Assembly (NCBI GenBank): GCA_003598975.1 | Contig: QZIJ01000135.1 | Location: 1-59,956 of the forward strand | Origin: Anaerolineaceae bacterium | GTDB lineage: Bacteria > Chloroflexota > Anaerolineae > Anaerolineales > Villigracilaceae | Direction of reading: 5' to 3' | Length of the DNA: 59,956 bases | In this document: positions 1-59,956 of the stretch, piece after piece | Numbering within the stretch: position 1 is the first letter of the stretch | How the letters are laid out: every line of letters starts with the position of its first letter | Notes under the pieces: generated by a model | Seen by the model: only the letters and a program-made list of their open reading frames with translations | Told to the model about the DNA's origin: nothing | The model's database searches: none | Position numbers and translations under genes: made by a program

Positions 1-115
1 TGCTGGCGGGGAGTTCGTTCTTCTAACCCAACGCGTTTCCTCTACCTTTGTTTGGACTTTTCAGTTTCCAATTTCACCCACCGCTTATGTTACAAACACG
101 CGGGCAAATTGGGGA

Positions 116-144
116 TTGAATCGCGCCTGGAAAAGTTCTATACT
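116..144 (+). promoter_or_regulatory. sigma70-type promoter for the small membrane protein at 180
   Basis: TTGAAT (116-121) and TATACT (139-144) are separated by 17 nt, close to the housekeeping consensus. They lie 36 nt upstream of the ATG at 180, which has its own AGGAG at about 168-172. No experimental support; pattern match only. Confidence 0.5.
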
Positions 145-179
145 GAATGTGGCAGAATTTGTTACACAGGAGACGCAAG

Positions 180-500
180 ATGTCAGTTACTTCGGCTCAA
201 TCTAAATGGAGACCCCATACCCGTCTCGGCTGGTGGGCGGTGGGACTGATGATCGCTTACGTGGTGATGTATATCATCACCATGGCGGTGATAGCCTTGC
301 GACTAAGCCTACCGCCTGTCTACGGCATTTTTATGCTGTTGTGCGGACTGGCCGCGGGCATCGTTGGCCTGATCGCGATCACGCGTCAGCATGAACGTTC
401 GTGGCTGGTTTGGCTGACCCTGTTGCCCGGGGCGTTTGTGCTGTTTCTCCTGCTCGGCGAGTTTCTGGTACCGCTCATTTTTCCTGAACTCGCACATTAA
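180..500 (+). CDS. small three-TM membrane protein, unknown function
   Basis: A 106-residue protein. The ATG at 180 is preferred over the upstream ATG at 147 because AGGAG lies 7 nt before it and the promoter at 116-144 sits just upstream. A short polar N-terminus (about 15 residues) is followed by three hydrophobic segments at about residues 18-40, 46-66 and 75-100, separated by a short RQHER loop. This suggests a small integral membrane protein with no catalytic motif. It is a single-gene unit with a shared bidirectional terminator (521-553) facing the convergent nuclease gene. I do not recognise the family and infer no function. Confidence 0.65.
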   Translation: MSVTSAQSKWRPHTRLGWWAVGLMIAYVVMYIITMAVIALRLSLPPVYGIFMLLCGLAAGIVGLIAITRQHERSWLVWLTLLPGAFVLFLLLGEFLVPLIFPELAH

Positions 501-520
501 TTCATGGGCGTGTGCAAATT

Positions 521-553
521 AAAAAACGAGGCCCGTCATGCGACGGGCCTCGT
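521..553. terminator. bidirectional rho-independent terminator
   Basis: A perfect 12-bp stem (526-537 with 542-553) and a 4-nt loop. A run of six A lies on the left, so read on the minus strand the hairpin is followed by T6. It should stop the minus-strand nuclease transcript (gene ends at 574) and probably also the plus-strand gene ending at 500. Confidence 0.85.
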
Positions 554-573
554 TGCTTTCACATTCGGGCTTT

Positions 574-3500
574 TTAGTGGTTGCCCTGACTGAGCGGCAC
601 AGTGACCGTGACTGTCACAGTCGTGGTCGCACCGCAGGTGTTGGTGACCAGATAGGTGAAGGTGTAGACGCGGCCCTCGCCCAGAGCGGAGCGTTCGGCG
701 CGCAGTTTGACGGTGTCGTTATCCACGATGACGATGTCGTTGGGGAAGTCGCCGTCGCCAAGGCCCTCGTCAGGTTCGTTCGAGGTGACCGAGACCAGCG
801 TCACGGAGGCGGTATCGCTCGAAGTCACGAAGGAGGCGTCCACCGTCACATATTTGTGGTTGGCGGGCCACAGGCTGTCGTGCGAGAGAGTCACCGTGGC
901 GGTTGGCGCCTGGCACAAACCGATGATCACCGAGTCATGGTCCGAGACGCGGAACTGGTCGGGCGCGTAGAGGATGTTTTGCAGGTTGACCGTCTTGAAG
1001 TCGGTGTTGTAGTCCAACACGGAGGGTTCGTCCGCGTTGATGTGGTAATCGCCGACGCCCGAGATCTGCGACACGATGGAGACCGAACCCAGTGCGTGAT
1101 CGAGGTAACCCCATTGACCATCGAACACGTACGAATACGCGTCGGGGCCGAGGAAGGAGGAGATCAGGTTGGTGAAGCCCGCATTGCGAATGTAGGTGAT
1201 CGGGTCTTCCATCGCGTAGGAGTTGTAGTCGCCGATCAGCAGGATATCGGGATCGCCCGTGCCCGTCGGGTCGGAGGCGAGCCAGTTCATCAGTTCGGTC
1301 ACCGCGTTGACGCGCACCTGGTTGCAGTTGCCCTGTCCATCGAGAGCGTCGGGCAGATCGCAGGCAGAGCCTTTGCTCTTCAGGTGGTTCACGTTCACAA
1401 TGAAGACCTGGCCGTTGGCATTCTGCTGGAAGGCCTGCGCCAACGATGCGCGGTTGCGCGGGGCGCTGTCGCCGCCGTTGATGAATTCCACTGTGTTCAG
1501 CGCGGCGGTCTGTCCAACAGGCGTGACACTGGCGGGCTTGTAGATCAAGCCGACCTTGATGGCGTCCGTGCCCAGGGCGTTGAGTTGACCTGTGTTTGCG
1601 TCCACATCAATGAAGGCGTAGGTGCCAGGTGCAGTGGCCGCGTTGAGTTGGTCCACCAAATGTGCGATGGCGCTATCAGGACCGTAGCCATCGTTCTCAA
1701 TTTCATTGACGCCGATCACATCGGGATTCATCGCCAGGATCGCGGCGACGGTCTTCGGCCATTGTCGGTCGAACTCGGACTGGGTATCGGCTCCGCGACA
1801 ATCGGCCGCCGCGCCGCCGACACCGAACGTGCAATTGTCCACGTTGTCGGGTAGGCCGTCGAAGGTATTGAAGTAGTTGAGCAGATTCATGCCCACGATC
1901 TTCAGCGTGCCGCCCACCTCAGGCACAGACGTGGGACGCGGGTTGGTCGGCTCGAAGTTGACGTAGCCGCCCAGCGCGTTGATCGGACGGACGCGGTAGG
2001 CGTTTCCGCTGGCTGAGTTGCCAGCCCAGGTGTAGGTCATGATGCCGACAATGCCCGTCGCCGTGTCGCCGCCGCGCAGGGTGTTGGACGCGGTCAACTG
2101 GCCTCCGCCGCGGCCAAAGAGGATCGGGTCGGGGTTCTGGTTGTTGAGCGCGTCGTCAATGATGATGCGGTTCAAATTGTTGGCGGCCTGCAAAGCCAGC
2201 GCGGGCGCGCCAGGCAGAACCACATTGGTCGGTTGCTGGAGGCGTGCACCAGAGGACATCACCACCTGACCGAAGCGCCCGAGTTGATAATGTTCCGTCA
2301 CATAGAGGGTTTGCGGCAGGCGGACGAGCATGCCTTCGAATTGTTCCAGATAGGTGCTCGACGGGAATGGCATGGTGACATCCACTGGCGCAACCGAACC
2401 CGTTCCACAACTGGCAATGGATGTGACACCGCTGAGTTGGGTCTGGTCCTGGTAGTCGCTGGCGGTGCCGGTCACGCGGACCACGTCTCCAACGTTGACG
2501 TTGTCGTTGTTTCCGTTGAATACGAAGATACCGTCGGATGTGCCCGGATCATTGTCACCGGTGGCGTCCTGGATGTAGAAGCCGCGCAACGCGGGCGAAG
2601 GTCCTTCATTATCGCCTACGACTACACCCTGCGTGGTGACAACTCCGGTAATGGCAGCGGCGGGTCCATCTCCTTGAATTTCATAGATGGGGGTATACGG
2701 CATCATGCACACATCGTACGGAGTAAAGCCGACAGTGAAGTCGAGTTCCATGTTGTCGGGAGGATCGTTGTCATCCTGGTCGGTTATGTAGGCGGAATAA
2801 ACTGTCAGGGTGCAATCTTCCCCGCCGACGAGATTCACGGACGGGTCCAGCGTGAAGCTGGTGGGGCCTCCGCTAACGGTTGCCGAAACATTCCCGCTGA
2901 CGGTGCAGGAGAGTGCGAACCAGGAACCGCTCACATCCACTGGCTCGCTGAAGGTTACAGTCAGGTTGGCGCCAATCGGGAAGTCCGTTGCGCCCTCTGC
3001 CGGGTAGGTGCTCGCTACTTCGGGAGCATCATCCGCACAGGCGTTGGCAGCACCGGGGGTGATCGTGCTCAAGGCTAAGTCCACGTTATTGACATTCGTG
3101 TCGGTGCCATCCAGACAGCGTGAAATGCCCTGTGTGGCACTGACGCCATCATCCACCAGGCCAACGCCGGAGCCTTCGGTATATGGAGCGCCCGTGTCAC
3201 CCTCATAGGAGACCGCGTCGATCAGATTGCCATTCCAGCGCAGGCCAACTGCATCGGGAGCGCCATTTTGGATGAAGTTCGTGTCAGGGCCATCGTCCAG
3301 GTCACAGTTTGCGACTGTGGCGGCGTTCGCGCACACCACGAAGTAGTCACCCGCTGCCAGGTCCACGGAGGGAAGCGCAATGGTGTCGTAAACCGCCGCG
3401 CCGCCGCCGCTACCGTTGACCAGTTCCAGGGTCACGCCAGTCAGGGAAACCGTAGAGGAACCATTGTTGCGGATTTCGACGAATTCAGCAGCATCGGTAA

Positions 3501-4734
3501 CGGGTTGATCGTAGTCAACTTCGTTGATGACCAACGACGGCATGACCACGGCGTTCAAGGCACCCGGCGTGTTGTAGGCCTCGCCAGGGACTGGTGTGCC
3601 CGTGTAGCCAGTAATCCCCGCTAGGTCAAAGTCGTTGCGGACCCAGTCTGTCGCGGCGTCGGTATCGAATCCATCCGGTATGCGGGACGCTCCACCCGGC
3701 GCATAGGCTGCGCCATCATACGAGACGCCCAGGGTGGGTGTGCCAAAGGTGACATCGGTCGCGCCGCCATCGTTCACGGCAACCGAATCGACAATGGCAT
3801 CCCAGGGAGTGGTATCGAATATGCCGTTGTTGTCAGTATCGAGGTCATTGCCAAATGCCCCCGTAAAGTTCTTTACCAGCAGGAGGGAAATACTACCGTT
3901 TTCGAGCGAATTCGCCGGCAGGTTGACCAGGTACAGGCCATTGGCATCGGTCGTTCCCAGAGTGATAACCTCATCCACTGTGCCAACGGCCGTGCCACTA
4001 TCGCCTTCGATCTCAAGGATGGAGTAGGCGCTGTAATTGGTATTGGGCGAGCCGAAGATCTCCACATATTCAACATCCGTGCCAGCCGTGCTGGCAGAGA
4101 ATTCGTTGATCTTGGGGGCGGTTGGTTCTGGAGCACCAAAGACCTGCCCGGTGTTTGGATTTCCAAACGTGTTGGATGTTGTGGCAGTCCACGTAAACTC
4201 ACCGTAGGTCGAGCCAGTGCCGGTCAATTGCAATGATGAACCTAAAATTTCGGTGCCATTTTGGCTTACACCTATATCAGTGCTTGTGACGCCATTTGCC
4301 GCACCGCCAACCCCAACGAAGGTTCCCTCATAGCTAAGAAACTGGACAAGAGTAGTACCATTCACCAATGCAATACCATCAGGCGAGCCATTCTGAATTC
4401 CATTGGAGGGGTAGTTGATGACAACCGTGCCATATCCCCCCTGCTGATTTGGGATGAGACCGCTCAACGCATCGGTATCGTATACTACCCCGCCAGAACC
4501 GTTATATAAGACAATACTCCATCCCATGAGGTCAGTACCGGCCGGACCGGCCACTTCGATAGCTTCTCCGGCATCCGTGCCAGTGTTGTCATAATGGATT
4601 TCATTGATGAAAACCGTAGTAGAGGGATTGCTGGAAAAGAGAAGCGCCGCTTGTGCACTCTGCACCGGCAAGCCTCCCATCATAAGCGTCAGGATCACGA
4701 AGGCAGAGAACAATCTAAGCAAATGCTGTTTCAT
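574..4734 (-). CDS. secreted ExeM/NucH-type multidomain nuclease with lamin-tail domains
   Basis: A 1386-residue exported protein, predicted to be an extracellular nuclease that scavenges or clears DNA. It has a clear Sec signal peptide (basic start, hydrophobic core, AQA cleavage region at about residues 20-29). Three lamin-tail (LTD) repeats follow, each starting with an INE(I/F/V) motif (about 42-200, 207-390 and 400-560), then a Big_5/SbsA Ig-like domain (about 570-670) and an OB-fold region (about 685-800). An exonuclease-endonuclease-phosphatase domain (about 943-1270) shows GMNLLNYF, GVNEIEND, NHLKSKG, GDYNSY and SDHD, all typical of the ExeM/NucH family. A C-terminal beta-rich module (about 1276-1386) carries LWPANHKYV. 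AAGGAG lies 6 nt before the ATG. No sorting signal or dockerin is seen. The domain assignment is by motif recognition and the substrate is inferred from the family. Confidence 0.9.
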   Translation of the reverse strand: MKQHLLRLFSAFVILTLMMGGLPVQSAQAALLFSSNPSTTVFINEIHYDNTGTDAGEAIEVAGPAGTDLMGWSIVLYNGSGGVVYDTDALSGLIPNQQGGYGTVVINYPSNGIQNGSPDGIALVNGTTLVQFLSYEGTFVGVGGAANGVTSTDIGVSQNGTEILGSSLQLTGTGSTYGEFTWTATTSNTFGNPNTGQVFGAPEPTAPKINEFSASTAGTDVEYVEIFGSPNTNYSAYSILEIEGDSGTAVGTVDEVITLGTTDANGLYLVNLPANSLENGSISLLLVKNFTGAFGNDLDTDNNGIFDTTPWDAIVDSVAVNDGGATDVTFGTPTLGVSYDGAAYAPGGASRIPDGFDTDAATDWVRNDFDLAGITGYTGTPVPGEAYNTPGALNAVVMPSLVINEVDYDQPVTDAAEFVEIRNNGSSTVSLTGVTLELVNGSGGGAAVYDTIALPSVDLAAGDYFVVCANAATVANCDLDDGPDTNFIQNGAPDAVGLRWNGNLIDAVSYEGDTGAPYTEGSGVGLVDDGVSATQGISRCLDGTDTNVNNVDLALSTITPGAANACADDAPEVASTYPAEGATDFPIGANLTVTFSEPVDVSGSWFALSCTVSGNVSATVSGGPTSFTLDPSVNLVGGEDCTLTVYSAYITDQDDNDPPDNMELDFTVGFTPYDVCMMPYTPIYEIQGDGPAAAITGVVTTQGVVVGDNEGPSPALRGFYIQDATGDNDPGTSDGIFVFNGNNDNVNVGDVVRVTGTASDYQDQTQLSGVTSIASCGTGSVAPVDVTMPFPSSTYLEQFEGMLVRLPQTLYVTEHYQLGRFGQVVMSSGARLQQPTNVVLPGAPALALQAANNLNRIIIDDALNNQNPDPILFGRGGGQLTASNTLRGGDTATGIVGIMTYTWAGNSASGNAYRVRPINALGGYVNFEPTNPRPTSVPEVGGTLKIVGMNLLNYFNTFDGLPDNVDNCTFGVGGAAADCRGADTQSEFDRQWPKTVAAILAMNPDVIGVNEIENDGYGPDSAIAHLVDQLNAATAPGTYAFIDVDANTGQLNALGTDAIKVGLIYKPASVTPVGQTAALNTVEFINGGDSAPRNRASLAQAFQQNANGQVFIVNVNHLKSKGSACDLPDALDGQGNCNQVRVNAVTELMNWLASDPTGTGDPDILLIGDYNSYAMEDPITYIRNAGFTNLISSFLGPDAYSYVFDGQWGYLDHALGSVSIVSQISGVGDYHINADEPSVLDYNTDFKTVNLQNILYAPDQFRVSDHDSVIIGLCQAPTATVTLSHDSLWPANHKYVTVDASFVTSSDTASVTLVSVTSNEPDEGLGDGDFPNDIVIVDNDTVKLRAERSALGEGRVYTFTYLVTNTCGATTTVTVTVTVPLSQGNH

Positions 4735-5050
4735 GCATTACTCCTTATGTGATATGGGAATAGAAATATGAACACGAACCTGATGAAGAACAAGCAAGTT
4801 TGGAAAGGAACGTATTTCGGCTTACGCCTCCTCAAAAAACAGGTTGTAGTCAAAGTAATCCGCCCAGCTATCTTGTGTTTTGATTGTATGATATACCTTT
4901 CAAAAACGCAAGGAAATAGAATTGAAAAGTCGGATTTTGGGTCAGCAAATTGGAGTGCGTAATTTGTTGCTTGGATTCCTCCCACTCCGCCCCATCCAGA
5001 CCGAATAAATTTTTACTGAATCTCGTATATAAGTTGAAAGAAACGCATCC
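4735..5050. other. gene-free divergent intergenic region
   Basis: This 316-bp spacer separates the minus-strand nuclease from the plus-strand sigma factor. It is more AT-rich than its surroundings, as expected for divergent promoters. I see no convincing -35/-10 pair; TATATAA at 5026-5032 is a possible -10 for the sigma gene, without a matching -35. A 64-codon open frame inside (4768-4962) has no RBS or recognisable protein features, so I do not call it. Confidence 0.5.
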
Positions 5051-5626
5051 GTGGCACTTACAGAGACACCCAAAACCGAATTGGACCTGATCCAACAGGC
5101 GCAGGCAGGCGACACTTGGGCATTTGGCGAGCTTGTCCGCCATCATTTCAGCCCGGTCGTGAACGTGGCCTACCGAATTTGCGGCGAAATGACGCTGGCC
5201 GAAGACATGGCACAGGAAACCTTCCTGCGCGCCTGGGTGAACCTGAATTCCTTTCAACCCACGGGCTCGCTAAAAAACTGGCTCTACCGAATTACCGTCA
5301 ATGCCACGCTCGATGTTTTGCGTCGCAAGTCTGATATGCCAATGGATGACGAGGTTGTCCAAATGATCCAAGATCCCACACCCGACCCCGAAACTTCGCT
5401 GGTGCAAAAAGAACGCTCAGAAAATTTACAGAAATTGTTACGTTCCCTGCCACTCGCCACCCGCAACGTGCTCGTCCTGCGCGAGTTTGGCGAACTCTCC
5501 TATCAGGAGATCGCGTCCGTACTCGACATCCCAATCGGCACCGTCATGTCTCGATTGAATTATGCCCGCACCCGATTGCGCGACCTGCTGAAAGAACAAC
5601 CCTCCATGCAGGAGGCCTATGCATAA
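5051..5626 (+). CDS. ECF-family RNA polymerase sigma factor
   Basis: A 191-residue sigma-70 family protein of the extracytoplasmic-function type (SigW/RpoE-like). Region 2 lies at about residues 25-95, with the ETFLRAW helix and NWLYRIT segment used for core binding and -10 melting. Region 4 is at about 120-185, with LREFGELSYQEIA and IGTVMSRLNYAR forming the helix-turn-helix for the -35. There is no region 1.1 or 3. The start is GTG at 5051, about 10 nt after GAAAG. The downstream gene overlaps by 8 bp and encodes a ZAS-type anti-sigma factor, the standard pairing, so activity is presumably released by a membrane or envelope signal. The regulon is unknown. Confidence 0.93.
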   Translation: MALTETPKTELDLIQQAQAGDTWAFGELVRHHFSPVVNVAYRICGEMTLAEDMAQETFLRAWVNLNSFQPTGSLKNWLYRITVNATLDVLRRKSDMPMDDEVVQMIQDPTPDPETSLVQKERSENLQKLLRSLPLATRNVLVLREFGELSYQEIASVLDIPIGTVMSRLNYARTRLRDLLKEQPSMQEAYA

Positions 5627-6230
5627 CCAACTCTTCCCCCTCTTGAACGCCTACCTCGATGGCGAACTGCGCGGACCTCGCCTGCGCGACATGGAACGCC
5701 ACCTCACGGACTGTGAAACCTGCCAGCGCGAACTGGACGAACTCCGCCGCGTTTCGGATCTCTTGCGGGCCGCGCCCCTCCCCGCGTTCACGCCCGCCGA
5801 CCGCTTCGCATCCAACCTGACCCTGCTCCTGCCGCGTCGCCCTCAGCGGAGTCAACCGCGGAGAGTCCCATCCCCCACATGGTGGCTTGTCCCTGCTGGA
5901 TTGCTTGGGCTGTGGTTCTTCCTGCAAACCGTCTCCGCGCTGACGAACTTCGTCTACGCGGCCGACGCCAGCGGCCTGCTCGGGCAGGTCGCGCCCGGCC
6001 TGAACGTAGGTCCGACGCAAACCGCCTGGTTCACCGCCACGTCCAACTTGTTCGGAGTCCAAATGAGCGCGAGTCTGCAATCCACATTGTCCCTGCTCAA
6101 CCAGTTCAACGTCTTGGGCGCGGGTCTTGTGCAGGGCGTGTTCTGGCAGGCAGGCATATTGGCGCTTTGCATCATCTGGTTCCTCGCATGGAAAATTTCG
6201 GGCGAAACCGCGCCTGTTAATAATCTGTAG
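5619..6230 (+). CDS. membrane anti-sigma factor with ZAS zinc-finger domain
   Basis: A 203-residue partner of the preceding sigma factor. The N-terminal domain contains the zinc-binding H-x3-C-x2-C signature (HLTDCETC, about residues 25-32) and should mask the sigma factor at the cytoplasmic face. A transmembrane helix follows at about 85-107, then an extracytoplasmic segment of about 55 residues, and a second hydrophobic helix near the C-terminus (about 172-195). The ATG at 5619 lies inside the sigma gene behind AGGAGG, so the two are translationally coupled. The second membrane span is not universal in this family. Which stress is sensed cannot be read from the sequence. Confidence 0.88.
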   Translation: MHNQLFPLLNAYLDGELRGPRLRDMERHLTDCETCQRELDELRRVSDLLRAAPLPAFTPADRFASNLTLLLPRRPQRSQPRRVPSPTWWLVPAGLLGLWFFLQTVSALTNFVYAADASGLLGQVAPGLNVGPTQTAWFTATSNLFGVQMSASLQSTLSLLNQFNVLGAGLVQGVFWQAGILALCIIWFLAWKISGETAPVNNL

Positions 6231-6273
6231 GTCAAATTGGCAATTTGACCAGGTGCAATTTCATAAATTGCAC
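6230..6273. repeat. tandem pair of 9-bp hairpins
   Basis: Two adjacent perfect inverted repeats: 6230-6238/6242-6250 (loop GGC) and 6253-6261/6265-6273 (loop CAT). Both stems are 9 bp with 3-nt loops and share the core CAATTT/AAATTG, so they may derive from one unit. They lie between the anti-sigma gene and the AAGGAG of the next gene. They could attenuate read-through or protect an mRNA end; no T-run follows, so this is not a classical terminator. Confidence 0.7.
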
Positions 6274-6295
6274 TTCAACTTGACAAGGAGTAAAA

Positions 6296-7411
6296 ATGAT
6301 CGACTTTGGAAAAATCCTCAAACGTTCCTGGTACATTCTCTGGAACTACCGTGTCCTCTGGATCTTCGGCCTTTTGCTCGCCCTCACTGCTGGCGGCGGG
6401 AGAGGCGGCAACTCGAACTACCAGTTTAGCGGCAACGATGGCGCCAACGGGAACAACGGCAACGGCTTCGACATGAGCCAGGCTCCCGAATTTTTACGAG
6501 AATTCGCCAACTGGTTCGAAAGAGACGTCATCCCGCTATTCGAAAATCCCAGCCAGCACATCGCCACGTTCATCTGGATCGGCGTTGCCATCTTCCTGCT
6601 CATCCTGATCTTCAGCGCAATCTCGGCGTTCATCCGCTACCCGTCCGAAGTGGCCGTGATACGCATGGTGGACAGATACGAGTCCAGCGGAGAGAAAGTC
6701 GGCTTCCGCGAAGGCTGGAAACTGGGCTGGAACCGCCGAGCCTTCCGCTTGTGGGTCATTGACCTGATCATCAGCCTGCCAGCGTTCCTCGTCTTCGGAA
6801 CGTTCCTGGTTCTCGGCATCGTGTTCCTGATCAACGCGTCGAACGATCCAGGCGATACCTGGGTCGGAGCGATGATCGCCACCATCGGGTGTATCTTCCT
6901 GCTGGTGTTTGCCATCATCATCCTGATGGTCTTCCTTGGGCTGTTGCGTCAGTTCTTCGCCCGCTTCGCCGCCCTCGAAGAGACCAGCGTGGGCGAATCG
7001 TTCCGCCGCGGCTGGAACTTCTTCAAGCAGAACTGGAAGAGCGCGGCCGTGATGTGGCTCATCATGGTTGCCGTTGGGTTTGGTGTGGGCATCGTGACCA
7101 TCGTCGCCTTCTTCCTGCTCATCCCTGTCTACATCGTCCTGCTCATCCCCGCCGCGCTGGCGGCTACCATCCCTGGCTTGCTTATCTATGGGCTTGCCAG
7201 TCTCTTCCTCAGCTGGCCGCCCGCCCTGATCATCGCGGCCATTTTCGCCCTGCCCGTCTTCTTCACGGTCCTCTTCGCCCCGCTCTTCCTGTTTAGCGGC
7301 TGGTACCTGATCTACGACTCCACCGTGTGGACTCTGGCCTATCGCGAGATGAAGCTCATCAGCAATGCCTCCGCCGCGGACGCTCCGCAGGTCCCTGCTG
7401 AAATATTATAA
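6296..7411 (+). CDS. polytopic membrane protein, unknown function
   Basis: A 371-residue integral membrane protein with AAGGAG 5 nt before the ATG. A first hydrophobic helix (about 15-35) is followed by a Gly/Asn-rich extramembrane linker (about 38-60) and a soluble loop. About six more strongly hydrophobic segments follow at roughly 95-118, 157-180, 187-218, 250-280, 283-300 and 305-340. A duplicated pattern, FREGWKLGWN.RAFRLW and FRRGWNFFKQNWKSA, precedes two of the helix pairs and suggests an internal repeat like that of DUF975-type or GDPD membrane-domain proteins. Its position directly after the ECF sigma/anti-sigma pair suggests an envelope-stress target or signal partner, which is inference only. 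A strong terminator ends the unit at 7467. Confidence 0.8.
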   Translation: MIDFGKILKRSWYILWNYRVLWIFGLLLALTAGGGRGGNSNYQFSGNDGANGNNGNGFDMSQAPEFLREFANWFERDVIPLFENPSQHIATFIWIGVAIFLLILIFSAISAFIRYPSEVAVIRMVDRYESSGEKVGFREGWKLGWNRRAFRLWVIDLIISLPAFLVFGTFLVLGIVFLINASNDPGDTWVGAMIATIGCIFLLVFAIIILMVFLGLLRQFFARFAALEETSVGESFRRGWNFFKQNWKSAAVMWLIMVAVGFGVGIVTIVAFFLLIPVYIVLLIPAALAATIPGLLIYGLASLFLSWPPALIIAAIFALPVFFTVLFAPLFLFSGWYLIYDSTVWTLAYREMKLISNASAADAPQVPAEIL

Positions 7412-7429
7412 ATATCCCCTCTTCGATGA

Positions 7430-7467
7430 GGCTCCCAGCCATTTCAGGTTGGGAGCCTTTTTATTTT
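7430..7467 (+). terminator. rho-independent terminator after 7411
   Basis: An 11-bp stem (7430-7440 with 7447-7457, one G-U pair) and 6-nt loop, followed by TTTTTATTTT. It closes the sigma/anti-sigma/membrane protein unit. Confidence 0.88.
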
Positions 7468-7491
7468 GAGCAGATTCGGCTGGGAGTACTT

Positions 7492-7497
7492 TATAAT
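7492..7497 (+). promoter_or_regulatory. -10 element TATAAT giving a probable leaderless mRNA
   Basis: A perfect TATAAT ends 7 nt before the ATG at 7505. Normal start-site spacing would begin the transcript at or next to the A of the start codon, and there is no Shine-Dalgarno sequence. No good -35 is visible. Confidence 0.4.
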
Positions 7498-7504
7498 CCG
7501 CCGC

Positions 7505-8344
7505 ATGGACTCATCCCAACCATCCCGCCCGCGCTTCTGGACGCGTGACTCATCCATCCTTTTGGGCGGATTCTTCCTCGTCATCTTCCTCATTGTCTAC
7601 ATCTGGTGGCCTCTTGCAGAAGAGGTCCTTTCATATATAGACTGGAGCGGCGAGTGGTGGCTTTATATGGACTGGTTGCTACTCGGTGTTTTCTTTTTCA
7701 TGTCACTGACCATCATCGCCCGCGCGGACTTGAAGACCGATGTGCTGATCGTCTTCGTCGGTATCTGCGGCGGTCTCGCCATCGAGAGTTGGGGGACGCA
7801 GACGAATCTGTGGCACTATTACACTGCTGAACGTCCACCGCTGTGGATCATCCCTGCCTGGCCAATCGCGAGTCTGTCCATTGACCGAATCACACGTTTC
7901 TTGAACTGGATGATCGGGCGGGATCGCTCGACTACTCTCCGCTCTCTCTTTTCTACTCTCTATTGGATCACCTTCGCGTCTTTCCTGACCTTGATGCTGG
8001 TCTTCGTTTCCCCAACCTTCGACAAATCCTACACATTTCTCTCCCTCGCCCTTTGCGTTTTGCTCATCCTCACGCCGACCGATCATCGTTACGCCCTCCT
8101 GACCTTCCTCGCGGGCGCGGGCCTCGGCTACTTCCTCGAACTTTGGGGGACGACCCGCGAGTGCTGGACCTATTACACCTATCAGACGCCGCCGCTGTTC
8201 GCGGTCTTGGCGCATGGCATGGCGGCGGTCGCGTTTTGGCGGACAGGATTAATACTGAAAATGCTTGGGGGGAGATTCGGCTTCTCGAAGCCTCGTCAGA
8301 TTTCAGTTAAGAAAAAAGCGGGAATTCCATCCGAACCCTCTTGA
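7505..8344 (+). CDS. polytopic membrane protein with internal repeat, unknown function
   Basis: A 279-residue integral membrane protein with seven to eight hydrophobic segments. ATG 7505 is chosen because TATAAT sits just upstream; a TTG at 7466 would fall inside the terminator of the previous gene. Two halves share a distinctive signature, WGTQTNLWHYYTAERPPLW in the first and WGTTRECWTYYTYQTPPLF in the second. Each follows a hydrophobic helix, so the protein looks like an ancient duplication with two equivalent W/Y-rich sites. I do not recognise a named family. The final codons overlap the -35 of the next promoter (8341-8346). Confidence 0.75.
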   Translation: MDSSQPSRPRFWTRDSSILLGGFFLVIFLIVYIWWPLAEEVLSYIDWSGEWWLYMDWLLLGVFFFMSLTIIARADLKTDVLIVFVGICGGLAIESWGTQTNLWHYYTAERPPLWIIPAWPIASLSIDRITRFLNWMIGRDRSTTLRSLFSTLYWITFASFLTLMLVFVSPTFDKSYTFLSLALCVLLILTPTDHRYALLTFLAGAGLGYFLELWGTTRECWTYYTYQTPPLFAVLAHGMAAVAFWRTGLILKMLGGRFGFSKPRQISVKKKAGIPSEPS

Positions 8345-8403
8345 CACGGGGAAAAAACGTTGTAAAATGTGACCTTGTGGTCATATGACCTGCTGGTCAC
8401 ATT
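8341..8403 (+). promoter_or_regulatory. promoter with overlapping nested-palindrome operator (probable TetR site)
   Basis: TTGACA (8341-8346), a 16-nt spacer and TAAAAT (8363-8368) form a near-consensus promoter. Overlapping and following the -10 is a perfectly symmetric nested dyad centred at 8384.5. Its outer arms are AATGTGACC (8366-8374) and GGTCACATT (8395-8403), around the inner palindrome GGTCATATGACC (8379-8390), with 4-nt spacers on each side. A repressor bound here would occlude RNA polymerase. The TetR gene at 11143 in the same operon is the obvious candidate ligand (inference). Confidence 0.8.
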
Positions 8404-8455
8404 CAATCTCCCACATCCCTGCCGTTGACCACAGGGGGCTGTGAAAGGAATGACA

Positions 8456-9310
8456 ATGATTCGTGTTGAAAATTTGTCTTTTACGTATGCGGGCACAAAC
8501 GAGCCTGCCGTGAAGGGTTTGAACTTCGCCATCGAACCGGGTGAGATCTTCGGATTCCTCGGACCGAGCGGCGCGGGAAAATCCACTACGCAGAAGATTT
8601 TGTTTCGGCTGTTGCAGGGATTTCAGGGATCGGTGCAGATATTCGACCGCGACCTGCGCGAGTGGGGATATGAATACTTCGAGCAGGTTGGCGTCAGTTT
8701 CGAGATGCCAAACCATTACACCAAACTCACCGCGCGCGAGAACTTGCGTTACTTTGGCGCGCTGTATCAGGGAGCGGTGGCAAAGCCCGAAGAATTGCTC
8801 GAAATGGTCGGCTTGCTGGACGATGCTGACATGCTCGTCTCGCAATATTCCAAAGGGATGAAGAACCGCCTGAGCGTAGCGCGTTCCTTAGTGAACAACC
8901 CGAAGTTGTTGTTCATGGATGAACCCACCGCAGGACTCGACCCCCTCAATGCGCGCAAGATCAAGGATTTGATCAAGGCACAGAAAGATGTGGGTAAAAC
9001 GGTCTTCCTCACCACCCATGACATGACCATCGCCGACGAACTCTGCGACCGCGTCGGCTTCATCGTGGATGGGCAGTTAAACCTGATCGATTCGCCGCGC
9101 GAGTTGAAACTGCGTTATGGCAAGGCAGATGTGCGCGTGGAGTTCGGCTTAAATGGCAGGAACGAACAGCGCGATTTCGCGCTGGCGGGTCTGGCGGAAA
9201 ACGCCGAATTCTTGAACCTCCTGCGCGGCGGCAGCGTCCGCACGTTGCACACGCAGGAGGCGACGTTGGAAAATATCTTCATCCAGGTGACAGGTCGGAG
9301 GTTGGAATGA
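8456..9310 (+). CDS. ABC transporter ATP-binding protein (ABC-2 exporter)
   Basis: A 284-residue ATPase that would energise export by the two ABC-2 permeases encoded next. Motifs are Walker A GPSGAGKST, a signature-like YSKGM followed by RLSVARSL, Walker B LLFMDEP with TAGLD, and switch H in TTHDM. A C-terminal extension of about 80 residues is typical of DrrA/CcmA-type exporter ATPases. I chose ATG 8456 because AAAGGA lies 6 nt upstream; GTG 8441 and ATG 8450 are in frame and possible. Transcription should come from the TetR-type promoter at 8341. Substrate unknown; drug or lipid-like compounds are plausible for this family. Confidence 0.93.
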   Translation: MIRVENLSFTYAGTNEPAVKGLNFAIEPGEIFGFLGPSGAGKSTTQKILFRLLQGFQGSVQIFDRDLREWGYEYFEQVGVSFEMPNHYTKLTARENLRYFGALYQGAVAKPEELLEMVGLLDDADMLVSQYSKGMKNRLSVARSLVNNPKLLFMDEPTAGLDPLNARKIKDLIKAQKDVGKTVFLTTHDMTIADELCDRVGFIVDGQLNLIDSPRELKLRYGKADVRVEFGLNGRNEQRDFALAGLAENAEFLNLLRGGSVRTLHTQEATLENIFIQVTGRRLE

Positions 9311-10017
9311 ACCGCCTGCTTACCACCGCCCGCTGGGATGTCAGTCTGCAATACCGCAACGGGTTTTACTTCGTCTCCGCGTTCACAGCGATCTTCATGG
9401 TAATCCTGCTCAAACAATTTTCAGGCGTGGACTTTGGCTATTGGTGGCCCGCTATCATCACAGGTAACCTGACGGTCAACTCCTTTTATTTCATGGCGGG
9501 CATCGTCCTGCTGGAAAAAGGCGAAGGTACCCTGGAGGCGCAGATCGTCACACCTCTGCGTCCGTGGGAGATCCTTGGCTCGAAGGTGCTCACGCTCGGT
9601 CTGCTCTCGCTATTCGAGACACTCGCCATGATCGTCATTGTGCAGGGTGTGAATTTCAACTGGTTCCTGCTCGTGACTGGTATCGTGTTCTACATCGCCA
9701 TGTTGGCACTCTACGGCTTCATCGTCGTCGCCCGCTATGACTCGATCAACGAATTCCTCCTGCCGTCCGTTGCATGGACAATGGGCTTCTCCCTGCCGCT
9801 GTTGTATTACTTCGACATCTGGCGCAGTTGGATCATGTTCCTGCACCCGCTACAGGCGATCCTGATCCTGCTTCAATCGGCGTTCACCTCCGTACCGATG
9901 TGGCAAATCATTTACGGCTTCGCTTATTCCATTTTGTGGACGGGCATCCTCATGACGCTCAGCCTGCGCACGTTCCGCAAATTCGTCGTCGTCAAGGAAG
10001 GAGTGAGAAGAAAATGA
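9307..10017 (+). CDS. ABC-2 type permease (first subunit)
   Basis: A 236-residue membrane protein with six predicted helices, overlapping the ATPase gene by 4 bp (ATGA). The sequence is of the ABC-2 exporter permease type; the segment MAGIVLLEKGEGTLEAQIVTPLRP is the characteristic amphipathic coupling region between helices 2 and 3. It pairs with the following permease to make a heterodimeric channel. No substrate-specific signature is visible. Confidence 0.88.
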   Translation: MNRLLTTARWDVSLQYRNGFYFVSAFTAIFMVILLKQFSGVDFGYWWPAIITGNLTVNSFYFMAGIVLLEKGEGTLEAQIVTPLRPWEILGSKVLTLGLLSLFETLAMIVIVQGVNFNWFLLVTGIVFYIAMLALYGFIVVARYDSINEFLLPSVAWTMGFSLPLLYYFDIWRSWIMFLHPLQAILILLQSAFTSVPMWQIIYGFAYSILWTGILMTLSLRTFRKFVVVKEGVRRK

Positions 10018-10754
10018 ACCTTAACACTGTTCTCCGCTCGCTCGGACCGATTGACCTGCGCAACGTCCGCCGCGACAGCCTGACCTCGTGGATGATTTAT
10101 TTCCCGATCTTTATGGCGCTTCTCATGCGTTGGGGCGTCCCGCCGTTGACCGCGCATCTCATGGAGCAATATGGTTTCGACCTCGCCGCCTACTATCCCG
10201 TCCTGCTGGCGTATTTCTTCGTCGGCATGTGCCCAATGATGTTCGGCGTAGTGATCGGTTTTCTTCTGTTGGATGAAAAGGACGACCACACGCTGACCGC
10301 TCTCCAGGTGACTCCCCTGCCCCTCAGCAGTTATATCGCTTATCGGATCGCGATCCCGATTCTGCTTACCTTTGGGCTGATGTTCGTCATCTTCCCCTTA
10401 GCCAACCTGACGCCTTTCGACCTGCGCGTGATTCTGCTCTCGGCGATTGCTGCCGCGCCCATGGCGCCGATGCTTGCGCTCTTCCTCGCATCCATTGCGC
10501 AGAACAAGATCCAGGGATTCGCCCTGATGAAACTATCGGGCGTTTTCTTTGTCGCCCCCGTCATCGCCTATTTCGTCACATCGAACTGGGAACTGGCGTT
10601 TGGCATCGTCCCCACCTACTGGCCCATGAAAGTCTACTGGCTGTTGTACGCGGGCGAGACGAACGTATGGCTGTATGTGGTCGTCGCGGTCGTGTATCAA
10701 CTGCTAGTCGCCGCCTTTTTTGCGAAGAGGCTTTACAAGGTACTGCATCAATAA
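10014..10754 (+). CDS. ABC-2 type permease (second subunit)
   Basis: A 246-residue membrane protein with six predicted helices. ATG 10014 overlaps the previous stop by 4 bp. The motif LDEKDDHTLTALQVTPLPLSS matches the coupling segment of the first permease, so the two are paralogous halves of one exporter. Helices cluster at about 25-50, 60-90, 105-130, 140-165, 170-190 and 210-240. Together with the ATPase this completes a three-gene ABC-2 exporter. Confidence 0.88.
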   Translation: MNLNTVLRSLGPIDLRNVRRDSLTSWMIYFPIFMALLMRWGVPPLTAHLMEQYGFDLAAYYPVLLAYFFVGMCPMMFGVVIGFLLLDEKDDHTLTALQVTPLPLSSYIAYRIAIPILLTFGLMFVIFPLANLTPFDLRVILLSAIAAAPMAPMLALFLASIAQNKIQGFALMKLSGVFFVAPVIAYFVTSNWELAFGIVPTYWPMKVYWLLYAGETNVWLYVVVAVVYQLLVAAFFAKRLYKVLHQ

Positions 10755-10760
10755 GAACCT

Positions 10761-10819
10761 TAGGGGCGACCCTTCAAGGTTGGTAAAGTGCCTTGACGCC
10801 GCTGGGTGGGTCGCACCTA
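10761..10819. repeat. 59-bp imperfect palindrome, TAGGGGCGACCC type
   Basis: The ends TAGGGGCGACCC (10761-10772) and GGGTCGCACCTA (10808-10819) are inverted repeats with one mismatch. Inside is a smaller CAAGG/CCTTG pair. It lies between the permease and the small membrane protein gene and resembles the element at 20500-20552, whose ends are also GTAGGGGC/GCCCCTAC. It looks like a non-coding REP/MITE-like element. Confidence 0.6.
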
Positions 10820-10844
10820 CAAATGAAATTAAGGAGAACCCTTC

Positions 10845-11051
10845 ATGGACACACTCACGATCATCGCATATGCATTAATTCTGTACGGCGCTCTCACGCT
10901 CTACATTGCTTTTGCCAAACCCAAAGCGATCTGGAACCTCGGCAAGATCCAGGGATTTGTGCAGCTGCTCTCTGAAAAAGGGACTGTCATCTTCTTCAGC
11001 ATCGTCGGCGTTGCGACCATTGTCGGCGGGGTGTTGATTTTGATGAGATAA
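10845..11051 (+). CDS. small two-TM membrane protein
   Basis: A 68-residue protein starting at ATG 10845 with AAGGAG about 8 nt upstream. It has two hydrophobic helices (about 3-23 and 44-66) joined by a basic/polar loop, KPKAIWNLGKIQGFVQLLSEKG. It lies in the efflux operon between the ABC-2 permease and the TetR regulator, so it may be an accessory of the exporter or simply co-transcribed. Not recognised. Confidence 0.7.
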   Translation: MDTLTIIAYALILYGALTLYIAFAKPKAIWNLGKIQGFVQLLSEKGTVIFFSIVGVATIVGGVLILMR

Positions 11052-11142
11052 AGGTTTGGGTTGAGAATCCGCCCGTTGGGGTGAATCAAATTCCAGTCCA
11101 GCGCGAAGCGGGTTCTTCATCCAAAAGGAGTTGATTCTTTTT

Positions 11143-11823
11143 ATGCCAAAACAAACTTTTCTCAATCTTCCCGAAGAGAAGAGGAAGGTCATCATCAATG
11201 CGGCCATCGATGAGTTCGCGGAGTATGGATTGGAAAACGCATCCACGAACCGCATCGTGGCGAACAGCGGCATCTCGAAGGGAAGTTTTTACCAGTATTT
11301 TGAAGACAAGCAGGATGTTTTCATGTATTTGCTCATTGTACTGGAGCAGGAAAAGATGGAATACTTCAAGGGCAAACACCCGCCGAGTACGAACATGGAT
11401 ACGTTCGGGTATTTCCGCTGGATGATCAAGACGGGCATGGAGTTCAACTCATCGCACCCATTATTGACGCAGGCAATCACCCGCGTGATGTTCGGCGAAG
11501 GGATGTACTACGGGAACACGTTTGCAGATGTGCGGAAGCGAACTGCACAAGGGTTGCGTATCATGATCGAACAGGCAATCCAGAAAGGCGAAGTGGATCC
11601 CAGCGTGGATGTGGACCTGGCTGTGATGATCATTGAAACGTGGAGCAATGCCATCAGTTCGTACATCTTGAACGAAGGAATGAAACAGAAAGACATCATA
11701 AAATGGGTGCGTTCCGCAAAAGTTCAGGAAAGAATTGACAAACTGCTGTACGTGATGGAATACGGATTGCGCAAGACCGAATCGGACTTCGAGAAGACTT
11801 TTCAGGAAAGGAAAACATCATGA
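11143..11823 (+). CDS. TetR/AcrR-family transcriptional regulator
   Basis: A 226-residue one-component repressor. The N-terminal HTH (about residues 10-57) has the canonical pattern: FAEYGLENASTNRIVANSG, then ISKGSFYQYFEDKQDVF. The C-terminal ligand domain (about 65-226) is divergent, as usual. AAAGGAG is at about 11124-11130; ATG 11143 is preferred to the TTG at 11131 that directly abuts it. It overlaps the following permease gene by 4 bp. Its position between two ABC modules, with a strong dyad over the promoter at 8341-8403, suggests it represses the whole locus and is relieved by a transported compound (inference). Confidence 0.93.
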   Translation: MPKQTFLNLPEEKRKVIINAAIDEFAEYGLENASTNRIVANSGISKGSFYQYFEDKQDVFMYLLIVLEQEKMEYFKGKHPPSTNMDTFGYFRWMIKTGMEFNSSHPLLTQAITRVMFGEGMYYGNTFADVRKRTAQGLRIMIEQAIQKGEVDPSVDVDLAVMIIETWSNAISSYILNEGMKQKDIIKWVRSAKVQERIDKLLYVMEYGLRKTESDFEKTFQERKTS

Positions 11824-13049
11824 CCCTCTACCTGCGCCTCGCATGGCGCAACGTCTGGCGGCAGCGCCGCAGGACGTTCCTGATCGCGGTCGGCATGGGC
11901 GTGACCATGGCCCTGCTGGTTTTTTATGATGGCATGATCGGCGGGTTCGAGCAGGCCATTTATGGCAATGCCATTCAACTGTTGGGCGGCAACGTGCAGG
12001 TCCACGCGCCCGGCTACAACGAAAAGATCGGGCGCAAGCCCCTGCTTCCGTTGGACGATCCCGACGCGGTCGTGCGGGCCGCGGAAGCCCAGCCCGAGGT
12101 GGTCGCGGCGTCGAAGCGCATCGTGACGGGCGGACTGGTCACCAACCGAGAGGGCGCGTTCGCCGTCTCGATCATCGGCGTGGAAGCGGACAAGGAGTCG
12201 CGCATCACGCCGGTAGCGGCAAACATCACCAGGGGACGTTACCTGAACGCGGACGACGGCGACCTGATCGTCATCGGTCAGGGACTCGCCACTGCCATGA
12301 ACGTGGATGTGGGCGACCGCATCACGATGGTCGGCAACTCGACACACGAACAGACGCGCCAGCGCACGATGACCATCGTTGGCATTTACGATGTCGGCGT
12401 GCCCAGCGTGGAAAAGACTTCCATTTACATGTCTTTGAAAGAGGCGCAGGGATTGTTCGAGCTGGATGGACAGGCCACCGAAGTGGTCGTCTCGCTCAAG
12501 CAGATCGGACAGGAGCCGGGCGTGGTAGCCGCCATTAACCACTCCGCGCCGGGCTACGAAGTGGACACATGGGAAAACTCCTTCCCTGAGTTGAAACAGA
12601 CCATGGAGATGAAGACCGGCGTGATGGGCGTCTTCGGCGTGTTCATGCTGGGCATCGTTGCCATCGGCATCCTCAACCTGCTGATGATGGCCGTCTTCGA
12701 GCGCACGCGCGAAATCGGCGTCATCGGCGCGCTGGGATTGAAACCGCGCCAGATCACCCTTCTGTTCCTGCTCGAAGGGATTCTGATCGGCATGATGGGC
12801 GCGGTCATCGGCGCGGCGATGGGGACGCTGGTCAACGGCATCTTGGGCGTGGTGGGACTCGACTACAGCGCGTTCAGCGACCTGACCGAGTACACCGCCC
12901 TCATCAGCGGGCGCATCTACACCAGCCTTGTGCCGATGGATGTGTTGAAACACGCGCTGACAGTGGCAGTCATTTCCGCGCTCGCCGCGTTGTATCCAGC
13001 CATCCAGGCGTCACAGCGCGAACCCGCCGAGGCTTTGCATTACGTGTAG
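11820..13049 (+). CDS. FtsX-type ABC permease (first of pair)
   Basis: A 409-residue permease of the MacB/LolC-LolE/FtsX superfamily. One N-terminal helix (about 18-40) precedes a periplasmic or extracytoplasmic MacB-PCD-like domain (about 45-270), followed by three C-terminal helices. The conserved cytoplasmic stretch ERTREIGVIGALGLKPRQI lies between helices 2 and 3. It ends with the typical PAIQASQREPAEALHYV. The stop is 84 nt before the second permease. It should act with that paralogue and the LolD-like ATPase at 14367 as a mechanotransmission-type ABC system working with the HlyD-like adaptors. Confidence 0.92.
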   Translation: MTLYLRLAWRNVWRQRRRTFLIAVGMGVTMALLVFYDGMIGGFEQAIYGNAIQLLGGNVQVHAPGYNEKIGRKPLLPLDDPDAVVRAAEAQPEVVAASKRIVTGGLVTNREGAFAVSIIGVEADKESRITPVAANITRGRYLNADDGDLIVIGQGLATAMNVDVGDRITMVGNSTHEQTRQRTMTIVGIYDVGVPSVEKTSIYMSLKEAQGLFELDGQATEVVVSLKQIGQEPGVVAAINHSAPGYEVDTWENSFPELKQTMEMKTGVMGVFGVFMLGIVAIGILNLLMMAVFERTREIGVIGALGLKPRQITLLFLLEGILIGMMGAVIGAAMGTLVNGILGVVGLDYSAFSDLTEYTALISGRIYTSLVPMDVLKHALTVAVISALAALYPAIQASQREPAEALHYV

Positions 13050-13060
13050 GAGAAAATCCT

Positions 13061-13115
13061 GACATGTCTCTGCGAGGACACAACGATAAAAACTCTGTGC
13101 TCGCAAAAACATGTC
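13061..13115. repeat. palindromic element between the two FtsX permease genes
   Basis: The outer arms GACATGT (13061-13067) and ACATGTC (13109-13115) enclose inner arms TGCGAG (13071-13076) and CTCGCA (13100-13105). It fills most of the 84-bp gap between the two permease genes. No gene or terminator T-run is present; it reads as a short palindromic insertion. Confidence 0.55.
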
Positions 13116-13133
13116 GGGTTTGGAGAATCAACA

Positions 13134-14351
13134 ATGATCAACTATTTCAAACTGGCATATCGCAACCTGGGCAGGCACCGCCGACGCACCCTCTTTTCGG
13201 CGCTGGCGCTTGCCCTGGGGACAGCCCTGCTGATGTTTATCGCCGCCTTCTTCGAGGGCGAGATGCGCAGCGCCATGGAAACCACCATCCGCCTCAACAG
13301 CGGACATCTCCAGGTGCGCGATGCGGATTACGATCTCGACAAACTCAGCGTGGCCTGGGATTACCTGATCGAAGATCCCGAGCAGGTCGCGAATCAAATC
13401 GCCGCGCTCGACCAGGTCGCGGCCGCGACCCCGCGTCTGTTCGCGAGCGGAATCGTCTCAGTGCGGGACGAATCGGTCGGCGTCCAGATCATGGGCATTG
13501 ACCCCGCCTCCGCGGCGAACGATCCGTATCGCACATTGACAGCGGGAGAGTTCATCACCACCGACGACCGCGATGGAATCCTGATCGGCCTGCCGCTGGC
13601 AGAGAGTCTCGGACTCGGCGTGGGCGACAAACTCACACTGCTGGTCAACACAGCGGACGGCGACGTGGACGAACAGCCCTTCACCGTACGCGGCATCTTC
13701 ACCACAGGGACGACCGCCTACGACAAGGGCATCGTATTCCTGCCGCTCGCCAAGGCACAGGCTTTTTCGGGCGCGGGGAATCGCGCCAGCATGATTTTCG
13801 TTCTAATGCACGACCGCGAACAAGCCGATGCGGTGGCCGCCGCCCTGCAGGGATCGAACTACACCGTCGAGACCTGGGTGCAACTCAATGAACTGCTTGT
13901 GCTGGTCAACGATTTTTCCAACGCCTACCTTTCGATCATCAACCTGATCGTGCTGGGCGTGACGGTCACCGTAATCGCCAACACCCTGCTCATGTCGGTG
14001 CTCGAGCGCACGCGCGAGATCGGCATCCTCTCTGCCATCGGCATGAAGGGACGCCAGATCGTCTCGCTCTTCCTGGCCGAAGCGACATTGCTGGCAACCG
14101 GCGGGATCGCCTTCGGCGCGCTGGGAGGCTGGGCCATCTCGGCCTATTTTGCCGGGGTCGGCGTTTTCTTCGGCGACCTCGGTCTGAGCAGCGACATGCT
14201 TCTGCAAGACCGCATCTACCCCTATCTGACGCTCGACGCGTCGGTCAACCTGATCGTCACGGCATTTATCGTCACACTGCTCGCTTCGCTCTACCCGGCG
14301 CGGATGGCTTCCCGCATGGAACCTGTCGAAGCATTGCACAAGGCACAGTAA
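13134..14351 (+). CDS. FtsX-type ABC permease (second of pair)
   Basis: A 405-residue paralogue of the preceding permease with the same layout. A signal-anchor helix is at about 20-42, an extracytoplasmic domain at about 45-265, and three C-terminal helices flank ERTREIGILSAIGMKGRQI. The C-terminus is ARMASRMEPVEALHKAQ. ATG 13134 has GGAG about 9 nt upstream. Two distinct permeases plus one ATPase resembles a heterodimeric LolCDE-like arrangement rather than the fused MacB type. Substrate unknown. Confidence 0.92.
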   Translation: MINYFKLAYRNLGRHRRRTLFSALALALGTALLMFIAAFFEGEMRSAMETTIRLNSGHLQVRDADYDLDKLSVAWDYLIEDPEQVANQIAALDQVAAATPRLFASGIVSVRDESVGVQIMGIDPASAANDPYRTLTAGEFITTDDRDGILIGLPLAESLGLGVGDKLTLLVNTADGDVDEQPFTVRGIFTTGTTAYDKGIVFLPLAKAQAFSGAGNRASMIFVLMHDREQADAVAAALQGSNYTVETWVQLNELLVLVNDFSNAYLSIINLIVLGVTVTVIANTLLMSVLERTREIGILSAIGMKGRQIVSLFLAEATLLATGGIAFGALGGWAISAYFAGVGVFFGDLGLSSDMLLQDRIYPYLTLDASVNLIVTAFIVTLLASLYPARMASRMEPVEALHKAQ

Positions 14352-14366
14352 ACAAGGAGTTACAAA

Positions 14367-15059
14367 ATGGAAGTCGTAAAATTAACCGACGTCACCCGCG
14401 TCTACAAGATCGGTCAAGTGGAAACCCGCGCCCTCAACGGCGTCAGCATGGACATTCAAAGCGGCGAGTTCACCTCGCTGGTCGGACCCTCTGGTTCGGG
14501 CAAAACCACCCTCCTGCAACTCATCGGCTGTCTCGACCAACCCACCTCAGGCAAGGTTATCATCGCGGGCAAAGAGACCGCAGGACTCAACCGTAACCAG
14601 CGCGCCGATTTAAGAAAAGGCACGATCGGATTCGTGTTCCAGTTCTTCGCGCTCATCCCCACCCTCACCGCCTACGAAAACGTGGAAATGCCCCTCCTGC
14701 TCAACGGCAAGAACGCCGCCCAACGCAAACAACGCGTGATGGACCTGCTCGAAGGCGTGGGCATGATCGAGCGCGCCCGAAACCGTCCCGACCAACTCAG
14801 CGGTGGACAGCAACAACGCGTCGCGGTCGCCCGCGCGCTGGCCACCGATCCCAAACTGATCCTCGCCGACGAACCCACCGCGAATTTGGATACAGAGAAC
14901 GGCGAGCAGGTCATGGAAATCATGAAGAAACTCAACCAGGACACTGGAACAACCTTTGTCTTCGCCACCCATGATCCCCGCGTCATCAAGTATGCCAGCC
15001 GCGTTGTCACCCTCAAAGACGGCGTAATCGAAAAAGATAGTCGGGCTAATGGAAAATAG
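14367..15059 (+). CDS. LolD/MacB-type ABC ATP-binding protein
   Basis: A 230-residue ATPase for the two FtsX-type permeases. Walker A is GPSGSGKTT, signature LSGGQQQRVAVARAL, Walker B LILADEP with TANLD, and H-loop ATHDP. The Q-loop region FVFQFFALIPTLTAYENVEMP is typical of the LolD/FtsE/MacB group. AAGGAG lies 7 nt before ATG 14367. It follows the second permease by 15 nt, so it is in the same operon. Confidence 0.95.
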   Translation: MEVVKLTDVTRVYKIGQVETRALNGVSMDIQSGEFTSLVGPSGSGKTTLLQLIGCLDQPTSGKVIIAGKETAGLNRNQRADLRKGTIGFVFQFFALIPTLTAYENVEMPLLLNGKNAAQRKQRVMDLLEGVGMIERARNRPDQLSGGQQQRVAVARALATDPKLILADEPTANLDTENGEQVMEIMKKLNQDTGTTFVFATHDPRVIKYASRVVTLKDGVIEKDSRANGK

Positions 15060-15101
15060 CACGCCAATCAGAAACCAGGTTTCTCAGACCCAGGAGAAAA
15101 A

Positions 15102-15899
15102 ATGAAACGACTGTTTATCCCGACTATCCTGATCCTCACCCTGATCCTCGCGGCCTGCTCCGGACTTCCCACCTCCTCACCCACGCCTCTCCCGACCGTT
15201 TCGCTGGATCCTGTTTCCCAAGGCGAATCCTCCACTGATGGATTGACCGCGTCGGGAATCATCGTCCCCCTCCGCGAAGCGCAACTCTCCTTCCCTGCCG
15301 TCGGACGCGTCAAAACCGTGGAAGTAAAAGTGGGCGACAAGGTCACCGCGGGACAGATTATCGTCACTCTCGACACGGCATTGCTCGAAGCGCGCGTCCG
15401 TGAAGCACAGGCCAATTGGGATGTAGCCGACATTCAGTTAAGATTCTTGAAGCGGGTCGGAACCGCCGAGCAAAATCTCGAATCTGCTGAAGCCGATCTC
15501 GAACGCGCCCAGGCCCTGCTCGATTCCGCCAGGGCCGCGCTCGAGGCGCAGTCCGCGCTGACGGCTCCGTTCGACGCGACCGTCGTCGCCGTGGACACGG
15601 TCGCGGGTGAGACAGTCGTCCCAGGCCGCGTCGTTGTCACCCTCGGCGATTTGTCCAGATTCCGCATCGAAACCACCGACCTGTCCGAATTGGACGTGAC
15701 CCGCGTCAAAATCGGTCAAACCGCGAAGGTTTTCATCGAAGCGCTGAACGAGGAGATTGAAGGCAAGGTTGTGGATATCGCGCTCTTTTCCTCCACCCTC
15801 GGCGGCGACGTGGTCTTCACCGTCACCATCGAACTGGGCAAACAACCGCAGGGACTCCGCTGGGGCATGAGCGCCGACGTGACGATTGAAACGAAGTGA
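15102..15899 (+). CDS. lipoprotein HlyD/MacA-type membrane fusion (adaptor) protein
   Basis: A 265-residue adaptor anchored by a lipid. The signal peptide ends in the lipobox LAAC (Cys at about residue 19). A biotinyl-lipoyl-like half (GRVKTVEVKVGDKVTAGQIIVTLD, about 65-90) leads into a short helical hairpin (about 95-150). A second lipoyl half follows (FDATVVAVDTVAGETVVPG), then the beta-barrel domain (about 185-265). It is shorter than Gram-negative MacA or HlyD proteins because the hairpin is short and the C-terminal domain is minimal, as in YknX-like adaptors. It works with the ABC module just upstream. Confidence 0.88.
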   Translation: MKRLFIPTILILTLILAACSGLPTSSPTPLPTVSLDPVSQGESSTDGLTASGIIVPLREAQLSFPAVGRVKTVEVKVGDKVTAGQIIVTLDTALLEARVREAQANWDVADIQLRFLKRVGTAEQNLESAEADLERAQALLDSARAALEAQSALTAPFDATVVAVDTVAGETVVPGRVVVTLGDLSRFRIETTDLSELDVTRVKIGQTAKVFIEALNEEIEGKVVDIALFSSTLGGDVVFTVTIELGKQPQGLRWGMSADVTIETK

Positions 15900-15913
15900 G
15901 GCGCGAGGCTGAA

Positions 15914-16780
15914 ATGAACAAGTCATCTCTCAACACGAATGACACGAATAAGCGAATTTCGCGAATGACATCAAAAAATATTCGCGTAATTCGTACATTC
16001 GCGGTATTCGCGTTAAATTTCCTCGCCTTCCTCGCGCTCATCGCCAGCCCCATCTCCACAGCCCGCGCACAAACGGGATCATCCGTCACGGCATCGGCAG
16101 TCATCGTCCCCGCGCAGGCCGCGGAGTTGGGATTCCTCAACGCCGCCATCATCCGTGAAGTGGACGTGCAACAGGGAGACACGGTCAAAGCGGGTGACAC
16201 GCTCGCCTCGCTCGACACGCCCGAACTGGAATACGCCGCCACTGCCGCAGAGGCCGCGTATCGCTCGGCGCAATCCTACGCGGAACTGCAACGCTACCGC
16301 ACTGTCCAAAAGTATGATCGGCGCGGCCACAAGTATCTGGTCACCGAACCGCGCGAGGTCGTTCAACGCGGCGACGCGCTGGCCGCCCGCTCCCAGGCGT
16401 CGCTCGACATTGCACGAGCGACATTGGCGCAATCCACCCTCGTTGCTCCCTACGACGGGACCGTCGTCGCCGTCCACGCGCAGGCGGGCGAACTCGCCCA
16501 ACTCGACCGCCCCATCTTGACTCTCGCGACTCTCGATCAACTCCAGATCGAAACCATTGACCTCTCCGAGCGCGACATCTCAAAAATCAAAATCGGCCAA
16601 ACCGCAGCCGTCTTCGTGGACGCACTTGGAAAAGAATTCTCGGCGCGCGTCATCGCCATCGCGCCCCGCGCCGATACCCTTGGCGGCGACGTGATCTACA
16701 AAGTGACGCTCGCCTTCGAAAAACAGCCAATCGGCCTATTATGGGGAATGACCGCCGAAGTGACGATTTCGGCTGAGTAA
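15914..16780 (+). CDS. second HlyD/MacA-type adaptor with repeat-derived N-terminus
   Basis: A 288-residue paralogue of the previous adaptor. ATG 15914 is chosen over GTG 15896, which would overlap the preceding stop. The N-terminal 36 residues include a hydrophobic signal peptide, but their coding DNA is mostly a palindromic repeat (15932-16014). The mature part has the lipoyl half-motifs (EVDVQQGDTVKAGDTLASLD and YDGTVVAVHAQAGELAQ) flanking a short hairpin with a YDRRGHKYLV stretch, then the beta-barrel (about 205-288). There is no lipobox. Two different adaptors in one operon suggests a hetero-oligomeric ring, or one adaptor per permease. Confidence 0.88.
   Translation: MNKSSLNTNDTNKRISRMTSKNIRVIRTFAVFALNFLAFLALIASPISTARAQTGSSVTASAVIVPAQAAELGFLNAAIIREVDVQQGDTVKAGDTLASLDTPELEYAATAAEAAYRSAQSYAELQRYRTVQKYDRRGHKYLVTEPREVVQRGDALAARSQASLDIARATLAQSTLVAPYDGTVVAVHAQAGELAQLDRPILTLATLDQLQIETIDLSERDISKIKIGQTAAVFVDALGKEFSARVIAIAPRADTLGGDVIYKVTLAFEKQPIGLLWGMTAEVTISAE
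15932..16014. repeat. 83-bp palindromic repeat inside a coding sequence
   Basis: Two 36-nt arms (15932-15967 and 15979-16014) match at 27 of 36 positions as an inverted repeat around an A-rich loop. Each arm is built from a 9-nt period of the type (C/A)CGAATNA(C/A). The same unit appears at 32879-32954; 29 of 35 bases of the left arms are identical. Here it is read in frame as part of the signal peptide of the adaptor. Confidence 0.8.
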
Positions 16781-16783
16781 AAC

Positions 16784-16820
16784 AAAAACCAGGTTTCCCC
16801 CTTCGAGAAACCTGGTTTTT
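16784..16820. terminator. bidirectional terminator between the adaptor and galK
   Basis: A 14-bp stem (16784-16797 with 16807-16820) and 9-nt loop, with A-run on the left and T-run on the right. It can end both the plus-strand efflux operon and the minus-strand galK transcript. The core AACCAGGTTTC also occurs at about 15073-15083. Confidence 0.87.
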
Positions 16821-16824
16821 TGAT

Positions 16825-17979
16825 TCAAACGACGCTCGCCCCCTCCCCCGCTTCGCTGACGAAGATCGCCGTCTCTTTGCCTGACCTCGCGCGGTATTCT
16901 GCGCCCACAGCCTTCGCAAACGCCTCGGCCGAATCCTTCGGCACGAGCGCCACCGCGCATCCGCCGAAGCCCGCGCCCGTCATCCTCGCGCCGAGACATT
17001 CTGAACGCGCCTGCGCGGCTTCCACGATCCAATTCAACGCGTCGTTTGTGACTTCAAAGTCGTCGCGCAGGCTGACGTGACTCTCGTTGAATAATCTTCC
17101 AAGCGTCACAGCATCGTTCAAGCGCATCGCTTCCACCGCTTTTAACACGCGCGCGTTCTCCGTCACCACGTGCCGCGCCCGCTTCAATGCAACATCATCC
17201 AGCCATGCGCCTTTTACGTTTTTCGTTTTATTTTTTTCCTCTTCGATTTTTTCCACTCCCACATCCCTCAACGCCTTCACGCCAAAGAACTTCGCCGCTC
17301 GCTCGCATTGACTGCGCCGCGCGTTGTAAGCCGAATCCACCAGCCCGCGCCGCGTGGATGTATCCATCACCACCACCGCAATATCCTTGGGCAGGGGGAT
17401 ATGCTGATATTCCAGCGAGCGGCAATCGAGGAAGAACGCGTGTCCAGCCTTTGCTCCCGCGCTGACAGACTGATCCATGATGCCGGTCTGCACTTCCAGC
17501 CAGTTATTCTCAGCACGTTGCCCTATTCTGGCTATACGCAAAGCGTCCCACTCAAATCCGCTCACGGAAGCGAAGGCGCGCGCGGTAGCAACCTCCAGCG
17601 CGGCGGACGAGGAGAGTCCCGCGCCGCGCGGAACATCACCAGTCAGTATCCCCTCCCAACCGGTAAGATGGTAATGGGCAAGTTGCAACTCGTGCGCCAC
17701 CCCTTTGATGTATTCCTCCCAGCGGTTTTTGCCTCGGGTGAGGGAATCCAGATCGAAAGCCGCGGACAGGTTCAGGTCCAGGGAATGAACGAGCACGCGG
17801 CGGTCTGTGCGAGGTCGAAGCGCGATCCACACGGCGCGGTCAATCGCCATCGGCAGGACGAATCCCTCGTTGTAGTCCGTGTGCTCGCCAATCAAGTTCA
17901 CCCGACCCGGTGCGCGGACGATGAAGGCAGGCGGCGATCTGAAGATCGAATGAAAAGCGACTTGCACGCGCGTCAACAT
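16825..17979 (-). CDS. galK: galactokinase
   Basis: A 384-residue GHMP-family kinase that phosphorylates D-galactose at O1 using ATP (first step of the Leloir pathway). The galactokinase signature RAPGRVNLIGEHTDYNEGF is at about residues 22-40. The GHMP ATP-binding loop GLSSSAALEVATA is at about 119-131, and the C-terminal GHMP motif GAGFGGCAVALV is present. Length matches the family (about 380-390). There is no SD before the ATG; TAAAAT (17986-17991, minus strand) ends 6 nt before it, compatible with a leaderless transcript. No other gal genes are nearby, so it stands alone here. Confidence 0.95.
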   Translation of the reverse strand: MLTRVQVAFHSIFRSPPAFIVRAPGRVNLIGEHTDYNEGFVLPMAIDRAVWIALRPRTDRRVLVHSLDLNLSAAFDLDSLTRGKNRWEEYIKGVAHELQLAHYHLTGWEGILTGDVPRGAGLSSSAALEVATARAFASVSGFEWDALRIARIGQRAENNWLEVQTGIMDQSVSAGAKAGHAFFLDCRSLEYQHIPLPKDIAVVVMDTSTRRGLVDSAYNARRSQCERAAKFFGVKALRDVGVEKIEEEKNKTKNVKGAWLDDVALKRARHVVTENARVLKAVEAMRLNDAVTLGRLFNESHVSLRDDFEVTNDALNWIVEAAQARSECLGARMTGAGFGGCAVALVPKDSAEAFAKAVGAEYRARSGKETAIFVSEAGEGASVV

Positions 17980-18064
17980 GGCCTCATTTTATCAAAAAGG
18001 GTGCACACAAAGGCGAAAGCGCGCTAGAATGGGCACATTCTGCACTTCACATAAGGAGAATGCC

Positions 18065-18973
18065 ATGTCAGTCTCACAAGTATTGGAAGTTGCTCTTGGG
18101 CTCATTCTCGTGTATTACGTGTTGGGCTCGACCATCTCATTTGTGACACGCCTGATACTCGAAGCGGCAGAAACGCGCGGCGCGTCGCTCGAACAACACT
18201 TGAAGAGAATCGCCGGCGACAAAACCGTTGACCTGACCAATCTTCCCCAATTAAAGTCCCTGCGACCCATCCGTTATAAAAACTGGCTGGGAGTATTCGG
18301 CGCAAGGACCGAGGCCAAAAAATTGGAAAAGATCCCGGTCAGCACATTGGTGGATGCCTTCTTTGACATGACCGGGCTGACAGGCAGACCGGAGATCCAC
18401 GCTGATGAATTGACTGCAATGATCGGCCAACTGCCCGAATCAGAAGCAAAGCAGGCCATGATCAAATGGGTGCAACAGGGCGTAACAAGCATCAACGATT
18501 TGCGAAATCGCACCAATGATTATTTCAGCGGGATCCTCAGCCAGGCCTCGGCCACTTTTAAGGCCAACGCACGCAGCATTGTGATCATCCTGTCCACGCT
18601 CCTCGTCTTTGCACTCGGCACAGATTCGATTCAGATTGCGAAGGATTTGTGGAACAACGCCGAGATGCGCGCGGTTGCCGCCGCGCAGGCATCCATGATC
18701 GCCCAACAGGAAGGCGGAGACGCGCAAGACATCAACCAGATCATCAATAATCTCAGCGAGTCGAATATCCGCTTCACCTGGTGGCACCTCCAGGATACCT
18801 TGCCCCAAAATTCTGGAACACCCTGGCTGAACTTTGCCTTCTTCAAATTACTCGGGCTGGCGCTGAGCGCTGGCGCAGTCTCGCAGGGCTCATCCTTCTG
18901 GTATGACCTGCTGAAAAAACTTACAGCGTCCCCATCCAAAACAGCCGCGGTGGCTGAAACAGCCGCGAGTTAG
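18065..18973 (+). CDS. membrane protein of unknown function (N- and C-terminal TM segments)
   Basis: A 302-residue protein; ATG 18065 has AAGGAG 6 nt upstream. An N-terminal helix (about 6-28) is followed by a soluble, charged region (about 35-175). A central hydrophobic segment (IVIILSTLLVFALG, about 180-195) leads into a polar Ala/Gln-rich stretch, then a C-terminal hydrophobic region (about 255-285) ending GSSFWYDLLKKL. The SFWYDLL motif before the C-terminus recurs in unnamed bacterial membrane proteins, but I cannot attach a function. It is a monocistronic unit between galK (divergent) and the methyltransferase (convergent), with its own terminator. Confidence 0.78.
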   Translation: MSVSQVLEVALGLILVYYVLGSTISFVTRLILEAAETRGASLEQHLKRIAGDKTVDLTNLPQLKSLRPIRYKNWLGVFGARTEAKKLEKIPVSTLVDAFFDMTGLTGRPEIHADELTAMIGQLPESEAKQAMIKWVQQGVTSINDLRNRTNDYFSGILSQASATFKANARSIVIILSTLLVFALGTDSIQIAKDLWNNAEMRAVAAAQASMIAQQEGGDAQDINQIINNLSESNIRFTWWHLQDTLPQNSGTPWLNFAFFKLLGLALSAGAVSQGSSFWYDLLKKLTASPSKTAAVAETAAS

Positions 18974-18975
18974 AA

Positions 18976-19007
18976 AAAATCTCCGAGAGAAAACTCTCGG
19001 AGATTTT
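18976..19007. terminator. bidirectional terminator between convergent genes
   Basis: A perfect 14-bp stem (18976-18989 with 18994-19007), AAAA loop, A-run on one side and T-run on the other. It serves the plus-strand membrane protein and the minus-strand methyltransferase, whose stop codon it touches. Confidence 0.9.
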
Positions 19008-19954
19008 TATTTCGCACTCCAGCGCGCGAACACCGCCTGCGATAACAGCCTCCCCGCGGAACTTTCGCGGGTTACCAGCTCGCCGCGCTCCACCTCCCCA
19101 CCAAATCCACGCATCGTCTCCTCCAGCGCCTGCCCCACGTGGATGGCCGAGGCGCGCACTGCGTAGACCGTTGTCACCACAAAGAGGGGATGCTCAGATA
19201 GAACCGCGCGGCACGCTGCGAACAGGTCAGGCAGAGACTTGTAAACTTCCCATACTTCGCCTTTCGGTCCGCGCCCAAACTTGGGCGGATCCAAAATGAT
19301 GCCATCGTACTTGACTCCGCGCCGCGCCTCGCGCTGGACGAATTTCAACGCGTCATCCACAATCCAACGGATGGGACTCGCGTCCAACCTCGACAATGAT
19401 TGGTTCTCGCGCGCCCAGACCACCGACTTCTTCGACGCGTCCACGTGCGTGACCTTCGCGCCGGCCGCGGCCAACGCCAGCGTTGCCAGCCCGGTGTAGC
19501 CAAATAGATTGAGCGAGTTGACAGGCCGATTCGCCCCTCGAACGGAATCCGCCATCCAGTCCCAGTGCGCGGCGACTTCGGGAAAAACGCCGAGGTGACG
19601 TCCGGGCGTCGTCATCGCCCAGAATTTCAGATCCCCATAGTTCATCTGCCAGCGTTCGGAAATTTTCTTCTTTGGAATCCAATGCCCACCGCTTTCCTCA
19701 TTGGTGGGTTGAAAGAACGCGTGTGCCGCGTCCCATTCCTTGTGCGGGAGGACGCGTTTCCACATGGCCTGCGATTCGGGACGCGAGAAAATGTAGGAGC
19801 CGAAACGCTCTAGTTTCAGCCCATCGCCAGAATCGAGCAGTTCGTAATCACGCCAGTTGGGAGATTCGAGCAGAAAAAACGGTTCATTTGGCATGAAATC
19901 ATCCAAAAAGCCAGGTTTGGGTGGGAATAACCGAAAGTACCACTTGAATTTCAC
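19007..19954 (-). CDS. class I SAM-dependent methyltransferase (RlmI-related)
   Basis: A 315-residue Rossmann-fold methyltransferase. The SAM-binding motif NLFGYTGLATLALAAAG is at about residues 148-164, with an acidic residue in VTHVDASKKSVVWARENQ. The catalytic-type motif ILDPPKFGRGP is at about 220-230, as in the RlmI/RlmK-like Methyltrans_SAM family acting on rRNA. Unlike the paralogue at 53091 it lacks the N-terminal PUA-like domain. The first ATG (19954) is used, but the mraZ promoter overlaps it; M21 (start at 19894) is an alternative. Substrate unknown, probably RNA. Confidence 0.85.
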   Translation of the reverse strand: MKFKWYFRLFPPKPGFLDDFMPNEPFFLLESPNWRDYELLDSGDGLKLERFGSYIFSRPESQAMWKRVLPHKEWDAAHAFFQPTNEESGGHWIPKKKISERWQMNYGDLKFWAMTTPGRHLGVFPEVAAHWDWMADSVRGANRPVNSLNLFGYTGLATLALAAAGAKVTHVDASKKSVVWARENQSLSRLDASPIRWIVDDALKFVQREARRGVKYDGIILDPPKFGRGPKGEVWEVYKSLPDLFAACRAVLSEHPLFVVTTVYAVRASAIHVGQALEETMRGFGGEVERGELVTRESSAGRLLSQAVFARWSAK

Positions 19955-19972
19955 CCGAAAATCATGTACAAT
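19944..19972 (+). promoter_or_regulatory. dcw-cluster (mraZ) promoter
   Basis: TTGAAT (19944-19949), 17-nt spacer, TACAAT (19967-19972). It sits directly before three MraZ boxes and overlaps the 5' end of the divergent methyltransferase gene, so the two genes compete for the same DNA. Confidence 0.75.
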
Positions 19973-19973
19973 G

Positions 19974-19998
19974 TGGGAGAAAGTGGTAAGAAATGGTA
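19974..19998 (+). promoter_or_regulatory. three MraZ-binding boxes
   Basis: TGGGA at 19974, TGGTA at 19984 and TGGTA at 19994: direct repeats on an exact 10-bp period. MraZ is known in E. coli and mycoplasmas to bind TGGGN repeats with 5-nt spacers upstream of its own gene. Placement just downstream of the -10 predicts autorepression of the cluster. Confidence 0.8.
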
Positions 19999-20059
19999 AA
20001 CGCCAGTGAGCGCCGGGTTCGCCCCGGCGTTCACCGCATTAAAAGGACAAGTAGCACAA

Positions 20060-20503
20060 ATGTTCTTAGGTCAATACCAGCACTCCATCGATGACAAGGG
20101 CCGCCTGATGGTTCCGGCGCGCTTCCGTGAGTTGCTGGAAGGCGGCGCCTATCTTACCCAGGGGTTTGATAAATGCCTGATGGTGATGTCTGAAGCGTAC
20201 TTCCAACAGGTTTACGAGCGTATCAACGCCATGAACCTGACCGACCCAACCGCCCGCATTTTGCGCCGCATGTTGCTTGCCAACGCTTATCCCGTTGAAG
20301 TGGATAAGGTGGGGCGCATCCTCATGCCGGCCAACCTGCGTCAGTTCGCGGCACTGGATGGTAACGCCGTCATCGCGGGACAGGGCGGTTACTTCGAAAT
20401 CTGGACTCCCGCCGAATGGGAGAAACAGACGGCCGAAATCAACGATATCGAAGCGAATAACCAGCGCTTCGCAACGCTCAATCTTTCATCCAACAAATCG
20501 TAG
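20060..20503 (+). CDS. mraZ: MraZ, transcriptional regulator of the division/cell wall cluster
   Basis: A 147-residue protein with two SpoVT-AbrB-like repeats, each carrying the DKxGR signature: DDKGRLMVPARFRE (about residues 11-24) and VDKVGRILMPANLRQ (about 82-96). It is the first gene of the dcw cluster and should bind the three boxes at 19974-19998. ATG 20060 begins the canonical MFLGQYQHSIDDKG start; the longer frame from 20006 lies in the leader. The stop codon (20501-20503) is formed by the first bases of a palindromic repeat, so the native C-terminus may have been altered. Confidence 0.96.
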   Translation: MFLGQYQHSIDDKGRLMVPARFRELLEGGAYLTQGFDKCLMVMSEAYFQQVYERINAMNLTDPTARILRRMLLANAYPVEVDKVGRILMPANLRQFAALDGNAVIAGQGGYFEIWTPAEWEKQTAEINDIEANNQRFATLNLSSNKS

Positions 20504-20552
20504 GGGCGGATCTGCATATCCGCCCAGGGCAGACACACAGGCCTGCCCCTAC
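20500..20552. repeat. 53-bp palindromic element forming the mraZ stop and rsmH leader
   Basis: The ends GTAGGGGC and GCCCCTAC are perfect inverted repeats. Inside are the further pairs GGGCGGAT/ATCCGCCC and GGGCAG/CTGCCC. The TAG at 20501-20503 is the stop codon of mraZ. The element ends 2 nt before the rsmH ATG, leaving no purine-rich Shine-Dalgarno sequence. Confidence 0.8.
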
Positions 20553-20554
20553 CA

Positions 20555-21475
20555 ATGAAAAATACGCCTCACCTACCCGTACTTTACCAGGAGATTATAC
20601 ACGCGTTGCGGCCTCATGCTTCGGGGCATTATGTGGATGGAACTGTCGGCGCGGGCGGACATGCCCGCGGAATTTTGGAGGCCTGCGCGCCAGACGGCGA
20701 ACTGCTCGGTCTGGATCTCGACCCACAGGCGCTGGCGCTCGCCCGAGAGACCTTGGCTCCTTTCGGACGGCACGCACATCTGGCCCAGGCCTCCTACACA
20801 TCCCTGCCCCAGCAACTGACTCAACTCGGCTGGGAGACAGTGGACGGCATCATCCTCGACCTCGGACTGTCTTCGATGCAACTGGATACGCCCGAGCGCG
20901 GCTTCTCGTTTCAGCATGACGCGCCGCTGGACATGCGTTTCAGTCCCGCGAACCCCGTCACTGCCGCAAGCCTCGTCAACGGACTCGACGAGGATGAACT
21001 GGCCGACATCCTCTACCGCTTCGGCGAGGAATCGGATGGACGCCGCATCGCTCGCGCCATCGTCCGCGCGAGACCGCTTCAGACCACCCGACAGCTGGCC
21101 GCGGCCGTCGAATCAGTCTCTCCCCGACGCGGACGCGTCCACCCCGCGACGAAGACGTTCCAGGCCCTGCGCATCGCTGTAAACGAGGAACTCGCGTCGG
21201 TGGCTGAGACGCTTCCAAAAGCGGTGGCCGCCCTCAGGTCCGGTGGGAGGCTGGCGGTGATCTCCTTCCACTCGCTGGAAGACCGCATCGTCAAGGATTT
21301 CTTCCGCGAGCAGAGCCGCGACCTCGTCAACCCGCCGTACACGCCGATCTATTCGGAAGAACGCAAGGCTGTCATAAAAGAGATTTCACGAAAGCCCATT
21401 CTCCCCTCGGAAGAAGAAATCGAAAATAATCCGAGGGCCAGAAGCGCAAAGTTGAGAATTGCAGAGAAACTATGA
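20555..21475 (+). CDS. rsmH: 16S rRNA (cytosine-1402 N4)-methyltransferase
   Basis: A 306-residue MraW/RsmH. The SAM-binding segment YVDGTVGAGGHARGILEA is at about residues 27-44, with LLGLDLDPQAL following. Family motifs ILDLGLSSMQLD, FSFQHDAPLDMRF and VISFHSLEDRIVKDFF are all present. It N4-methylates C1402 in the ribosomal P site. It is second in the dcw cluster, the usual position. The start lies directly after a repeat element with no SD, so initiation may depend on coupling or structure. The downstream gene overlaps by 4 bp. Confidence 0.97.
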   Translation: MKNTPHLPVLYQEIIHALRPHASGHYVDGTVGAGGHARGILEACAPDGELLGLDLDPQALALARETLAPFGRHAHLAQASYTSLPQQLTQLGWETVDGIILDLGLSSMQLDTPERGFSFQHDAPLDMRFSPANPVTAASLVNGLDEDELADILYRFGEESDGRRIARAIVRARPLQTTRQLAAAVESVSPRRGRVHPATKTFQALRIAVNEELASVAETLPKAVAALRSGGRLAVISFHSLEDRIVKDFFREQSRDLVNPPYTPIYSEERKAVIKEISRKPILPSEEEIENNPRARSAKLRIAEKL

Positions 21476-21948
21476 TCAACGTCACTCATCTTACTCATGC
21501 TTATCGTCAGGCTCCCTGGCGCGTCCAGCGTCAATGGGCAGGTGCGTTTTTGCTTGGTGTGCTTGCGCTAGCCATGATCTCCGCGCTGTACCTGGATGTG
21601 ACCGCACAGACCGCCATCGTGGGACGCGAAATCCAGACCCTGCAATTTGAAACGATCAAGGTTCAGCACGAAAACGCGGACCTGCAAACCCGCCTTGCCA
21701 CTCTTTTATCCAACGCCAATATGGAAGCGCGCGCACAGATGTTGGGTTTTCGCCCTGCGGAAGCCGGGGAGATTCATTACCTAGTCGTGCCGGGTTATGT
21801 GCGTCCAAAAGGTGTTAATCTGGCCGTCACTGAGCCAGCCACAAGTACGCTGGCCACGCCGCCCGAATACACCCAATCGCTGCTGGAGTGGTTCTCCACA
21901 TATCTGCAACCACCAGCCAGTGGAATTGCGGGAGGTGTATTGCCATGA
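21472..21948 (+). CDS. FtsL/DivIC-like single-pass division protein
   Basis: A 158-residue bitopic protein. A basic cytoplasmic N-terminus (about 1-22) is followed by one transmembrane helix (about 23-42) and a predicted coiled coil (about 45-75, with regular Leu/Ile spacing), then a 75-residue Pro/Thr-rich extracytoplasmic tail. Its topology and its position between rsmH and ftsI are those of FtsL. Sequence similarity in this family is always low, so identity rests on position and architecture. It overlaps rsmH (ATGA, 4 bp) and ftsI (4 bp). Confidence 0.75.
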   Translation: MINVTHLTHAYRQAPWRVQRQWAGAFLLGVLALAMISALYLDVTAQTAIVGREIQTLQFETIKVQHENADLQTRLATLLSNANMEARAQMLGFRPAEAGEIHYLVVPGYVRPKGVNLAVTEPATSTLATPPEYTQSLLEWFSTYLQPPASGIAGGVLP

Positions 21949-23708
21949 AAGAATTCTCGATGAGACAGGAATATGCCTGGCGTTCGATGTTTGTTGCCGC
22001 GCTACTGCCTCTTTTTGCTTTAACCATACTCGGACAGATCGTACGCATCCAGACCAGCGACGAAGCACAGCTTTTTCGCGACCAGGCGAATGAGTTTGCG
22101 ATGGTAAAGCGCACCTTCTATCCGGAGCGCGGCGAAATCTATGACCGAAATGGTCACTTGCTGGCTGGGAACGAGACCATCTATACGGTGGGCGTCAACA
22201 TTCCCGATATGATAGACGCTTCTGCACTGGCGAGAGAAGTCAGCGCGCAATTGGGATTGGATTACGAGGAAACCTATCAGAAACTGCTCAACCCCTATGG
22301 GTTGATCTTTGTACCGCTAAAGAACTTTGTGCGCGCAGACGAACTCGCCCCGCTCAAAGAGACCTTTGAACAGATGAAGAAAGATGCGGCCGCGGCCTAC
22401 CGGCCCTCTGCGCTTTCGGGATTGGAATTCCAGCCGACCCTGCAACGCAGTTATCCCGAAAACGAACTGGCATCGAACATCATCGGCTTTTTCAACCGCG
22501 ATTCACGCGGCAACTTCGGCGTGGAAGAAAAATACAACGATCTGCTGGCCGGTACGCCGGTGGAGGCATGGGTTCCGCAGGATCCGAACCGCGCCGCGGA
22601 AATACCCAAAGCGCCGGACGGCACCACGCTGATATTGACCATTGACCGCGACCTGCAAGCCGCGGCAGAACAATCCCTCGACCAGGCCCTGTTCGAGTAT
22701 GGCGCGCACAATGGCAGTATCGTCATCATGGACCCGCGCAACGGCGAGATTCTCGCCATGGCCACTACCCCGCGCCTCAACTTGAACGAGTTTTGGAGAT
22801 ATGGCGAATACTACAGCCAATCTTACGAATACAATCCCGCCATTTCCATGCAATACGAGCCGGGTTCAGTATTCAAAATTTTGACCATGGCCGCCGGTCT
22901 CGATTCGGGCGCGGTGACGCGCGACACACTTTACAATGATCTCGGTTCCATCGTGGTGGGCGAAGTTCTCATCCAGAACTGGGACCGCCGTCCCTGGGGC
23001 GTGCAGGATATGACCGGTTGCCTGCAACATTCGCTCAACGTCTGCCACGCGTGGATCTCCACCAGCATGGGACAGGATATTTTTTACGGTTATATGCAAC
23101 GCTTCGGGGTCGGACGTCCGACCGGCGTAGACCTGGCCGGGGAAACCGCGGGCCGCCTCAAGGTCCCGGGCGACGCGGATTGGTATCCTGTAGACCTCGG
23201 CACGAACGCCTTCGGCCAGGGCGTCGCGGTCAGTCCCATTCAAATGCTGATGGCCGCCTCCGCCATTGCCAATGACGGTTACATGGTCACACCGCATGTT
23301 TTGTATGGCATGGTCAGCGAAGGACGGCAGGTGAACATTCACATGGAACCTGCAGGCATGCCCATCCGCACCGAGACGGCCCACATTTTGAGCGACATGC
23401 TGGCCACCTCACTCGAAAGCGAAGCCTCGCTGGCACTCGTCCCCGGCTACCGCGTGGCCGGCAAAACCGGCACCGCCGAAATCCCGGTCAACGGATACTA
23501 CGACAGCAGTCTGACCAACGTATCCTTCATCGGCTGGGGGCCGGTGGATGATCCGCAATTCATCATCTACGTCTGGATCGAGCGCCCCAGCACCTCCATT
23601 TGGGCCAACGACACCGCCGCGCCGCTCTTCTCGGAGATCGCGCAAAAGACGGTCATCCTGCTCAACATCCCGCCCGACATAATCCGTCACCAAATCGCCG
23701 GTCAATAG
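21945..23708 (+). CDS. ftsI: septal peptidoglycan transpeptidase (PBP2b/FtsI type)
   Basis: A 587-residue class B penicillin-binding protein that crosslinks septal peptidoglycan. One N-terminal membrane helix is at about 15-35 and a PBP dimerisation domain at about 55-220 (YPERGEIYDRNGHLLA). The transpeptidase domain has the active-site tetrad S-V-F-K in PGSVFK, SLN in QHSLNVCH, and KTGT in VAGKTGTAEI. GGAGGTG is 7 nt before ATG 21945, which overlaps the FtsL-like gene; the longer frame from 21888 would overlap it by about 60 bp and is rejected. No PASTA domains are present. The protein acts with FtsW. Confidence 0.95.
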   Translation: MKEFSMRQEYAWRSMFVAALLPLFALTILGQIVRIQTSDEAQLFRDQANEFAMVKRTFYPERGEIYDRNGHLLAGNETIYTVGVNIPDMIDASALAREVSAQLGLDYEETYQKLLNPYGLIFVPLKNFVRADELAPLKETFEQMKKDAAAAYRPSALSGLEFQPTLQRSYPENELASNIIGFFNRDSRGNFGVEEKYNDLLAGTPVEAWVPQDPNRAAEIPKAPDGTTLILTIDRDLQAAAEQSLDQALFEYGAHNGSIVIMDPRNGEILAMATTPRLNLNEFWRYGEYYSQSYEYNPAISMQYEPGSVFKILTMAAGLDSGAVTRDTLYNDLGSIVVGEVLIQNWDRRPWGVQDMTGCLQHSLNVCHAWISTSMGQDIFYGYMQRFGVGRPTGVDLAGETAGRLKVPGDADWYPVDLGTNAFGQGVAVSPIQMLMAASAIANDGYMVTPHVLYGMVSEGRQVNIHMEPAGMPIRTETAHILSDMLATSLESEASLALVPGYRVAGKTGTAEIPVNGYYDSSLTNVSFIGWGPVDDPQFIIYVWIERPSTSIWANDTAAPLFSEIAQKTVILLNIPPDIIRHQIAGQ

Positions 23709-23714
23709 AAATAT

Positions 23715-25133
23715 ATGCTCACACTGGCAGACGCCCTCGAAGCCCTCACAAACACCCGCCCGCTTGCGAATCACGTCATCACCGAAGCGGCCATCGACTC
23801 GCGCCAGGTCATCCCTGGCTCGCTCTTCGTGGCCCTGCCCGGTGAAAATGCAGACGGGCATGATTTTGTGGACGCGGCCTTCAAACGCGGCGCCTCCTAC
23901 GCGTTGATCCAGCGGGATACCGACGCCTCGTTTCGGACCCTCGACCTGCGCGGCGGCTTATCGGCCGATTCCACGCTGACGTTTGAACCTCCCCTCTGCC
24001 TGCGCGTGGACAACAGCCTGACCGCCCTGCAACAGATCGCCCGCTTCTGGCGTCGCAAATTGAACCTGACCGTAATCGGCATTACCGGGAGCGTGGGCAA
24101 ATCCTCCACCAAGGAAATGGTGGCCGAAGTGCTGGGCATGCGCTACCGCACCCTCAAAAGCCCCGGCAACCTCAACAACGAGATCGGCCTGCCGCTTTCC
24201 ATTCTGCGGCTCGGATCGGGTTACGAACGCGCCGTGCTTGAAATGGGATTCTACGTACCGGGCGAGATCGCTTTCCTCTGCGACATTGCCCAGCCATCCA
24301 TCGGCATCGTGACCAACGTCGGCACCGTCCACGCAGAACGCGCGGGATCGCAGGAAGCCATCTTCACCGGCAAATCCGAACTGGTGCAGTCTCTACCCCC
24401 CGCCCCGCACGGGACAGCCATCCTCAACTTCGACGATTCCTGGGTGCGGAAAATGGAAGAGAAAACCCGCGCCCGCGTCTTCTTTTACGGCCTCTCCCCC
24501 GAAGCAGATTTGTGGGCGGATGAAATCCAGGGTCTCGGCCTGGAAGGCATCCGCTTCAAACTGCATTATCAATCCGAAATTCTGCACGCGCACGTCCCGC
24601 TGATCGGACGGCATTCCGTCCACACGGTCTTACGTGCGGCCGCCACGGGGATCGTCGAAGGGTTGACCTGGCAGGAGATCTTCGAGGGCCTGCACCAGGG
24701 ACATACCCAGTTGCGCCTCGTCGCCGTCCGCAGTCAGACGGGCGCGCTTTTGCTGGACGATACCTACAACGCTTCACCCGAGTCCATGCTGGCCGCGCTC
24801 AACCTGCTGGACGAGTTAGATGGCCGCAAGATCGCGGTGCTGGGCGACATGCTCGAATTGGGTCCCTACGAAAGGCAGGGACATGAGATGGTCGGCCTGC
24901 GCGCCGCGCGCGTGGCGGACGTCTTGCTCACGCTCGGGACGCGCGCCCGTCTCATCGCCGAATCCGCCCGAAGGTCCGGAATGGAGCGGGCAACCATCCA
25001 CGAATTCAACGAAGCGGAACCAATCGTCGCCTGGCTGGAAAAGAATCTCACTTCCGATGATGCGGTTCTCATCAAAGGTTCTCACGGCCTCCGCATGGAT
25101 CGCATTGTGGCCGCGCTGGAGGTGCGTTCATGA
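23715..25133 (+). CDS. murF: UDP-MurNAc-tripeptide D-Ala-D-Ala ligase
   Basis: A 472-residue ATP-dependent ligase adding D-Ala-D-Ala to the UDP-MurNAc tripeptide in the cytoplasm. An N-terminal UDP-binding domain is at about 1-105. The central ATPase has the loop GITGSVGKSSTKEM (usually GKTTTK; here SS) and LNNEIGLPLSILRL. The C-terminal domain includes DDTYNASPESMLAAL and AVLGDMLELG, both MurF hallmarks. It sits 6 nt after ftsI, where murE would usually stand first. mraY overlaps its end by 4 bp. Confidence 0.97.
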   Translation: MLTLADALEALTNTRPLANHVITEAAIDSRQVIPGSLFVALPGENADGHDFVDAAFKRGASYALIQRDTDASFRTLDLRGGLSADSTLTFEPPLCLRVDNSLTALQQIARFWRRKLNLTVIGITGSVGKSSTKEMVAEVLGMRYRTLKSPGNLNNEIGLPLSILRLGSGYERAVLEMGFYVPGEIAFLCDIAQPSIGIVTNVGTVHAERAGSQEAIFTGKSELVQSLPPAPHGTAILNFDDSWVRKMEEKTRARVFFYGLSPEADLWADEIQGLGLEGIRFKLHYQSEILHAHVPLIGRHSVHTVLRAAATGIVEGLTWQEIFEGLHQGHTQLRLVAVRSQTGALLLDDTYNASPESMLAALNLLDELDGRKIAVLGDMLELGPYERQGHEMVGLRAARVADVLLTLGTRARLIAESARRSGMERATIHEFNEAEPIVAWLEKNLTSDDAVLIKGSHGLRMDRIVAALEVRS

Positions 25134-26122
25134 CTCAGATGCCGCTCTCGCTCAGCCTGGCGGTGCTGGCCTTCATGATGACGGTCATTTGGGGCGGGCC
25201 GTTGTTGCGCATCCTTCGGCACTTCAAGGTTGGCAAGATCATCCGCGTGGAGGAGCCCGGACATCATGGCGTGAAAATGGGCACGCCCACCATGGGAGGC
25301 GTGATGTTCATCGTCCCGGTGGTGCTTCTCACCCTGCTCCTGAACGCGTCTGACTTGTTCGGCGTGGCGGGCATTGGTCGTTCGATCCTTTTACCCTTGG
25401 TGGTGATGCTGGCCTTTGCCATCCTCGGCGCCGTGGACGATTGGGAGGGGATTCGCGGCCCACGCCGCGGCGAGGGGATGCGCTCGCGCACCAAATTCCT
25501 CATTCAGGTTGTGCTCGCGCTCGGAACGGCTTACGCGCTCAAATATCTTTTGCAGGCGCCCGACTTATACCTGCCGGGCTACCCGATTGAAATCGAACTT
25601 GGCTGGTGGTATATCCCCATCGCGGCCTTCGTCATCGTCTCGATGTCCAACGCGGTCAACTTCACCGATGGGCTGGACGGCCTGGCAGGTCTCATCGCCG
25701 CCACGGCTTTTGTGGCGTATGGTGGAATCGCCCTCATGCAGGGACAAACCTACGTGGCGCGCTTCTGCTTCATCATGGTCGGCGCGTTGTTCGGATACTT
25801 ATGGTTCAATGTTCACCCAGCCATGTTGTTCATGGGCGATACAGGTTCACAGGCGCTTGGCGCAACACTGACCGTCGTCTCGCTGATGACCGGGCAATGG
25901 GGCGTTTTGCCCATTATTGCCATCATCCCAGTCAGCGAGATGGTCAGCGTGGTAATCCAAATCCTGTATGTTCGCGCCACCAAAGGCAGGCGCTTTTTCA
26001 AAATGACGCCCATCCACCTGCATTTTGAATTGCTCGGCTGGAGCGAGACGCAGGTGGTTCAGCGATTTTGGTTGATCGGACTGCTGGCCGCCATGGTCGG
26101 CGTCGGATTGGCATTGGTATAA
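25130..26122 (+). CDS. mraY: phospho-MurNAc-pentapeptide transferase
   Basis: A 330-residue polytopic enzyme (about 9-10 helices) that moves phospho-MurNAc-pentapeptide onto undecaprenyl phosphate, making lipid I. Family motifs are GTPTMGGVMFIVPV (about 44-57), the aspartate box NFTDGLDGLAG, MLFMGDTGSQALGATL and PIHLHFELLGW. It overlaps murF by 4 bp and murD starts 2 nt after it. Confidence 0.97.
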   Translation: MTQMPLSLSLAVLAFMMTVIWGGPLLRILRHFKVGKIIRVEEPGHHGVKMGTPTMGGVMFIVPVVLLTLLLNASDLFGVAGIGRSILLPLVVMLAFAILGAVDDWEGIRGPRRGEGMRSRTKFLIQVVLALGTAYALKYLLQAPDLYLPGYPIEIELGWWYIPIAAFVIVSMSNAVNFTDGLDGLAGLIAATAFVAYGGIALMQGQTYVARFCFIMVGALFGYLWFNVHPAMLFMGDTGSQALGATLTVVSLMTGQWGVLPIIAIIPVSEMVSVVIQILYVRATKGRRFFKMTPIHLHFELLGWSETQVVQRFWLIGLLAAMVGVGLALV

Positions 26123-26124
26123 AG

Positions 26125-27570
26125 ATGACTAACTGGATCGGCAGACGCGTTCTCATTCTCGGCGCGGCGCGGCAGGGACAAGCCCTGGCGCGCTGGCTGG
26201 CGCGTCACGGTGCGCGCGTGACCCTGAACGACCTGCGTCCGCTCGACGATATGCGCGCCGTCCAGGCCTCTCTCAGCGATGTGGATGTGGAATGGGTGCT
26301 CGGCGGGCATCCGCTCGAACTGCTCGAACGCGTGGACCTTGTCTGTCCATCGGGCGGCGTTCCGCTCACGCTCCCCATCGTGGCCGAAGCGCTCAAGCGC
26401 GGCATCCCGTTCTCAAATGACACGCAAATCTTCCTCGAAGCCGCGCCCTGCAAGACCATCGGCATCACCGGCTCGGCGGGGAAGACAACGACAACAACAT
26501 TGGTCGGAGAGATGGCGAAACTGGCGATGAGTCAGAAAGCGGAAAGCGGAAAGCAGAATGCAGAAGAAGGAAGATCAATGGCAAAAGAGTCTGCCTTCCG
26601 CGTTCTGCCTTCTGTGTTCGTTGGCGGCAACATCGGCGACCCGCTCATCAACTACGTGGATGAAATGAAACCCGACGATCTCGCCATTCTCGAAATCTCC
26701 AGTTTTCAACTGGATCAGATGACCACCTCCACAACCATCGCGGCCATCCTTAACATCACGCCCAATCATCTCGACCGTCACGGGACGATGGAGGCCTACA
26801 CCGCCGCCAAAGCGCGCCTGCTCGATTCTCAGGCGAAGGACAGTGCCGCCATTCTCGGGCGCGACGACCCGGGCAGTTGGGGACTGCGCGAACGCGTCCA
26901 CGGAAAACTGTACGGATTCAGCCTCTCCCCGCTCGATGAGGGACTCGACGGCTCTTACTTTGACGATGGCCTGCTCGCGCTTCGAGACGGGTTTGCCTAC
27001 ACCCCGTTGCTGTTGCGCGAAAAGATCCAACTGCGCGGCGACCACAACGTGAGCAACGTGCTGGCGGCTTTCGCCATCGGCCACGCGGCGGACTTTCCAC
27101 TGGATGCCATGCTCACTGCGGCGGATGAATTTCGCGGCGTGCCGCACCGGCTGGAACTCATCCGCGAGTGGAACGGCGCGCGCTGGTATAACGACTCGAT
27201 TGCCACCGCCCCCGAACGGACAATGGCCGCCATCCGCTCGTTCGATGAGCCGATCATCCTTCTGCTCGGCGGACGCGACAAGAATCTGCCGTGGAAGGAC
27301 CTGGCAGAACTCGTTCACGAACGCGTGGAGCATGTTGTTCTCTTCGGGGAGGCCGCGCCGCTCATCGAGGCCGCGCTCGGCCCAACGTCAGGAAAGACGC
27401 GCACACAGGTCCGATGCGCGGGTCTACGCGAGGCAGTGGACCGCGCCGCACAGGTGGCAGAGTCTGGCATGGTCGTCCTGCTCTCCCCGGGCGGGACGAG
27501 TTTCGATGAATTTACTGATTTTGCAGAACGCGGAGAAAGGTTTAGAACATGGGTGCAGGAACTTTCGTAA
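26125..27570 (+). CDS. murD: UDP-MurNAc-L-alanine:D-glutamate ligase with in-frame repeat insertion
   Basis: A 481-residue cytoplasmic Mur ligase that adds D-Glu. The N-terminal Rossmann domain starts VLILGAARQGQALARWL. The P-loop GITGSAGKTTTT is at residues 113-124. VGGNIG and ILEISSFQLD, AILNITPNHLDRH, and the C-terminal YNDSIATAPERTMAA and LLGGRDKNLPW are classical MurD signatures. ATG 26125 is 2 nt after mraY; the upstream in-frame start at 26068 lies within mraY. Residues about 137-164, between the P-loop helix and VGGNIG, are an extra segment encoded by a palindromic repeat (26533-26614). The reading frame is intact, so the insertion is probably tolerated as a surface loop. Confidence 0.96.
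   Translation: MTNWIGRRVLILGAARQGQALARWLARHGARVTLNDLRPLDDMRAVQASLSDVDVEWVLGGHPLELLERVDLVCPSGGVPLTLPIVAEALKRGIPFSNDTQIFLEAAPCKTIGITGSAGKTTTTTLVGEMAKLAMSQKAESGKQNAEEGRSMAKESAFRVLPSVFVGGNIGDPLINYVDEMKPDDLAILEISSFQLDQMTTSTTIAAILNITPNHLDRHGTMEAYTAAKARLLDSQAKDSAAILGRDDPGSWGLRERVHGKLYGFSLSPLDEGLDGSYFDDGLLALRDGFAYTPLLLREKIQLRGDHNVSNVLAAFAIGHAADFPLDAMLTAADEFRGVPHRLELIREWNGARWYNDSIATAPERTMAAIRSFDEPIILLLGGRDKNLPWKDLAELVHERVEHVVLFGEAAPLIEAALGPTSGKTRTQVRCAGLREAVDRAAQVAESGMVVLLSPGGTSFDEFTDFAERGERFRTWVQELS
26533..26614. repeat. palindromic repeat inserted in frame in murD
   Basis: Arms of 25 nt (26533-26557 and 26590-26614) match at 21 of 25 positions as an inverted repeat. The left side is a 7-nt iteration of GC(G/A)GAAA-like units. 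The element adds about 27 codons, with low-complexity QKAESGKQNAEEG and SAFRVLPS, to a conserved enzyme without breaking the frame. Confidence 0.8.
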
Positions 27571-28781
27571 GTTCGCCAATGTATGCAGAAGAGAATCGCC
27601 CCGCGGCGCGGGGAGTGGATACGCCGTTCCTGCTGGCTTTGATCGGCCTGCTCGTGTTTGGCCTGATCGTGCTCTTTTCGGCCTCCTGGGATTTTTCTCT
27701 GGAGGCATTGGGACGCGAACCAACCTACATGTTCAGCCGCCAGTTGCTTTGGCTGGGCATCGGCATCGTCGGCGCGTACGTGCTCTCGCGTTTCGATTAT
27801 CACCACTGGAGCAAACTGGTAGTGCCGGTCACATTCATCACCATCCTGATGCTAGGCACGGTGTTGCTGACGAATGAAATCCGCTTCGGCGCGAAACGCG
27901 CGATTTTCTCAGGCTCAGTGCAACCCTCGGAACTGGCAAAACTCATCAGCATCATTTATCTGGCGGTCTGGTTGTATGCCAAGCGCGCCAGCCTGCGCGT
28001 GTTCAGTCTTGGCTTTTTGCCGTTGAGCATCATCCTCGGAATTTTCGGCGGCCTGATCTTTTTGCAACCCGACCTGAGCGCGGCAGGGACGGTTCTGCTG
28101 ATGGGCGGCCTGCTCTTCTTCCTCGCAGGCGGAGACTTGAAACAGATTTCGATCATGCTAATCGTCACCGTAGTCGTCGGCTGGCTGGTGGTGCAGGCCA
28201 GCGAAACCGGGCAGAAACGCATCGCGGATTTCATCCTCGGCATCAAAGACCCGACACAGGCTTCGTATCACGTTTTGCGCTCATTCGAGGCGCTGGTGGG
28301 AGGCGGAGTCTTTGGCCGCGGACTGGGACAATCGCTCAGCAAATTTACCGGTTTGCCCGTCCCTCCCACCGATAGCATTTTTGCGATTGTCGTTGAGGAA
28401 TTGGGGCTGGTCGGCTCGATCTTTTTGATGGGTTTGTATGCCCTGCTCGTCTGGCGCGGACTGGTGATTGCCCGCCGCGCGCCCGATATGCTGGGAACAC
28501 TCCTCGCCTCCGGGCTGGTACTGTGGATCGGAGCGGAGGCATTGATCAATATGGCCGTGATGGTGGGGTTGATGCCCTTCGCGGGCAACGCCCTGCCCTT
28601 CGTCAGCGCGGGCGGCTCGAACCTGACCATGATGCTGGCGGCGGTTGGAATCGTGATGAACGTCTCGCGGCAACGCGGGGCGACGACACACACAGACGAT
28701 GAATGGAGGTCCTTCGGTGCGGTTGTTGATCTGCGCTGGCGGAACGGGCGGAGGCGTGTATCCCGCCCTCGCCGTGCTTGA
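27549..28781 (+). CDS. ftsW: septal peptidoglycan glycosyltransferase (SEDS family)
   Basis: A 410-residue SEDS protein with about ten membrane helices that polymerises lipid II with its partner FtsI. Conserved stretches are LLVFGLIVLFSASW (helix 1), GSVQPSELAKL, LIFLQPDLSAAGTVLLMGG with the catalytic-type D, and PTDSIFAIVVEELGLVGS. The final pattern is MPFAGNALPFVSAGGSNL. GGAGAAAGG precedes ATG 27549, which overlaps the murD end by 22 bp; M12 (27582) is an alternative. The C-terminal 37 residues extend past the last helix into the start of murG (65-bp overlap), giving an Arg-rich tail. Confidence 0.95.
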   Translation: MGAGTFVSSPMYAEENRPAARGVDTPFLLALIGLLVFGLIVLFSASWDFSLEALGREPTYMFSRQLLWLGIGIVGAYVLSRFDYHHWSKLVVPVTFITILMLGTVLLTNEIRFGAKRAIFSGSVQPSELAKLISIIYLAVWLYAKRASLRVFSLGFLPLSIILGIFGGLIFLQPDLSAAGTVLLMGGLLFFLAGGDLKQISIMLIVTVVVGWLVVQASETGQKRIADFILGIKDPTQASYHVLRSFEALVGGGVFGRGLGQSLSKFTGLPVPPTDSIFAIVVEELGLVGSIFLMGLYALLVWRGLVIARRAPDMLGTLLASGLVLWIGAEALINMAVMVGLMPFAGNALPFVSAGGSNLTMMLAAVGIVMNVSRQRGATTHTDDEWRSFGAVVDLRWRNGRRRVSRPRRA

Positions 28782-29829
28782 TGCCTTTCGTGCAGAACAT
28801 CCCACGTCCGAGATTCTGTGGGTCGGCGGTGAAGGCGGCATGGAGGAGGCTCTCGTGAAACGTTTGGGCATCCCCTTCCGCACCATTCCCGCCGCGGGCG
28901 TGCATGGTGTCGGTCTGCGCGCTCTGCCGGGCAACCTCGGCAAATTGGCGCGTGGATTTGCCGCCTCGCGCCGCATCCTGCGCGAGTACCGTCCCGACGC
29001 GTTGTTTTTCACCGGAGGCTACCTGGCTGCACCGATGGCATTGGCTGGGATGAAAACTCCGACCCTGCTGTACGTTCCCGACATTGAGCCTGCGCTGGCG
29101 CTAAAAACCATCGCCCGCTTCGCGGACCGAATTGCGGTCACCGCCTCCGAATCGAAAAACTACCTCCCCTCCCCCTCCCGCATCGTGGAGACTGGCTATC
29201 CCGTCCGCGCGGATTTGCTGAAGTGGGACCGTGTCTCTGCTCGAAAAGTATTTGACCTGCACGAGGAGAAACCCGTTTTACTAGTCACTGGTGGAAGCCG
29301 CGGAGCGCGTTCAATCAATCAGGCAGTGCTGGCGAACCTGCCGTCCCTGCTGGAAGTGGCGCAGGTGATTCACGTCAGCGGGCAGTTGGACTGGCCAACC
29401 GTCGAAGCCGCGGCCTGCTCCCAGTCACGCGAGATGCGGCGCGATTATCATGCGTATCCCTATCTGCACGAGGAGATGGGCGCGGCGCTGGCCGCGTCGA
29501 ACCTCGTCATCTCGCGGGCGGGCGCGTCGGCGCTGGGAGAATATCCCCTGCTTGGGTTGCCCGCCGTGCTCGTCCCGTATCCGCACGCCTGGCGTTACCA
29601 AAAAGTGAATGCAGATTTTCTCGCCAGCCGCGGCGCGGCTGTGGTGTTAGAAGACCATCGCTTGAACGAGGAACTTTCCGTCCTGGCGCGTTCCCTTTTG
29701 CAGGACGCGGCCAAACGGGAAAAGATGCGCGAGGCCATGCGCGCGCTGGCGCGTCCACAGGCCGCCCGGCAGATCGCACAGGAATTAATTGAGTTAGCCG
29801 AAGAGGTGCATCATGATCAGTCTCGTTAA
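28717..29829 (+). CDS. murG: UDP-GlcNAc:lipid I GlcNAc transferase
   Basis: A 370-residue GT28-family enzyme converting lipid I to lipid II on the inner face of the membrane. The N-terminal glycine loop is AGGTGGGVYPALAV; in E. coli the equivalent reads GGTGGHVFP, so the conserved His is Gly here. Other motifs are FFTGGYLAAPMALAG, LLVTGGSRGARSIN and VISRAGASALGEYPLLGLPAVLVPYP (donor site). I chose GTG 28717 because GGAGGT lies 6 nt upstream and it starts right at the family N-terminus; ATG 28699 is in frame. It overlaps ftsW by 65 bp and the CvpA-like gene by 17 bp. Confidence 0.95.
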   Translation: MRLLICAGGTGGGVYPALAVLDAFRAEHPTSEILWVGGEGGMEEALVKRLGIPFRTIPAAGVHGVGLRALPGNLGKLARGFAASRRILREYRPDALFFTGGYLAAPMALAGMKTPTLLYVPDIEPALALKTIARFADRIAVTASESKNYLPSPSRIVETGYPVRADLLKWDRVSARKVFDLHEEKPVLLVTGGSRGARSINQAVLANLPSLLEVAQVIHVSGQLDWPTVEAAACSQSREMRRDYHAYPYLHEEMGAALAASNLVISRAGASALGEYPLLGLPAVLVPYPHAWRYQKVNADFLASRGAAVVLEDHRLNEELSVLARSLLQDAAKREKMREAMRALARPQAARQIAQELIELAEEVHHDQSR

Positions 29830-30337
29830 CATATTCTGGATGTACATCATCCTGTTCGCGGTGATCGGATTCCTGCGCGGCTGGGCCAAGGAATTACTGG
29901 TAGGGTTTTCGGTGATCGTCGCAATCGCTTTCAACCTGCTTCTGAAGAAGTATGCCCTTCCCGATGCCATGACCAGCGATAATCCGACCCTCTTTTGGAT
30001 TCGCATAGGGATTCTGATGGCATTGGTCTACTTTGGATATCAGACGGTCATCAGCATTGCCCGCTTTCAGACAGCTGGCCGCCGCGAACGCCTGCAGGAT
30101 TCGCTCTTTGGCCTCTTTCTCGGGGCGTTGAACGGCTATCTCGTGATGGGCACGTTCTGGTCTTACTGGCACGAGGCTGGATACCCCGGCGGGATCGTAC
30201 AACAAATTGACAATGCCGCTGTGGCGCGTTCCATTCGGACAATGATGGAATACATGCCCCCACACATCCTGGGCGAGCCTGCCATCTACTTTGCGGTCAT
30301 CATCGTACTGATCTTCATACTCGTCGTTTACGTCTAA
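29813..30337 (+). CDS. CvpA-like membrane protein
   Basis: A 174-residue integral membrane protein with four to five predicted helices. The N-terminal pattern MISLVNIFWMYIILFAVIGF followed by LRGWAKELL is that of the CvpA (colicin V production) family, seen as ..GxxRGxxxE.. in the first loop. CvpA proteins have roles in envelope homeostasis that are not well defined. Placement inside the dcw cluster between murG and murC is unusual compared with E. coli and suggests a link to wall synthesis (inference). The start overlaps murG by 17 bp. Confidence 0.72.
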   Translation: MISLVNIFWMYIILFAVIGFLRGWAKELLVGFSVIVAIAFNLLLKKYALPDAMTSDNPTLFWIRIGILMALVYFGYQTVISIARFQTAGRRERLQDSLFGLFLGALNGYLVMGTFWSYWHEAGYPGGIVQQIDNAAVARSIRTMMEYMPPHILGEPAIYFAVIIVLIFILVVYV

Positions 30338-30357
30338 CCGCTAATCGCTAAAAGACT

Positions 30358-31746
30358 ATGACACACGTCCACTTCATCGGCATCGGCGGGACAGGATTAT
30401 CCGCCATCGCGCGCGTCCTGCTGGAGATGGGATTCACCGTCTCAGGCTCGGACCGTGTGCTGTCTCCGTTTGCCGAGGGACTCAAACGGGACGGCGCAAC
30501 CATCCACGCGGGACACGACGCCGCCAACGTCTCTGGCGCGGACTGGGTGGTGCGTTCCTCCGCCATCGCGGACGACAACCCCGAGGTGACCGAAGCACGC
30601 AAACGCGGCATCCCCGTCTACAAACGCGCGGACTTCCTCGGCCGCCTGATGGAAGACAAGATCGGCATCGCCGTGGCGGGCACGCACGGAAAGACCACCA
30701 CCACGTCCATGATCGCGTGGATGCTCTTCGCACTGGGACGCGACCCTTCGTTCATCATCGGCTCCACGCTGGCGAATCTCAAGACCAACGCGCGGGCAGG
30801 ACGCGGCAAACCCTTCGTCATCGAAGCGGATGAATACGACCGCATGTTCCTCGGGTTGAAACCCTTCCTCGCCATCGTCACCAACATCGAACACGACCAT
30901 CCCGATTGCTATCCCACTTTCGAAGACATGTACGCGGCCTTCGAATCCTTCGCCAAACTCCTCCCCACCGACGGGACGCTGATCGCCTGTCTCGACGATC
31001 CCGCGGCGAACACACTTTTGAACGGCGCACGCAAGGCTGGCAGGAACGTGGTGGGCTACGGCTTGCAAGGTGAGCAGACTCTCAATGCTCCCCAGTTCAC
31101 ATTGGCGCGCGGCTTAAAACCCAACGAACGCGGCGGCTTTGATTTCGAGGCGGTCTCCAACCTCTTCCCTGAGACCGAATCCATCCCCGTCTCATTGCAG
31201 GTGCCGGGAAAATACAACGTGCAAAATTCCCTGGCCGCACTCTCCGTGGCTGCGTTGCTGGGACTTCCGCCCAAAAAGGCCGCCGAGGCGCTGGGCGAGT
31301 TTCGCGGGGCAGGCCGCCGTTTCGAAGTGCTGGGCGAGGCCAACGGCGTCACCGTCATCAACGACTACGGCCACCACCCCACCGAGATCAGGGCCACACT
31401 GGCGGGAGCGCGCGCACGTTATCCCGAGCACCGCATCTGGGCTGTCTGGCAGCCCCACACCTACTCGCGCACGCAGACCCTCTTCGACCAATTCGTCAAA
31501 GCCTTTGGCGACGCCGACGAAGTGCTCGTCACCGAAGTCTACGCCTCGCGCGAAGCCAAACAGGATTTCACCAGCGCGATGGTGGTCAGTTCCATGCGCC
31601 ACCCCTCGGCGCATTTTACGGCCACATTGGATGACACGACGAAGTACCTGCTCGAACATCTCCGCCCCGGCGACGTGCTTATTGTCTTCTCTGCCGGGGA
31701 CGCCGACCAGGTCAGTGCAGATGTGCTGGCTGGATTAACCAAATGA
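30358..31746 (+). CDS. murC: UDP-MurNAc:L-alanine ligase
   Basis: A 462-residue cytoplasmic ligase adding the first stem-peptide residue to UDP-MurNAc. The N-terminal loop is VHFIGIGGTGLSAIARVL, the ATPase loop AGTHGKTTTTSM (about residues 108-119), and FVIEADEYDRMFL is present. The MurC-specific region is DYGHHPTEIRATLAGAR, with WQPHTYSRTQ after it. The C-terminus has FSAGDADQVS. It follows the CvpA-like gene by 20 nt. TAAAAG is 3 nt before the ATG and no SD is obvious, so it is probably expressed from the long operon. Confidence 0.97.
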   Translation: MTHVHFIGIGGTGLSAIARVLLEMGFTVSGSDRVLSPFAEGLKRDGATIHAGHDAANVSGADWVVRSSAIADDNPEVTEARKRGIPVYKRADFLGRLMEDKIGIAVAGTHGKTTTTSMIAWMLFALGRDPSFIIGSTLANLKTNARAGRGKPFVIEADEYDRMFLGLKPFLAIVTNIEHDHPDCYPTFEDMYAAFESFAKLLPTDGTLIACLDDPAANTLLNGARKAGRNVVGYGLQGEQTLNAPQFTLARGLKPNERGGFDFEAVSNLFPETESIPVSLQVPGKYNVQNSLAALSVAALLGLPPKKAAEALGEFRGAGRRFEVLGEANGVTVINDYGHHPTEIRATLAGARARYPEHRIWAVWQPHTYSRTQTLFDQFVKAFGDADEVLVTEVYASREAKQDFTSAMVVSSMRHPSAHFTATLDDTTKYLLEHLRPGDVLIVFSAGDADQVSADVLAGLTK

Positions 31747-31754
31747 GGTGTCAG

Positions 31755-31955
31755 ATGACCAAAAAAGACGAAACCCGCCGCTTCGAATCTGTGACTTTGG
31801 GCCTGCCCCCGCTCAAAATGGTTTTGGTCCACGCAGACAAGGAACGCATTCAACGCGCCGCCAAAAAGACAGTCGTGCCGCGCAAGTCACAAAAGGATTT
31901 GGACAACTTGAAAGCGGTCATCAAGTTGATAGACCATCTTATCGAGAACGATTAG
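31755..31955 (+). CDS. small basic protein in the dcw cluster, unknown
   Basis: About 66 residues, rich in Lys, Arg and Val with no membrane helix. Its middle reads KMVLVHADKERIQRAAKKTVVPRKSQKDLDNLKAVIKLIDHL, here noted as a basic segment followed by a likely amphipathic helix. ATG 31755 follows GAGGTG by 4 nt; ATG 31743, which overlaps the murC stop in ATGA style, is an equally reasonable start. It lies on the same strand between murC and murB with short gaps. The size and tight placement argue for a real gene. Not recognised. Confidence 0.6.
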   Translation: MTKKDETRRFESVTLGLPPLKMVLVHADKERIQRAAKKTVVPRKSQKDLDNLKAVIKLIDHLIEND

Positions 31956-31977
31956 CCGACCAGGAGACCAACAGACC

Positions 31978-32889
31978 ATGTTGCCCGCATTGCGCGCTGC
32001 GTTTGGAGAACGACTGCAGGAGAATGTGTCTCTTGCAGCGTACACATCCGCGCGCATCGGCGGCCCAGCGGACGCGCTGATCGTCGTCAAGTCTGCGGAT
32101 GAGCTCGCGCAGGCGGTAACGCGTCTGTGGGAGATGGACGCGCCGTTCATCATCCTCGGCGGCGGCTCCAATGTCCTCGTCAGTGACAAGGGCGTGCGTG
32201 GCATGGTGATTCTGAATCGGGCGAAGGAAATCCGCTTCGAGACCGGCGACCAGCCCAACGTCTGGGCGGAGGCGGGTGCGGGGTTCAGCAATCTCGCAAA
32301 TCGCGCCGCGGAACTCGGTCTCGCGGGACTCGAATGGGCCGCGACCGTCCCCGGCACCGTCGGCGGCGCAGTCTACGGCAACGCTGGCGCGTTCGGCGGC
32401 GACATGGCTGAGTGCCTGCTCTCCGCAGAGATGTTGACCGAGGGCGGCCGCGAACAATGGCCTGTTGCAAAATTTGAGTACGGATATCGCACGAGCGCGC
32501 TGAAACGCTCCACCTTAAAATTTGTTATTTTGGCCGCGGAAATGCGTCTGAGCCATAGCACAAAAGAGGCAGTCCGGTTTAAAATGGCTGAATTCATTTC
32601 CAAACGCAAGTCAAGCCAGCCGCCCGGCGCGAGCATGGGTTCGATGTTCAAGAATCCCAAAGGCGATTTCGCGGGGCGTTTGATCGAAGCCGCTGGATTG
32701 AAAGGTACGCGCATTGGCAATGCCGAAATCAGCACAGTGCATGGAAATTTTTTCGTCAATCACGGCGACACGAAAGCAAGTGATATTCGCAGGTTGATTG
32801 AGTTGACACAGAAAACTGTGGAAGAAAAATTTGGAGTTCGATTGGAGTTGGAAGTGGAATTAATCGGCGATTGGGAGGAACGCGAATAA
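31978..32889 (+). CDS. murB: UDP-N-acetylenolpyruvylglucosamine reductase
   Basis: A 303-residue FAD-dependent reductase that makes UDP-MurNAc. The FAD-binding (PCMH) domain starts TSARIGGPADALIV, with LGGGSNVLVSDKGVRG and WAATVPGTVGGAVYGNAGAFG. The C-terminal catalytic part has the proton-donor Ser in GSMFKNPKGDFAG and HGNFFVNHG. The last codons and stop lie inside a palindromic repeat (32879-32954), which may have truncated or replaced the original end. ddl follows after 74 nt occupied by that repeat. Confidence 0.97.
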   Translation: MLPALRAAFGERLQENVSLAAYTSARIGGPADALIVVKSADELAQAVTRLWEMDAPFIILGGGSNVLVSDKGVRGMVILNRAKEIRFETGDQPNVWAEAGAGFSNLANRAAELGLAGLEWAATVPGTVGGAVYGNAGAFGGDMAECLLSAEMLTEGGREQWPVAKFEYGYRTSALKRSTLKFVILAAEMRLSHSTKEAVRFKMAEFISKRKSSQPPGASMGSMFKNPKGDFAGRLIEAAGLKGTRIGNAEISTVHGNFFVNHGDTKASDIRRLIELTQKTVEEKFGVRLELEVELIGDWEERE

Positions 32890-32954
32890 CGCGAATGAGC
32901 GAATAACGCGAATATTTTTATTCGCGCCATTCGCCTATTCGCGACATACGCGTT
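32879..32954. repeat. 76-bp palindromic repeat between murB and ddl
   Basis: Arms 32879-32913 and 32920-32954 are inverted repeats with 28 of 35 matches and a 6-nt T-rich loop, built from 9-nt units around CGCGAATAA. It is the same family as 15932-16014. Its start supplies the last codons and TAA stop (32887-32889) of murB. Confidence 0.82.
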
Positions 32955-32963
32955 GAAAAGACC

Positions 32964-34076
32964 ATGACAAACAAGAAACTTCGCGTGGCAGTGTTGTTCG
33001 GCGGACGCTCCGGTGAGCATGAAGTCTCGCTCATGTCGGCGCGCTCGGTCATCGCCGCGCTGGATCCCGCGAAATACGAAATCTTCCCCGTCGGCATCAC
33101 GCACGCGGGAAACTGGTTTGTCGGTGAAAATGTGTTGGACGCGCTGGAGCAGAGCAAGACCGACGCGCTCGACCACGCTTTTATCTTTCCCGAACCCGAT
33201 CACCCTGGTCTGTACGCAATTCGCAACACGAAACACGTAAAAATTTCTGACATTGATGTTTACTTCCCCGCCCTGCACGGCACATTCGGCGAAGATGGAA
33301 CCATGCAAGGACTCTTCGAACTGGCCGACGTGGCCTACGTGGGCGCGGGCGTAGTCGGTTCCGCCGTCGGCATGGACAAAGGTATTTTCAAGGACGTGAT
33401 GCGCGCCAATAACATCCCCGTGGTGGATTGGGTCATCCTGCATCGCTCGGAGATCGAAAAGAACATGGATGCCGCCATCCGCAAGGCCGAGTCTCTCGGC
33501 GCGTATCCGCTTTTTGCAAAACCCGCCAACCTGGGTTCGTCGGTGGGAATCACCAAATGCAACAGCCGCGCCGACCTGGGTGAGGGCCTGATGGAAGCCG
33601 CGGCCTTCGACAGACGCATCCTCGTTGAACGCGGCGTGGTCGATGCCAGCGAGATCGAAGTCAGTGTGCTGGGCAACGACGAGCCCATCGCGTCCGTGCC
33701 GGGCGAAGTGTTGCCGAGCCGCGAGTTCTACTCGTACGAATCAAAATACGTGGACGGCACAAGCGGACTGGTCATCCCCGCGCAGATTCCCGAAGAGACA
33801 TCGAATCAGATTCGCGATCTCGCCGTCCGCGCCTACAAGGCCATTGATTGCGCAGGCATGGCACGTGCCGATTTCTTCCTCGAAAAGGAAACGGGGCGCG
33901 TCCTGCTCAACGAATTAAATACACTGCCTGGGTTTACGAGCATCAGCATGTACCCCAAACTCTGGGCCGCGACGGGCATCTCGTATCCCGAACTGGTGGA
34001 TCGGCTGATCCAACTCGCGCTGGACCGCAAAGCCGAGCGCGACCACACCACGCGTGAGTTTCGGAGGAGCGAGTGA
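32964..34076 (+). CDS. ddl: D-alanine--D-alanine ligase
   Basis: A 370-residue ATP-grasp enzyme making the D-Ala-D-Ala dipeptide that MurF uses. The N-terminal signature VAVLFGGRSGEHEVSLMSA is at about residues 7-25. HGTFGEDGTMQGLFELA, FAKPANLGSSVGITKC, RADFFLEKETGRVLLNELNTLPGFT and SMYPKLW follow in the expected order. The metal-binding residues in the LNELNTLPG stretch are intact. ftsQ overlaps its end by 4 bp. Confidence 0.97.
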   Translation: MTNKKLRVAVLFGGRSGEHEVSLMSARSVIAALDPAKYEIFPVGITHAGNWFVGENVLDALEQSKTDALDHAFIFPEPDHPGLYAIRNTKHVKISDIDVYFPALHGTFGEDGTMQGLFELADVAYVGAGVVGSAVGMDKGIFKDVMRANNIPVVDWVILHRSEIEKNMDAAIRKAESLGAYPLFAKPANLGSSVGITKCNSRADLGEGLMEAAAFDRRILVERGVVDASEIEVSVLGNDEPIASVPGEVLPSREFYSYESKYVDGTSGLVIPAQIPEETSNQIRDLAVRAYKAIDCAGMARADFFLEKETGRVLLNELNTLPGFTSISMYPKLWAATGISYPELVDRLIQLALDRKAERDHTTREFRRSE

Positions 34077-35053
34077 CCGACCGCAAGAACCCCTCCCGCG
34101 CGGATATTGTGCGACAGCGACGAAAGCAGGTTGAGATTCGCCGCTCCAAACGCCCCGCCCCGCGCGCCTCACTTCCGACTCCCACACTGCCGCGTCGCGG
34201 TGTGACGCTGGACGCGTCCACCCAGCGCGTCAAGCCGCAGGTCAAACCTGTCCGCACGTATGAGGCGGTGGCCGCGGTCGCACCTGTTGCAGGTAAACTT
34301 TCCGCCCCGCACGCCCCTGCCCTGCCCCGCATCCGTGTGGGCTGGAGGCTGTTGTCGTTTTTCCTCGTCGCGCTCATCGGCGCGGGCATCTACTTTGCGT
34401 GGACTCTTCCCCAGTTCCGCGTCCCCGCCGCGACGCTGGTCGGCAACCAGATGCTGAGCGCGGAGGAAGTGGAATCGGTCCTGCGCTTGAACGGTGCGCC
34501 TGTCTTCCTCGTCGTCCCTGCGGACGCGGAGAACGCGTTGCGGCTCAACTTCCCGGAGATCACGTCGGTGAAGGTTTCGGTGGAGTTGCCGAACAAAGTC
34601 GTCGCGACCATCACCGAGCGGCAGCCTGTCATCCGCTGGGAGCAGGACGGCGCGTATGCCTGGGTGGACGCGGAAGGCGTGGCGTTTCGTCCACGCGGCG
34701 AGATGGGTGGCCTGGTCGTGGTCAGCGCGTCAGGATCGCCGCCCGCCGGCCTGAAGTCCGAGGGCGACCCGCTGGCTCCCGTCCCGTTCGTCTCGGCGCA
34801 GATTATCGAGTCCATCCGCCTGCTGGCGTCACATGTCCCGCAGGGTTCCGTCCTGCTCTACAATCCGAAGTTCGGGATGGGCTGGGTGGACGCGCGCGGC
34901 TGGACGGTCTGGTTCGGGTCGAAATCCGCGGAGACTGACGTGAAGTTGCGCGTGTATGAGGCGTTGGTGGCATCACTGGCGCAACGCGGCATCGCTCCAT
35001 CGTTCATCAACGTGGCGTACCCCGGCGCGCCATACTATCGAGTAGGTCAGTGA
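34073..35053 (+). CDS. ftsQ: FtsQ/DivIB division protein
   Basis: A 326-residue bitopic protein. A long basic, Pro-rich cytoplasmic N-terminus (about 1-80) precedes one membrane helix at about 88-107, then a POTRA domain (VGNQMLSAEEVESVLRLNG to VVATITERQPVIRW, about 118-190). The beta domain follows (about 190-326, with WVDAEGVAF and MGWVDARGWTVWFGS). It would link the FtsL-like protein and FtsI to the septal ring. The start is GTG 34073 overlapping ddl. The cytoplasmic tail is longer than in E. coli and includes a PTPTLPRRG segment of possibly repeat origin. Confidence 0.92.
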   Translation: MTDRKNPSRADIVRQRRKQVEIRRSKRPAPRASLPTPTLPRRGVTLDASTQRVKPQVKPVRTYEAVAAVAPVAGKLSAPHAPALPRIRVGWRLLSFFLVALIGAGIYFAWTLPQFRVPAATLVGNQMLSAEEVESVLRLNGAPVFLVVPADAENALRLNFPEITSVKVSVELPNKVVATITERQPVIRWEQDGAYAWVDAEGVAFRPRGEMGGLVVVSASGSPPAGLKSEGDPLAPVPFVSAQIIESIRLLASHVPQGSVLLYNPKFGMGWVDARGWTVWFGSKSAETDVKLRVYEALVASLAQRGIAPSFINVAYPGAPYYRVGQ

Positions 35054-35054
35054 T

Positions 35055-36293
35055 ATGGATGAAATTGTTGTAGGCATTGATGTTGGCACGACCAAGATCT
35101 GCACGCTGGTTGGGCGCGTGGAGGATGGCAAAACCATCCGCATTTTGGGCGTGGGCATCGAGGCGTCGGAAGGAATCAAAAAAGGCAACATCGTGGACTT
35201 GAACGCGGCCACGCAAGCCATCCGCCGTTCGGTGCAACGCGCCGAGGCCACCTCGGGTTTGGAAATCACGAGCGCGCTGGTGAGTCTGGCGGGCGCGCAC
35301 GTTTCCTCCGTGAACTCGCGCGGGACTTCGGGAATCACAGGCGGGATCGTGGACGAGTTGGACGTGTACAACGCCCTCGATCAGGCGCGCGCCATTGCGA
35401 TCCCCTCGGACCGTGAGATCGTCCACGTCATCACGCGCGGATTCTCCATTGACGGGCAGGACGGCATCCGCCAGCCCGTCGGCCTGCACGGCTACAAACT
35501 GGAAGTGGAAACGCACATCATCACCGCCTCGGCCGCGACGGTGGACAACCTCCGTCAATGCGTGAGCGCGGCAGGCGTGAAGGAAATGCAATTTGTTTTG
35601 AACCCGCTCGCTTCGGGCGAGGTCACGTTGACTGAGCAGGAACGCGAAATGGGTGTGGCGATCTGCGACATCGGCGGCGGGACGACCGACCTGGCGATCT
35701 ACGTCAACGGCGACGTGTGGCACACGATGGTGCTGGCCGTCGGCGGAAATCACATCACACAGGATATCGCACACGGATTACGACTGCCCGTAAGCCAGGC
35801 CGAGGAAGTGAAGAAGCAACAGGGTCACGCGCTGCGAAGCGAAGTGGGTCCTGAGGAATATTTCAGCATCCGTCCGTTCGGCGAAGATCACGCGGTGCAG
35901 ATCAACCGACAGGATCTGTCGCACATCATCGAAGCGCGCGTGATGGAACTTTTCAAACTCATCCATCAGGAGATCAAACGCTCGGGCTACGATGGCCTGC
36001 TCCCCGCAGGGCTTGTTCTGACAGGCGGATCATCCATGTTACCCGGTATCAAGCGACTCGCCTCGAACGTGATGAGTCTCCCTGTGCGCGCCGCGCAACC
36101 TGAAAACCTGGTTGGCCTCGTGGACAAATTGAACTCCCCTGCCTATTCCACTGGCGTTGGACTCCTGCACTGGGGATTCCAGGCACACGAAGGCGAAACG
36201 AATCAAAAGCGCGGACGCAAGCGCCGCGTAAAAGGAGAACAGAATATGGTCTTTGCGAATATCAAAGAATGGATCAAGAGGTTGTTGCCGTAA
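35055..36293 (+). CDS. ftsA: FtsA, actin-like Z-ring membrane tether
   Basis: A 412-residue actin-fold ATPase. VGIDVGTTKICTLVG (phosphate 1) is at about residues 6-20. An SHS2-type 1C subdomain follows, then DIGGGTTDLAIY (phosphate 2) at about 206-217 and GLVLTGGSSMLPGI (adenosine motif). The C-terminus has a basic linker and the amphipathic helix FANIKEWIKRLLP, the usual membrane-targeting sequence. It starts 1 nt after ftsQ stops. Confidence 0.96.
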   Translation: MDEIVVGIDVGTTKICTLVGRVEDGKTIRILGVGIEASEGIKKGNIVDLNAATQAIRRSVQRAEATSGLEITSALVSLAGAHVSSVNSRGTSGITGGIVDELDVYNALDQARAIAIPSDREIVHVITRGFSIDGQDGIRQPVGLHGYKLEVETHIITASAATVDNLRQCVSAAGVKEMQFVLNPLASGEVTLTEQEREMGVAICDIGGGTTDLAIYVNGDVWHTMVLAVGGNHITQDIAHGLRLPVSQAEEVKKQQGHALRSEVGPEEYFSIRPFGEDHAVQINRQDLSHIIEARVMELFKLIHQEIKRSGYDGLLPAGLVLTGGSSMLPGIKRLASNVMSLPVRAAQPENLVGLVDKLNSPAYSTGVGLLHWGFQAHEGETNQKRGRKRRVKGEQNMVFANIKEWIKRLLP

Positions 36294-36300
36294 CACCGCG

Positions 36301-36372
36301 CTGAGCGGAAGGCCGAGCACAGTTCGAGGCCTGTAGTCGAAGCGCCCTTCGACTGCTCTACGCTCCGCTCAG
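36301..36372. repeat. nested hairpin element between ftsA and ftsZ
   Basis: Outer arms CTGAGCGGA (36301-36309) and TCCGCTCAG (36364-36372) enclose a perfect 8-bp hairpin (36335-36342 with 36347-36354, loop CGCC) and an AGGCC/GGCCT pair. It fills about half of the 162-bp gap and resembles a REP element rather than a terminator, as there is no T-run. Confidence 0.7.
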
Positions 36373-36431
36373 GGCGACAGAGATTTCAATCACAAGTACT
36401 TTTTACCCTACGCGCAAAATCACTTTGCCTG

Positions 36432-36437
36432 TATAAT
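36432..36437 (+). promoter_or_regulatory. -10 element of a probable ftsZ promoter
   Basis: A perfect TATAAT ends 18 nt before the ftsZ ATG, after a 162-bp gap. No clear -35 at 16-18 nt is seen. AAAGGAG lies between it and the ATG, so a transcript starting here would carry a normal short leader. It suggests ftsZ has its own promoter in addition to read-through. Confidence 0.5.
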
Positions 36438-36455
36438 CGCGAAAGGAGAAGCCCT

Positions 36456-37629
<1,174 letters not shown>

Positions 37630-37631
<2 letters not shown>

Positions 37632-37736
37632 ACCCCCACCCATCCTCCCCCATTTCAAAAAACAGAAATGGGGGAGGATGGTTTTAAGCCTTCCCCCAAT
37701 GCACTTTGATCTGGGGGAAGGTTGAGAAGGGGGTTT
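37630..37736. repeat. 107-bp composite palindromic element after ftsZ
   Basis: Outer arms AAACCCCC (37630-37637) and GGGGGTTT (37729-37736) enclose two hairpins: a 17-bp stem (37640-37656 with 37665-37681) and a 10-bp stem (37689-37698 with 37712-37721). The first also serves as a terminator. The element overlaps the ftsZ stop region and reaches to the promoter of the next gene. Confidence 0.8.
37640..37685 (+). terminator. rho-independent terminator of the dcw cluster
   Basis: A perfect 17-bp GC-rich stem with an 8-nt A-rich loop, followed by TTTT at 37682-37685. It is the first hairpin of the composite element at 37630-37736. Confidence 0.85.
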
Positions 37737-37741
37737 CGTGC

Positions 37742-37747
37742 TAAAAT
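37742..37747 (+). promoter_or_regulatory. -10 element TAAAAT, probable leaderless start
   Basis: TAAAAT ends 6 nt before the ATG at 37754, so transcription would begin at the start codon. No SD is visible; no clear -35, since the upstream DNA is the repeat element. Confidence 0.4.
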
Positions 37748-37753
37748 TGCCAC

Positions 37754-38179
37754 ATGGAAAAAGCGCACCTCCCCTCCCCTGCTGAACATCCCTCCTACCA
37801 AAAGCACCGCCGCGAACTGTGGGCGAAAATTCTCGTCCCCATGCTGTTGGCAGTCGCGGCCATCATCGCCATCGCCACGCTGACGGGCATCGCCGCGTTC
37901 CAGGAGGAGAGCGAAGTTGGCCGTTGGGCGGCCATCTCCACCATCTGGATTGTCATCCCCATCATGGGTGTGGGACTGTTGGCGCTCATCCTCTTTGCGG
38001 CTCTCATCTACGGGATGGCGAAACTGCTGTCTCTCATCCCGCCATACACGGGACACGCGCAGAGATTCGCCTGGCGCGTCGAAGGTTATGTGCGGCGTGG
38101 CGCGGACGCATCCATCAAACCCATCCTTGCAATGGAAGGCTTCACAGCCACCATTAAGCGTCTCATTGGCATCAAATAG
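37754..38179 (+). CDS. two-TM membrane protein, unknown
   Basis: A 141-residue protein with a polar N-terminus (about 1-25) and two strong helices (about 28-50 and 65-90) followed by a basic/amphipathic C-terminal region (about 95-141) with GHAQRFAWRVEGYVRRGAD. Not recognised. A small gene follows after 12 nt and the pair ends at the terminator 38406-38436. The apparent lack of an untranslated leader is noted separately. Confidence 0.7.
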   Translation: MEKAHLPSPAEHPSYQKHRRELWAKILVPMLLAVAAIIAIATLTGIAAFQEESEVGRWAAISTIWIVIPIMGVGLLALILFAALIYGMAKLLSLIPPYTGHAQRFAWRVEGYVRRGADASIKPILAMEGFTATIKRLIGIK

Positions 38180-38191
38180 AAAGGTCAAATC

Positions 38192-38389
38192 ATGGAAAAC
38201 AAAGGGAAAACTCTTTTTCTTGGGGCATTGATCGGCGCATGCACCGGGCTTATCGCCGCCATGCTCCTGAATCGCCGCGCGGAACGCGAGGAAACATCCA
38301 CGGCCATCACCACCGGCGATGGGATGAAGATCGGCGTGCTGGTGTTTGGATTGTTGCGCGCGATTGCCTCGCTTGGGGACGATAAATAA
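38192..38389 (+). CDS. small single-TM protein (YtxH-like size)
   Basis: A 65-residue protein with a Gly-rich membrane helix near the N-terminus (LFLGALIGACTGLIAAMLL, about 8-26), then a charged segment and a second weakly hydrophobic stretch (about 45-58). The layout recalls YtxH/GvpP-like small proteins, but similarity is too weak to claim. It starts 12 nt after the previous gene, probably the same transcript. Confidence 0.6.
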   Translation: MENKGKTLFLGALIGACTGLIAAMLLNRRAEREETSTAITTGDGMKIGVLVFGLLRAIASLGDDK

Positions 38390-38405
38390 ACAGCATAGTG
38401 CAGAC

Positions 38406-38436
38406 AAAAGACCGAGGACTCGCGCCTCGGTCTTTT
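38406..38436 (+). terminator. rho-independent terminator
   Basis: A 12-bp stem (38406-38417 with 38425-38436), 7-nt loop, with the T-run included in the right arm. It ends the two small membrane protein genes. Confidence 0.87.
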
Positions 38437-38452
38437 TCATAAAAGGAGAACC

Positions 38453-38818
38453 ATGTCTGCAAACCCAATTGTCTGGTGGGAACTCGCCACACACGATGCA
38501 GAAAAGTCCGTCCAGTTTTTCCGCGATGTGTTCGGCTGGCAGATTGATTTCGACGAGAAAGCCGGCTTCTTCAAGATGCGTCACAACCCGCCGACCATTT
38601 CGGGCGGGGGCATCTTCACACTGCGCCGCGCCAAACTTCCCTTTGTGGCGCTCTACATCCGCGTGGACGACATCCACGCGATGGCGAAAAAGATTCAGGA
38701 ACATGGGGGCTTCATCGTGGACGCGCCCCTCGACGCGGGCGGCGGTGAATGGATCTGTCTCTTCAACGAACCTTCGGGCGTGACCTTTGCCATGATCCAG
38801 GATGCGAAGCCAGCCTGA
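38453..38818 (+). CDS. VOC-family (glyoxalase/dioxygenase fold) protein
   Basis: A 121-residue single VOC domain (beta-alpha-beta-beta-beta repeats). WWELATHDAEKSVQFFRDVFGW starts the first module, with VALYIRVDDIHAMAKKIQEHGG in the second and FNEPSGVTFAMIQ at the end. The usual metal-ligand positions are partly present (E in WELAT), but the substrate cannot be deduced. AAAAGGAG is 6 nt before ATG 38453. Its stop overlaps the next gene's start (TGATG), so the two are coupled. Confidence 0.85.
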   Translation: MSANPIVWWELATHDAEKSVQFFRDVFGWQIDFDEKAGFFKMRHNPPTISGGGIFTLRRAKLPFVALYIRVDDIHAMAKKIQEHGGFIVDAPLDAGGGEWICLFNEPSGVTFAMIQDAKPA

Positions 38819-40065
38819 TGGACTCGATCTCCAAACAGACCTTTCGCCGCTTCCTGCTCGGTCGGCAGGGACTGTGGCCTGGTCGCCGTTTCGCGGGCGT
38901 GGACGGCACCGCGGCCGCCATCCGCCAGATGGAGGCCCTGCAACTCGACCCGCTCAACATCGCGGCACGCAGTCAGGATATTGCCCTGCACGGACGCGTC
39001 CTCGATTACCGCCCCGAGCATCTCTATGAAGTTGCATACAAGCAGAGACAATTCTTCGATTATGGCGGTTCGCTCTTCATGTATCCCATCGAGGAATTCC
39101 CCCACTTCCGTGCCCTCATGCCGCGCACCGAAAATTACTCGCGTCACATCCTGCTTAAGAAGAACCATCCCGAAGCCATGCCGCAGGTTCTTTCCGCCCT
39201 GCGCGCCAACGGCCCTATGAGCAACCGCGATTTCACAGGCAATCCCCACGCCACCTGGAGTTATCGCGGCCGCAAAGACACCGCTGTGGCCCTCTACTAT
39301 CTCTGGCTGCTCGGCGAAGTGATGATCACCGACCGCCGCGGCTTCGACCGCATCTACGACCTGCGCGAGCGCGTCCTGCCGAAGAAATTCGACCGCGTCT
39401 CCCCCGTCGAGAAAGCCGAAGATTTTTTCGCGGGCAAAACCCTCGCCATGCTCAACCTCATGCGCGAAAAACGATTCCGCGCAGGCTGGCAGGGAAACAT
39501 CGACAGGGTCATCTCTGCAGAAGAGGCGCAGAAAAAACTGGATGAACTCTACGAACGGAAAGTGATCGCACCCCTCTGCATCGAAGGCTCTAACGAAAAG
39601 TGGATCGCGTTCACAGATGATCTGCCGCTTCTCGCGGACCTCGAGGCGGGCGGCGTCCCCTCAGCGTGGACTCCGCTCGGGCCGACGACTCAGGATGAGG
39701 TCGCGTTTGTAGCGCCGCTCGAGATAGTCACCGCGCGCGGGCGTGCAAAGCAAGTCTTCGATTTCGATTACATCTGGGAGGTTTACAAACCCGTCGAACA
39801 ACGCCGCTGGGGGTATTATGTTCTGCCGATTTTGTACGGAGACGATCTGGTGGCGCGCCTCGACCCCAAATTGGATAGGAAAACGATGACGCTCCACATC
39901 CTCGGCTTCTGGCTGGAGGAGGACGCGCCGCGCGACGCGTCCTTCGCGGATGCGCTGGCGGGTGGACTGAAACGATTTGCAAATATGGTGGGGGCGAAAA
40001 AAGTGGATGTGCGCGCAATCAAACCCGTCAAACTGCGGACTCACGTTAAAGCGAAACTCGACTGA
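38818..40065 (+). CDS. HTH_42 winged-helix protein, YcaQ/AlkX-like DNA glycosylase
   Basis: A 415-residue protein of the family of E. coli YcaQ (AlkX), which excises interstrand-crosslink and alkylation adducts. It shows FRRFLLGRQGL, then IRQMEALQLDPLNIAARSQDI. The QLD in MEALQLD corresponds to the Q-x-D catalytic-type motif of the YcaQ branch. Further on there are RGRKDTAVALYYLWLLGEVMI and YYVLPILYGDDLVARLDPK, both common in the family. ATG 38818 overlaps the VOC stop; the longer frame from 38749 lies in that gene. Function by homology: repair of bulky N-alkyl lesions. Coupling with a VOC protein, a fold often used in resistance to DNA-damaging antibiotics, fits a defence against natural genotoxins (inference). 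Confidence 0.85.
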   Translation: MDSISKQTFRRFLLGRQGLWPGRRFAGVDGTAAAIRQMEALQLDPLNIAARSQDIALHGRVLDYRPEHLYEVAYKQRQFFDYGGSLFMYPIEEFPHFRALMPRTENYSRHILLKKNHPEAMPQVLSALRANGPMSNRDFTGNPHATWSYRGRKDTAVALYYLWLLGEVMITDRRGFDRIYDLRERVLPKKFDRVSPVEKAEDFFAGKTLAMLNLMREKRFRAGWQGNIDRVISAEEAQKKLDELYERKVIAPLCIEGSNEKWIAFTDDLPLLADLEAGGVPSAWTPLGPTTQDEVAFVAPLEIVTARGRAKQVFDFDYIWEVYKPVEQRRWGYYVLPILYGDDLVARLDPKLDRKTMTLHILGFWLEEDAPRDASFADALAGGLKRFANMVGAKKVDVRAIKPVKLRTHVKAKLD

Positions 40066-40073
40066 CCTCTCCC

Positions 40074-40988
40074 CTACCCTGCGACCGAGACCTGGTTCCT
40101 GCCTGAAAGTTTGCTGGAATACATTTGAGCGTCAGCGCGCTCGATCAGAGATTCGACGGTATCGTTTTCGTGTGCCGTGGCCGCGCCCACCGAGGCCGTG
40201 ACGCAAATTTCGGCGTTTTCGCTCTGAACGATGGAACTCGCCACCATGGCGCGCAGTTTATCGGCGATCTTGTGCAGGTAAACAGGTTCCACCTCGAGCA
40301 GGAGGGCAACAAACTCGTCACCGCTCCAGCGGCCGCAGGCATCGGTGTCGCGCAGATGGGCAGAAAGGGTGCGGGCGACGTTCTGAATTACCAAGTCTCC
40401 TGCGGGGTGTCCGTAGGTGTCGTTGACGGATTTGAAATGGTCAATATCAATGAACAACACGCCAAAGGGAATGTGGTGGACGCGGTATTCGCCAAGCGCA
40501 GATTGAATCTTCATCTGGAGAAAGGCGCGATTGCCGAGTCCTGTGAGCAGGTCGCGTTGAACGTCCTGCTCCAACTGATCCACTCTGCGCCTCATGCGAA
40601 ACATGGACTGATTATTGCTGAACACTTCCACCGCACCCACTACTTTTTGGCCATCATCGAAGATCGGGCTGGTGCGGACGAGCACAGGCACGCGGTGGCC
40701 GTCAGCGTGGCGCAGGTGAACTTCGGCCTCGCGCGGCTGGGCGTCCTGCATCGTGGCGGAGAGCGGACAGCCGTCGGTGCAGAGATGTTTGCCGTCTTCT
40801 GTAACGTGATCGAGAAGGTTATCGAAACAGAAACAGCCCACCATCTTTTCGCGTGAATAACCCGTTAGTCTTTCGGCGCCCTTGTTCCAGTAATTGATGC
40901 GGCGTTTGGCATCCACGTAATAAACGCCATCATGCAGGTTATCGAGAAGAGCCTGGTGAAATTCGTCCGAGTGCGTATCCATGCGCAC
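40074..40988 (-). CDS. PAS-GGDEF diguanylate cyclase with Cys-rich PAS
   Basis: A 304-residue soluble signalling protein. A PAS domain at about 10-125 contains GYSREKMVGCFCFDN and a cluster of cysteines ending in CTDGCPL. A short linker coiled coil is at about 130-145. The GGDEF domain (about 146-300) has the active-site motif SGDEF (residues 222-226), a variant still compatible with c-di-GMP synthesis, and an RxxD inhibitory site at 213-216. DLLTGLGNRAFL and FGVLFIDIDHFKSVND are intact. It is convergent with the YcaQ-like gene and faces away from the HD-GYP cassette at 41164, so it may make the c-di-GMP which that cassette degrades. Confidence 0.92.
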   Translation of the reverse strand: MRMDTHSDEFHQALLDNLHDGVYYVDAKRRINYWNKGAERLTGYSREKMVGCFCFDNLLDHVTEDGKHLCTDGCPLSATMQDAQPREAEVHLRHADGHRVPVLVRTSPIFDDGQKVVGAVEVFSNNQSMFRMRRRVDQLEQDVQRDLLTGLGNRAFLQMKIQSALGEYRVHHIPFGVLFIDIDHFKSVNDTYGHPAGDLVIQNVARTLSAHLRDTDACGRWSGDEFVALLLEVEPVYLHKIADKLRAMVASSIVQSENAEICVTASVGAATAHENDTVESLIERADAQMYSSKLSGRNQVSVAG

Positions 40989-41163
40989 ATGATAGCACCC
41001 CGTGGACGGTGGGGACTTGCAAATTAGTTACAAAGTGAAAACCATTTCGATTCTGACATGTATTTACAATTGCACGTCTGGACAAATGAAGGTTTAATCA
41101 GAATAACCATCACTTTACAGGTTGTCTTAGCCGCCAGAAATTTTCTGCACAGGATTTCAAGCC

Positions 41164-44100
41164 ATGCCAGCCAAAGCCAGTCCAGTTAAATCCCACCCCA
41201 GCCCCGAGCCGTTCCAATTGCTCTTTCAGAGTCACCCCACCCCCATGTGGATTTACGATCTGAAGACATTGGCCTTCCTCGAAGTGAACAATGCCACTGT
41301 GGAGAAGTATGGCTACTCCCGCGCAGAGTTCCTGCGGATGACGCTCAAAGACATCCGCCCTGCCGAGGAAGTGTCGCGGCTGGAAAAGGAAGTGAAGCGG
41401 AAACGTCCCACGCTTCAACATTCGGGACAGTGGAAACACCAACTCAAAGATGGGCGCGTCATTGACGTGGAGATCACCTCCCACACGCTCGAATACGACG
41501 GGCGGAAGGCTGTGCTGGTGACTGCTCAGGATGTGACCACGCGCAAGCAGATCAATGCCGCCTTGCGGGACAGCGAAGAGCGTTTCGCCGCCCTGTTCCG
41601 CTCCAACCCCGCGGCCGTTGCCATCTCGCGTCTTTCCGACAATTGCCTCGTGGATGTCAACCAGGCATGGGAGGAGTTGACCGGCTACTCACACGATGAA
41701 GTGGTGGGCCGTACACCTCTCGAACTGAACCTGTGGGCGGATCCTGCGCAAAGGAAAAATCTCGTCGAGACGGTGCAAAAAGCAGGCAAGACTCGCACCG
41801 TGATGCAAATACGCCAAAGGTCGGGCGAAATTCACGACCTGCTGATGTCGGCGGAAACGATCCACCTTGCAGGGGAAGATTACCTGATCACTCTCGCGCA
41901 GGACATCACCGAGCACAGGGAGGCGGAACTGGCATTACGCACAAGCGAGGAGCGCTACCGCGACATGGTCGAAAACATCAGCGACCTGATCTGCACTCAC
42001 GACCTGCAAGGACGCATCCTATCCGTCAACCGCGCCGCCGTGGAACTGACGGGTTATGCCCTCGATGAGTTGATCGGCAAAAACCTGCGCGATTTCATCC
42101 CGCCAGAAAACCACCCCACCTTCCAGTCCTATCTGTCCACCATTCAAAACGAAAAGCGCGCCAGCGGTTTGATTATCTTCCTCACAAAAAACGGGGAAAG
42201 ACGCATTTGGGAATATCACAATACACTGCGCGCTGAGGGTGTGCCGAATCCGATCGTGCGCGGCTATGCCCGCGATATCACCGAGCAGAGACGCGCCGAA
42301 AAAGAGAGCAAAGACCGGGAGACGCGCTATCGCAGCCTCTTCGAAGATTCGCCCGTCTCATTATGGGAGGAGGATTTCTCGGCGGTCAAACAGCGCCTCG
42401 ACGCCCTGCGGGCCGAAGGGGTGACAGACTTTCGCGCTTACTTCGCATCCCACCCGCAGGTGGTGGCGGAATGTGCCTCGCTGGTAAAAGTGCTGGATGT
42501 CAACAAGATGACCATGATATTACATGGGGCAGTCCGCAAGGAGGAACTGCTTGCCGACCTTTCCCAAGTCTTTGGCGATCCAACTTATTCGAAATTTGCG
42601 GATGAACTGTCCATGATCGCCGAGGGCAACCACCAATTCGAATGGGAGGGCTTGAACCAGACCCTGAGTGGCGAAAAACTGGCGGTCAACCTGCGCTGGT
42701 CGGTTGTGCCCGGTCACGAGCAGACATTGGACCGCGTGATCATTTCCCTTGTGGATGTCACCGAACGGAAGCGGGCGGAGGCCGAACGCGCCACCCTGCA
42801 GGATATGATCGAGCGCAGCCGCAACGAGCTCTACGTCTTCGATGCGGAAACCCTGCGCTTCCAATATGTCAACGGCGGGGCACTGCGCAATCTGGGGTAT
42901 TCTCTCGAACAGATGCGCTCCTTCACCCCGCTCGACCTCAAAACCGAATATACCGAGGCATCCTTTCGGGAAACCATTCAACCACTCCTGCGGCACGAAA
43001 CAGAACGGCTCGTATTTGAAACCGTTCACCGCCGCGCAAATGGAAGCACCTACCCGGTCGAGGTATTCCTGCAATTGCTCACCACAGGCGAGAGAGAGTT
43101 ATTCCTGGCGGTCATCAATGACATCACCCATCGCAGAGAAGCCGAGAAGAAATTGCAGGAAAGCGAATCCAAATACCGAACACTCATCGAACAATTACCC
43201 GCCATCGTATATCTGGATTTGCTGGATGGAAAAGGCACCACCCTGTTCGTCAGCCCGCAGGTGGAAGCCCTCCTCGGCGTGTCGGTGGAAGAATGGCTCC
43301 AGCGGGATGTTTCCATTTGGGCAAATCTCATTCACCCCGAGGATCGCCCGAAGGTCCTGCGTGCCTACCAGGACCTCACCACTGCCGGCCAGGGATATGA
43401 AATCGAATACCGAATCACCAGCCGGGAGGGAGGCACGATCTGGATCCATGATAAAGGAACCGTGCGCCAACGCGAGAACGGTCAACTCCTGCTTCAAGGC
43501 GTCATGTACGATATCACCGAACGCAAGCAGGTGGAGACTGCCCTGCGCGAGAGCGAGGCGCGCTTTCGCGGCTACTTTGAACTGCCGTTGGTGGGATTTG
43601 GCATCAGTTCACCAACCACACAATGGCTGGATGCCAATCTCGCACTATGCGATATGCTCGGATACACCAAAGAAGAGTTGATGCAAACGACCTGGAAAGA
43701 AATCACGTATCCCGATGACATCCCTGCCAACACAGAAAAATTCAACCAGGCAATGAAGGGTGAGATCGATAACTACGGGCTGGAGAAACGGTTCATCCGC
43801 AAGGACGGGAGCATCATCTATGTCGATATGGCTGTTCACTGCCTGCGCCGTCCAGACCGCGCTATTGATTATTTCATGTCATTATTCCTTGACATCACCG
43901 AACGCAAACAGGTGGAAGAAAAAATCCGCCAGATGAACATGGAACTCGAACAACGTGTGGAGGAGCGCACACAGGAACTGCGCGAGGCCCAGGAACAACT
44001 CATCCGCCACGAGAAACTGGCTGTCTTGGGACAACTGGCAAGCGGCGTGGGACACGAGCTGCGCAACCCGCTGGCCGTCATCAACAACGCCGTTTACTTC

Positions 44101-44688
44101 CTGAAACTCGTCCAGCCGCAGGCGGATCAAAAGATCAAGGATTACCATGCCATCATCGAAAAGGAGACGCGCACCGCCGAGAAGATCATCACCGACCTGC
44201 TGGACTTCGCCCGCATCAAATCCGTGGACCGTGAACTGGTCTCTGCTTACGAACTCGTCGAGCGCACCCTCGACCGCTTCCCTGTGCCAGCCTCGGTGGA
44301 GTTGTCGCTGGACGTCTCCCCCTCCCTGCCAAAACTCTTCGTCGACTCGCGCCAAATGGAGCAGGTGCTAGGCAATCTGGTCACCAATGCCTGCCAGGCC
44401 ATGCCAGAGGGAGGAAAGTTATCAGTCACCAGTGATCAGTTATCAGTAAGCGGTGAACCGTGGTTGCGGATCGCGGTCAGGGATACAGGCGTGGGCATCC
44501 CGCCAGAGAACATGAGCAAACTTTTCGAGCCGCTCTTCACCACCAAACTCAAAGGCATCGGGTTGGGGCTGGCCGTCAGCCAGAAACTGGCCGAAGCAAA
44601 CGGAGGCCGCATCGAGGTTCAGAGCGAAGCGGGAAAAGGCTCCACGTTCACCGTGTGGCTGCCCATCCAACAGGAAAAGGGAAAATGA
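41164..44688 (+). CDS. soluble multi-PAS sensor histidine kinase
   Basis: A 1174-residue cytoplasmic kinase with no membrane helix. About seven PAS domains, most ending in a DITE(R/H)-type motif, start near residues 18, 140, 262, 385, 545, 670 and 800. The fourth (SLWEEDFSAVKQRLDALR) is a distinct PAS subtype. A coiled coil (about 915-950) leads to HisKA with the phosphoacceptor H964 in GHELRNPLAVINN. HATPase_c has N-box NLVTNACQAMP, DTGVGIP and GIGLGLAV. A short repeat-derived insertion sits inside HATPase_c (44417-44447). The next kinase gene overlaps by 4 bp. It probably feeds the double receiver and the HD-GYP protein. Confidence 0.94.
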   Translation: MPAKASPVKSHPSPEPFQLLFQSHPTPMWIYDLKTLAFLEVNNATVEKYGYSRAEFLRMTLKDIRPAEEVSRLEKEVKRKRPTLQHSGQWKHQLKDGRVIDVEITSHTLEYDGRKAVLVTAQDVTTRKQINAALRDSEERFAALFRSNPAAVAISRLSDNCLVDVNQAWEELTGYSHDEVVGRTPLELNLWADPAQRKNLVETVQKAGKTRTVMQIRQRSGEIHDLLMSAETIHLAGEDYLITLAQDITEHREAELALRTSEERYRDMVENISDLICTHDLQGRILSVNRAAVELTGYALDELIGKNLRDFIPPENHPTFQSYLSTIQNEKRASGLIIFLTKNGERRIWEYHNTLRAEGVPNPIVRGYARDITEQRRAEKESKDRETRYRSLFEDSPVSLWEEDFSAVKQRLDALRAEGVTDFRAYFASHPQVVAECASLVKVLDVNKMTMILHGAVRKEELLADLSQVFGDPTYSKFADELSMIAEGNHQFEWEGLNQTLSGEKLAVNLRWSVVPGHEQTLDRVIISLVDVTERKRAEAERATLQDMIERSRNELYVFDAETLRFQYVNGGALRNLGYSLEQMRSFTPLDLKTEYTEASFRETIQPLLRHETERLVFETVHRRANGSTYPVEVFLQLLTTGERELFLAVINDITHRREAEKKLQESESKYRTLIEQLPAIVYLDLLDGKGTTLFVSPQVEALLGVSVEEWLQRDVSIWANLIHPEDRPKVLRAYQDLTTAGQGYEIEYRITSREGGTIWIHDKGTVRQRENGQLLLQGVMYDITERKQVETALRESEARFRGYFELPLVGFGISSPTTQWLDANLALCDMLGYTKEELMQTTWKEITYPDDIPANTEKFNQAMKGEIDNYGLEKRFIRKDGSIIYVDMAVHCLRRPDRAIDYFMSLFLDITERKQVEEKIRQMNMELEQRVEERTQELREAQEQLIRHEKLAVLGQLASGVGHELRNPLAVINNAVYFLKLVQPQADQKIKDYHAIIEKETRTAEKIITDLLDFARIKSVDRELVSAYELVERTLDRFPVPASVELSLDVSPSLPKLFVDSRQMEQVLGNLVTNACQAMPEGGKLSVTSDQLSVSGEPWLRIAVRDTGVGIPPENMSKLFEPLFTTKLKGIGLGLAVSQKLAEANGGRIEVQSEAGKGSTFTVWLPIQQEKGK
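44417..44447 (+). repeat. iterated AGTTATCAGT element in frame in a kinase gene
   Basis: AGTTATCAGT occurs at 44417-44426 and again at 44438-44447, with a related AGTGATCAGT between. It encodes KLSVTSDQLSVSG between the N-box and DTGVGIP of the ATPase domain. The neighbouring paralogue has a shorter, unrelated sequence at this place. Confidence 0.6.
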
Positions 44689-47570
44689 CCCCGCAAATCG
44701 CCTTTTATGTTTTTTCCATTTGCACCACATGCGCCTTGAGCGCGTTCCTGGCTTTGTACGCCTGGAAACACCACCAGGTGCCCGGCTCGGGCGCCTACGC
44801 GCGCCTGGCGCTGGGAGAATGCCTGCTGGCCCTGGCCGAAATTCTATCCGTGCTTGGCCCAACGGAAGCTTGGGCTTTGTTCTGGTTTCGGATGCGCTAC
44901 CCGGCCGGCGCGCTGATCGGTGTGTTCTGGTTCGTTTTTGCACTGGAATACAACGACCGCCGGGCCTGGCTTTCGAAAAATCTGATGGCCGCGTTGTTCG
45001 TCATTCCGATCATCACCCAGTTCCTGCACTGGAGCGACAGCCTGCATGGCTTGTGGGTGCATAGCGAAGTTGGTTTTGTTCAAAGCGGGCCGTTTTGGAT
45101 TGCGGATATTTCGGCCAGAATCCCCGCGCTGGGCTACCTGATCCATTCCTTCTACATTTGGCTGTTGACATTGGGCGGGATCGTTCTGATGCTCCTGACC
45201 GCCTGGAGGATGCGCCGCGCATTCCTGGCTCAGGCCGTGACGCTGGCCGCCGCGGGGCTGACCGCGTTCTTCTTTTTGGTCAACTCGCTGTTTGGCCTGC
45301 TTCCCGAAATGGAGTTCAACCCGTTCACGCCGGGGCTGGGCCTGAGCGTGCTTTTGATCGCGCTGGCCGTCTTCCGTTTTCGATTTCTCGAACACGCACC
45401 CGCCAAAGGCTCGGCACTGCACCTGACCAGCCTGCAAGAATCGGAAAAACGCTTGCTGGCGCTGTTGCTTTTGGTCTACCTGTTCCTGGTCGCCGGGATT
45501 GCCGCCAGCGCATATTGGTCTTACACCAATTATGAGCGGCAGTTCCGCACCCAGGTGGAATCGCAATTAACCGCCATCGCCAACCTGAAAGTGGATGGGC
45601 TGGAGGATTGGCGCGCCGAGAAGTTGCGAGACGCCAAAATCCTGTATCGAAGCCCGGCGCTGATCGCGTTGGTGGAGGCTTACTTCGAAGACCCGTCCGA
45701 TGCCGAAACAGAATCCGTACTTCATGCCTGGCTGAACGATTTGTACAGTATCTATGAATATGACCGCGTGATCCTTTTCGACGCTCGCGGCGCGATACGA
45801 CTCGACATACCGGACACACATGAGCCGATTCCAGCCCACCTGCAAGAGGATATCGAGAATGCCCTGGAATCTGGAGAGGTGATCTTTCTCGATCTCCATC
45901 GCGAGGATGTCAGTCATGTCAACCGTCTCGCTGTGCTCATACCGCTGTATGTGGAAAGAGACATCAAGCGGCCGCTGGGAACAGTGCTTTTGCGCATTGA
46001 CCCCGAGACCACGCTTTATCCCTACCTGAGTCAATGGCCGGGCGCCAGTGAAAGCGCGGAGACCCTGCTCGTCCGCCGCGAAGGTGAATTTGCGATCTTC
46101 CTCAGCCCTTTGCGTTTCCAGCCGGAAGCGGCGCTCAATATGCGCATTCCATTAATTGAAACGGATGTGGTGGCGGTCAAAGCCGTGCTGGGACAAACGG
46201 GCATCACGGAAGGAAGCGATTACCGCAATCATGAGGTGATCGGGGTGCTGGCCCCCGTGCCAGGCACGCCCTGGTTTCTGGTGGCGCGCATGGACAAATC
46301 CGAGATCTATGCCCCATTGCGCGAGCGCCTCTGGCAGACCATCCTTTTCTTCAGCATTTTGACCGCAGGCTCCGGCGCGGGCATTTTTGTGCTGTGGCGG
46401 CAACAACGCCTGCGCTACTATCGCGACCAGGTGGAGACCCTGGCCGCCCTGCGCCTGAGCGAAGAGAAATTCAAAATGGCCTTCGAGACCAGCCCGGATT
46501 CCATCGCCATCACCCGTCTTTCGGATGGCATGTTCGTCTCGGTCAACCGGGGTTTCGAGCAGATCACCGGTTACCGCCGCGAGGAAGTGATCGGAAAGTC
46601 ATCTTTGGAAATCAACATCTGGAAAGACCCCGAAGACCGCCTCAAAGCGGTGGAGGGATTGCAAGCCCACGGGGAGGTTCGAAATTACGAGGCGGCTTTC
46701 CTGACAAAATCGGGTGAGATATTTGGGTTGATGTCGGCAGTCATCATCCAACTGGACGGCATGCCGCACATCCTGAATATCACGCGCGATATCACCGAGC
46801 GCAAGCGGTCTGAAGAACAACTCTCCAAATATGCGGATCATCTCGAAGAAATGGTGGATGACCGTACGCGCGAATTGCAAAAGGCGCAGGAACAACTCGT
46901 GCGCCATGAACGGCTGGCCACGCTGGGTCAACTGGCAGGCAGTATCGGCCACGAGTTACGCAACCCGCTGGGCGTCATCTCGAATGCCATTTACTTTCTC
47001 AAGATGGCCCAGCCAGATGCAAATGACAGAATTAAGGAATACCTGGACATCATCGAAAGCGAGACACGCATTTCCGATAAGATCGTCACCGACCTGCTGG
47101 ATTTCACCCGCGTCAAGTCCCTCGACCGTCAGGCGGTCTCCGTCTCCGAATTGATCGGCCAGGCGCTGGAACGCAACCCCGCCCCCCCGTCGGTGGACGT
47201 TTCGCTCGATCTACCCGCCGACCTGCCGCGCATCCACGCCGACCCGCGTCACATCCTGCAAGTGCTTGGCAACCTCACCGTCAATGCCTGCCAGGCTATG
47301 ACCAATGGCGGGGAACTGACCCTGTCTGCCCATCCACATGGTGATATGATTGCCATTGCAGTGCGGGACACCGGCAGCGGAATTCCGCCAGACCACATGG
47401 AAAAACTTTTTGAGCCGCTCTTCACCACCAAGACCACGGGCATCGGACTGGGGCTGGCCGTCAGCAGGAAACTGGCCGAGGCAAACGGAGGCCGAATCGA
47501 GGTCCAGAGCGAAGCGGGCGTGGGTTCCACGTTCACGTTATATGTTCCCATGGATAAGGAATCAGAATGA
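44685..47570 (+). CDS. membrane sensor histidine kinase (7TM - Cache - PAS)
   Basis: A 961-residue protein. ATG 44685 overlaps the previous stop by 4 bp; the longer frame from 44460 runs through the other kinase gene. The N-terminal seven-helix block (about 1-225) resembles the 7TM histidine kinase sensor module. An eighth helix (about 262-285) and a long extracytoplasmic, double-Cache-like domain (about 290-545) follow, then a closing helix (about 550-572). A PAS domain (about 590-705), coiled coil, HisKA with H756 in GHELRNPLGVISN, and HATPase_c (NLTVNACQAM, DTGSGIP, GIGLGLAV) complete it. Its kinase core is a close duplicate of that of the preceding gene. Confidence 0.94.
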   Translation: MTPQIAFYVFSICTTCALSAFLALYAWKHHQVPGSGAYARLALGECLLALAEILSVLGPTEAWALFWFRMRYPAGALIGVFWFVFALEYNDRRAWLSKNLMAALFVIPIITQFLHWSDSLHGLWVHSEVGFVQSGPFWIADISARIPALGYLIHSFYIWLLTLGGIVLMLLTAWRMRRAFLAQAVTLAAAGLTAFFFLVNSLFGLLPEMEFNPFTPGLGLSVLLIALAVFRFRFLEHAPAKGSALHLTSLQESEKRLLALLLLVYLFLVAGIAASAYWSYTNYERQFRTQVESQLTAIANLKVDGLEDWRAEKLRDAKILYRSPALIALVEAYFEDPSDAETESVLHAWLNDLYSIYEYDRVILFDARGAIRLDIPDTHEPIPAHLQEDIENALESGEVIFLDLHREDVSHVNRLAVLIPLYVERDIKRPLGTVLLRIDPETTLYPYLSQWPGASESAETLLVRREGEFAIFLSPLRFQPEAALNMRIPLIETDVVAVKAVLGQTGITEGSDYRNHEVIGVLAPVPGTPWFLVARMDKSEIYAPLRERLWQTILFFSILTAGSGAGIFVLWRQQRLRYYRDQVETLAALRLSEEKFKMAFETSPDSIAITRLSDGMFVSVNRGFEQITGYRREEVIGKSSLEINIWKDPEDRLKAVEGLQAHGEVRNYEAAFLTKSGEIFGLMSAVIIQLDGMPHILNITRDITERKRSEEQLSKYADHLEEMVDDRTRELQKAQEQLVRHERLATLGQLAGSIGHELRNPLGVISNAIYFLKMAQPDANDRIKEYLDIIESETRISDKIVTDLLDFTRVKSLDRQAVSVSELIGQALERNPAPPSVDVSLDLPADLPRIHADPRHILQVLGNLTVNACQAMTNGGELTLSAHPHGDMIAIAVRDTGSGIPPDHMEKLFEPLFTTKTTGIGLGLAVSRKLAEANGGRIEVQSEAGVGSTFTLYVPMDKESE

Positions 47571-48319
47571 ACCAGACGCTACGCATCCTGATCGTGGATG
47601 ACGACCAACGCATGACCCGTACCCTGGCGGACATCCTGAGCCTGAACGGGTACGAAACCGTGGAGGCCAATTCCGGCCTGCAGGCGCTCGAACTGCTCGG
47701 CTCCAAGTCGTTCGACGCGGTGTTGACAGACGTGCGCATGCCCGACATGAACGGCGTGGAATTTCACGAGCAATTGCGCCAATTACAGCCGGGATTGCCG
47801 GTGGTGTTGATGACCGCCTACGCGTCGGATGAAATCATCCAGCGCGGACTGGAAACGGGCGTGGTGGGCGTGTTCGACAAGCCGCTGAACATCAATCATT
47901 TGCTGGCGTTCTTCGCCTCGCTGGCCCGTAACCGCATTATCGCCATCGTGGATGACGATCCGTCCTTTTGTAAGACCCTCGGCGACATTCTCACCCAGCG
48001 CGGGTTTGGCGTATCGCAGATCACAGACCCGCATAGTGATGTGGACGCGATGGCCCGCGCATCCCAGGTGATTTTGCTGGACATGAAACTCAACGGAATC
48101 AGCGGGCTGGACGTATTGAAGGATATTCGGGCGCATTATCCGTCCCTGCCGGTCCTGCTGGTCACCGGCTACCGCAGGGAAATGGCGGATGTCGTTCAGG
48201 CCGCGCTGGAGATCAATGCCTATGCGTGCCTGTATAAACCGCTGGAAATCCCAGACCTGCTGGAAAAACTGACGCAAATCCAGTTGGAACGCCTGCGAAA
48301 TGCCTTAAGCGGTCAATAG
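47567..48319 (+). CDS. double-receiver response regulator without output domain
   Basis: A 250-residue protein made of two REC domains. REC1 (about 5-120) has D55 in VLTDVRMPDMNG, with the conserved MTAYA and DKP. REC2 (about 125-245) has ILLDMKLNGISG, with VTGYR and YKP. There is no DNA-binding or enzymatic output, so it probably passes phosphate or tunes the kinases. It overlaps the upstream kinase gene by 4 bp and is 23 nt before the HD-GYP gene, consistent with a phosphorelay operon. Confidence 0.93.
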   Translation: MNQTLRILIVDDDQRMTRTLADILSLNGYETVEANSGLQALELLGSKSFDAVLTDVRMPDMNGVEFHEQLRQLQPGLPVVLMTAYASDEIIQRGLETGVVGVFDKPLNINHLLAFFASLARNRIIAIVDDDPSFCKTLGDILTQRGFGVSQITDPHSDVDAMARASQVILLDMKLNGISGLDVLKDIRAHYPSLPVLLVTGYRREMADVVQAALEINAYACLYKPLEIPDLLEKLTQIQLERLRNALSGQ

Positions 48320-48342
48320 CAGGAGGAGGCGGAGAAAAGGCG

Positions 48343-51300
48343 ATGAAGGTTCTGCTCGTAGATGATGATCTCAATTTGCGGACGGTTCTGGGCGACGTTT
48401 TGAACGCCAAAGGGTTCGAGTCCATTGCCGTTGGTACGGGCGCGGCCGCCCTGTCCCTGATCGAACAGCAGGAAATTGACGTCGCCCTGATAGACCTGAA
48501 ATTGGAGGATATGCCCGGCCTGGAGGTGATGCGCGGCATAAAAACGCGCTCCGCAGATACCGAGTGCATCCTGCTGACCGGTTATGCCACGCAGGATTCC
48601 GCCATCCAAGCCGTCAACCTGGGGGCTTACTCATACATTCAAAAGCCCTATGATGTTGAACAACTGCTGGTCACGATCCAACGCGCCGGGGAAAAACGCG
48701 CCGCGGAACAGGCGCTGGCAAACAGCGAAGCGCGGCTCGCCAGCATTTTCCGCGTCGCACCGGTGGGGATCGGGGTGGTGCGCGAACGGATATTTCAACA
48801 GGTCAATGCCCGCATGTGCGAAATGACCGGCTACACCGAAGAGGAATTGATCGGCCAGAGCGCCCGAATGGTCTACCCCGACGATGAGGAGTTTGAGCGG
48901 GTCGGACGCGAAAAATACGCCCAGATCAGCGAAAAAAACAGTGGCACAATCGAGACACGTTGGAGGCGCAAAGACGGTGAAGTCGTGGACATTTTGCTGG
49001 CTTCCACGCCGTTGGTCGCAAATGACTTGTCGGCAGGGGTAACTTTTACCGTATTAGATATCACCGAACGCAAACGCAGCGAGGAAACTCTCCGCGAAAG
49101 TGAAACCTTGCTCCACGAAGCGCAGGCCGTCGCGGGGCTGGGTGGTTACCTGTTCGATATTCCCAGCAGGCAATGGAAAAGTTCCGATGTGCTGGATAAA
49201 ATATTCGGCATTGGAGATGAATTTGACCGCTCAATGAAAGGCTGGATCACACTGATCCATCCCGACGACAGGGAGTTGATGTCCAAATATCTTGCAAATG
49301 AGGTGATCGGACAAAGAAAAGAGTTTGATCACGAATACCGCATCATCCGCGCTAACGATCGGGCGGAGCGCTGGGTGCATGGATTGGGCAAGCTGGAATT
49401 CGACGCCAACGGTCAACTGATCAGAATGCATGGCACGATCCAGGATATCACCGAGCGCAAACGCCACGAACGGGAACTGGAAGCCGAAACCATGCTCGCC
49501 CAATCATTGAGCACGACGCTTGAATTACAGCCCCTTCTGGAACAGGTGCTAAAGGCCGCGCGTCATGCCGTTCCCGCCGCAGAAAAGGGCAGCCTGGCAT
49601 TAATGGTTGACGAACAGCGCTTGCAGGTGCAGGCTGTCCATGGTTACCGGGAAACCAGCATCCTGGGATACACCTATCCCATATCGTGGGGATATGCCGG
49701 GCGCGTTGTGAGCGAACGAGGCCCTGTGTTCGTCTCCGATATTCAGCAGAACTCCGAATTACAGCAAGCCGCCGAGGATGCTCCGACAGAAGAAATCCGC
49801 GGATTGAGAAGCGCCATCGCCGTCCCACTGGTTGTCCGCGAAGCGATCATCGGGGTGCTGTCCCTGGAAAGCACGCGAACGGATGCCTTCCTGGAAGAGG
49901 ATTTGCGCCTGCTGGTCAATTTTGCCGTTTCCACCGCGCTCATCATCGAACGCGCCCGCCTGTTCGACGAGACTCGCCGCCGTGCCACGGAGACCGCCGC
50001 CTTACTTCAAACATCACTGGCCTTGACAGATCTCAATCTGGAGAACATTCTGCAGACCATCGGAGAACGCGCCAGCGCACTTTTCCAATTGGACGCCTGC
50101 CGCATCTTCCTGACCGAGGAAGCGGAACAAGATACCCTGCGCTGTGTACTCGCCCTGGGCGAAAACCAGGATGCCTTGCTTGGCCTGAAGGTCAAATTCG
50201 GAGAAGGCGTCACGGGAAGCGTGGCCGCTCACGGTCAGGCCGAGATCGTCAATGATATGCAAAATGACCAGCGCGCCGTCCAGGTCAATGGCACACCAGA
50301 CGAGGACGAGGCGATCATGTTCGCCCCGCTAAAACTGGGCGGACGGGTGATTGGCGTGATGAGCGTCAAACGCCTCGGTCTGGAACGACCGTTTTTCCCA
50401 TCAGACCTGGAATTGCTGAAAGCCTTTGCTTCCATGTCAGCCTCTGCGGTTTCCAATGCGCGCTTGTTCGAAGCCACGCAACAGCGTTTGAAAGAACTGG
50501 AGATGCTCCATGAAAGCGGCCTGGTGCTCAACCAGTTCCTGTCGCCAAAAGAGATCGGGCAAAAGATCATCGAATTGCTCGAACAAAACATGCGCTGGCA
50601 TCACACCACCATCCGTCTTTACCATCCGCAGAATGAAGCGTTCGAATTACTGGCGTTCAACCAGCCGGGGCTGGAGGACGAAGCAGAACGGCGCGAGGCG
50701 GAAAAACATTTCAACCAACTGATCGCCAAGCCCGGCGACGGATTGAGCGGCTGGGCCATCCAGCACGAACAGGTCGTCCGCAGCGGAGACCTGGGCAACG
50801 ACCCACGCTACGTGGAAACGTACCCCGACCTGCGCTCCGGGCTGTACGTGCCGATGAAGGCGGGCCCGCGCGTCATCGGCGTCATCAGCATCGAAAGCGA
50901 GGATGCAAACGCCTTCAGCAAAGAAGATGAACGCCTGGTGTCCACGCTTGCCAACCAGACTGCCAGTGCGCTGGAGAACGCCCGCCTGTTCGAAGAGACC
51001 CGCCAGCGGGTGACCGAACTGGGAACGGTCAACCGCATTTCGATTGCACTGCGCGCCGTCTCGAAACAGGATGAAATGCTGGCCATCGTGCTGGAGGAAA
51101 CACTGTCCGCGCTGAAGGCCGCACACGGTTCGATCAACCTGCTCAACCCGGCAACCGGAAGGATACACAGCGTCATTTCCCGCGGCTGGCTTTCCGAATT
51201 TACAGAACTGCCCATCGAACCCGGCGAAGGCATTTTCGGCAAGGTTTTCTCCAGCGGCAACGCGTACATCTCCCGCGATTTCATCAATGACTCGTTCACA

Positions 51301-53094
51301 CTTCCCGAAGCGCGCGGCCGCCTGCCCGTCGGATGGGGCGGCGCCTGCATCCCGATCCGCTCCACAGAGGAGACAGTCGGCATCATGCTCATCGCCATAC
51401 CCGGCGATCGCGAACTCAGCAAGGATGAAATCCGCCTGCTCGACACACTGGCCGAAATGACCGGGAATGCACTGCATCGCATGAAACTGCACGAGGAAAC
51501 CGTCCATCGCGCCGAGGAGTTCGCGTCCCTGTATGAAACGAATAAGGCCATCAGCGCCGAGCATGAATTGAATTCGCTCCTGGAAACCATTGTGAAGAGC
51601 GCTGTGGCTTTGCTCCACGCGACAGGCGGAGGCATGTACCTGCACGACCCGGACAGCGATGAATTGGAGATGGCGTTCGCCACGCACACTTCCATTCCAA
51701 TAGGGATACGCCTGCAGATCGGCGAGGGAGTCGCGGGGCGTGTGGCCCAGTCCCGCCAGCCGTTGAGGATTGATGATTATTCCAATTGGGATGGTCGCTC
51801 CCCGAAATACAAAGACACCCCAATTCGGGCTGTTCTGGAGGTGCCGATCCTCTTTGGGGGAGAATTGACCGGTGTGCTGGTGGCGCACGAGATTGGCGAC
51901 TCAGAGCGCAAATTCACCGATGCCGATGAACGCCTGCTTTCCCTCTTCGCGGCCCAGGCCGCCGGGGCCATCCGCTCGGCGCGCCTGCGCGAAGAGACGG
52001 AACGCCGCCTGGAAAACCTGCAGGCACTGCGCGAAGTGGACCGCGTCATCACCTCCTCGTTCGACCTGCGCCCCATCCTGAACACTGTGGTCACCCACAC
52101 GATCAGCCAGTTGGGCGTGGATGCGGCGGACATTTTGCTGTTGAACGCACCCATGCAAACCCTGGAATTTGCGGCCGGGTTCGGGTTCCACACACACTGG
52201 ATCGAACGCACCAGCATACGCCTGGACGAAGGATATGCCGGGCACGCCGCACTCTCGCAAAAAACGGTCCGCGTCCCCAACCTGCCCGAAGCCGCCCCCG
52301 CCTTCAAACGCGCCAGCCTTGTGAACGACGAAAAATTCCTGGAATACTTCTGCGTGCCTCTCATAAGCAAAGGAGAAATCAAAGGCGTGCTGGAGGTGTT
52401 CCACCGCTCTCCCCTGCATACCAAACAGGAATGGATGGAATTGCTCGAAACGCTGGCCGGGCAGACCGCCATCGCCATAGACAACTCGCAACTCTTCGAA
52501 AACATGCAACGCTACAATCTCGAACTGTCCATGGCCTACGAAGCCACCATCGAAGGCTGGTCGCGCGCCATGGATCTGCGCGATGAAGAGACCGAAGGCC
52601 ACACCCGCCGCGTCACCGAAAAAGCCGTGGTGCTGGCGCACTCCATCGGCATGCACGACGAGGAAGTCCTGCACCTGCGGCGCGGCGCGCTCCTGCACGA
52701 TATCGGCAAGATTGGCATCCCCGACAACATTCTCCTCAAGCCAGGCCCTCTCACCGAACAAGAATGGGAGATTATGCGCAAACATCCCCAGTTTGCCCAT
52801 CAAATGCTTCACCCCATTCAACACCTTCGTCCATCCATTGATATTCCATACCTGCACCATGAAAAATGGGATGGCACAGGCTATCCATTGGGATTGAAAG
52901 GCGAACAAATCCCACTGGCGGCGCGTATCTTTGCCCTCGTGGACGTGTACGACGCCCTCACCAGCGACCGCCCCTACCGAAAAGCCTGGTCGAAAGAGGA
53001 CGCGCTCGAACACATCCGCGGACAAAGCGGGCAGCACTTCGACCCGAACCTGGTGGAAAAATTCCTGCAATTATTCGCGCACGAAGCCGATTAA
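48343..53094 (+). CDS. REC-PAS-PAS-GAF(6)-HD-GYP c-di-GMP phosphodiesterase
   Basis: A very long (1583-residue) response regulator. REC is at about 1-120 (D51 in ALIDLKLEDMPG, LLTGYA, QKP). Two PAS domains (about 128-250 and 255-375) each end in DITERK. Six GAF domains span about 380-1385, marked by repeated phrases such as LQPLLEQVL, LENILQTI, LNSLLETIV and LRPILNTVV. HD-GYP lies at about 1395-1583, with H1452-D1453 in LLHDIGK and GYP at 1513-1515 in WDGTGYP; the residues for metal binding and c-di-GMP hydrolysis look intact. Six GAFs in one protein is exceptional and suggests integration of several small-molecule signals. AGGAGG lies upstream of the ATG. Confidence 0.94.
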   Translation: MKVLLVDDDLNLRTVLGDVLNAKGFESIAVGTGAAALSLIEQQEIDVALIDLKLEDMPGLEVMRGIKTRSADTECILLTGYATQDSAIQAVNLGAYSYIQKPYDVEQLLVTIQRAGEKRAAEQALANSEARLASIFRVAPVGIGVVRERIFQQVNARMCEMTGYTEEELIGQSARMVYPDDEEFERVGREKYAQISEKNSGTIETRWRRKDGEVVDILLASTPLVANDLSAGVTFTVLDITERKRSEETLRESETLLHEAQAVAGLGGYLFDIPSRQWKSSDVLDKIFGIGDEFDRSMKGWITLIHPDDRELMSKYLANEVIGQRKEFDHEYRIIRANDRAERWVHGLGKLEFDANGQLIRMHGTIQDITERKRHERELEAETMLAQSLSTTLELQPLLEQVLKAARHAVPAAEKGSLALMVDEQRLQVQAVHGYRETSILGYTYPISWGYAGRVVSERGPVFVSDIQQNSELQQAAEDAPTEEIRGLRSAIAVPLVVREAIIGVLSLESTRTDAFLEEDLRLLVNFAVSTALIIERARLFDETRRRATETAALLQTSLALTDLNLENILQTIGERASALFQLDACRIFLTEEAEQDTLRCVLALGENQDALLGLKVKFGEGVTGSVAAHGQAEIVNDMQNDQRAVQVNGTPDEDEAIMFAPLKLGGRVIGVMSVKRLGLERPFFPSDLELLKAFASMSASAVSNARLFEATQQRLKELEMLHESGLVLNQFLSPKEIGQKIIELLEQNMRWHHTTIRLYHPQNEAFELLAFNQPGLEDEAERREAEKHFNQLIAKPGDGLSGWAIQHEQVVRSGDLGNDPRYVETYPDLRSGLYVPMKAGPRVIGVISIESEDANAFSKEDERLVSTLANQTASALENARLFEETRQRVTELGTVNRISIALRAVSKQDEMLAIVLEETLSALKAAHGSINLLNPATGRIHSVISRGWLSEFTELPIEPGEGIFGKVFSSGNAYISRDFINDSFTLPEARGRLPVGWGGACIPIRSTEETVGIMLIAIPGDRELSKDEIRLLDTLAEMTGNALHRMKLHEETVHRAEEFASLYETNKAISAEHELNSLLETIVKSAVALLHATGGGMYLHDPDSDELEMAFATHTSIPIGIRLQIGEGVAGRVAQSRQPLRIDDYSNWDGRSPKYKDTPIRAVLEVPILFGGELTGVLVAHEIGDSERKFTDADERLLSLFAAQAAGAIRSARLREETERRLENLQALREVDRVITSSFDLRPILNTVVTHTISQLGVDAADILLLNAPMQTLEFAAGFGFHTHWIERTSIRLDEGYAGHAALSQKTVRVPNLPEAAPAFKRASLVNDEKFLEYFCVPLISKGEIKGVLEVFHRSPLHTKQEWMELLETLAGQTAIAIDNSQLFENMQRYNLELSMAYEATIEGWSRAMDLRDEETEGHTRRVTEKAVVLAHSIGMHDEEVLHLRRGALLHDIGKIGIPDNILLKPGPLTEQEWEIMRKHPQFAHQMLHPIQHLRPSIDIPYLHHEKWDGTGYPLGLKGEQIPLAARIFALVDVYDALTSDRPYRKAWSKEDALEHIRGQSGQHFDPNLVEKFLQLFAHEAD

Positions 53095-54272
53095 CGTTTC
53101 ACGCACACCAGCCCCTTCAAATACGCCCCCTCGGGAAAATTCAACGCGACAGGATGATCGGACGCCTGCGCGAGGTGCTCCACGATCTGCGCATCCACAC
53201 CCGCATCCAAAGCGGACGCGGCCACGATGCGCTGGAACAACCCTGCGTCCACCCCGCCCGAACACGAAAACGTGACCAGAATCCCTCCCGCGCGCAGCAA
53301 CTTGAACGCCAGCAGGTTGATGTCCTTGTAACCGCGCGCCGCCTTCTCGGCCTGCGCGGCCGTGGGCGCGAACTTGGGCGGATCGAGGATGACCATATCG
53401 AACGCGCGTCCCTCATCGCGGAATTTCCGCAACAACTGGAAGATGTCCCCCTCGAGTCGCGCGTGACGTTCGGCGGGCAACCCGTTCGAGGCGACATTCC
53501 CGCTGACGAGTTCCAGCGCATCGGCAGACGAATCCACCGACAGCACGGACTTCGCCCCTCCCGCCAGCGCGTTGACGGTGAATCCGCCCGTGTAGCAAAA
53601 GCAATCCAGCACGTCGCGGTCCTTCGCCAGTTCGCGCACGCGCAGACGGTTCATCCGCTGGTCGAGATAGAAGCCCGTCTTGTGTCCCTCCGCAAGGTTG
53701 ACGGTGAATTTCAGGCCGTGTTCGTGGATGGTTAATGGAGAATGGAGGATGGAACCGCGCAGAAGACCTGTGATGGGTTGCAAGCCTTCCAATTCGCGCA
53801 CGTCGGCGTCGGAGCGTTCGTAGATCGTGGATAGCCCCGTCTCTTCGAGCAAAATATCCGCAATGGTTTCCTTCCAGAATTCCGAGCCTGTCGTCAGCGA
53901 TTGCAGGACGAGCACATCATCGTAACGATCCACGATCAAGCCTGGCAACCCATCCGACTCGGCGTAAATCAAACGAAACGCGTCGGTGTCACGTTTCAGG
54001 TTCCAGGTTTCACGTGCATGAATAGCCGATTTGATTTTGCGGCGAAGGAAATCCACATCCACAGGTTCATCGTCAAACGTCCAGACGCGGGCGCGGATCT
54101 GGGATTGGGGCGAGTAGGCGGCGCGGGCGAGGAAATCGCCTTTCGAGGAGAGCAGGTCCACGGTCCCGCCTGAAGCGGGCTCTTCATCCACGCGTTGAAT
54201 CGCGCCAGAGAAAATCCACGGGTGGCGGCGGAACAGACTCTTCTCGCGTCCAGGTTTGAGATGGATGGGCAT
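53091..54272 (-). CDS. rlmI: RlmI-like 23S rRNA (cytosine-C5) methyltransferase
   Basis: A 393-residue protein. A PUA-like N-terminal domain (GREKSLFRRHPWIFSGAI, about 8-25, to about 75) precedes a Rossmann methyltransferase with EGHKTGFYLDQRMNR, VLDCFCYTGGFTVNALAGG and ILDPPKFAPTAAQ. C-terminal FSCSGG supplies the cysteine expected in m5C enzymes. By homology it methylates 23S rRNA at the position of E. coli C1962. An extra segment (RGSILHSPLT, about residues 174-183) coincides with an iterated DNA element. It is convergent with, and overlaps by 4 bp, the HD-GYP gene. GNAT is 3 nt upstream in the same orientation. Confidence 0.88.
   Translation of the reverse strand: MPIHLKPGREKSLFRRHPWIFSGAIQRVDEEPASGGTVDLLSSKGDFLARAAYSPQSQIRARVWTFDDEPVDVDFLRRKIKSAIHARETWNLKRDTDAFRLIYAESDGLPGLIVDRYDDVLVLQSLTTGSEFWKETIADILLEETGLSTIYERSDADVRELEGLQPITGLLRGSILHSPLTIHEHGLKFTVNLAEGHKTGFYLDQRMNRLRVRELAKDRDVLDCFCYTGGFTVNALAGGAKSVLSVDSSADALELVSGNVASNGLPAERHARLEGDIFQLLRKFRDEGRAFDMVILDPPKFAPTAAQAEKAARGYKDINLLAFKLLRAGGILVTFSCSGGVDAGLFQRIVAASALDAGVDAQIVEHLAQASDHPVALNFPEGAYLKGLVCVKR
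53726..53753 (-). repeat. iterated CCATTCTCCATT-type element in the RlmI-like gene
   Basis: On the coding strand this is a run of near-repeats TCCATCC / TCCATTC / TCCATTA. It lies where the enzyme appears to have several more residues than E. coli RlmI, remembered from the family. It probably is a short in-frame insertion. Confidence 0.45.
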
Positions 54273-54275
54273 AAT

Positions 54276-54722
54276 TCAACTTTCGTCAGGAAACGGTTTG
54301 ATGCGCTCCATCCAGATCGCGGGGTCTTCCACGGGATGGAAACCGAAGCGGGAATACAACTCGTGCGCGTCGCGGGTGGCGAGCATCCAGCGGCGCACGT
54401 TTTTCAGGTCGGGATGTGACATCACGCTTTCGAGCAACCACTTGCCCAATCCGCGGCCGCGATACTCCTCGTGGATGAAAACGTCCATCAGGTAGGCGAA
54501 GACGGCGCGGTCGCTGAGGACGCGCGCCATGCCGATTTGCCGTGACCCCTCATAAAGTCCGAAGGGAAGCGAGTTTGCGAAAGCGCGTTCGGCGGCATCG
54601 CGCGGACGTCCCTGCGCCCAGTAGGCGCGTTTCAGAAAATCACAAATGACATCGAAATCGAGGCGGGTGGGATCAGTGCTGATGAGAAACTCATCGCGGC
54701 GGGATTCAAAAATTTCTGGCAT
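54276..54722 (-). CDS. GNAT-family N-acetyltransferase
   Basis: A 148-residue acyltransferase. Motif A for acetyl-CoA is VFIHEEYRGRGLGKWLLES (about residues 81-99), with the R-G-x-G-L-G loop. The C-terminal beta-bulge region has DAHELYSRFGFHPVED. The close relatives in this subgroup are small soluble enzymes of unknown acceptor. It precedes the RlmI-like gene by 3 nt, so it is co-transcribed. No acceptor can be deduced. Confidence 0.9.
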   Translation of the reverse strand: MPEIFESRRDEFLISTDPTRLDFDVICDFLKRAYWAQGRPRDAAERAFANSLPFGLYEGSRQIGMARVLSDRAVFAYLMDVFIHEEYRGRGLGKWLLESVMSHPDLKNVRRWMLATRDAHELYSRFGFHPVEDPAIWMERIKPFPDES

Positions 54723-54744
54723 GGTGCGAGTCTATCACAGGTGG

Positions 54745-54750
54745 TATTAT
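54745..54750 (+). promoter_or_regulatory. -10 element TATTAT near the PAP2 gene start
   Basis: TATTAT ends 8 nt before ATG 54759. It is compatible with a leaderless or nearly leaderless transcript in the short gap between the divergent GNAT and PAP2 genes. No -35 is identified. Confidence 0.35.
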
Positions 54751-54758
54751 CTCCTGCC

Positions 54759-55358
54759 ATGAAGAACATTTCCCTCCTGAAACGGATGGGCTGGATGCTG
54801 TTGGTGATCTCCATCCAGTTCATCTACTTCCCCACCAGCCAGGCCACCAGCGGCGGGATCGCGCCCAAACTGCCGATTGACGTGATTCCCGTATATCCCA
54901 TCTGGGTGGTGCCGTATTTTCTTTGCTATCCACTTTGGCTGTTCGGCATCATCTGGGCGCTTCTCAAATTGGAAGACCGCGACTTCCGCGCCTTTACCGC
55001 CGCGGCGCTGTTCACGCTGGGCATCGGCAACCTGACGTTCTTTTTTTTCCCAACCTACGTTGACCTGCCCTTCATCACAGGGGACGACTTTTTTTCGGAG
55101 ATTTTGCGCGCCATTCAGATCGCGGGCGGGACTCACGCCGCGCTCCCCAGCGCGCACAATTTCATCACCATGCTGATGATGGCTTCCGCGATCCACCTCT
55201 ACCCGCGCCGGCGCTGGCTGTGGATCGGGATTTTGGTGACAGTCGCCCTCTCGACGTTGTTCACGGGACAGCACTACATCCTCGACGTGGTGGCGGGTCT
55301 CGCGCTTGGCTGGCTGGGATTCCGCTTCGGATTGTGGTGGGTGGAGAGGAAAAATTAG
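54759..55358 (+). CDS. PAP2-superfamily membrane phosphatase
   Basis: A 199-residue integral membrane protein with about six helices. The active-site motifs are the second PAP2 motif PSAH in HAALPSAHNF and the third motif STLFTGQHYILDVVAG. Motif 1 (K-x6-R-P) is not clear. The N-terminal LPIDVIPVYPIWVVPYF resembles the inositol-phosphorylceramide synthase-like branch. Likely role: removing or exchanging a phosphate on a lipid or isoprenoid. ATG 54759 is used, since the GTG at 54741 lies in the promoter area. The YczE-like gene follows 4 nt later. Confidence 0.85.
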   Translation: MKNISLLKRMGWMLLVISIQFIYFPTSQATSGGIAPKLPIDVIPVYPIWVVPYFLCYPLWLFGIIWALLKLEDRDFRAFTAAALFTLGIGNLTFFFFPTYVDLPFITGDDFFSEILRAIQIAGGTHAALPSAHNFITMLMMASAIHLYPRRRWLWIGILVTVALSTLFTGQHYILDVVAGLALGWLGFRFGLWWVERKN

Positions 55359-55362
55359 CGAC

Positions 55363-56004
55363 ATGTTCAAACCCATTCGTTGGAAAACTTTTCCGAAAGA
55401 TTTTATCCGCATCCAAATCGGATTCTTCCTCTTCGGCTTGGCCATCACGTTGATGATCCGCGGCAACATCGGGACGAGCGCCTGGGCGGTGCTCGATGTG
55501 GCGCTCTCCAAAATTACGGGCCTCTCGGTCGGGACATTGACCGTGCTGGTCGGGTTTGCTGTCCTTTCGGGCGCGCTGATTCTGCGCGAGCCCATCGGCT
55601 GGGGGACGCTGGCGAACATCCTGTCCATCGGGCCGTGGGAGGATTTCTGGCTCGCACGAATCCCGTCCGTGACGGATAACCTGTCCCTGCAAATCGCGAT
55701 GCTGTTGACGGCCATCGCGCTGATGGGACTCGCCTCCGCCATCTACATCGGCGTGGAGGCGGGTGCGGGTCCGCGCGACAGCATGATGCTGGCAATCAAG
55801 CGGACAACGGGAGTCAGCATCCGCGCCGCGCGCGGCGCCATCGAAGTGACCGTCGTCACGGTGGGTTGGCTGTTGGGAGGTCCCGCAGGAATCGGGACGC
55901 TCGTCTTCGCGCTGCTGATAGGGCCTTCGGTGCAATTGGGATTCAAGTTGTTGAAAGTGGAACCGCACAAGCCCGTGGAGATCGCGGCGGTGGTGGAGGA
56001 TTGA
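55363..56004 (+). CDS. YczE/YyaS/YitT-family membrane protein
   Basis: A 213-residue membrane protein with five or six helices. FLFGLAITLMIRGNIGTSAWAVLDVALSKITGL is the typical start of YczE-like proteins (about 22-54), and the second half has AIYIGVEAGAGPRDSMMLAI followed by GGPAGIGTLVFALLIGP. Family members are putative transporters or regulators of antibiotic synthesis, mostly uncharacterised. It is 4 nt downstream of the PAP2 gene and so shares its transcript. ATG 55363 starts the family consensus; upstream codons overlap the PAP2 gene. Confidence 0.87.
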   Translation: MFKPIRWKTFPKDFIRIQIGFFLFGLAITLMIRGNIGTSAWAVLDVALSKITGLSVGTLTVLVGFAVLSGALILREPIGWGTLANILSIGPWEDFWLARIPSVTDNLSLQIAMLLTAIALMGLASAIYIGVEAGAGPRDSMMLAIKRTTGVSIRAARGAIEVTVVTVGWLLGGPAGIGTLVFALLIGPSVQLGFKLLKVEPHKPVEIAAVVED

Positions 56005-56035
56005 GCGAAGGCTCACACCATCAACCCTACAAGCG

Positions 56036-56041
56036 TATAAT
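56036..56041 (+). promoter_or_regulatory. -10 element for the CHAT-STAND gene
   Basis: A perfect TATAAT, 40 nt before the ATG, in a 77-nt gap between the YczE-like and CHAT genes. No clear -35. A purine-rich GGAGTGAG precedes the ATG at 56082. Confidence 0.45.
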
Positions 56042-56081
56042 AAGGCAACGTTCGGGTTTGGCAGGATAAACGGAGTGAGCA

Positions 56082-59000
56082 ATGCCATCAGAACCGCAAA
56101 AAAAGCATGAAATCCATATAGACGGAAACGTCACGAACAGCAGTATCATCATCGGGGACGAGAATGCTGTTTCATCGTCAACTGCTGGCGGGAATCTGTC
56201 AACGGAACATTCCACCGCCGCGCAAACATCTGGGAGGGTGAACATGCCATTGCTGCGCTTGACACAGAAAATCGAAAAAGAAGATACATATCGAATCGAA
56301 ATGGCGTTCGAGGACGACGGTTCGCGTCAAACTGCGGAGGCGCTTTTCGATTTCAAGGTGACGCCCGAAGATCGTGCGGATTTGCGTTGGTACATGGAGG
56401 ATTACCTTCAATACCCTCTTGACCCTGCTCCTGAAATTGCCAGACGCATCGAAAAACGAATGAAGGAACTTGGCGGCGAGTTATTCAAATTAATTTTCAA
56501 AAACGAGAAGGCCTCCCGACTATGGGCCAAGATCGAAGACAAGTTAGATGATACGCGTGTCGAAATCGTGACCGATGTAAAAGGGGCGGTTGCACTTCCG
56601 TGGGAACTTTTACGTGATCCTGAAACTGATGCTGAAATCGCTCTGCGTGCCAGCGCGTTTGTGCGCGCTCATCATTCTGCGTCCCGCAAAGCCGAGCAGC
56701 CCCAGCCCGCGGACAAGGTGCGGATTCTGCTGGTGATCTGCCGCCCAGGCGGAGGGGACGATGTGCCGTTCCGTTCGGTGTCGGGACATCTGCTCAAAGG
56801 GCTCACCGACGCGGCGCGCGAGCATTTTGAATTGGACGTGCTGAGACCGCCGACGTTCGAGCAGTTGAGCAAGACCCTGCGAAACGCGAAAACAGCGGGC
56901 AAGCCGTATCACGTGGTTCATTTTGACGGGCACGGCGGCTACCTCAACACGGACACGGACAAACCTGCCGCGTGGCTGCGTTCCTTGATCCCCCTCATGT
57001 TGAGCGGACCGCGCGACGGCTCGCATGGCTATCTCTTCTTCGAACATCCCAAGCCCGACGGCGACAACGAAAACACCCAACTGGTGGATGGTCCCGCGCT
57101 GGGCAGGTTGCTGGCGGAGACCGATACGCCCGTGCTCATCCTGAATGCCTGCCGTTCGGCGCACGCGGAATTCCAGGAGAAGCCCGACGTGCAAAAGGAA
57201 GTGGACGAGACGCATTCGCAGGTGCGGGCGTTCGGTTCGCTGGCGCAGGAGGTGATGAACGAAGGCGTGGCGGGCGTGGTGGCGATGCGCTACAACGTCT
57301 ACGTGGTGACCGCGGCGCAGTTCGTGGCGGATTTGTACGCCGCGCTGGCAAGCGGGCAGGGACTCGGCGAAGCCGTGAGCATGGGACGCAAGCAACTTGC
57401 CGCCCAGCCGCTGCGCGAGATCGCCTTCGACCCGATCGCGTTGCAGGATTGGTCGGTGCCAGTGGCGTACGAAGCCGCGCCCATCCAATTGTTCCAAAAA
57501 ATATCGGGCACGGGGACCGTGCCCCTACGGATAGACGTGTCGAAAAAAGTCGGCGCGGTGGACAACCTCCCGCGTCCCGACGTCGGGTTTTTCGGACGCG
57601 ACGAGACCATCCTGGCGCTCGACCGCGCCTTCGATTCGCAGTCGGTGGTGTTGTTGCATGCCTACGCGGGCAGTGGCAAGACGATGACCGCCGCCGAGTT
57701 CGCGCGCTGGTACGCAGGGACGGGCGGGTTGCGCGGTCCGATCCTGTTCACGTCGTTCGAGCAATACAGACCGCTGGCGCAGGTGCTATCCGCCGTGGAG
57801 GAGACGTACCGCCCCCTGCTCGAAGCGAACAACATCCAATGGCTGGCGTTGAGCGATGACGACCGCCTGAACGTCGCCATGCAAATCTTCCAGCAGATTC
57901 CCCCGCTGTGGATCTGGGACAACATCGAGCCGATCCACGGATTCCCCTCGGGCGCGGACTCGGCCTGGAGCGAGGCCGAACAGCGCGAGTTGCGTTCCTT
58001 CCTGCAGATCGTGACGGGGCAGACCAAGACCAAATTCCTGCTGACCTCGCGCCGCGACGAACGCGACTGGCTGGGCGACATCCCCAAACGCGTGAGCCTG
58101 CCGCCCATGCCGATGCAGGAGCGCGTCCAGTTGACGCGTGCCCTGGCTGATAAGCATGGCAGGAAACTCACCGCCGTGAAGGATTGGCTTCCGCTCCTGC
58201 GCTTTACGCAAGGCAACCCGTTGACCATCACCGTCATCGCGGGACAGGCTTTGCGCGACGGCATCACCACGCCAGAACAGATTCAAGCCTACCTGAACAA
58301 ACTGCATACAGGCGAAAAAGCCTTCGAGGACGAAGCGGGCGAAGGACGCTCGAAATCGCTCGGCGCGTCGCTCAGTTACGGCTTCGAGCATGGCTTTTCT
58401 GATGAAGAACGCAAGGTACTGGCACTTTTATATTTCTTTCAGGGTTTTGTCTTTGAAGGTACGTTGAGAATGATGGGCGGAGAGGAATATGACTGGAGTA
58501 TATTAGAGCCACGTCAATTCGATTCAAAGAAAATGACCGCACTCTTGGATAGTGCATCCGAAATTGGCTTGTTGATTCCTCATGGCGATGGCCGTTACAC
58601 CATCCATCCTGCCTTACCGTGGTTTTTTCATTCCCTGTTCGAGCAATATTACTCTCCGCTACAAAATTTTGGAGAGGGAGCGGGAATGAGAGCACTCCGC
58701 GCCTTTGTCGAGGCTATGGGTAAAACTGGTGATTATTGCCATGACCAATATGGATTTGGCGAAATCAATCTTGTTTCGCTTTTACAACTCCATCTATCTA
58801 ATTTGCTTTACGCTCGTTCTGTAGCACGTCAATATGATTGGTGGAACGCCCTTACCAGTATTATGCAAGGGCTAAATATGTTTTATTATCATACAGGCGG
58901 TCGTCTTGAATGGAAGCGATTAGTTGAAGAAATCATCCCCGACTTTTTTGATGAAAACGGTGTTCCGCTACCCGATCGTGGTGATGAGTGGCTGATAGTC

Positions 59001-59870
59001 ACAGACTATGTTGTGTTTCTTGCTATCGAAGAACGGAATTGGGAAAAAGCAAAGGAATTCGAGCAAAGACGGTTAGAGTGGAATACATACCATCATAATG
59101 ATCTTTTGACTCGAGCTGTCGAAACGCTGAGCTCCGAAGAAAAGAATTCTTTACGGTCGTTAGGCATTTCGCTTGGTTTTATGGGTGAAATCCAGCGTGA
59201 GCTTGGTGAAGCAGATTGTGTTGAATATTATCAAAGGGCAATCGCGATACTGGAACTGATAGGGGATAATGCCGTTGTCTCTAAATATTCGTTTAATATC
59301 GGCCTCAGCTACATAAATCTCCCATCTATTCGCGACCTGAATACTGCGGAAAAATGGTTTTCCCGAAGTTTAGATTCTAGTCCAACAGATGACAATCGTG
59401 GGCAAAGCAAGACATTGTCTGCGCTTGGATCAGTTTCACATGAACGATTCAATGAAGCTCGAGAAAAAAACGCTTCCAAAGAGGAGCTTATTGGGTATCT
59501 CAACACTGCTGGAGATTATCACCATCAGGCCCTTGCTACCTGCCCCTCTACCGCTATTACCGAATTATCTGAGATACATACCAATATTGCACATATATAT
59601 TTTGAATTAGATGCTTTTGATATTGCCTTAAAACATGTAAACCAAAGCATCTACTTCTGTGAAATCGGCAATGATTTGTATAATGCAGGTAATGCTCGCT
59701 TCAACGTGGCTTCAATTCTAAAAAGCGCTCACCGTTATTCTCACGCGCTGCTGTACGCCAAGTCCGCGCTGCGGAATTTCGAGATCTATCAGGGGCGGGC
59801 GAAGGATATGGAAGATCAAACCAAGTATTTGATTGGTGAGATTGAAAAGTTGATGAAGGAGAGACCCTAA
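56082..59870 (+). CDS. CHAT-protease / STAND NTPase / TPR protein (NLR-like)
   Basis: A 1262-residue multidomain protein. The N-terminus carries the motif IDGNVTNSSIIIGDENAV (residues 13-30), followed by a linker. A caspase-like CHAT domain (about 80-470) has catalytic His284 in VHFDGHGG and Cys357 in ILNACRSA. A STAND/NB-ARC-like ATPase (about 495-775) has Walker A AYAGSGKT with Lys533, Walker B WIWDNIE with Asp613, and TSRRDE. The C-terminal half has a winged-helix-like region (about 775-870) and helical TPR-like repeats (about 870-1255). The layout matches NLR-like sensors in which sensing by the repeats releases a protease, as in bacterial defence or cell-death systems. No partner substrate (such as a gasdermin) is seen nearby. 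Codons about 775-1225 are far more AT-rich than the rest. The stop lies inside an inverted repeat that runs to the window end. Confidence 0.9.
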   Translation: MPSEPQKKHEIHIDGNVTNSSIIIGDENAVSSSTAGGNLSTEHSTAAQTSGRVNMPLLRLTQKIEKEDTYRIEMAFEDDGSRQTAEALFDFKVTPEDRADLRWYMEDYLQYPLDPAPEIARRIEKRMKELGGELFKLIFKNEKASRLWAKIEDKLDDTRVEIVTDVKGAVALPWELLRDPETDAEIALRASAFVRAHHSASRKAEQPQPADKVRILLVICRPGGGDDVPFRSVSGHLLKGLTDAAREHFELDVLRPPTFEQLSKTLRNAKTAGKPYHVVHFDGHGGYLNTDTDKPAAWLRSLIPLMLSGPRDGSHGYLFFEHPKPDGDNENTQLVDGPALGRLLAETDTPVLILNACRSAHAEFQEKPDVQKEVDETHSQVRAFGSLAQEVMNEGVAGVVAMRYNVYVVTAAQFVADLYAALASGQGLGEAVSMGRKQLAAQPLREIAFDPIALQDWSVPVAYEAAPIQLFQKISGTGTVPLRIDVSKKVGAVDNLPRPDVGFFGRDETILALDRAFDSQSVVLLHAYAGSGKTMTAAEFARWYAGTGGLRGPILFTSFEQYRPLAQVLSAVEETYRPLLEANNIQWLALSDDDRLNVAMQIFQQIPPLWIWDNIEPIHGFPSGADSAWSEAEQRELRSFLQIVTGQTKTKFLLTSRRDERDWLGDIPKRVSLPPMPMQERVQLTRALADKHGRKLTAVKDWLPLLRFTQGNPLTITVIAGQALRDGITTPEQIQAYLNKLHTGEKAFEDEAGEGRSKSLGASLSYGFEHGFSDEERKVLALLYFFQGFVFEGTLRMMGGEEYDWSILEPRQFDSKKMTALLDSASEIGLLIPHGDGRYTIHPALPWFFHSLFEQYYSPLQNFGEGAGMRALRAFVEAMGKTGDYCHDQYGFGEINLVSLLQLHLSNLLYARSVARQYDWWNALTSIMQGLNMFYYHTGGRLEWKRLVEEIIPDFFDENGVPLPDRGDEWLIVTDYVVFLAIEERNWEKAKEFEQRRLEWNTYHHNDLLTRAVETLSSEEKNSLRSLGISLGFMGEIQRELGEADCVEYYQRAIAILELIGDNAVVSKYSFNIGLSYINLPSIRDLNTAEKWFSRSLDSSPTDDNRGQSKTLSALGSVSHERFNEAREKNASKEELIGYLNTAGDYHHQALATCPSTAITELSEIHTNIAHIYFELDAFDIALKHVNQSIYFCEIGNDLYNAGNARFNVASILKSAHRYSHALLYAKSALRNFEIYQGRAKDMEDQTKYLIGEIEKLMKERP
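57506..57528 (+). repeat. hairpin plus CTAC, in frame in the CHAT gene
   Basis: GGGCACGG/CCGTGCCC (57506-57513 with 57517-57524) has a 3-nt loop and is followed by CTAC, so GTGCCCCTAC resembles the right end of the element at 20500-20552. It encodes the inter-domain linker SGTGTVPL between CHAT and the ATPase. Confidence 0.5.
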
Positions 59871-59956
59871 AGGTTTCTTTCGTTAACCTTCGTCACGTTT
59901 GGCAAGAGAGTCTTGCATATCAAGGCAACTGATTGTCGGGAAAACCTTTAGGGTCT
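59862..59956. repeat. 95-bp element with perfect 15-bp terminal inverted repeats
   Basis: AGACCCTAAAGGTTT (59862-59876) and its exact complement (59942-59956) are separated by 65 bp of apparently non-coding DNA. The TAA in the left arm is the stop codon of the CHAT-STAND gene. The right arm ends exactly at the window edge, so it could extend. Confidence 0.8.

Follow-up and report, generated by a model that had tools for sequence, protein, structure and literature searches.

The window, by which we mean the whole stretch of 59,956 nucleotides that was analysed, carries at its downstream end a gene for a protein that joins a caspase-like CHAT domain, a P-loop STAND module and TPRs. The features of this gene and its flanks are as follows.

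55306..56004, forward strand: upstream membrane protein gene, from a cluster that is conserved in genus mates lacking the CHAT gene
56082..59870, forward strand: CHAT-STAND-TPR protein, 1262 residues (open reading frame list, Pfam)
56103..56180, forward strand: short N-terminal motif KHEIHIDGNVTNSSIIIGDENAVSSS, residues 8-33 (found by motif profiles), BASS-like
56244..56246, forward strand: Met55, alternative start (N-termini of relatives; GGGAGG directly upstream)
56526..57455, forward strand: CHAT caspase-like domain, residues 149-458 (Pfam, E 7.7e-15)
56931..56933, forward strand: His284 of the putative catalytic dyad (67/67 alignment rows, seed-biased; 8/8 rows)
57150..57152, forward strand: Cys357 of the putative catalytic dyad (66/67 rows)
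57588..57938, forward strand: P-loop NTPase of the STAND module with K533 and D613 (AAA_16 below cut-off; residue conservation)
58443..58460, forward strand: hinge, residues 788-793, boundary of core and sensor (change points in five close pairs)
58450..59740, forward strand: apparently exchanged sensor block of low GC (GC, third-position and change-point comparisons)
59568..59783, forward strand: TPR_12 match, residues 1163-1234 (Pfam, E 2.2e-10, above cut-off)
59862..59956, no strand assigned: inverted-repeat element of ~95 bp at the contig end, one arm of which includes the stop codon TAA

The reading frame 56082-59870 on the forward strand has zero internal stops, and the union of CHAT, P-loop STAND module and TPRs in one 1262-residue chain, as given in a preliminary description of this DNA, is real according to Pfam and to conserved residues. 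The profile search which that description had proposed as a check, with the lack of a CHAT or P-loop domain as the outcome that would count against it, placed CHAT (PF12770) above its curated cut-off (55.5 bits vs 24) and the P-loop more weakly, as an AAA_16 match at residues 503-619 (E 2e-6, 28.8 bits, under its cut-off of 32.6). His284, Cys357, Lys533 and Asp613 had been named correctly as well, since their positions in the sequence were checked and they are conserved across rows. H284 lies within HFDGHG (from residue 280) and C357 within LNACRSA (from 354); the Walker A motif AYAGSGKT (from 527, with K533) and the Walker B motif WIWDN (from 610, with D613) sit between effector and repeats. 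K533, D613 and E616 are each conserved in 67/67 aligned full-length rows and C357 in 66/67, Arg replacing it in one relative (L043). H280, F281, D282 and H284 are each found in 67/67 of these rows, most of which come from scans seeded on that very peptide, and are invariant also in 8/8 rows from whole-protein searches. One relative, G021, misses 19 residues of the CHAT core.

The window protein thereby has the tripartite, NLR-like order of effector, STAND and variable C-terminal sensor, and in two relatives NB-ARC (L027) and NACHT (L078) exceed their Pfam cut-offs. The FxSxx-COOH TPR model NF040586 reached 24 bits of the 300 required, aligning at residues 497-545 only. Avs proteins recognise phage terminase or portal. 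The PADLOC library includes Avs models; none was among the hits of the window protein at E <= 0.1, the two hits being SAVED_CHAT (E 7e-5) and ZorC (E 0.008).

Met55 (56244) may be the true start of the gene. The first residue of 36/66 relatives, whose reading frames were counted from the first start codon, aligns at residues 45-75, and the remaining 30 begin earlier. Upstream, the membrane protein gene 55306..56004, which we take to be YitT/YczE-like, has zero Pfam match at E 0.001. Downstream, the contig stops 86 bp past the stop codon, and the inverted-repeat element there has related copies at other sites in the genome. Because of this contig end, the earlier remark that nothing recognisable lies next to the gene can apply to the upstream side only. 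The palindrome GGCACGGGGACCGTGCCCCTACG in the linker was considered as an inserted repeat and rejected: the genome has two occurrences with <=2 mismatches allowed, and when this linker is aligned, L039 shows no gap and L040 one of two residues.

Matches at E 1e-60 or better were found in 2/301 genomes of the phylum, own genome included, and no close homologue was found in seven genus mates. The relatives are patchily spread over phyla; some are plasmid-borne, and one lies in an IMG/VR contig. Among viral contigs, a single-protein scan gave zero close relatives and an alignment scan gave two. These data support an accessory gene, and the family has probably spread horizontally. Across the 67 aligned rows the core is better conserved than the sensor, mean identity to the query being 50% for CHAT, 54% for the NTPase and 30% for the TPR block.

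The sensor differs from the core in composition and in its synonymous sites as well. The GC content is 0.42 in the sensor block 58450..59740 vs 0.60 in 56244-58450, the lowest 1200-bp GC of the whole window falls inside the block, and its drop in third-position GC (-0.43) is the largest of the 67 rows (median -0.08). Third-position identity, counted at same-residue codons between the window gene and its closest relative L039, is 325/465 (0.70) over residues 201-785 of the CHAT-STAND core and 61/162 (0.38) over residues 801-1200 of the sensor (Fisher p 9e-13), and it rises again to 23/33 over residues 1205-1260. By these sequence measures, the gene is a mosaic of a core and a low-GC sensor.

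The same boundary recurs among relatives. In 5/17 close pairs the change point falls at residues 788-793 and synonymous agreement declines there (p below 0.001), and the other 12 fail at least one of these two exchange criteria at the hinge; in one pair, L033/L038, the C-terminal side is the better conserved, opposite to the exchange pattern. Between L111 and L114, which occupy one Nostocales locus, protein identity falls from 96% to 47% at residue 788, and the aligned DNA blocks flanking the gap are 84-95% identical; an aligned block continues to the equivalent of residue 879, beyond the protein change point. The sensor of the window protein was apparently swapped at a constant position, which is what one would expect for an arms-race protein. 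If this is true, the family offers a natural series in which the receptor core stays constant while its sensors change at the hinge, even within a single chromosomal locus, and the trigger of each sensor becomes testable through sensor swaps on one core.

At its N-terminus, the protein carries a motif of ~22 residues that resembles bacterial amyloid signalling motifs. A profile built from 17 instances in other genomes detects KHEIHIDGNVTNSSIIIGDENAVSSS at E 6.1e-6; one built without KHEIHIDGNVTNSSIIIGDENAVSSS detects it at E 1.4e-4, as the sole hit below E 5 among 19,990 reading-frame segments. The same profile scan found no motif of this type in the other 95 loci. With the other-genome profile, six copies were found in the source genome, all in conflict-type proteins, namely the CHAT-STAND-TPR, NACHT-FGE, NACHT-HEAT, STAND-TPR and TIR proteins and a small TCAD2 protein. 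Zero adjacent motif-sharing effector gene was found upstream of the CHAT-STAND-TPR gene, and the other motif-bearing proteins are encoded on other contigs.

Some relatives carry linked candidate partner genes, and no Pfam match was found in four members of these families. Family A (from L039) and family B were each considered as the missing partner of the window gene and rejected, neither having a match in the genome that carries the window; family A also occurs without a CHAT gene in fetched flanks (L176, L177). The preliminary description had concluded that the substrate is either the protein itself or unlinked, a claim that is not established, given the contig end and the linked candidates of some relatives. 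The window reading frames that were read include no evident CRISPR partner.

In total, 133 neighbours of relatives were scanned, 130 of them from 185 candidates, from which likely spurious reading frames had been dropped by eye, and three added by hand, all from L118. Among the first 25 families listed for Pfam and for PADLOC, Pfam assignments are largely metabolic and defence matches few; PADLOC matches are scattered, and the type I restriction matches are the three hand-added proteins. The search for defence genes that had been proposed as a check therefore gave no general defence-island signal across the 133 neighbours, and island context was dropped as support. One relative, in the IMG/VR contig, adjoins integrase and type I restriction genes. 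The gene is accessory, so its setting is not the strictly housekeeping one named beforehand as unfavourable, although many neighbours are metabolic and defence genes few.

Taken together, we hold with moderate confidence that the CHAT-STAND-TPR protein is an NLR-like sensor in biological conflicts whose output is proteolysis. Its domains, the conserved catalytic and P-loop residues, the mosaic structure, the patchy distribution, the motif carriers, the N-terminal TIR, nucleoside phosphorylase and cyclase fusions of relatives and the genes beside the IMG/VR relative speak for this reading; the largely metabolic neighbours, the Arg of L043, the shortened CHAT core of G021, the 95 loci without the motif, the 12 pairs that fail at the hinge, the reversed pair L033/L038 and the long DNA block of L111/L114 speak against it. 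The C-terminal TPR block would bind a trigger, perhaps a protein of phage or other foreign origin. The STAND module would then exchange nucleotide and oligomerise, as judged from family knowledge, and in the oligomer several CHAT domains would meet, enabling the Cys-His protease to cleave a target, with harm or death to the cell. The N-terminal motif of the window copy would probably recruit same-motif proteins encoded elsewhere by homotypic stacking. Beyond this, we put forward a more tentative, rather doubtful idea: the unlinked receptors and the small TCAD2 protein share the motif and might signal via a common homotypic, perhaps amyloid, hub, the CHAT receptor renewing its sensor by hinge recombination. 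If so, an NLR network within one cell would be a bacterial counterpart of networks of helper and sensor NLRs. The shared motif also supplies candidate unlinked partners for an orphan receptor, which gene-neighbourhood methods miss.

Three other explanations deserve attention. The protein could serve self/non-self recognition (kin discrimination or allorecognition) in the manner of fungal het NLRs rather than anti-phage defence, with exchanged sensors labelling strains. The differing sensors of L111/L114 at one locus would fit, as would rows from Nostoc, Anaerolineales and Methanothrix, in whose lineages a filamentous habit occurs, but plasmid-borne relatives and one from an IMG/VR contig, and zero surface or contact components among the neighbours inspected, make this unlikely. 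Alternatively, the protein could be a STAND regulator like MalT, AfsR or HetF, its CHAT domain serving to process a host factor during development or under stress. CHAT was named after HetF (PMC12881547), many neighbours are metabolic, and four Nostocales rows share one chromosomal locus; the sensor exchange, the absence of a DNA-binding domain from the Pfam hits, the lack of a close homologue in the seven genus mates and of any E 1e-60 match in 299/301 phylum genomes nevertheless render such a role quite improbable. We likewise give little credence to CHAT as mainly a scaffold with output from recruited N-terminal modules or motif-bearing partners, which the N-terminal fusions of TIR (L027), PNP_UDP_1 (L040) and Guanylate_cyc (L070), the motif of the window copy and the row without the catalytic Cys favour, yet which accords poorly with Cys357 in 66/67 rows and purifying selection on CHAT (dN/dS 0.14 vs L039).

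The data support an NLR-like layout, an accessory nature and a likely conflict role, but neither the substrate claim nor the novelty claim of the preliminary description. To speak of an undescribed system was too strong, as fungal CHAT-NLRs (PMC12881547) and CHAT/BASS proteins (PMC7889193) have been published. Three features were not met in the excerpts used here: fixed-hinge sensor exchange in the present family, the partner genes of its members and the KHEIHIDGNVTNSSIIIGDENAVSSS-type motif.

The systems compared below are likewise drawn from excerpts of the papers cited. Reports of BASS extend to CHAT and TIR proteins, and these BASS/BELL amyloid signalosomes (PMC7889193, PMC8086366), like the window protein, place a short motif at the NLR N-terminus. 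In BASS the motif is shared with an effector-type protein of an adjacent gene; the further carriers found in this genome sit on different contigs from the CHAT gene, whose downstream flank lies beyond the contig end. According to the EAD principle, a small module, thought to be homotypic, is repeated in several conflict proteins per genome (PMC7159879, PMC8195603), as is KHEIHIDGNVTNSSIIIGDENAVSSS, although the module here is a ~22-residue motif that was not met in the EAD excerpts. The anti-phage STAND proteins Avs and bNACHT (PMC10907252) also combine an effector, a STAND module and a variable sensor made of repeats within a single chain, but the effector of the window protein is CHAT, and its PADLOC matches are SAVED_CHAT and ZorC only. 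Fungal CHAT-domain NLRs, which control gasdermins, share with it the CHAT protease, the NLR switch and superstructure-forming repeats such as TPR (PMC12881547); the window protein differs in being prokaryotic and in that four members of its relatives' candidate partner families are without Pfam match. Csx29 (TPR-CHAT) of type III-E CRISPR likewise joins a CHAT protease to TPRs, and, in the excerpts used here, it is the STAND module between CHAT and TPR that sets the window protein apart from it.

The open reading frame at 56082-59870 runs without a stop over 1262 residues, and Pfam recovers in this one chain the CHAT, P-loop STAND and TPR parts that the preliminary description had read from the sequence, the STAND part as AAA_16 below its cut-off. 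The four residues cited there (H284, C357, K533 and D613) are correctly placed.

Features of the CHAT-STAND-TPR gene (+ strand) and its product
56082-59870, + strand: whole reading frame
56244, + strand: Met55, alternative start
Residues 8-33: N-terminal motif, BASS-like
Residues 149-458: CHAT, Pfam E 7.7e-15
Residues 503-619: AAA_16, Pfam E 2e-6, under its cut-off
Residues 788-793: hinge between core (CHAT and STAND) and sensor (TPR block)
Residues 1163-1234: TPR_12, Pfam E 2.2e-10

Other resources returned weak SAVED_CHAT (7.3e-5) and ZorC (E 0.0082) matches in PADLOC, a mere FxSxx_TPR fragment in NCBIfam (24 bits vs a cut-off of 300), and eight weak phmmer matches in the PDB, led by TPR-type proteins (E 0.0026); PHROGs gave no match at E 0.001. 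The four cited residues are invariant in all eight rows of a small alignment (two own-genome proteins, one family-level and one order-level relative, four proteins from plasmid records). A scan of genome contigs yielded 497 relatives among 518 stretches, the best 80 of which (79 loci) were used; because the CHAT His motif was part of the peptide that seeded it, conservation of that motif in the scanned rows is no evidence. Outside the seed, 66 of 67 full-length rows retain C357 (Arg in L043), and 67/67 retain K533, D613 and E616.

In the tree of these 67 rows, the window protein clusters with the Anaerolineales rows L039, its closest relative, and L040, and next with L098, both forks at 100. 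Phyla are intermixed, including three Methanothrix rows, in a tree with SH-aLRT support only, where metagenome-bin rows are possibly misassigned and phylum mixing is no proof of transfer. The own genome encodes a second, distant CHAT-STAND-TPR protein of 1370 aa (L028:9529-13641, contig C21; ~25% identity). Asanoa hainanensis (L055) carries two tandem genes of this type, 85% identical in the core and 63% in the sensor. The copy in genome G021 (L025:5167-8928) lacks 19 residues of the CHAT core and lies, as we take it, between a nucleotidyltransferase-like ORF and a more distant BrnT-like ORF.

Matches at E 0.001 occur in 15 of 61 genomes (own plus 60 relatives), with close full-length homologues in the own genome and G021, and a degraded copy lacking ~residues 371-862 in G031 (L026, C113). 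At E <= 1e-60 matches occur in 2/301 phylum genomes, own included. Of seven genus mates, six gave no match and G007 only a weak one (E 2e-4). The upstream membrane protein gene is present in six of the eight genomes of the genus, own counted. In the sequence retrieved around this region from five mates (G001, G003, G004, G006, G007), alignment to window DNA covers all or part of the RlmI/GNAT/PAP2/membrane-protein cluster but leaves out the CHAT gene. The L040 contig also carries GNAT and membrane protein genes, and L098, on the same contig as L025, lies near RlmI. The CHAT gene of the window is thus accessory; it may occupy a site that is used repeatedly, or an old one from which it has been lost in places. 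The contig ends in a ~95-bp repeat with inverted ends (AGACCCTAAAGGTTT; 59862-59956), which contains the CHAT stop codon. On C73 of the own genome (L215), related copies surround a small ORF that has type I restriction genes on either side; this ORF, presumably a REP-associated transposase, has no Pfam match at E 1e-4. A 17-mer of the repeat, allowing <=1 mismatch, occurs 15 times in the own genome vs 0 in the control.

The gene itself is a mosaic. GC content is 0.60 in 56244-58450 vs 0.42 in 58450-59740, where the minimum 1200-bp GC of the whole window falls. Aligned to L039, the DNA is 80% identical as far as gene position 2369 (codon 790); beyond this, identity vanishes except for an 87-bp piece, and returns for the final 117 bp. 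At same-residue codons, third positions agree with L039 in 325/465 (residues 201-785), 61/162 (801-1200) and 23/33 (1205-1260) cases (Fisher p 9e-13 and 9e-4), and with L040 in 258/409, 52/157 and 23/32 over corresponding ranges. Such a synonymous drop would not be predicted by protein constraint alone; sensor replacement through recombination would predict it. Against L039 a second low stretch spans codons ~81-200. The donor was not found, the best match to the window's sensor being L039 at 45%.

Of 17 close pairs, five combine a change point in the protein at 788-793 with a synonymous drop (p < 0.001), which is not a rate, as the pairs were picked from rows with high core identity: window/L039, L111/L114, L049/L052, L063/L067 and L059/L074, with change-point support intervals from 786-791 to 716-795. 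L101/L105 is a weaker example (change point 778, p 0.002), L033/L038 goes in the opposite direction, and in the remaining pairs the sensor is faster without a clear synonymous drop or the change point lies elsewhere. L111 and L114 share one Nostocales locus, where a gap over the gene end and ~1.4 kb past it is flanked by DNA blocks 84-95% identical; the upstream block extends to the equivalent of residue 879, and the proteins diverge at 788.

Among the N-termini of 66 relatives, the first residue aligns at 45-75 in 36 and earlier in 30, and a ribosome site is plausible by eye at both candidate starts of the window protein. The extra 54 residues, a predicted extension, contain KHEIHIDGNVTNSSIIIGDENAV. 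As a query, this piece gave three more own-genome matches (E 0.5 to 1): on C46 in a TIR protein, on C47 in one that combines a P-loop and TPRs with sub-threshold NB-ARC, and on C128 in a NACHT-FGE protein. A profile built from the query and these three matches detected the motif in 21/61 genomes at E 0.05. Because it held the window's own copy, two further profiles were made without that copy, both gathered through the first. That of 37 instances, the window's copy not among them, found the window motif at E 1.4e-4 as the sole match under E 5 in 19,990 segments (window plus 95 loci), with a best E of 5.0 on shuffled segments. That of 17 other-genome instances marked six own-genome places at E <= 1: C47, TCAD2 on C66, the window protein (6.1e-6), NACHT-FGE on C128, NACHT-FGE on C66 (0.028) and NACHT-HEAT on C84 (0.061). 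It missed the C46 TIR copy, which speaks against a sharply defined motif. The second own-genome CHAT-STAND-TPR protein gave no motif match.

In a raw Pfam tally at E 0.01, with several families possible per protein, the 43 carriers scanned (of 45 listed) contain AAA_16 (20), NACHT (15), TCAD2 (10), NB-ARC (7), TIR_2 (6) and CHAT (2), the second CHAT carrier being likewise CHAT-STAND-TPR (L163, G019). On C66 (L156) a small TCAD2 protein adjoins a NACHT-FGE protein, each with the motif or a variant; similar small and large carriers are close together in G010 and G036.

Clustering of 1008 neighbouring ORFs, followed by profile searches, gave two candidate partner families across 64 core loci, with counts that are lower bounds because many loci are short contigs. 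Family A (220 aa) lies beside the CHAT gene in at least five, upstream in L039 and L086 and downstream in L044, L076 (split between frames) and L081; family B (310 aa) lies downstream in at least six (L047, L051, L057, L079, L082, L100). Four scanned members had no Pfam match at E 0.1, and neither family was found in the own genome (84% complete). Family A is present too in L176 and L177, whose retrieved flanks contain no CHAT gene, and G031 has a family B gene (C62) on a contig other than that of its CHAT remnant. In 12 cyanobacterial loci a ~140-aa protein, its C-terminal part hydrophobic as judged from letters, follows the CHAT gene at 27 to 3842 bp. The L074 CHAT gene overlaps a SIR2_2 gene, N-terminal fusions carry TIR (L027), PNP_UDP_1 (L040) or Guanylate_cyc (L070), and the relative L118, on an IMG/VR contig about half of which was covered, adjoins integrase and type I restriction genes. 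Three cyanobacterial plasmids (L033, L037 and L038, the first and last closely similar) have an annotated integrase upstream of the CHAT gene at a distance of < 1 kb.

For the window protein, its parts, their conservation, the exchange signature and the sharing of the motif are on record, and we lean towards reading it as an NLR-like conflict sensor with protease output. The TPR block would bind a trigger, the STAND module would oligomerise, CHAT would cleave a target and the motif may stack with its own copies, with defence or cell death as the putative outcome. Phrase searches of the literature for CHAT-NACHT, CHAT-STAND and CHAT-NLR returned unrelated papers only, which is no proof of absence from print. 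Published work describes fungal CHAT NLRs and their link to gasdermin (PMC12881547), BASS occurring with CHAT and TIR (PMC7889193), BASS models (PMC8086366, PMC12261475, PMC9815663) and STAND systems with adapter domains (PMC10907252, PMC7159879, PMC8195603). In the small carriers L148, L149 and L145 the motif lies C-terminal-ward, preceded by an N-terminal part of ~100 residues; this resembles the layout described for BELL proteins, and a BELL identity is our guess.
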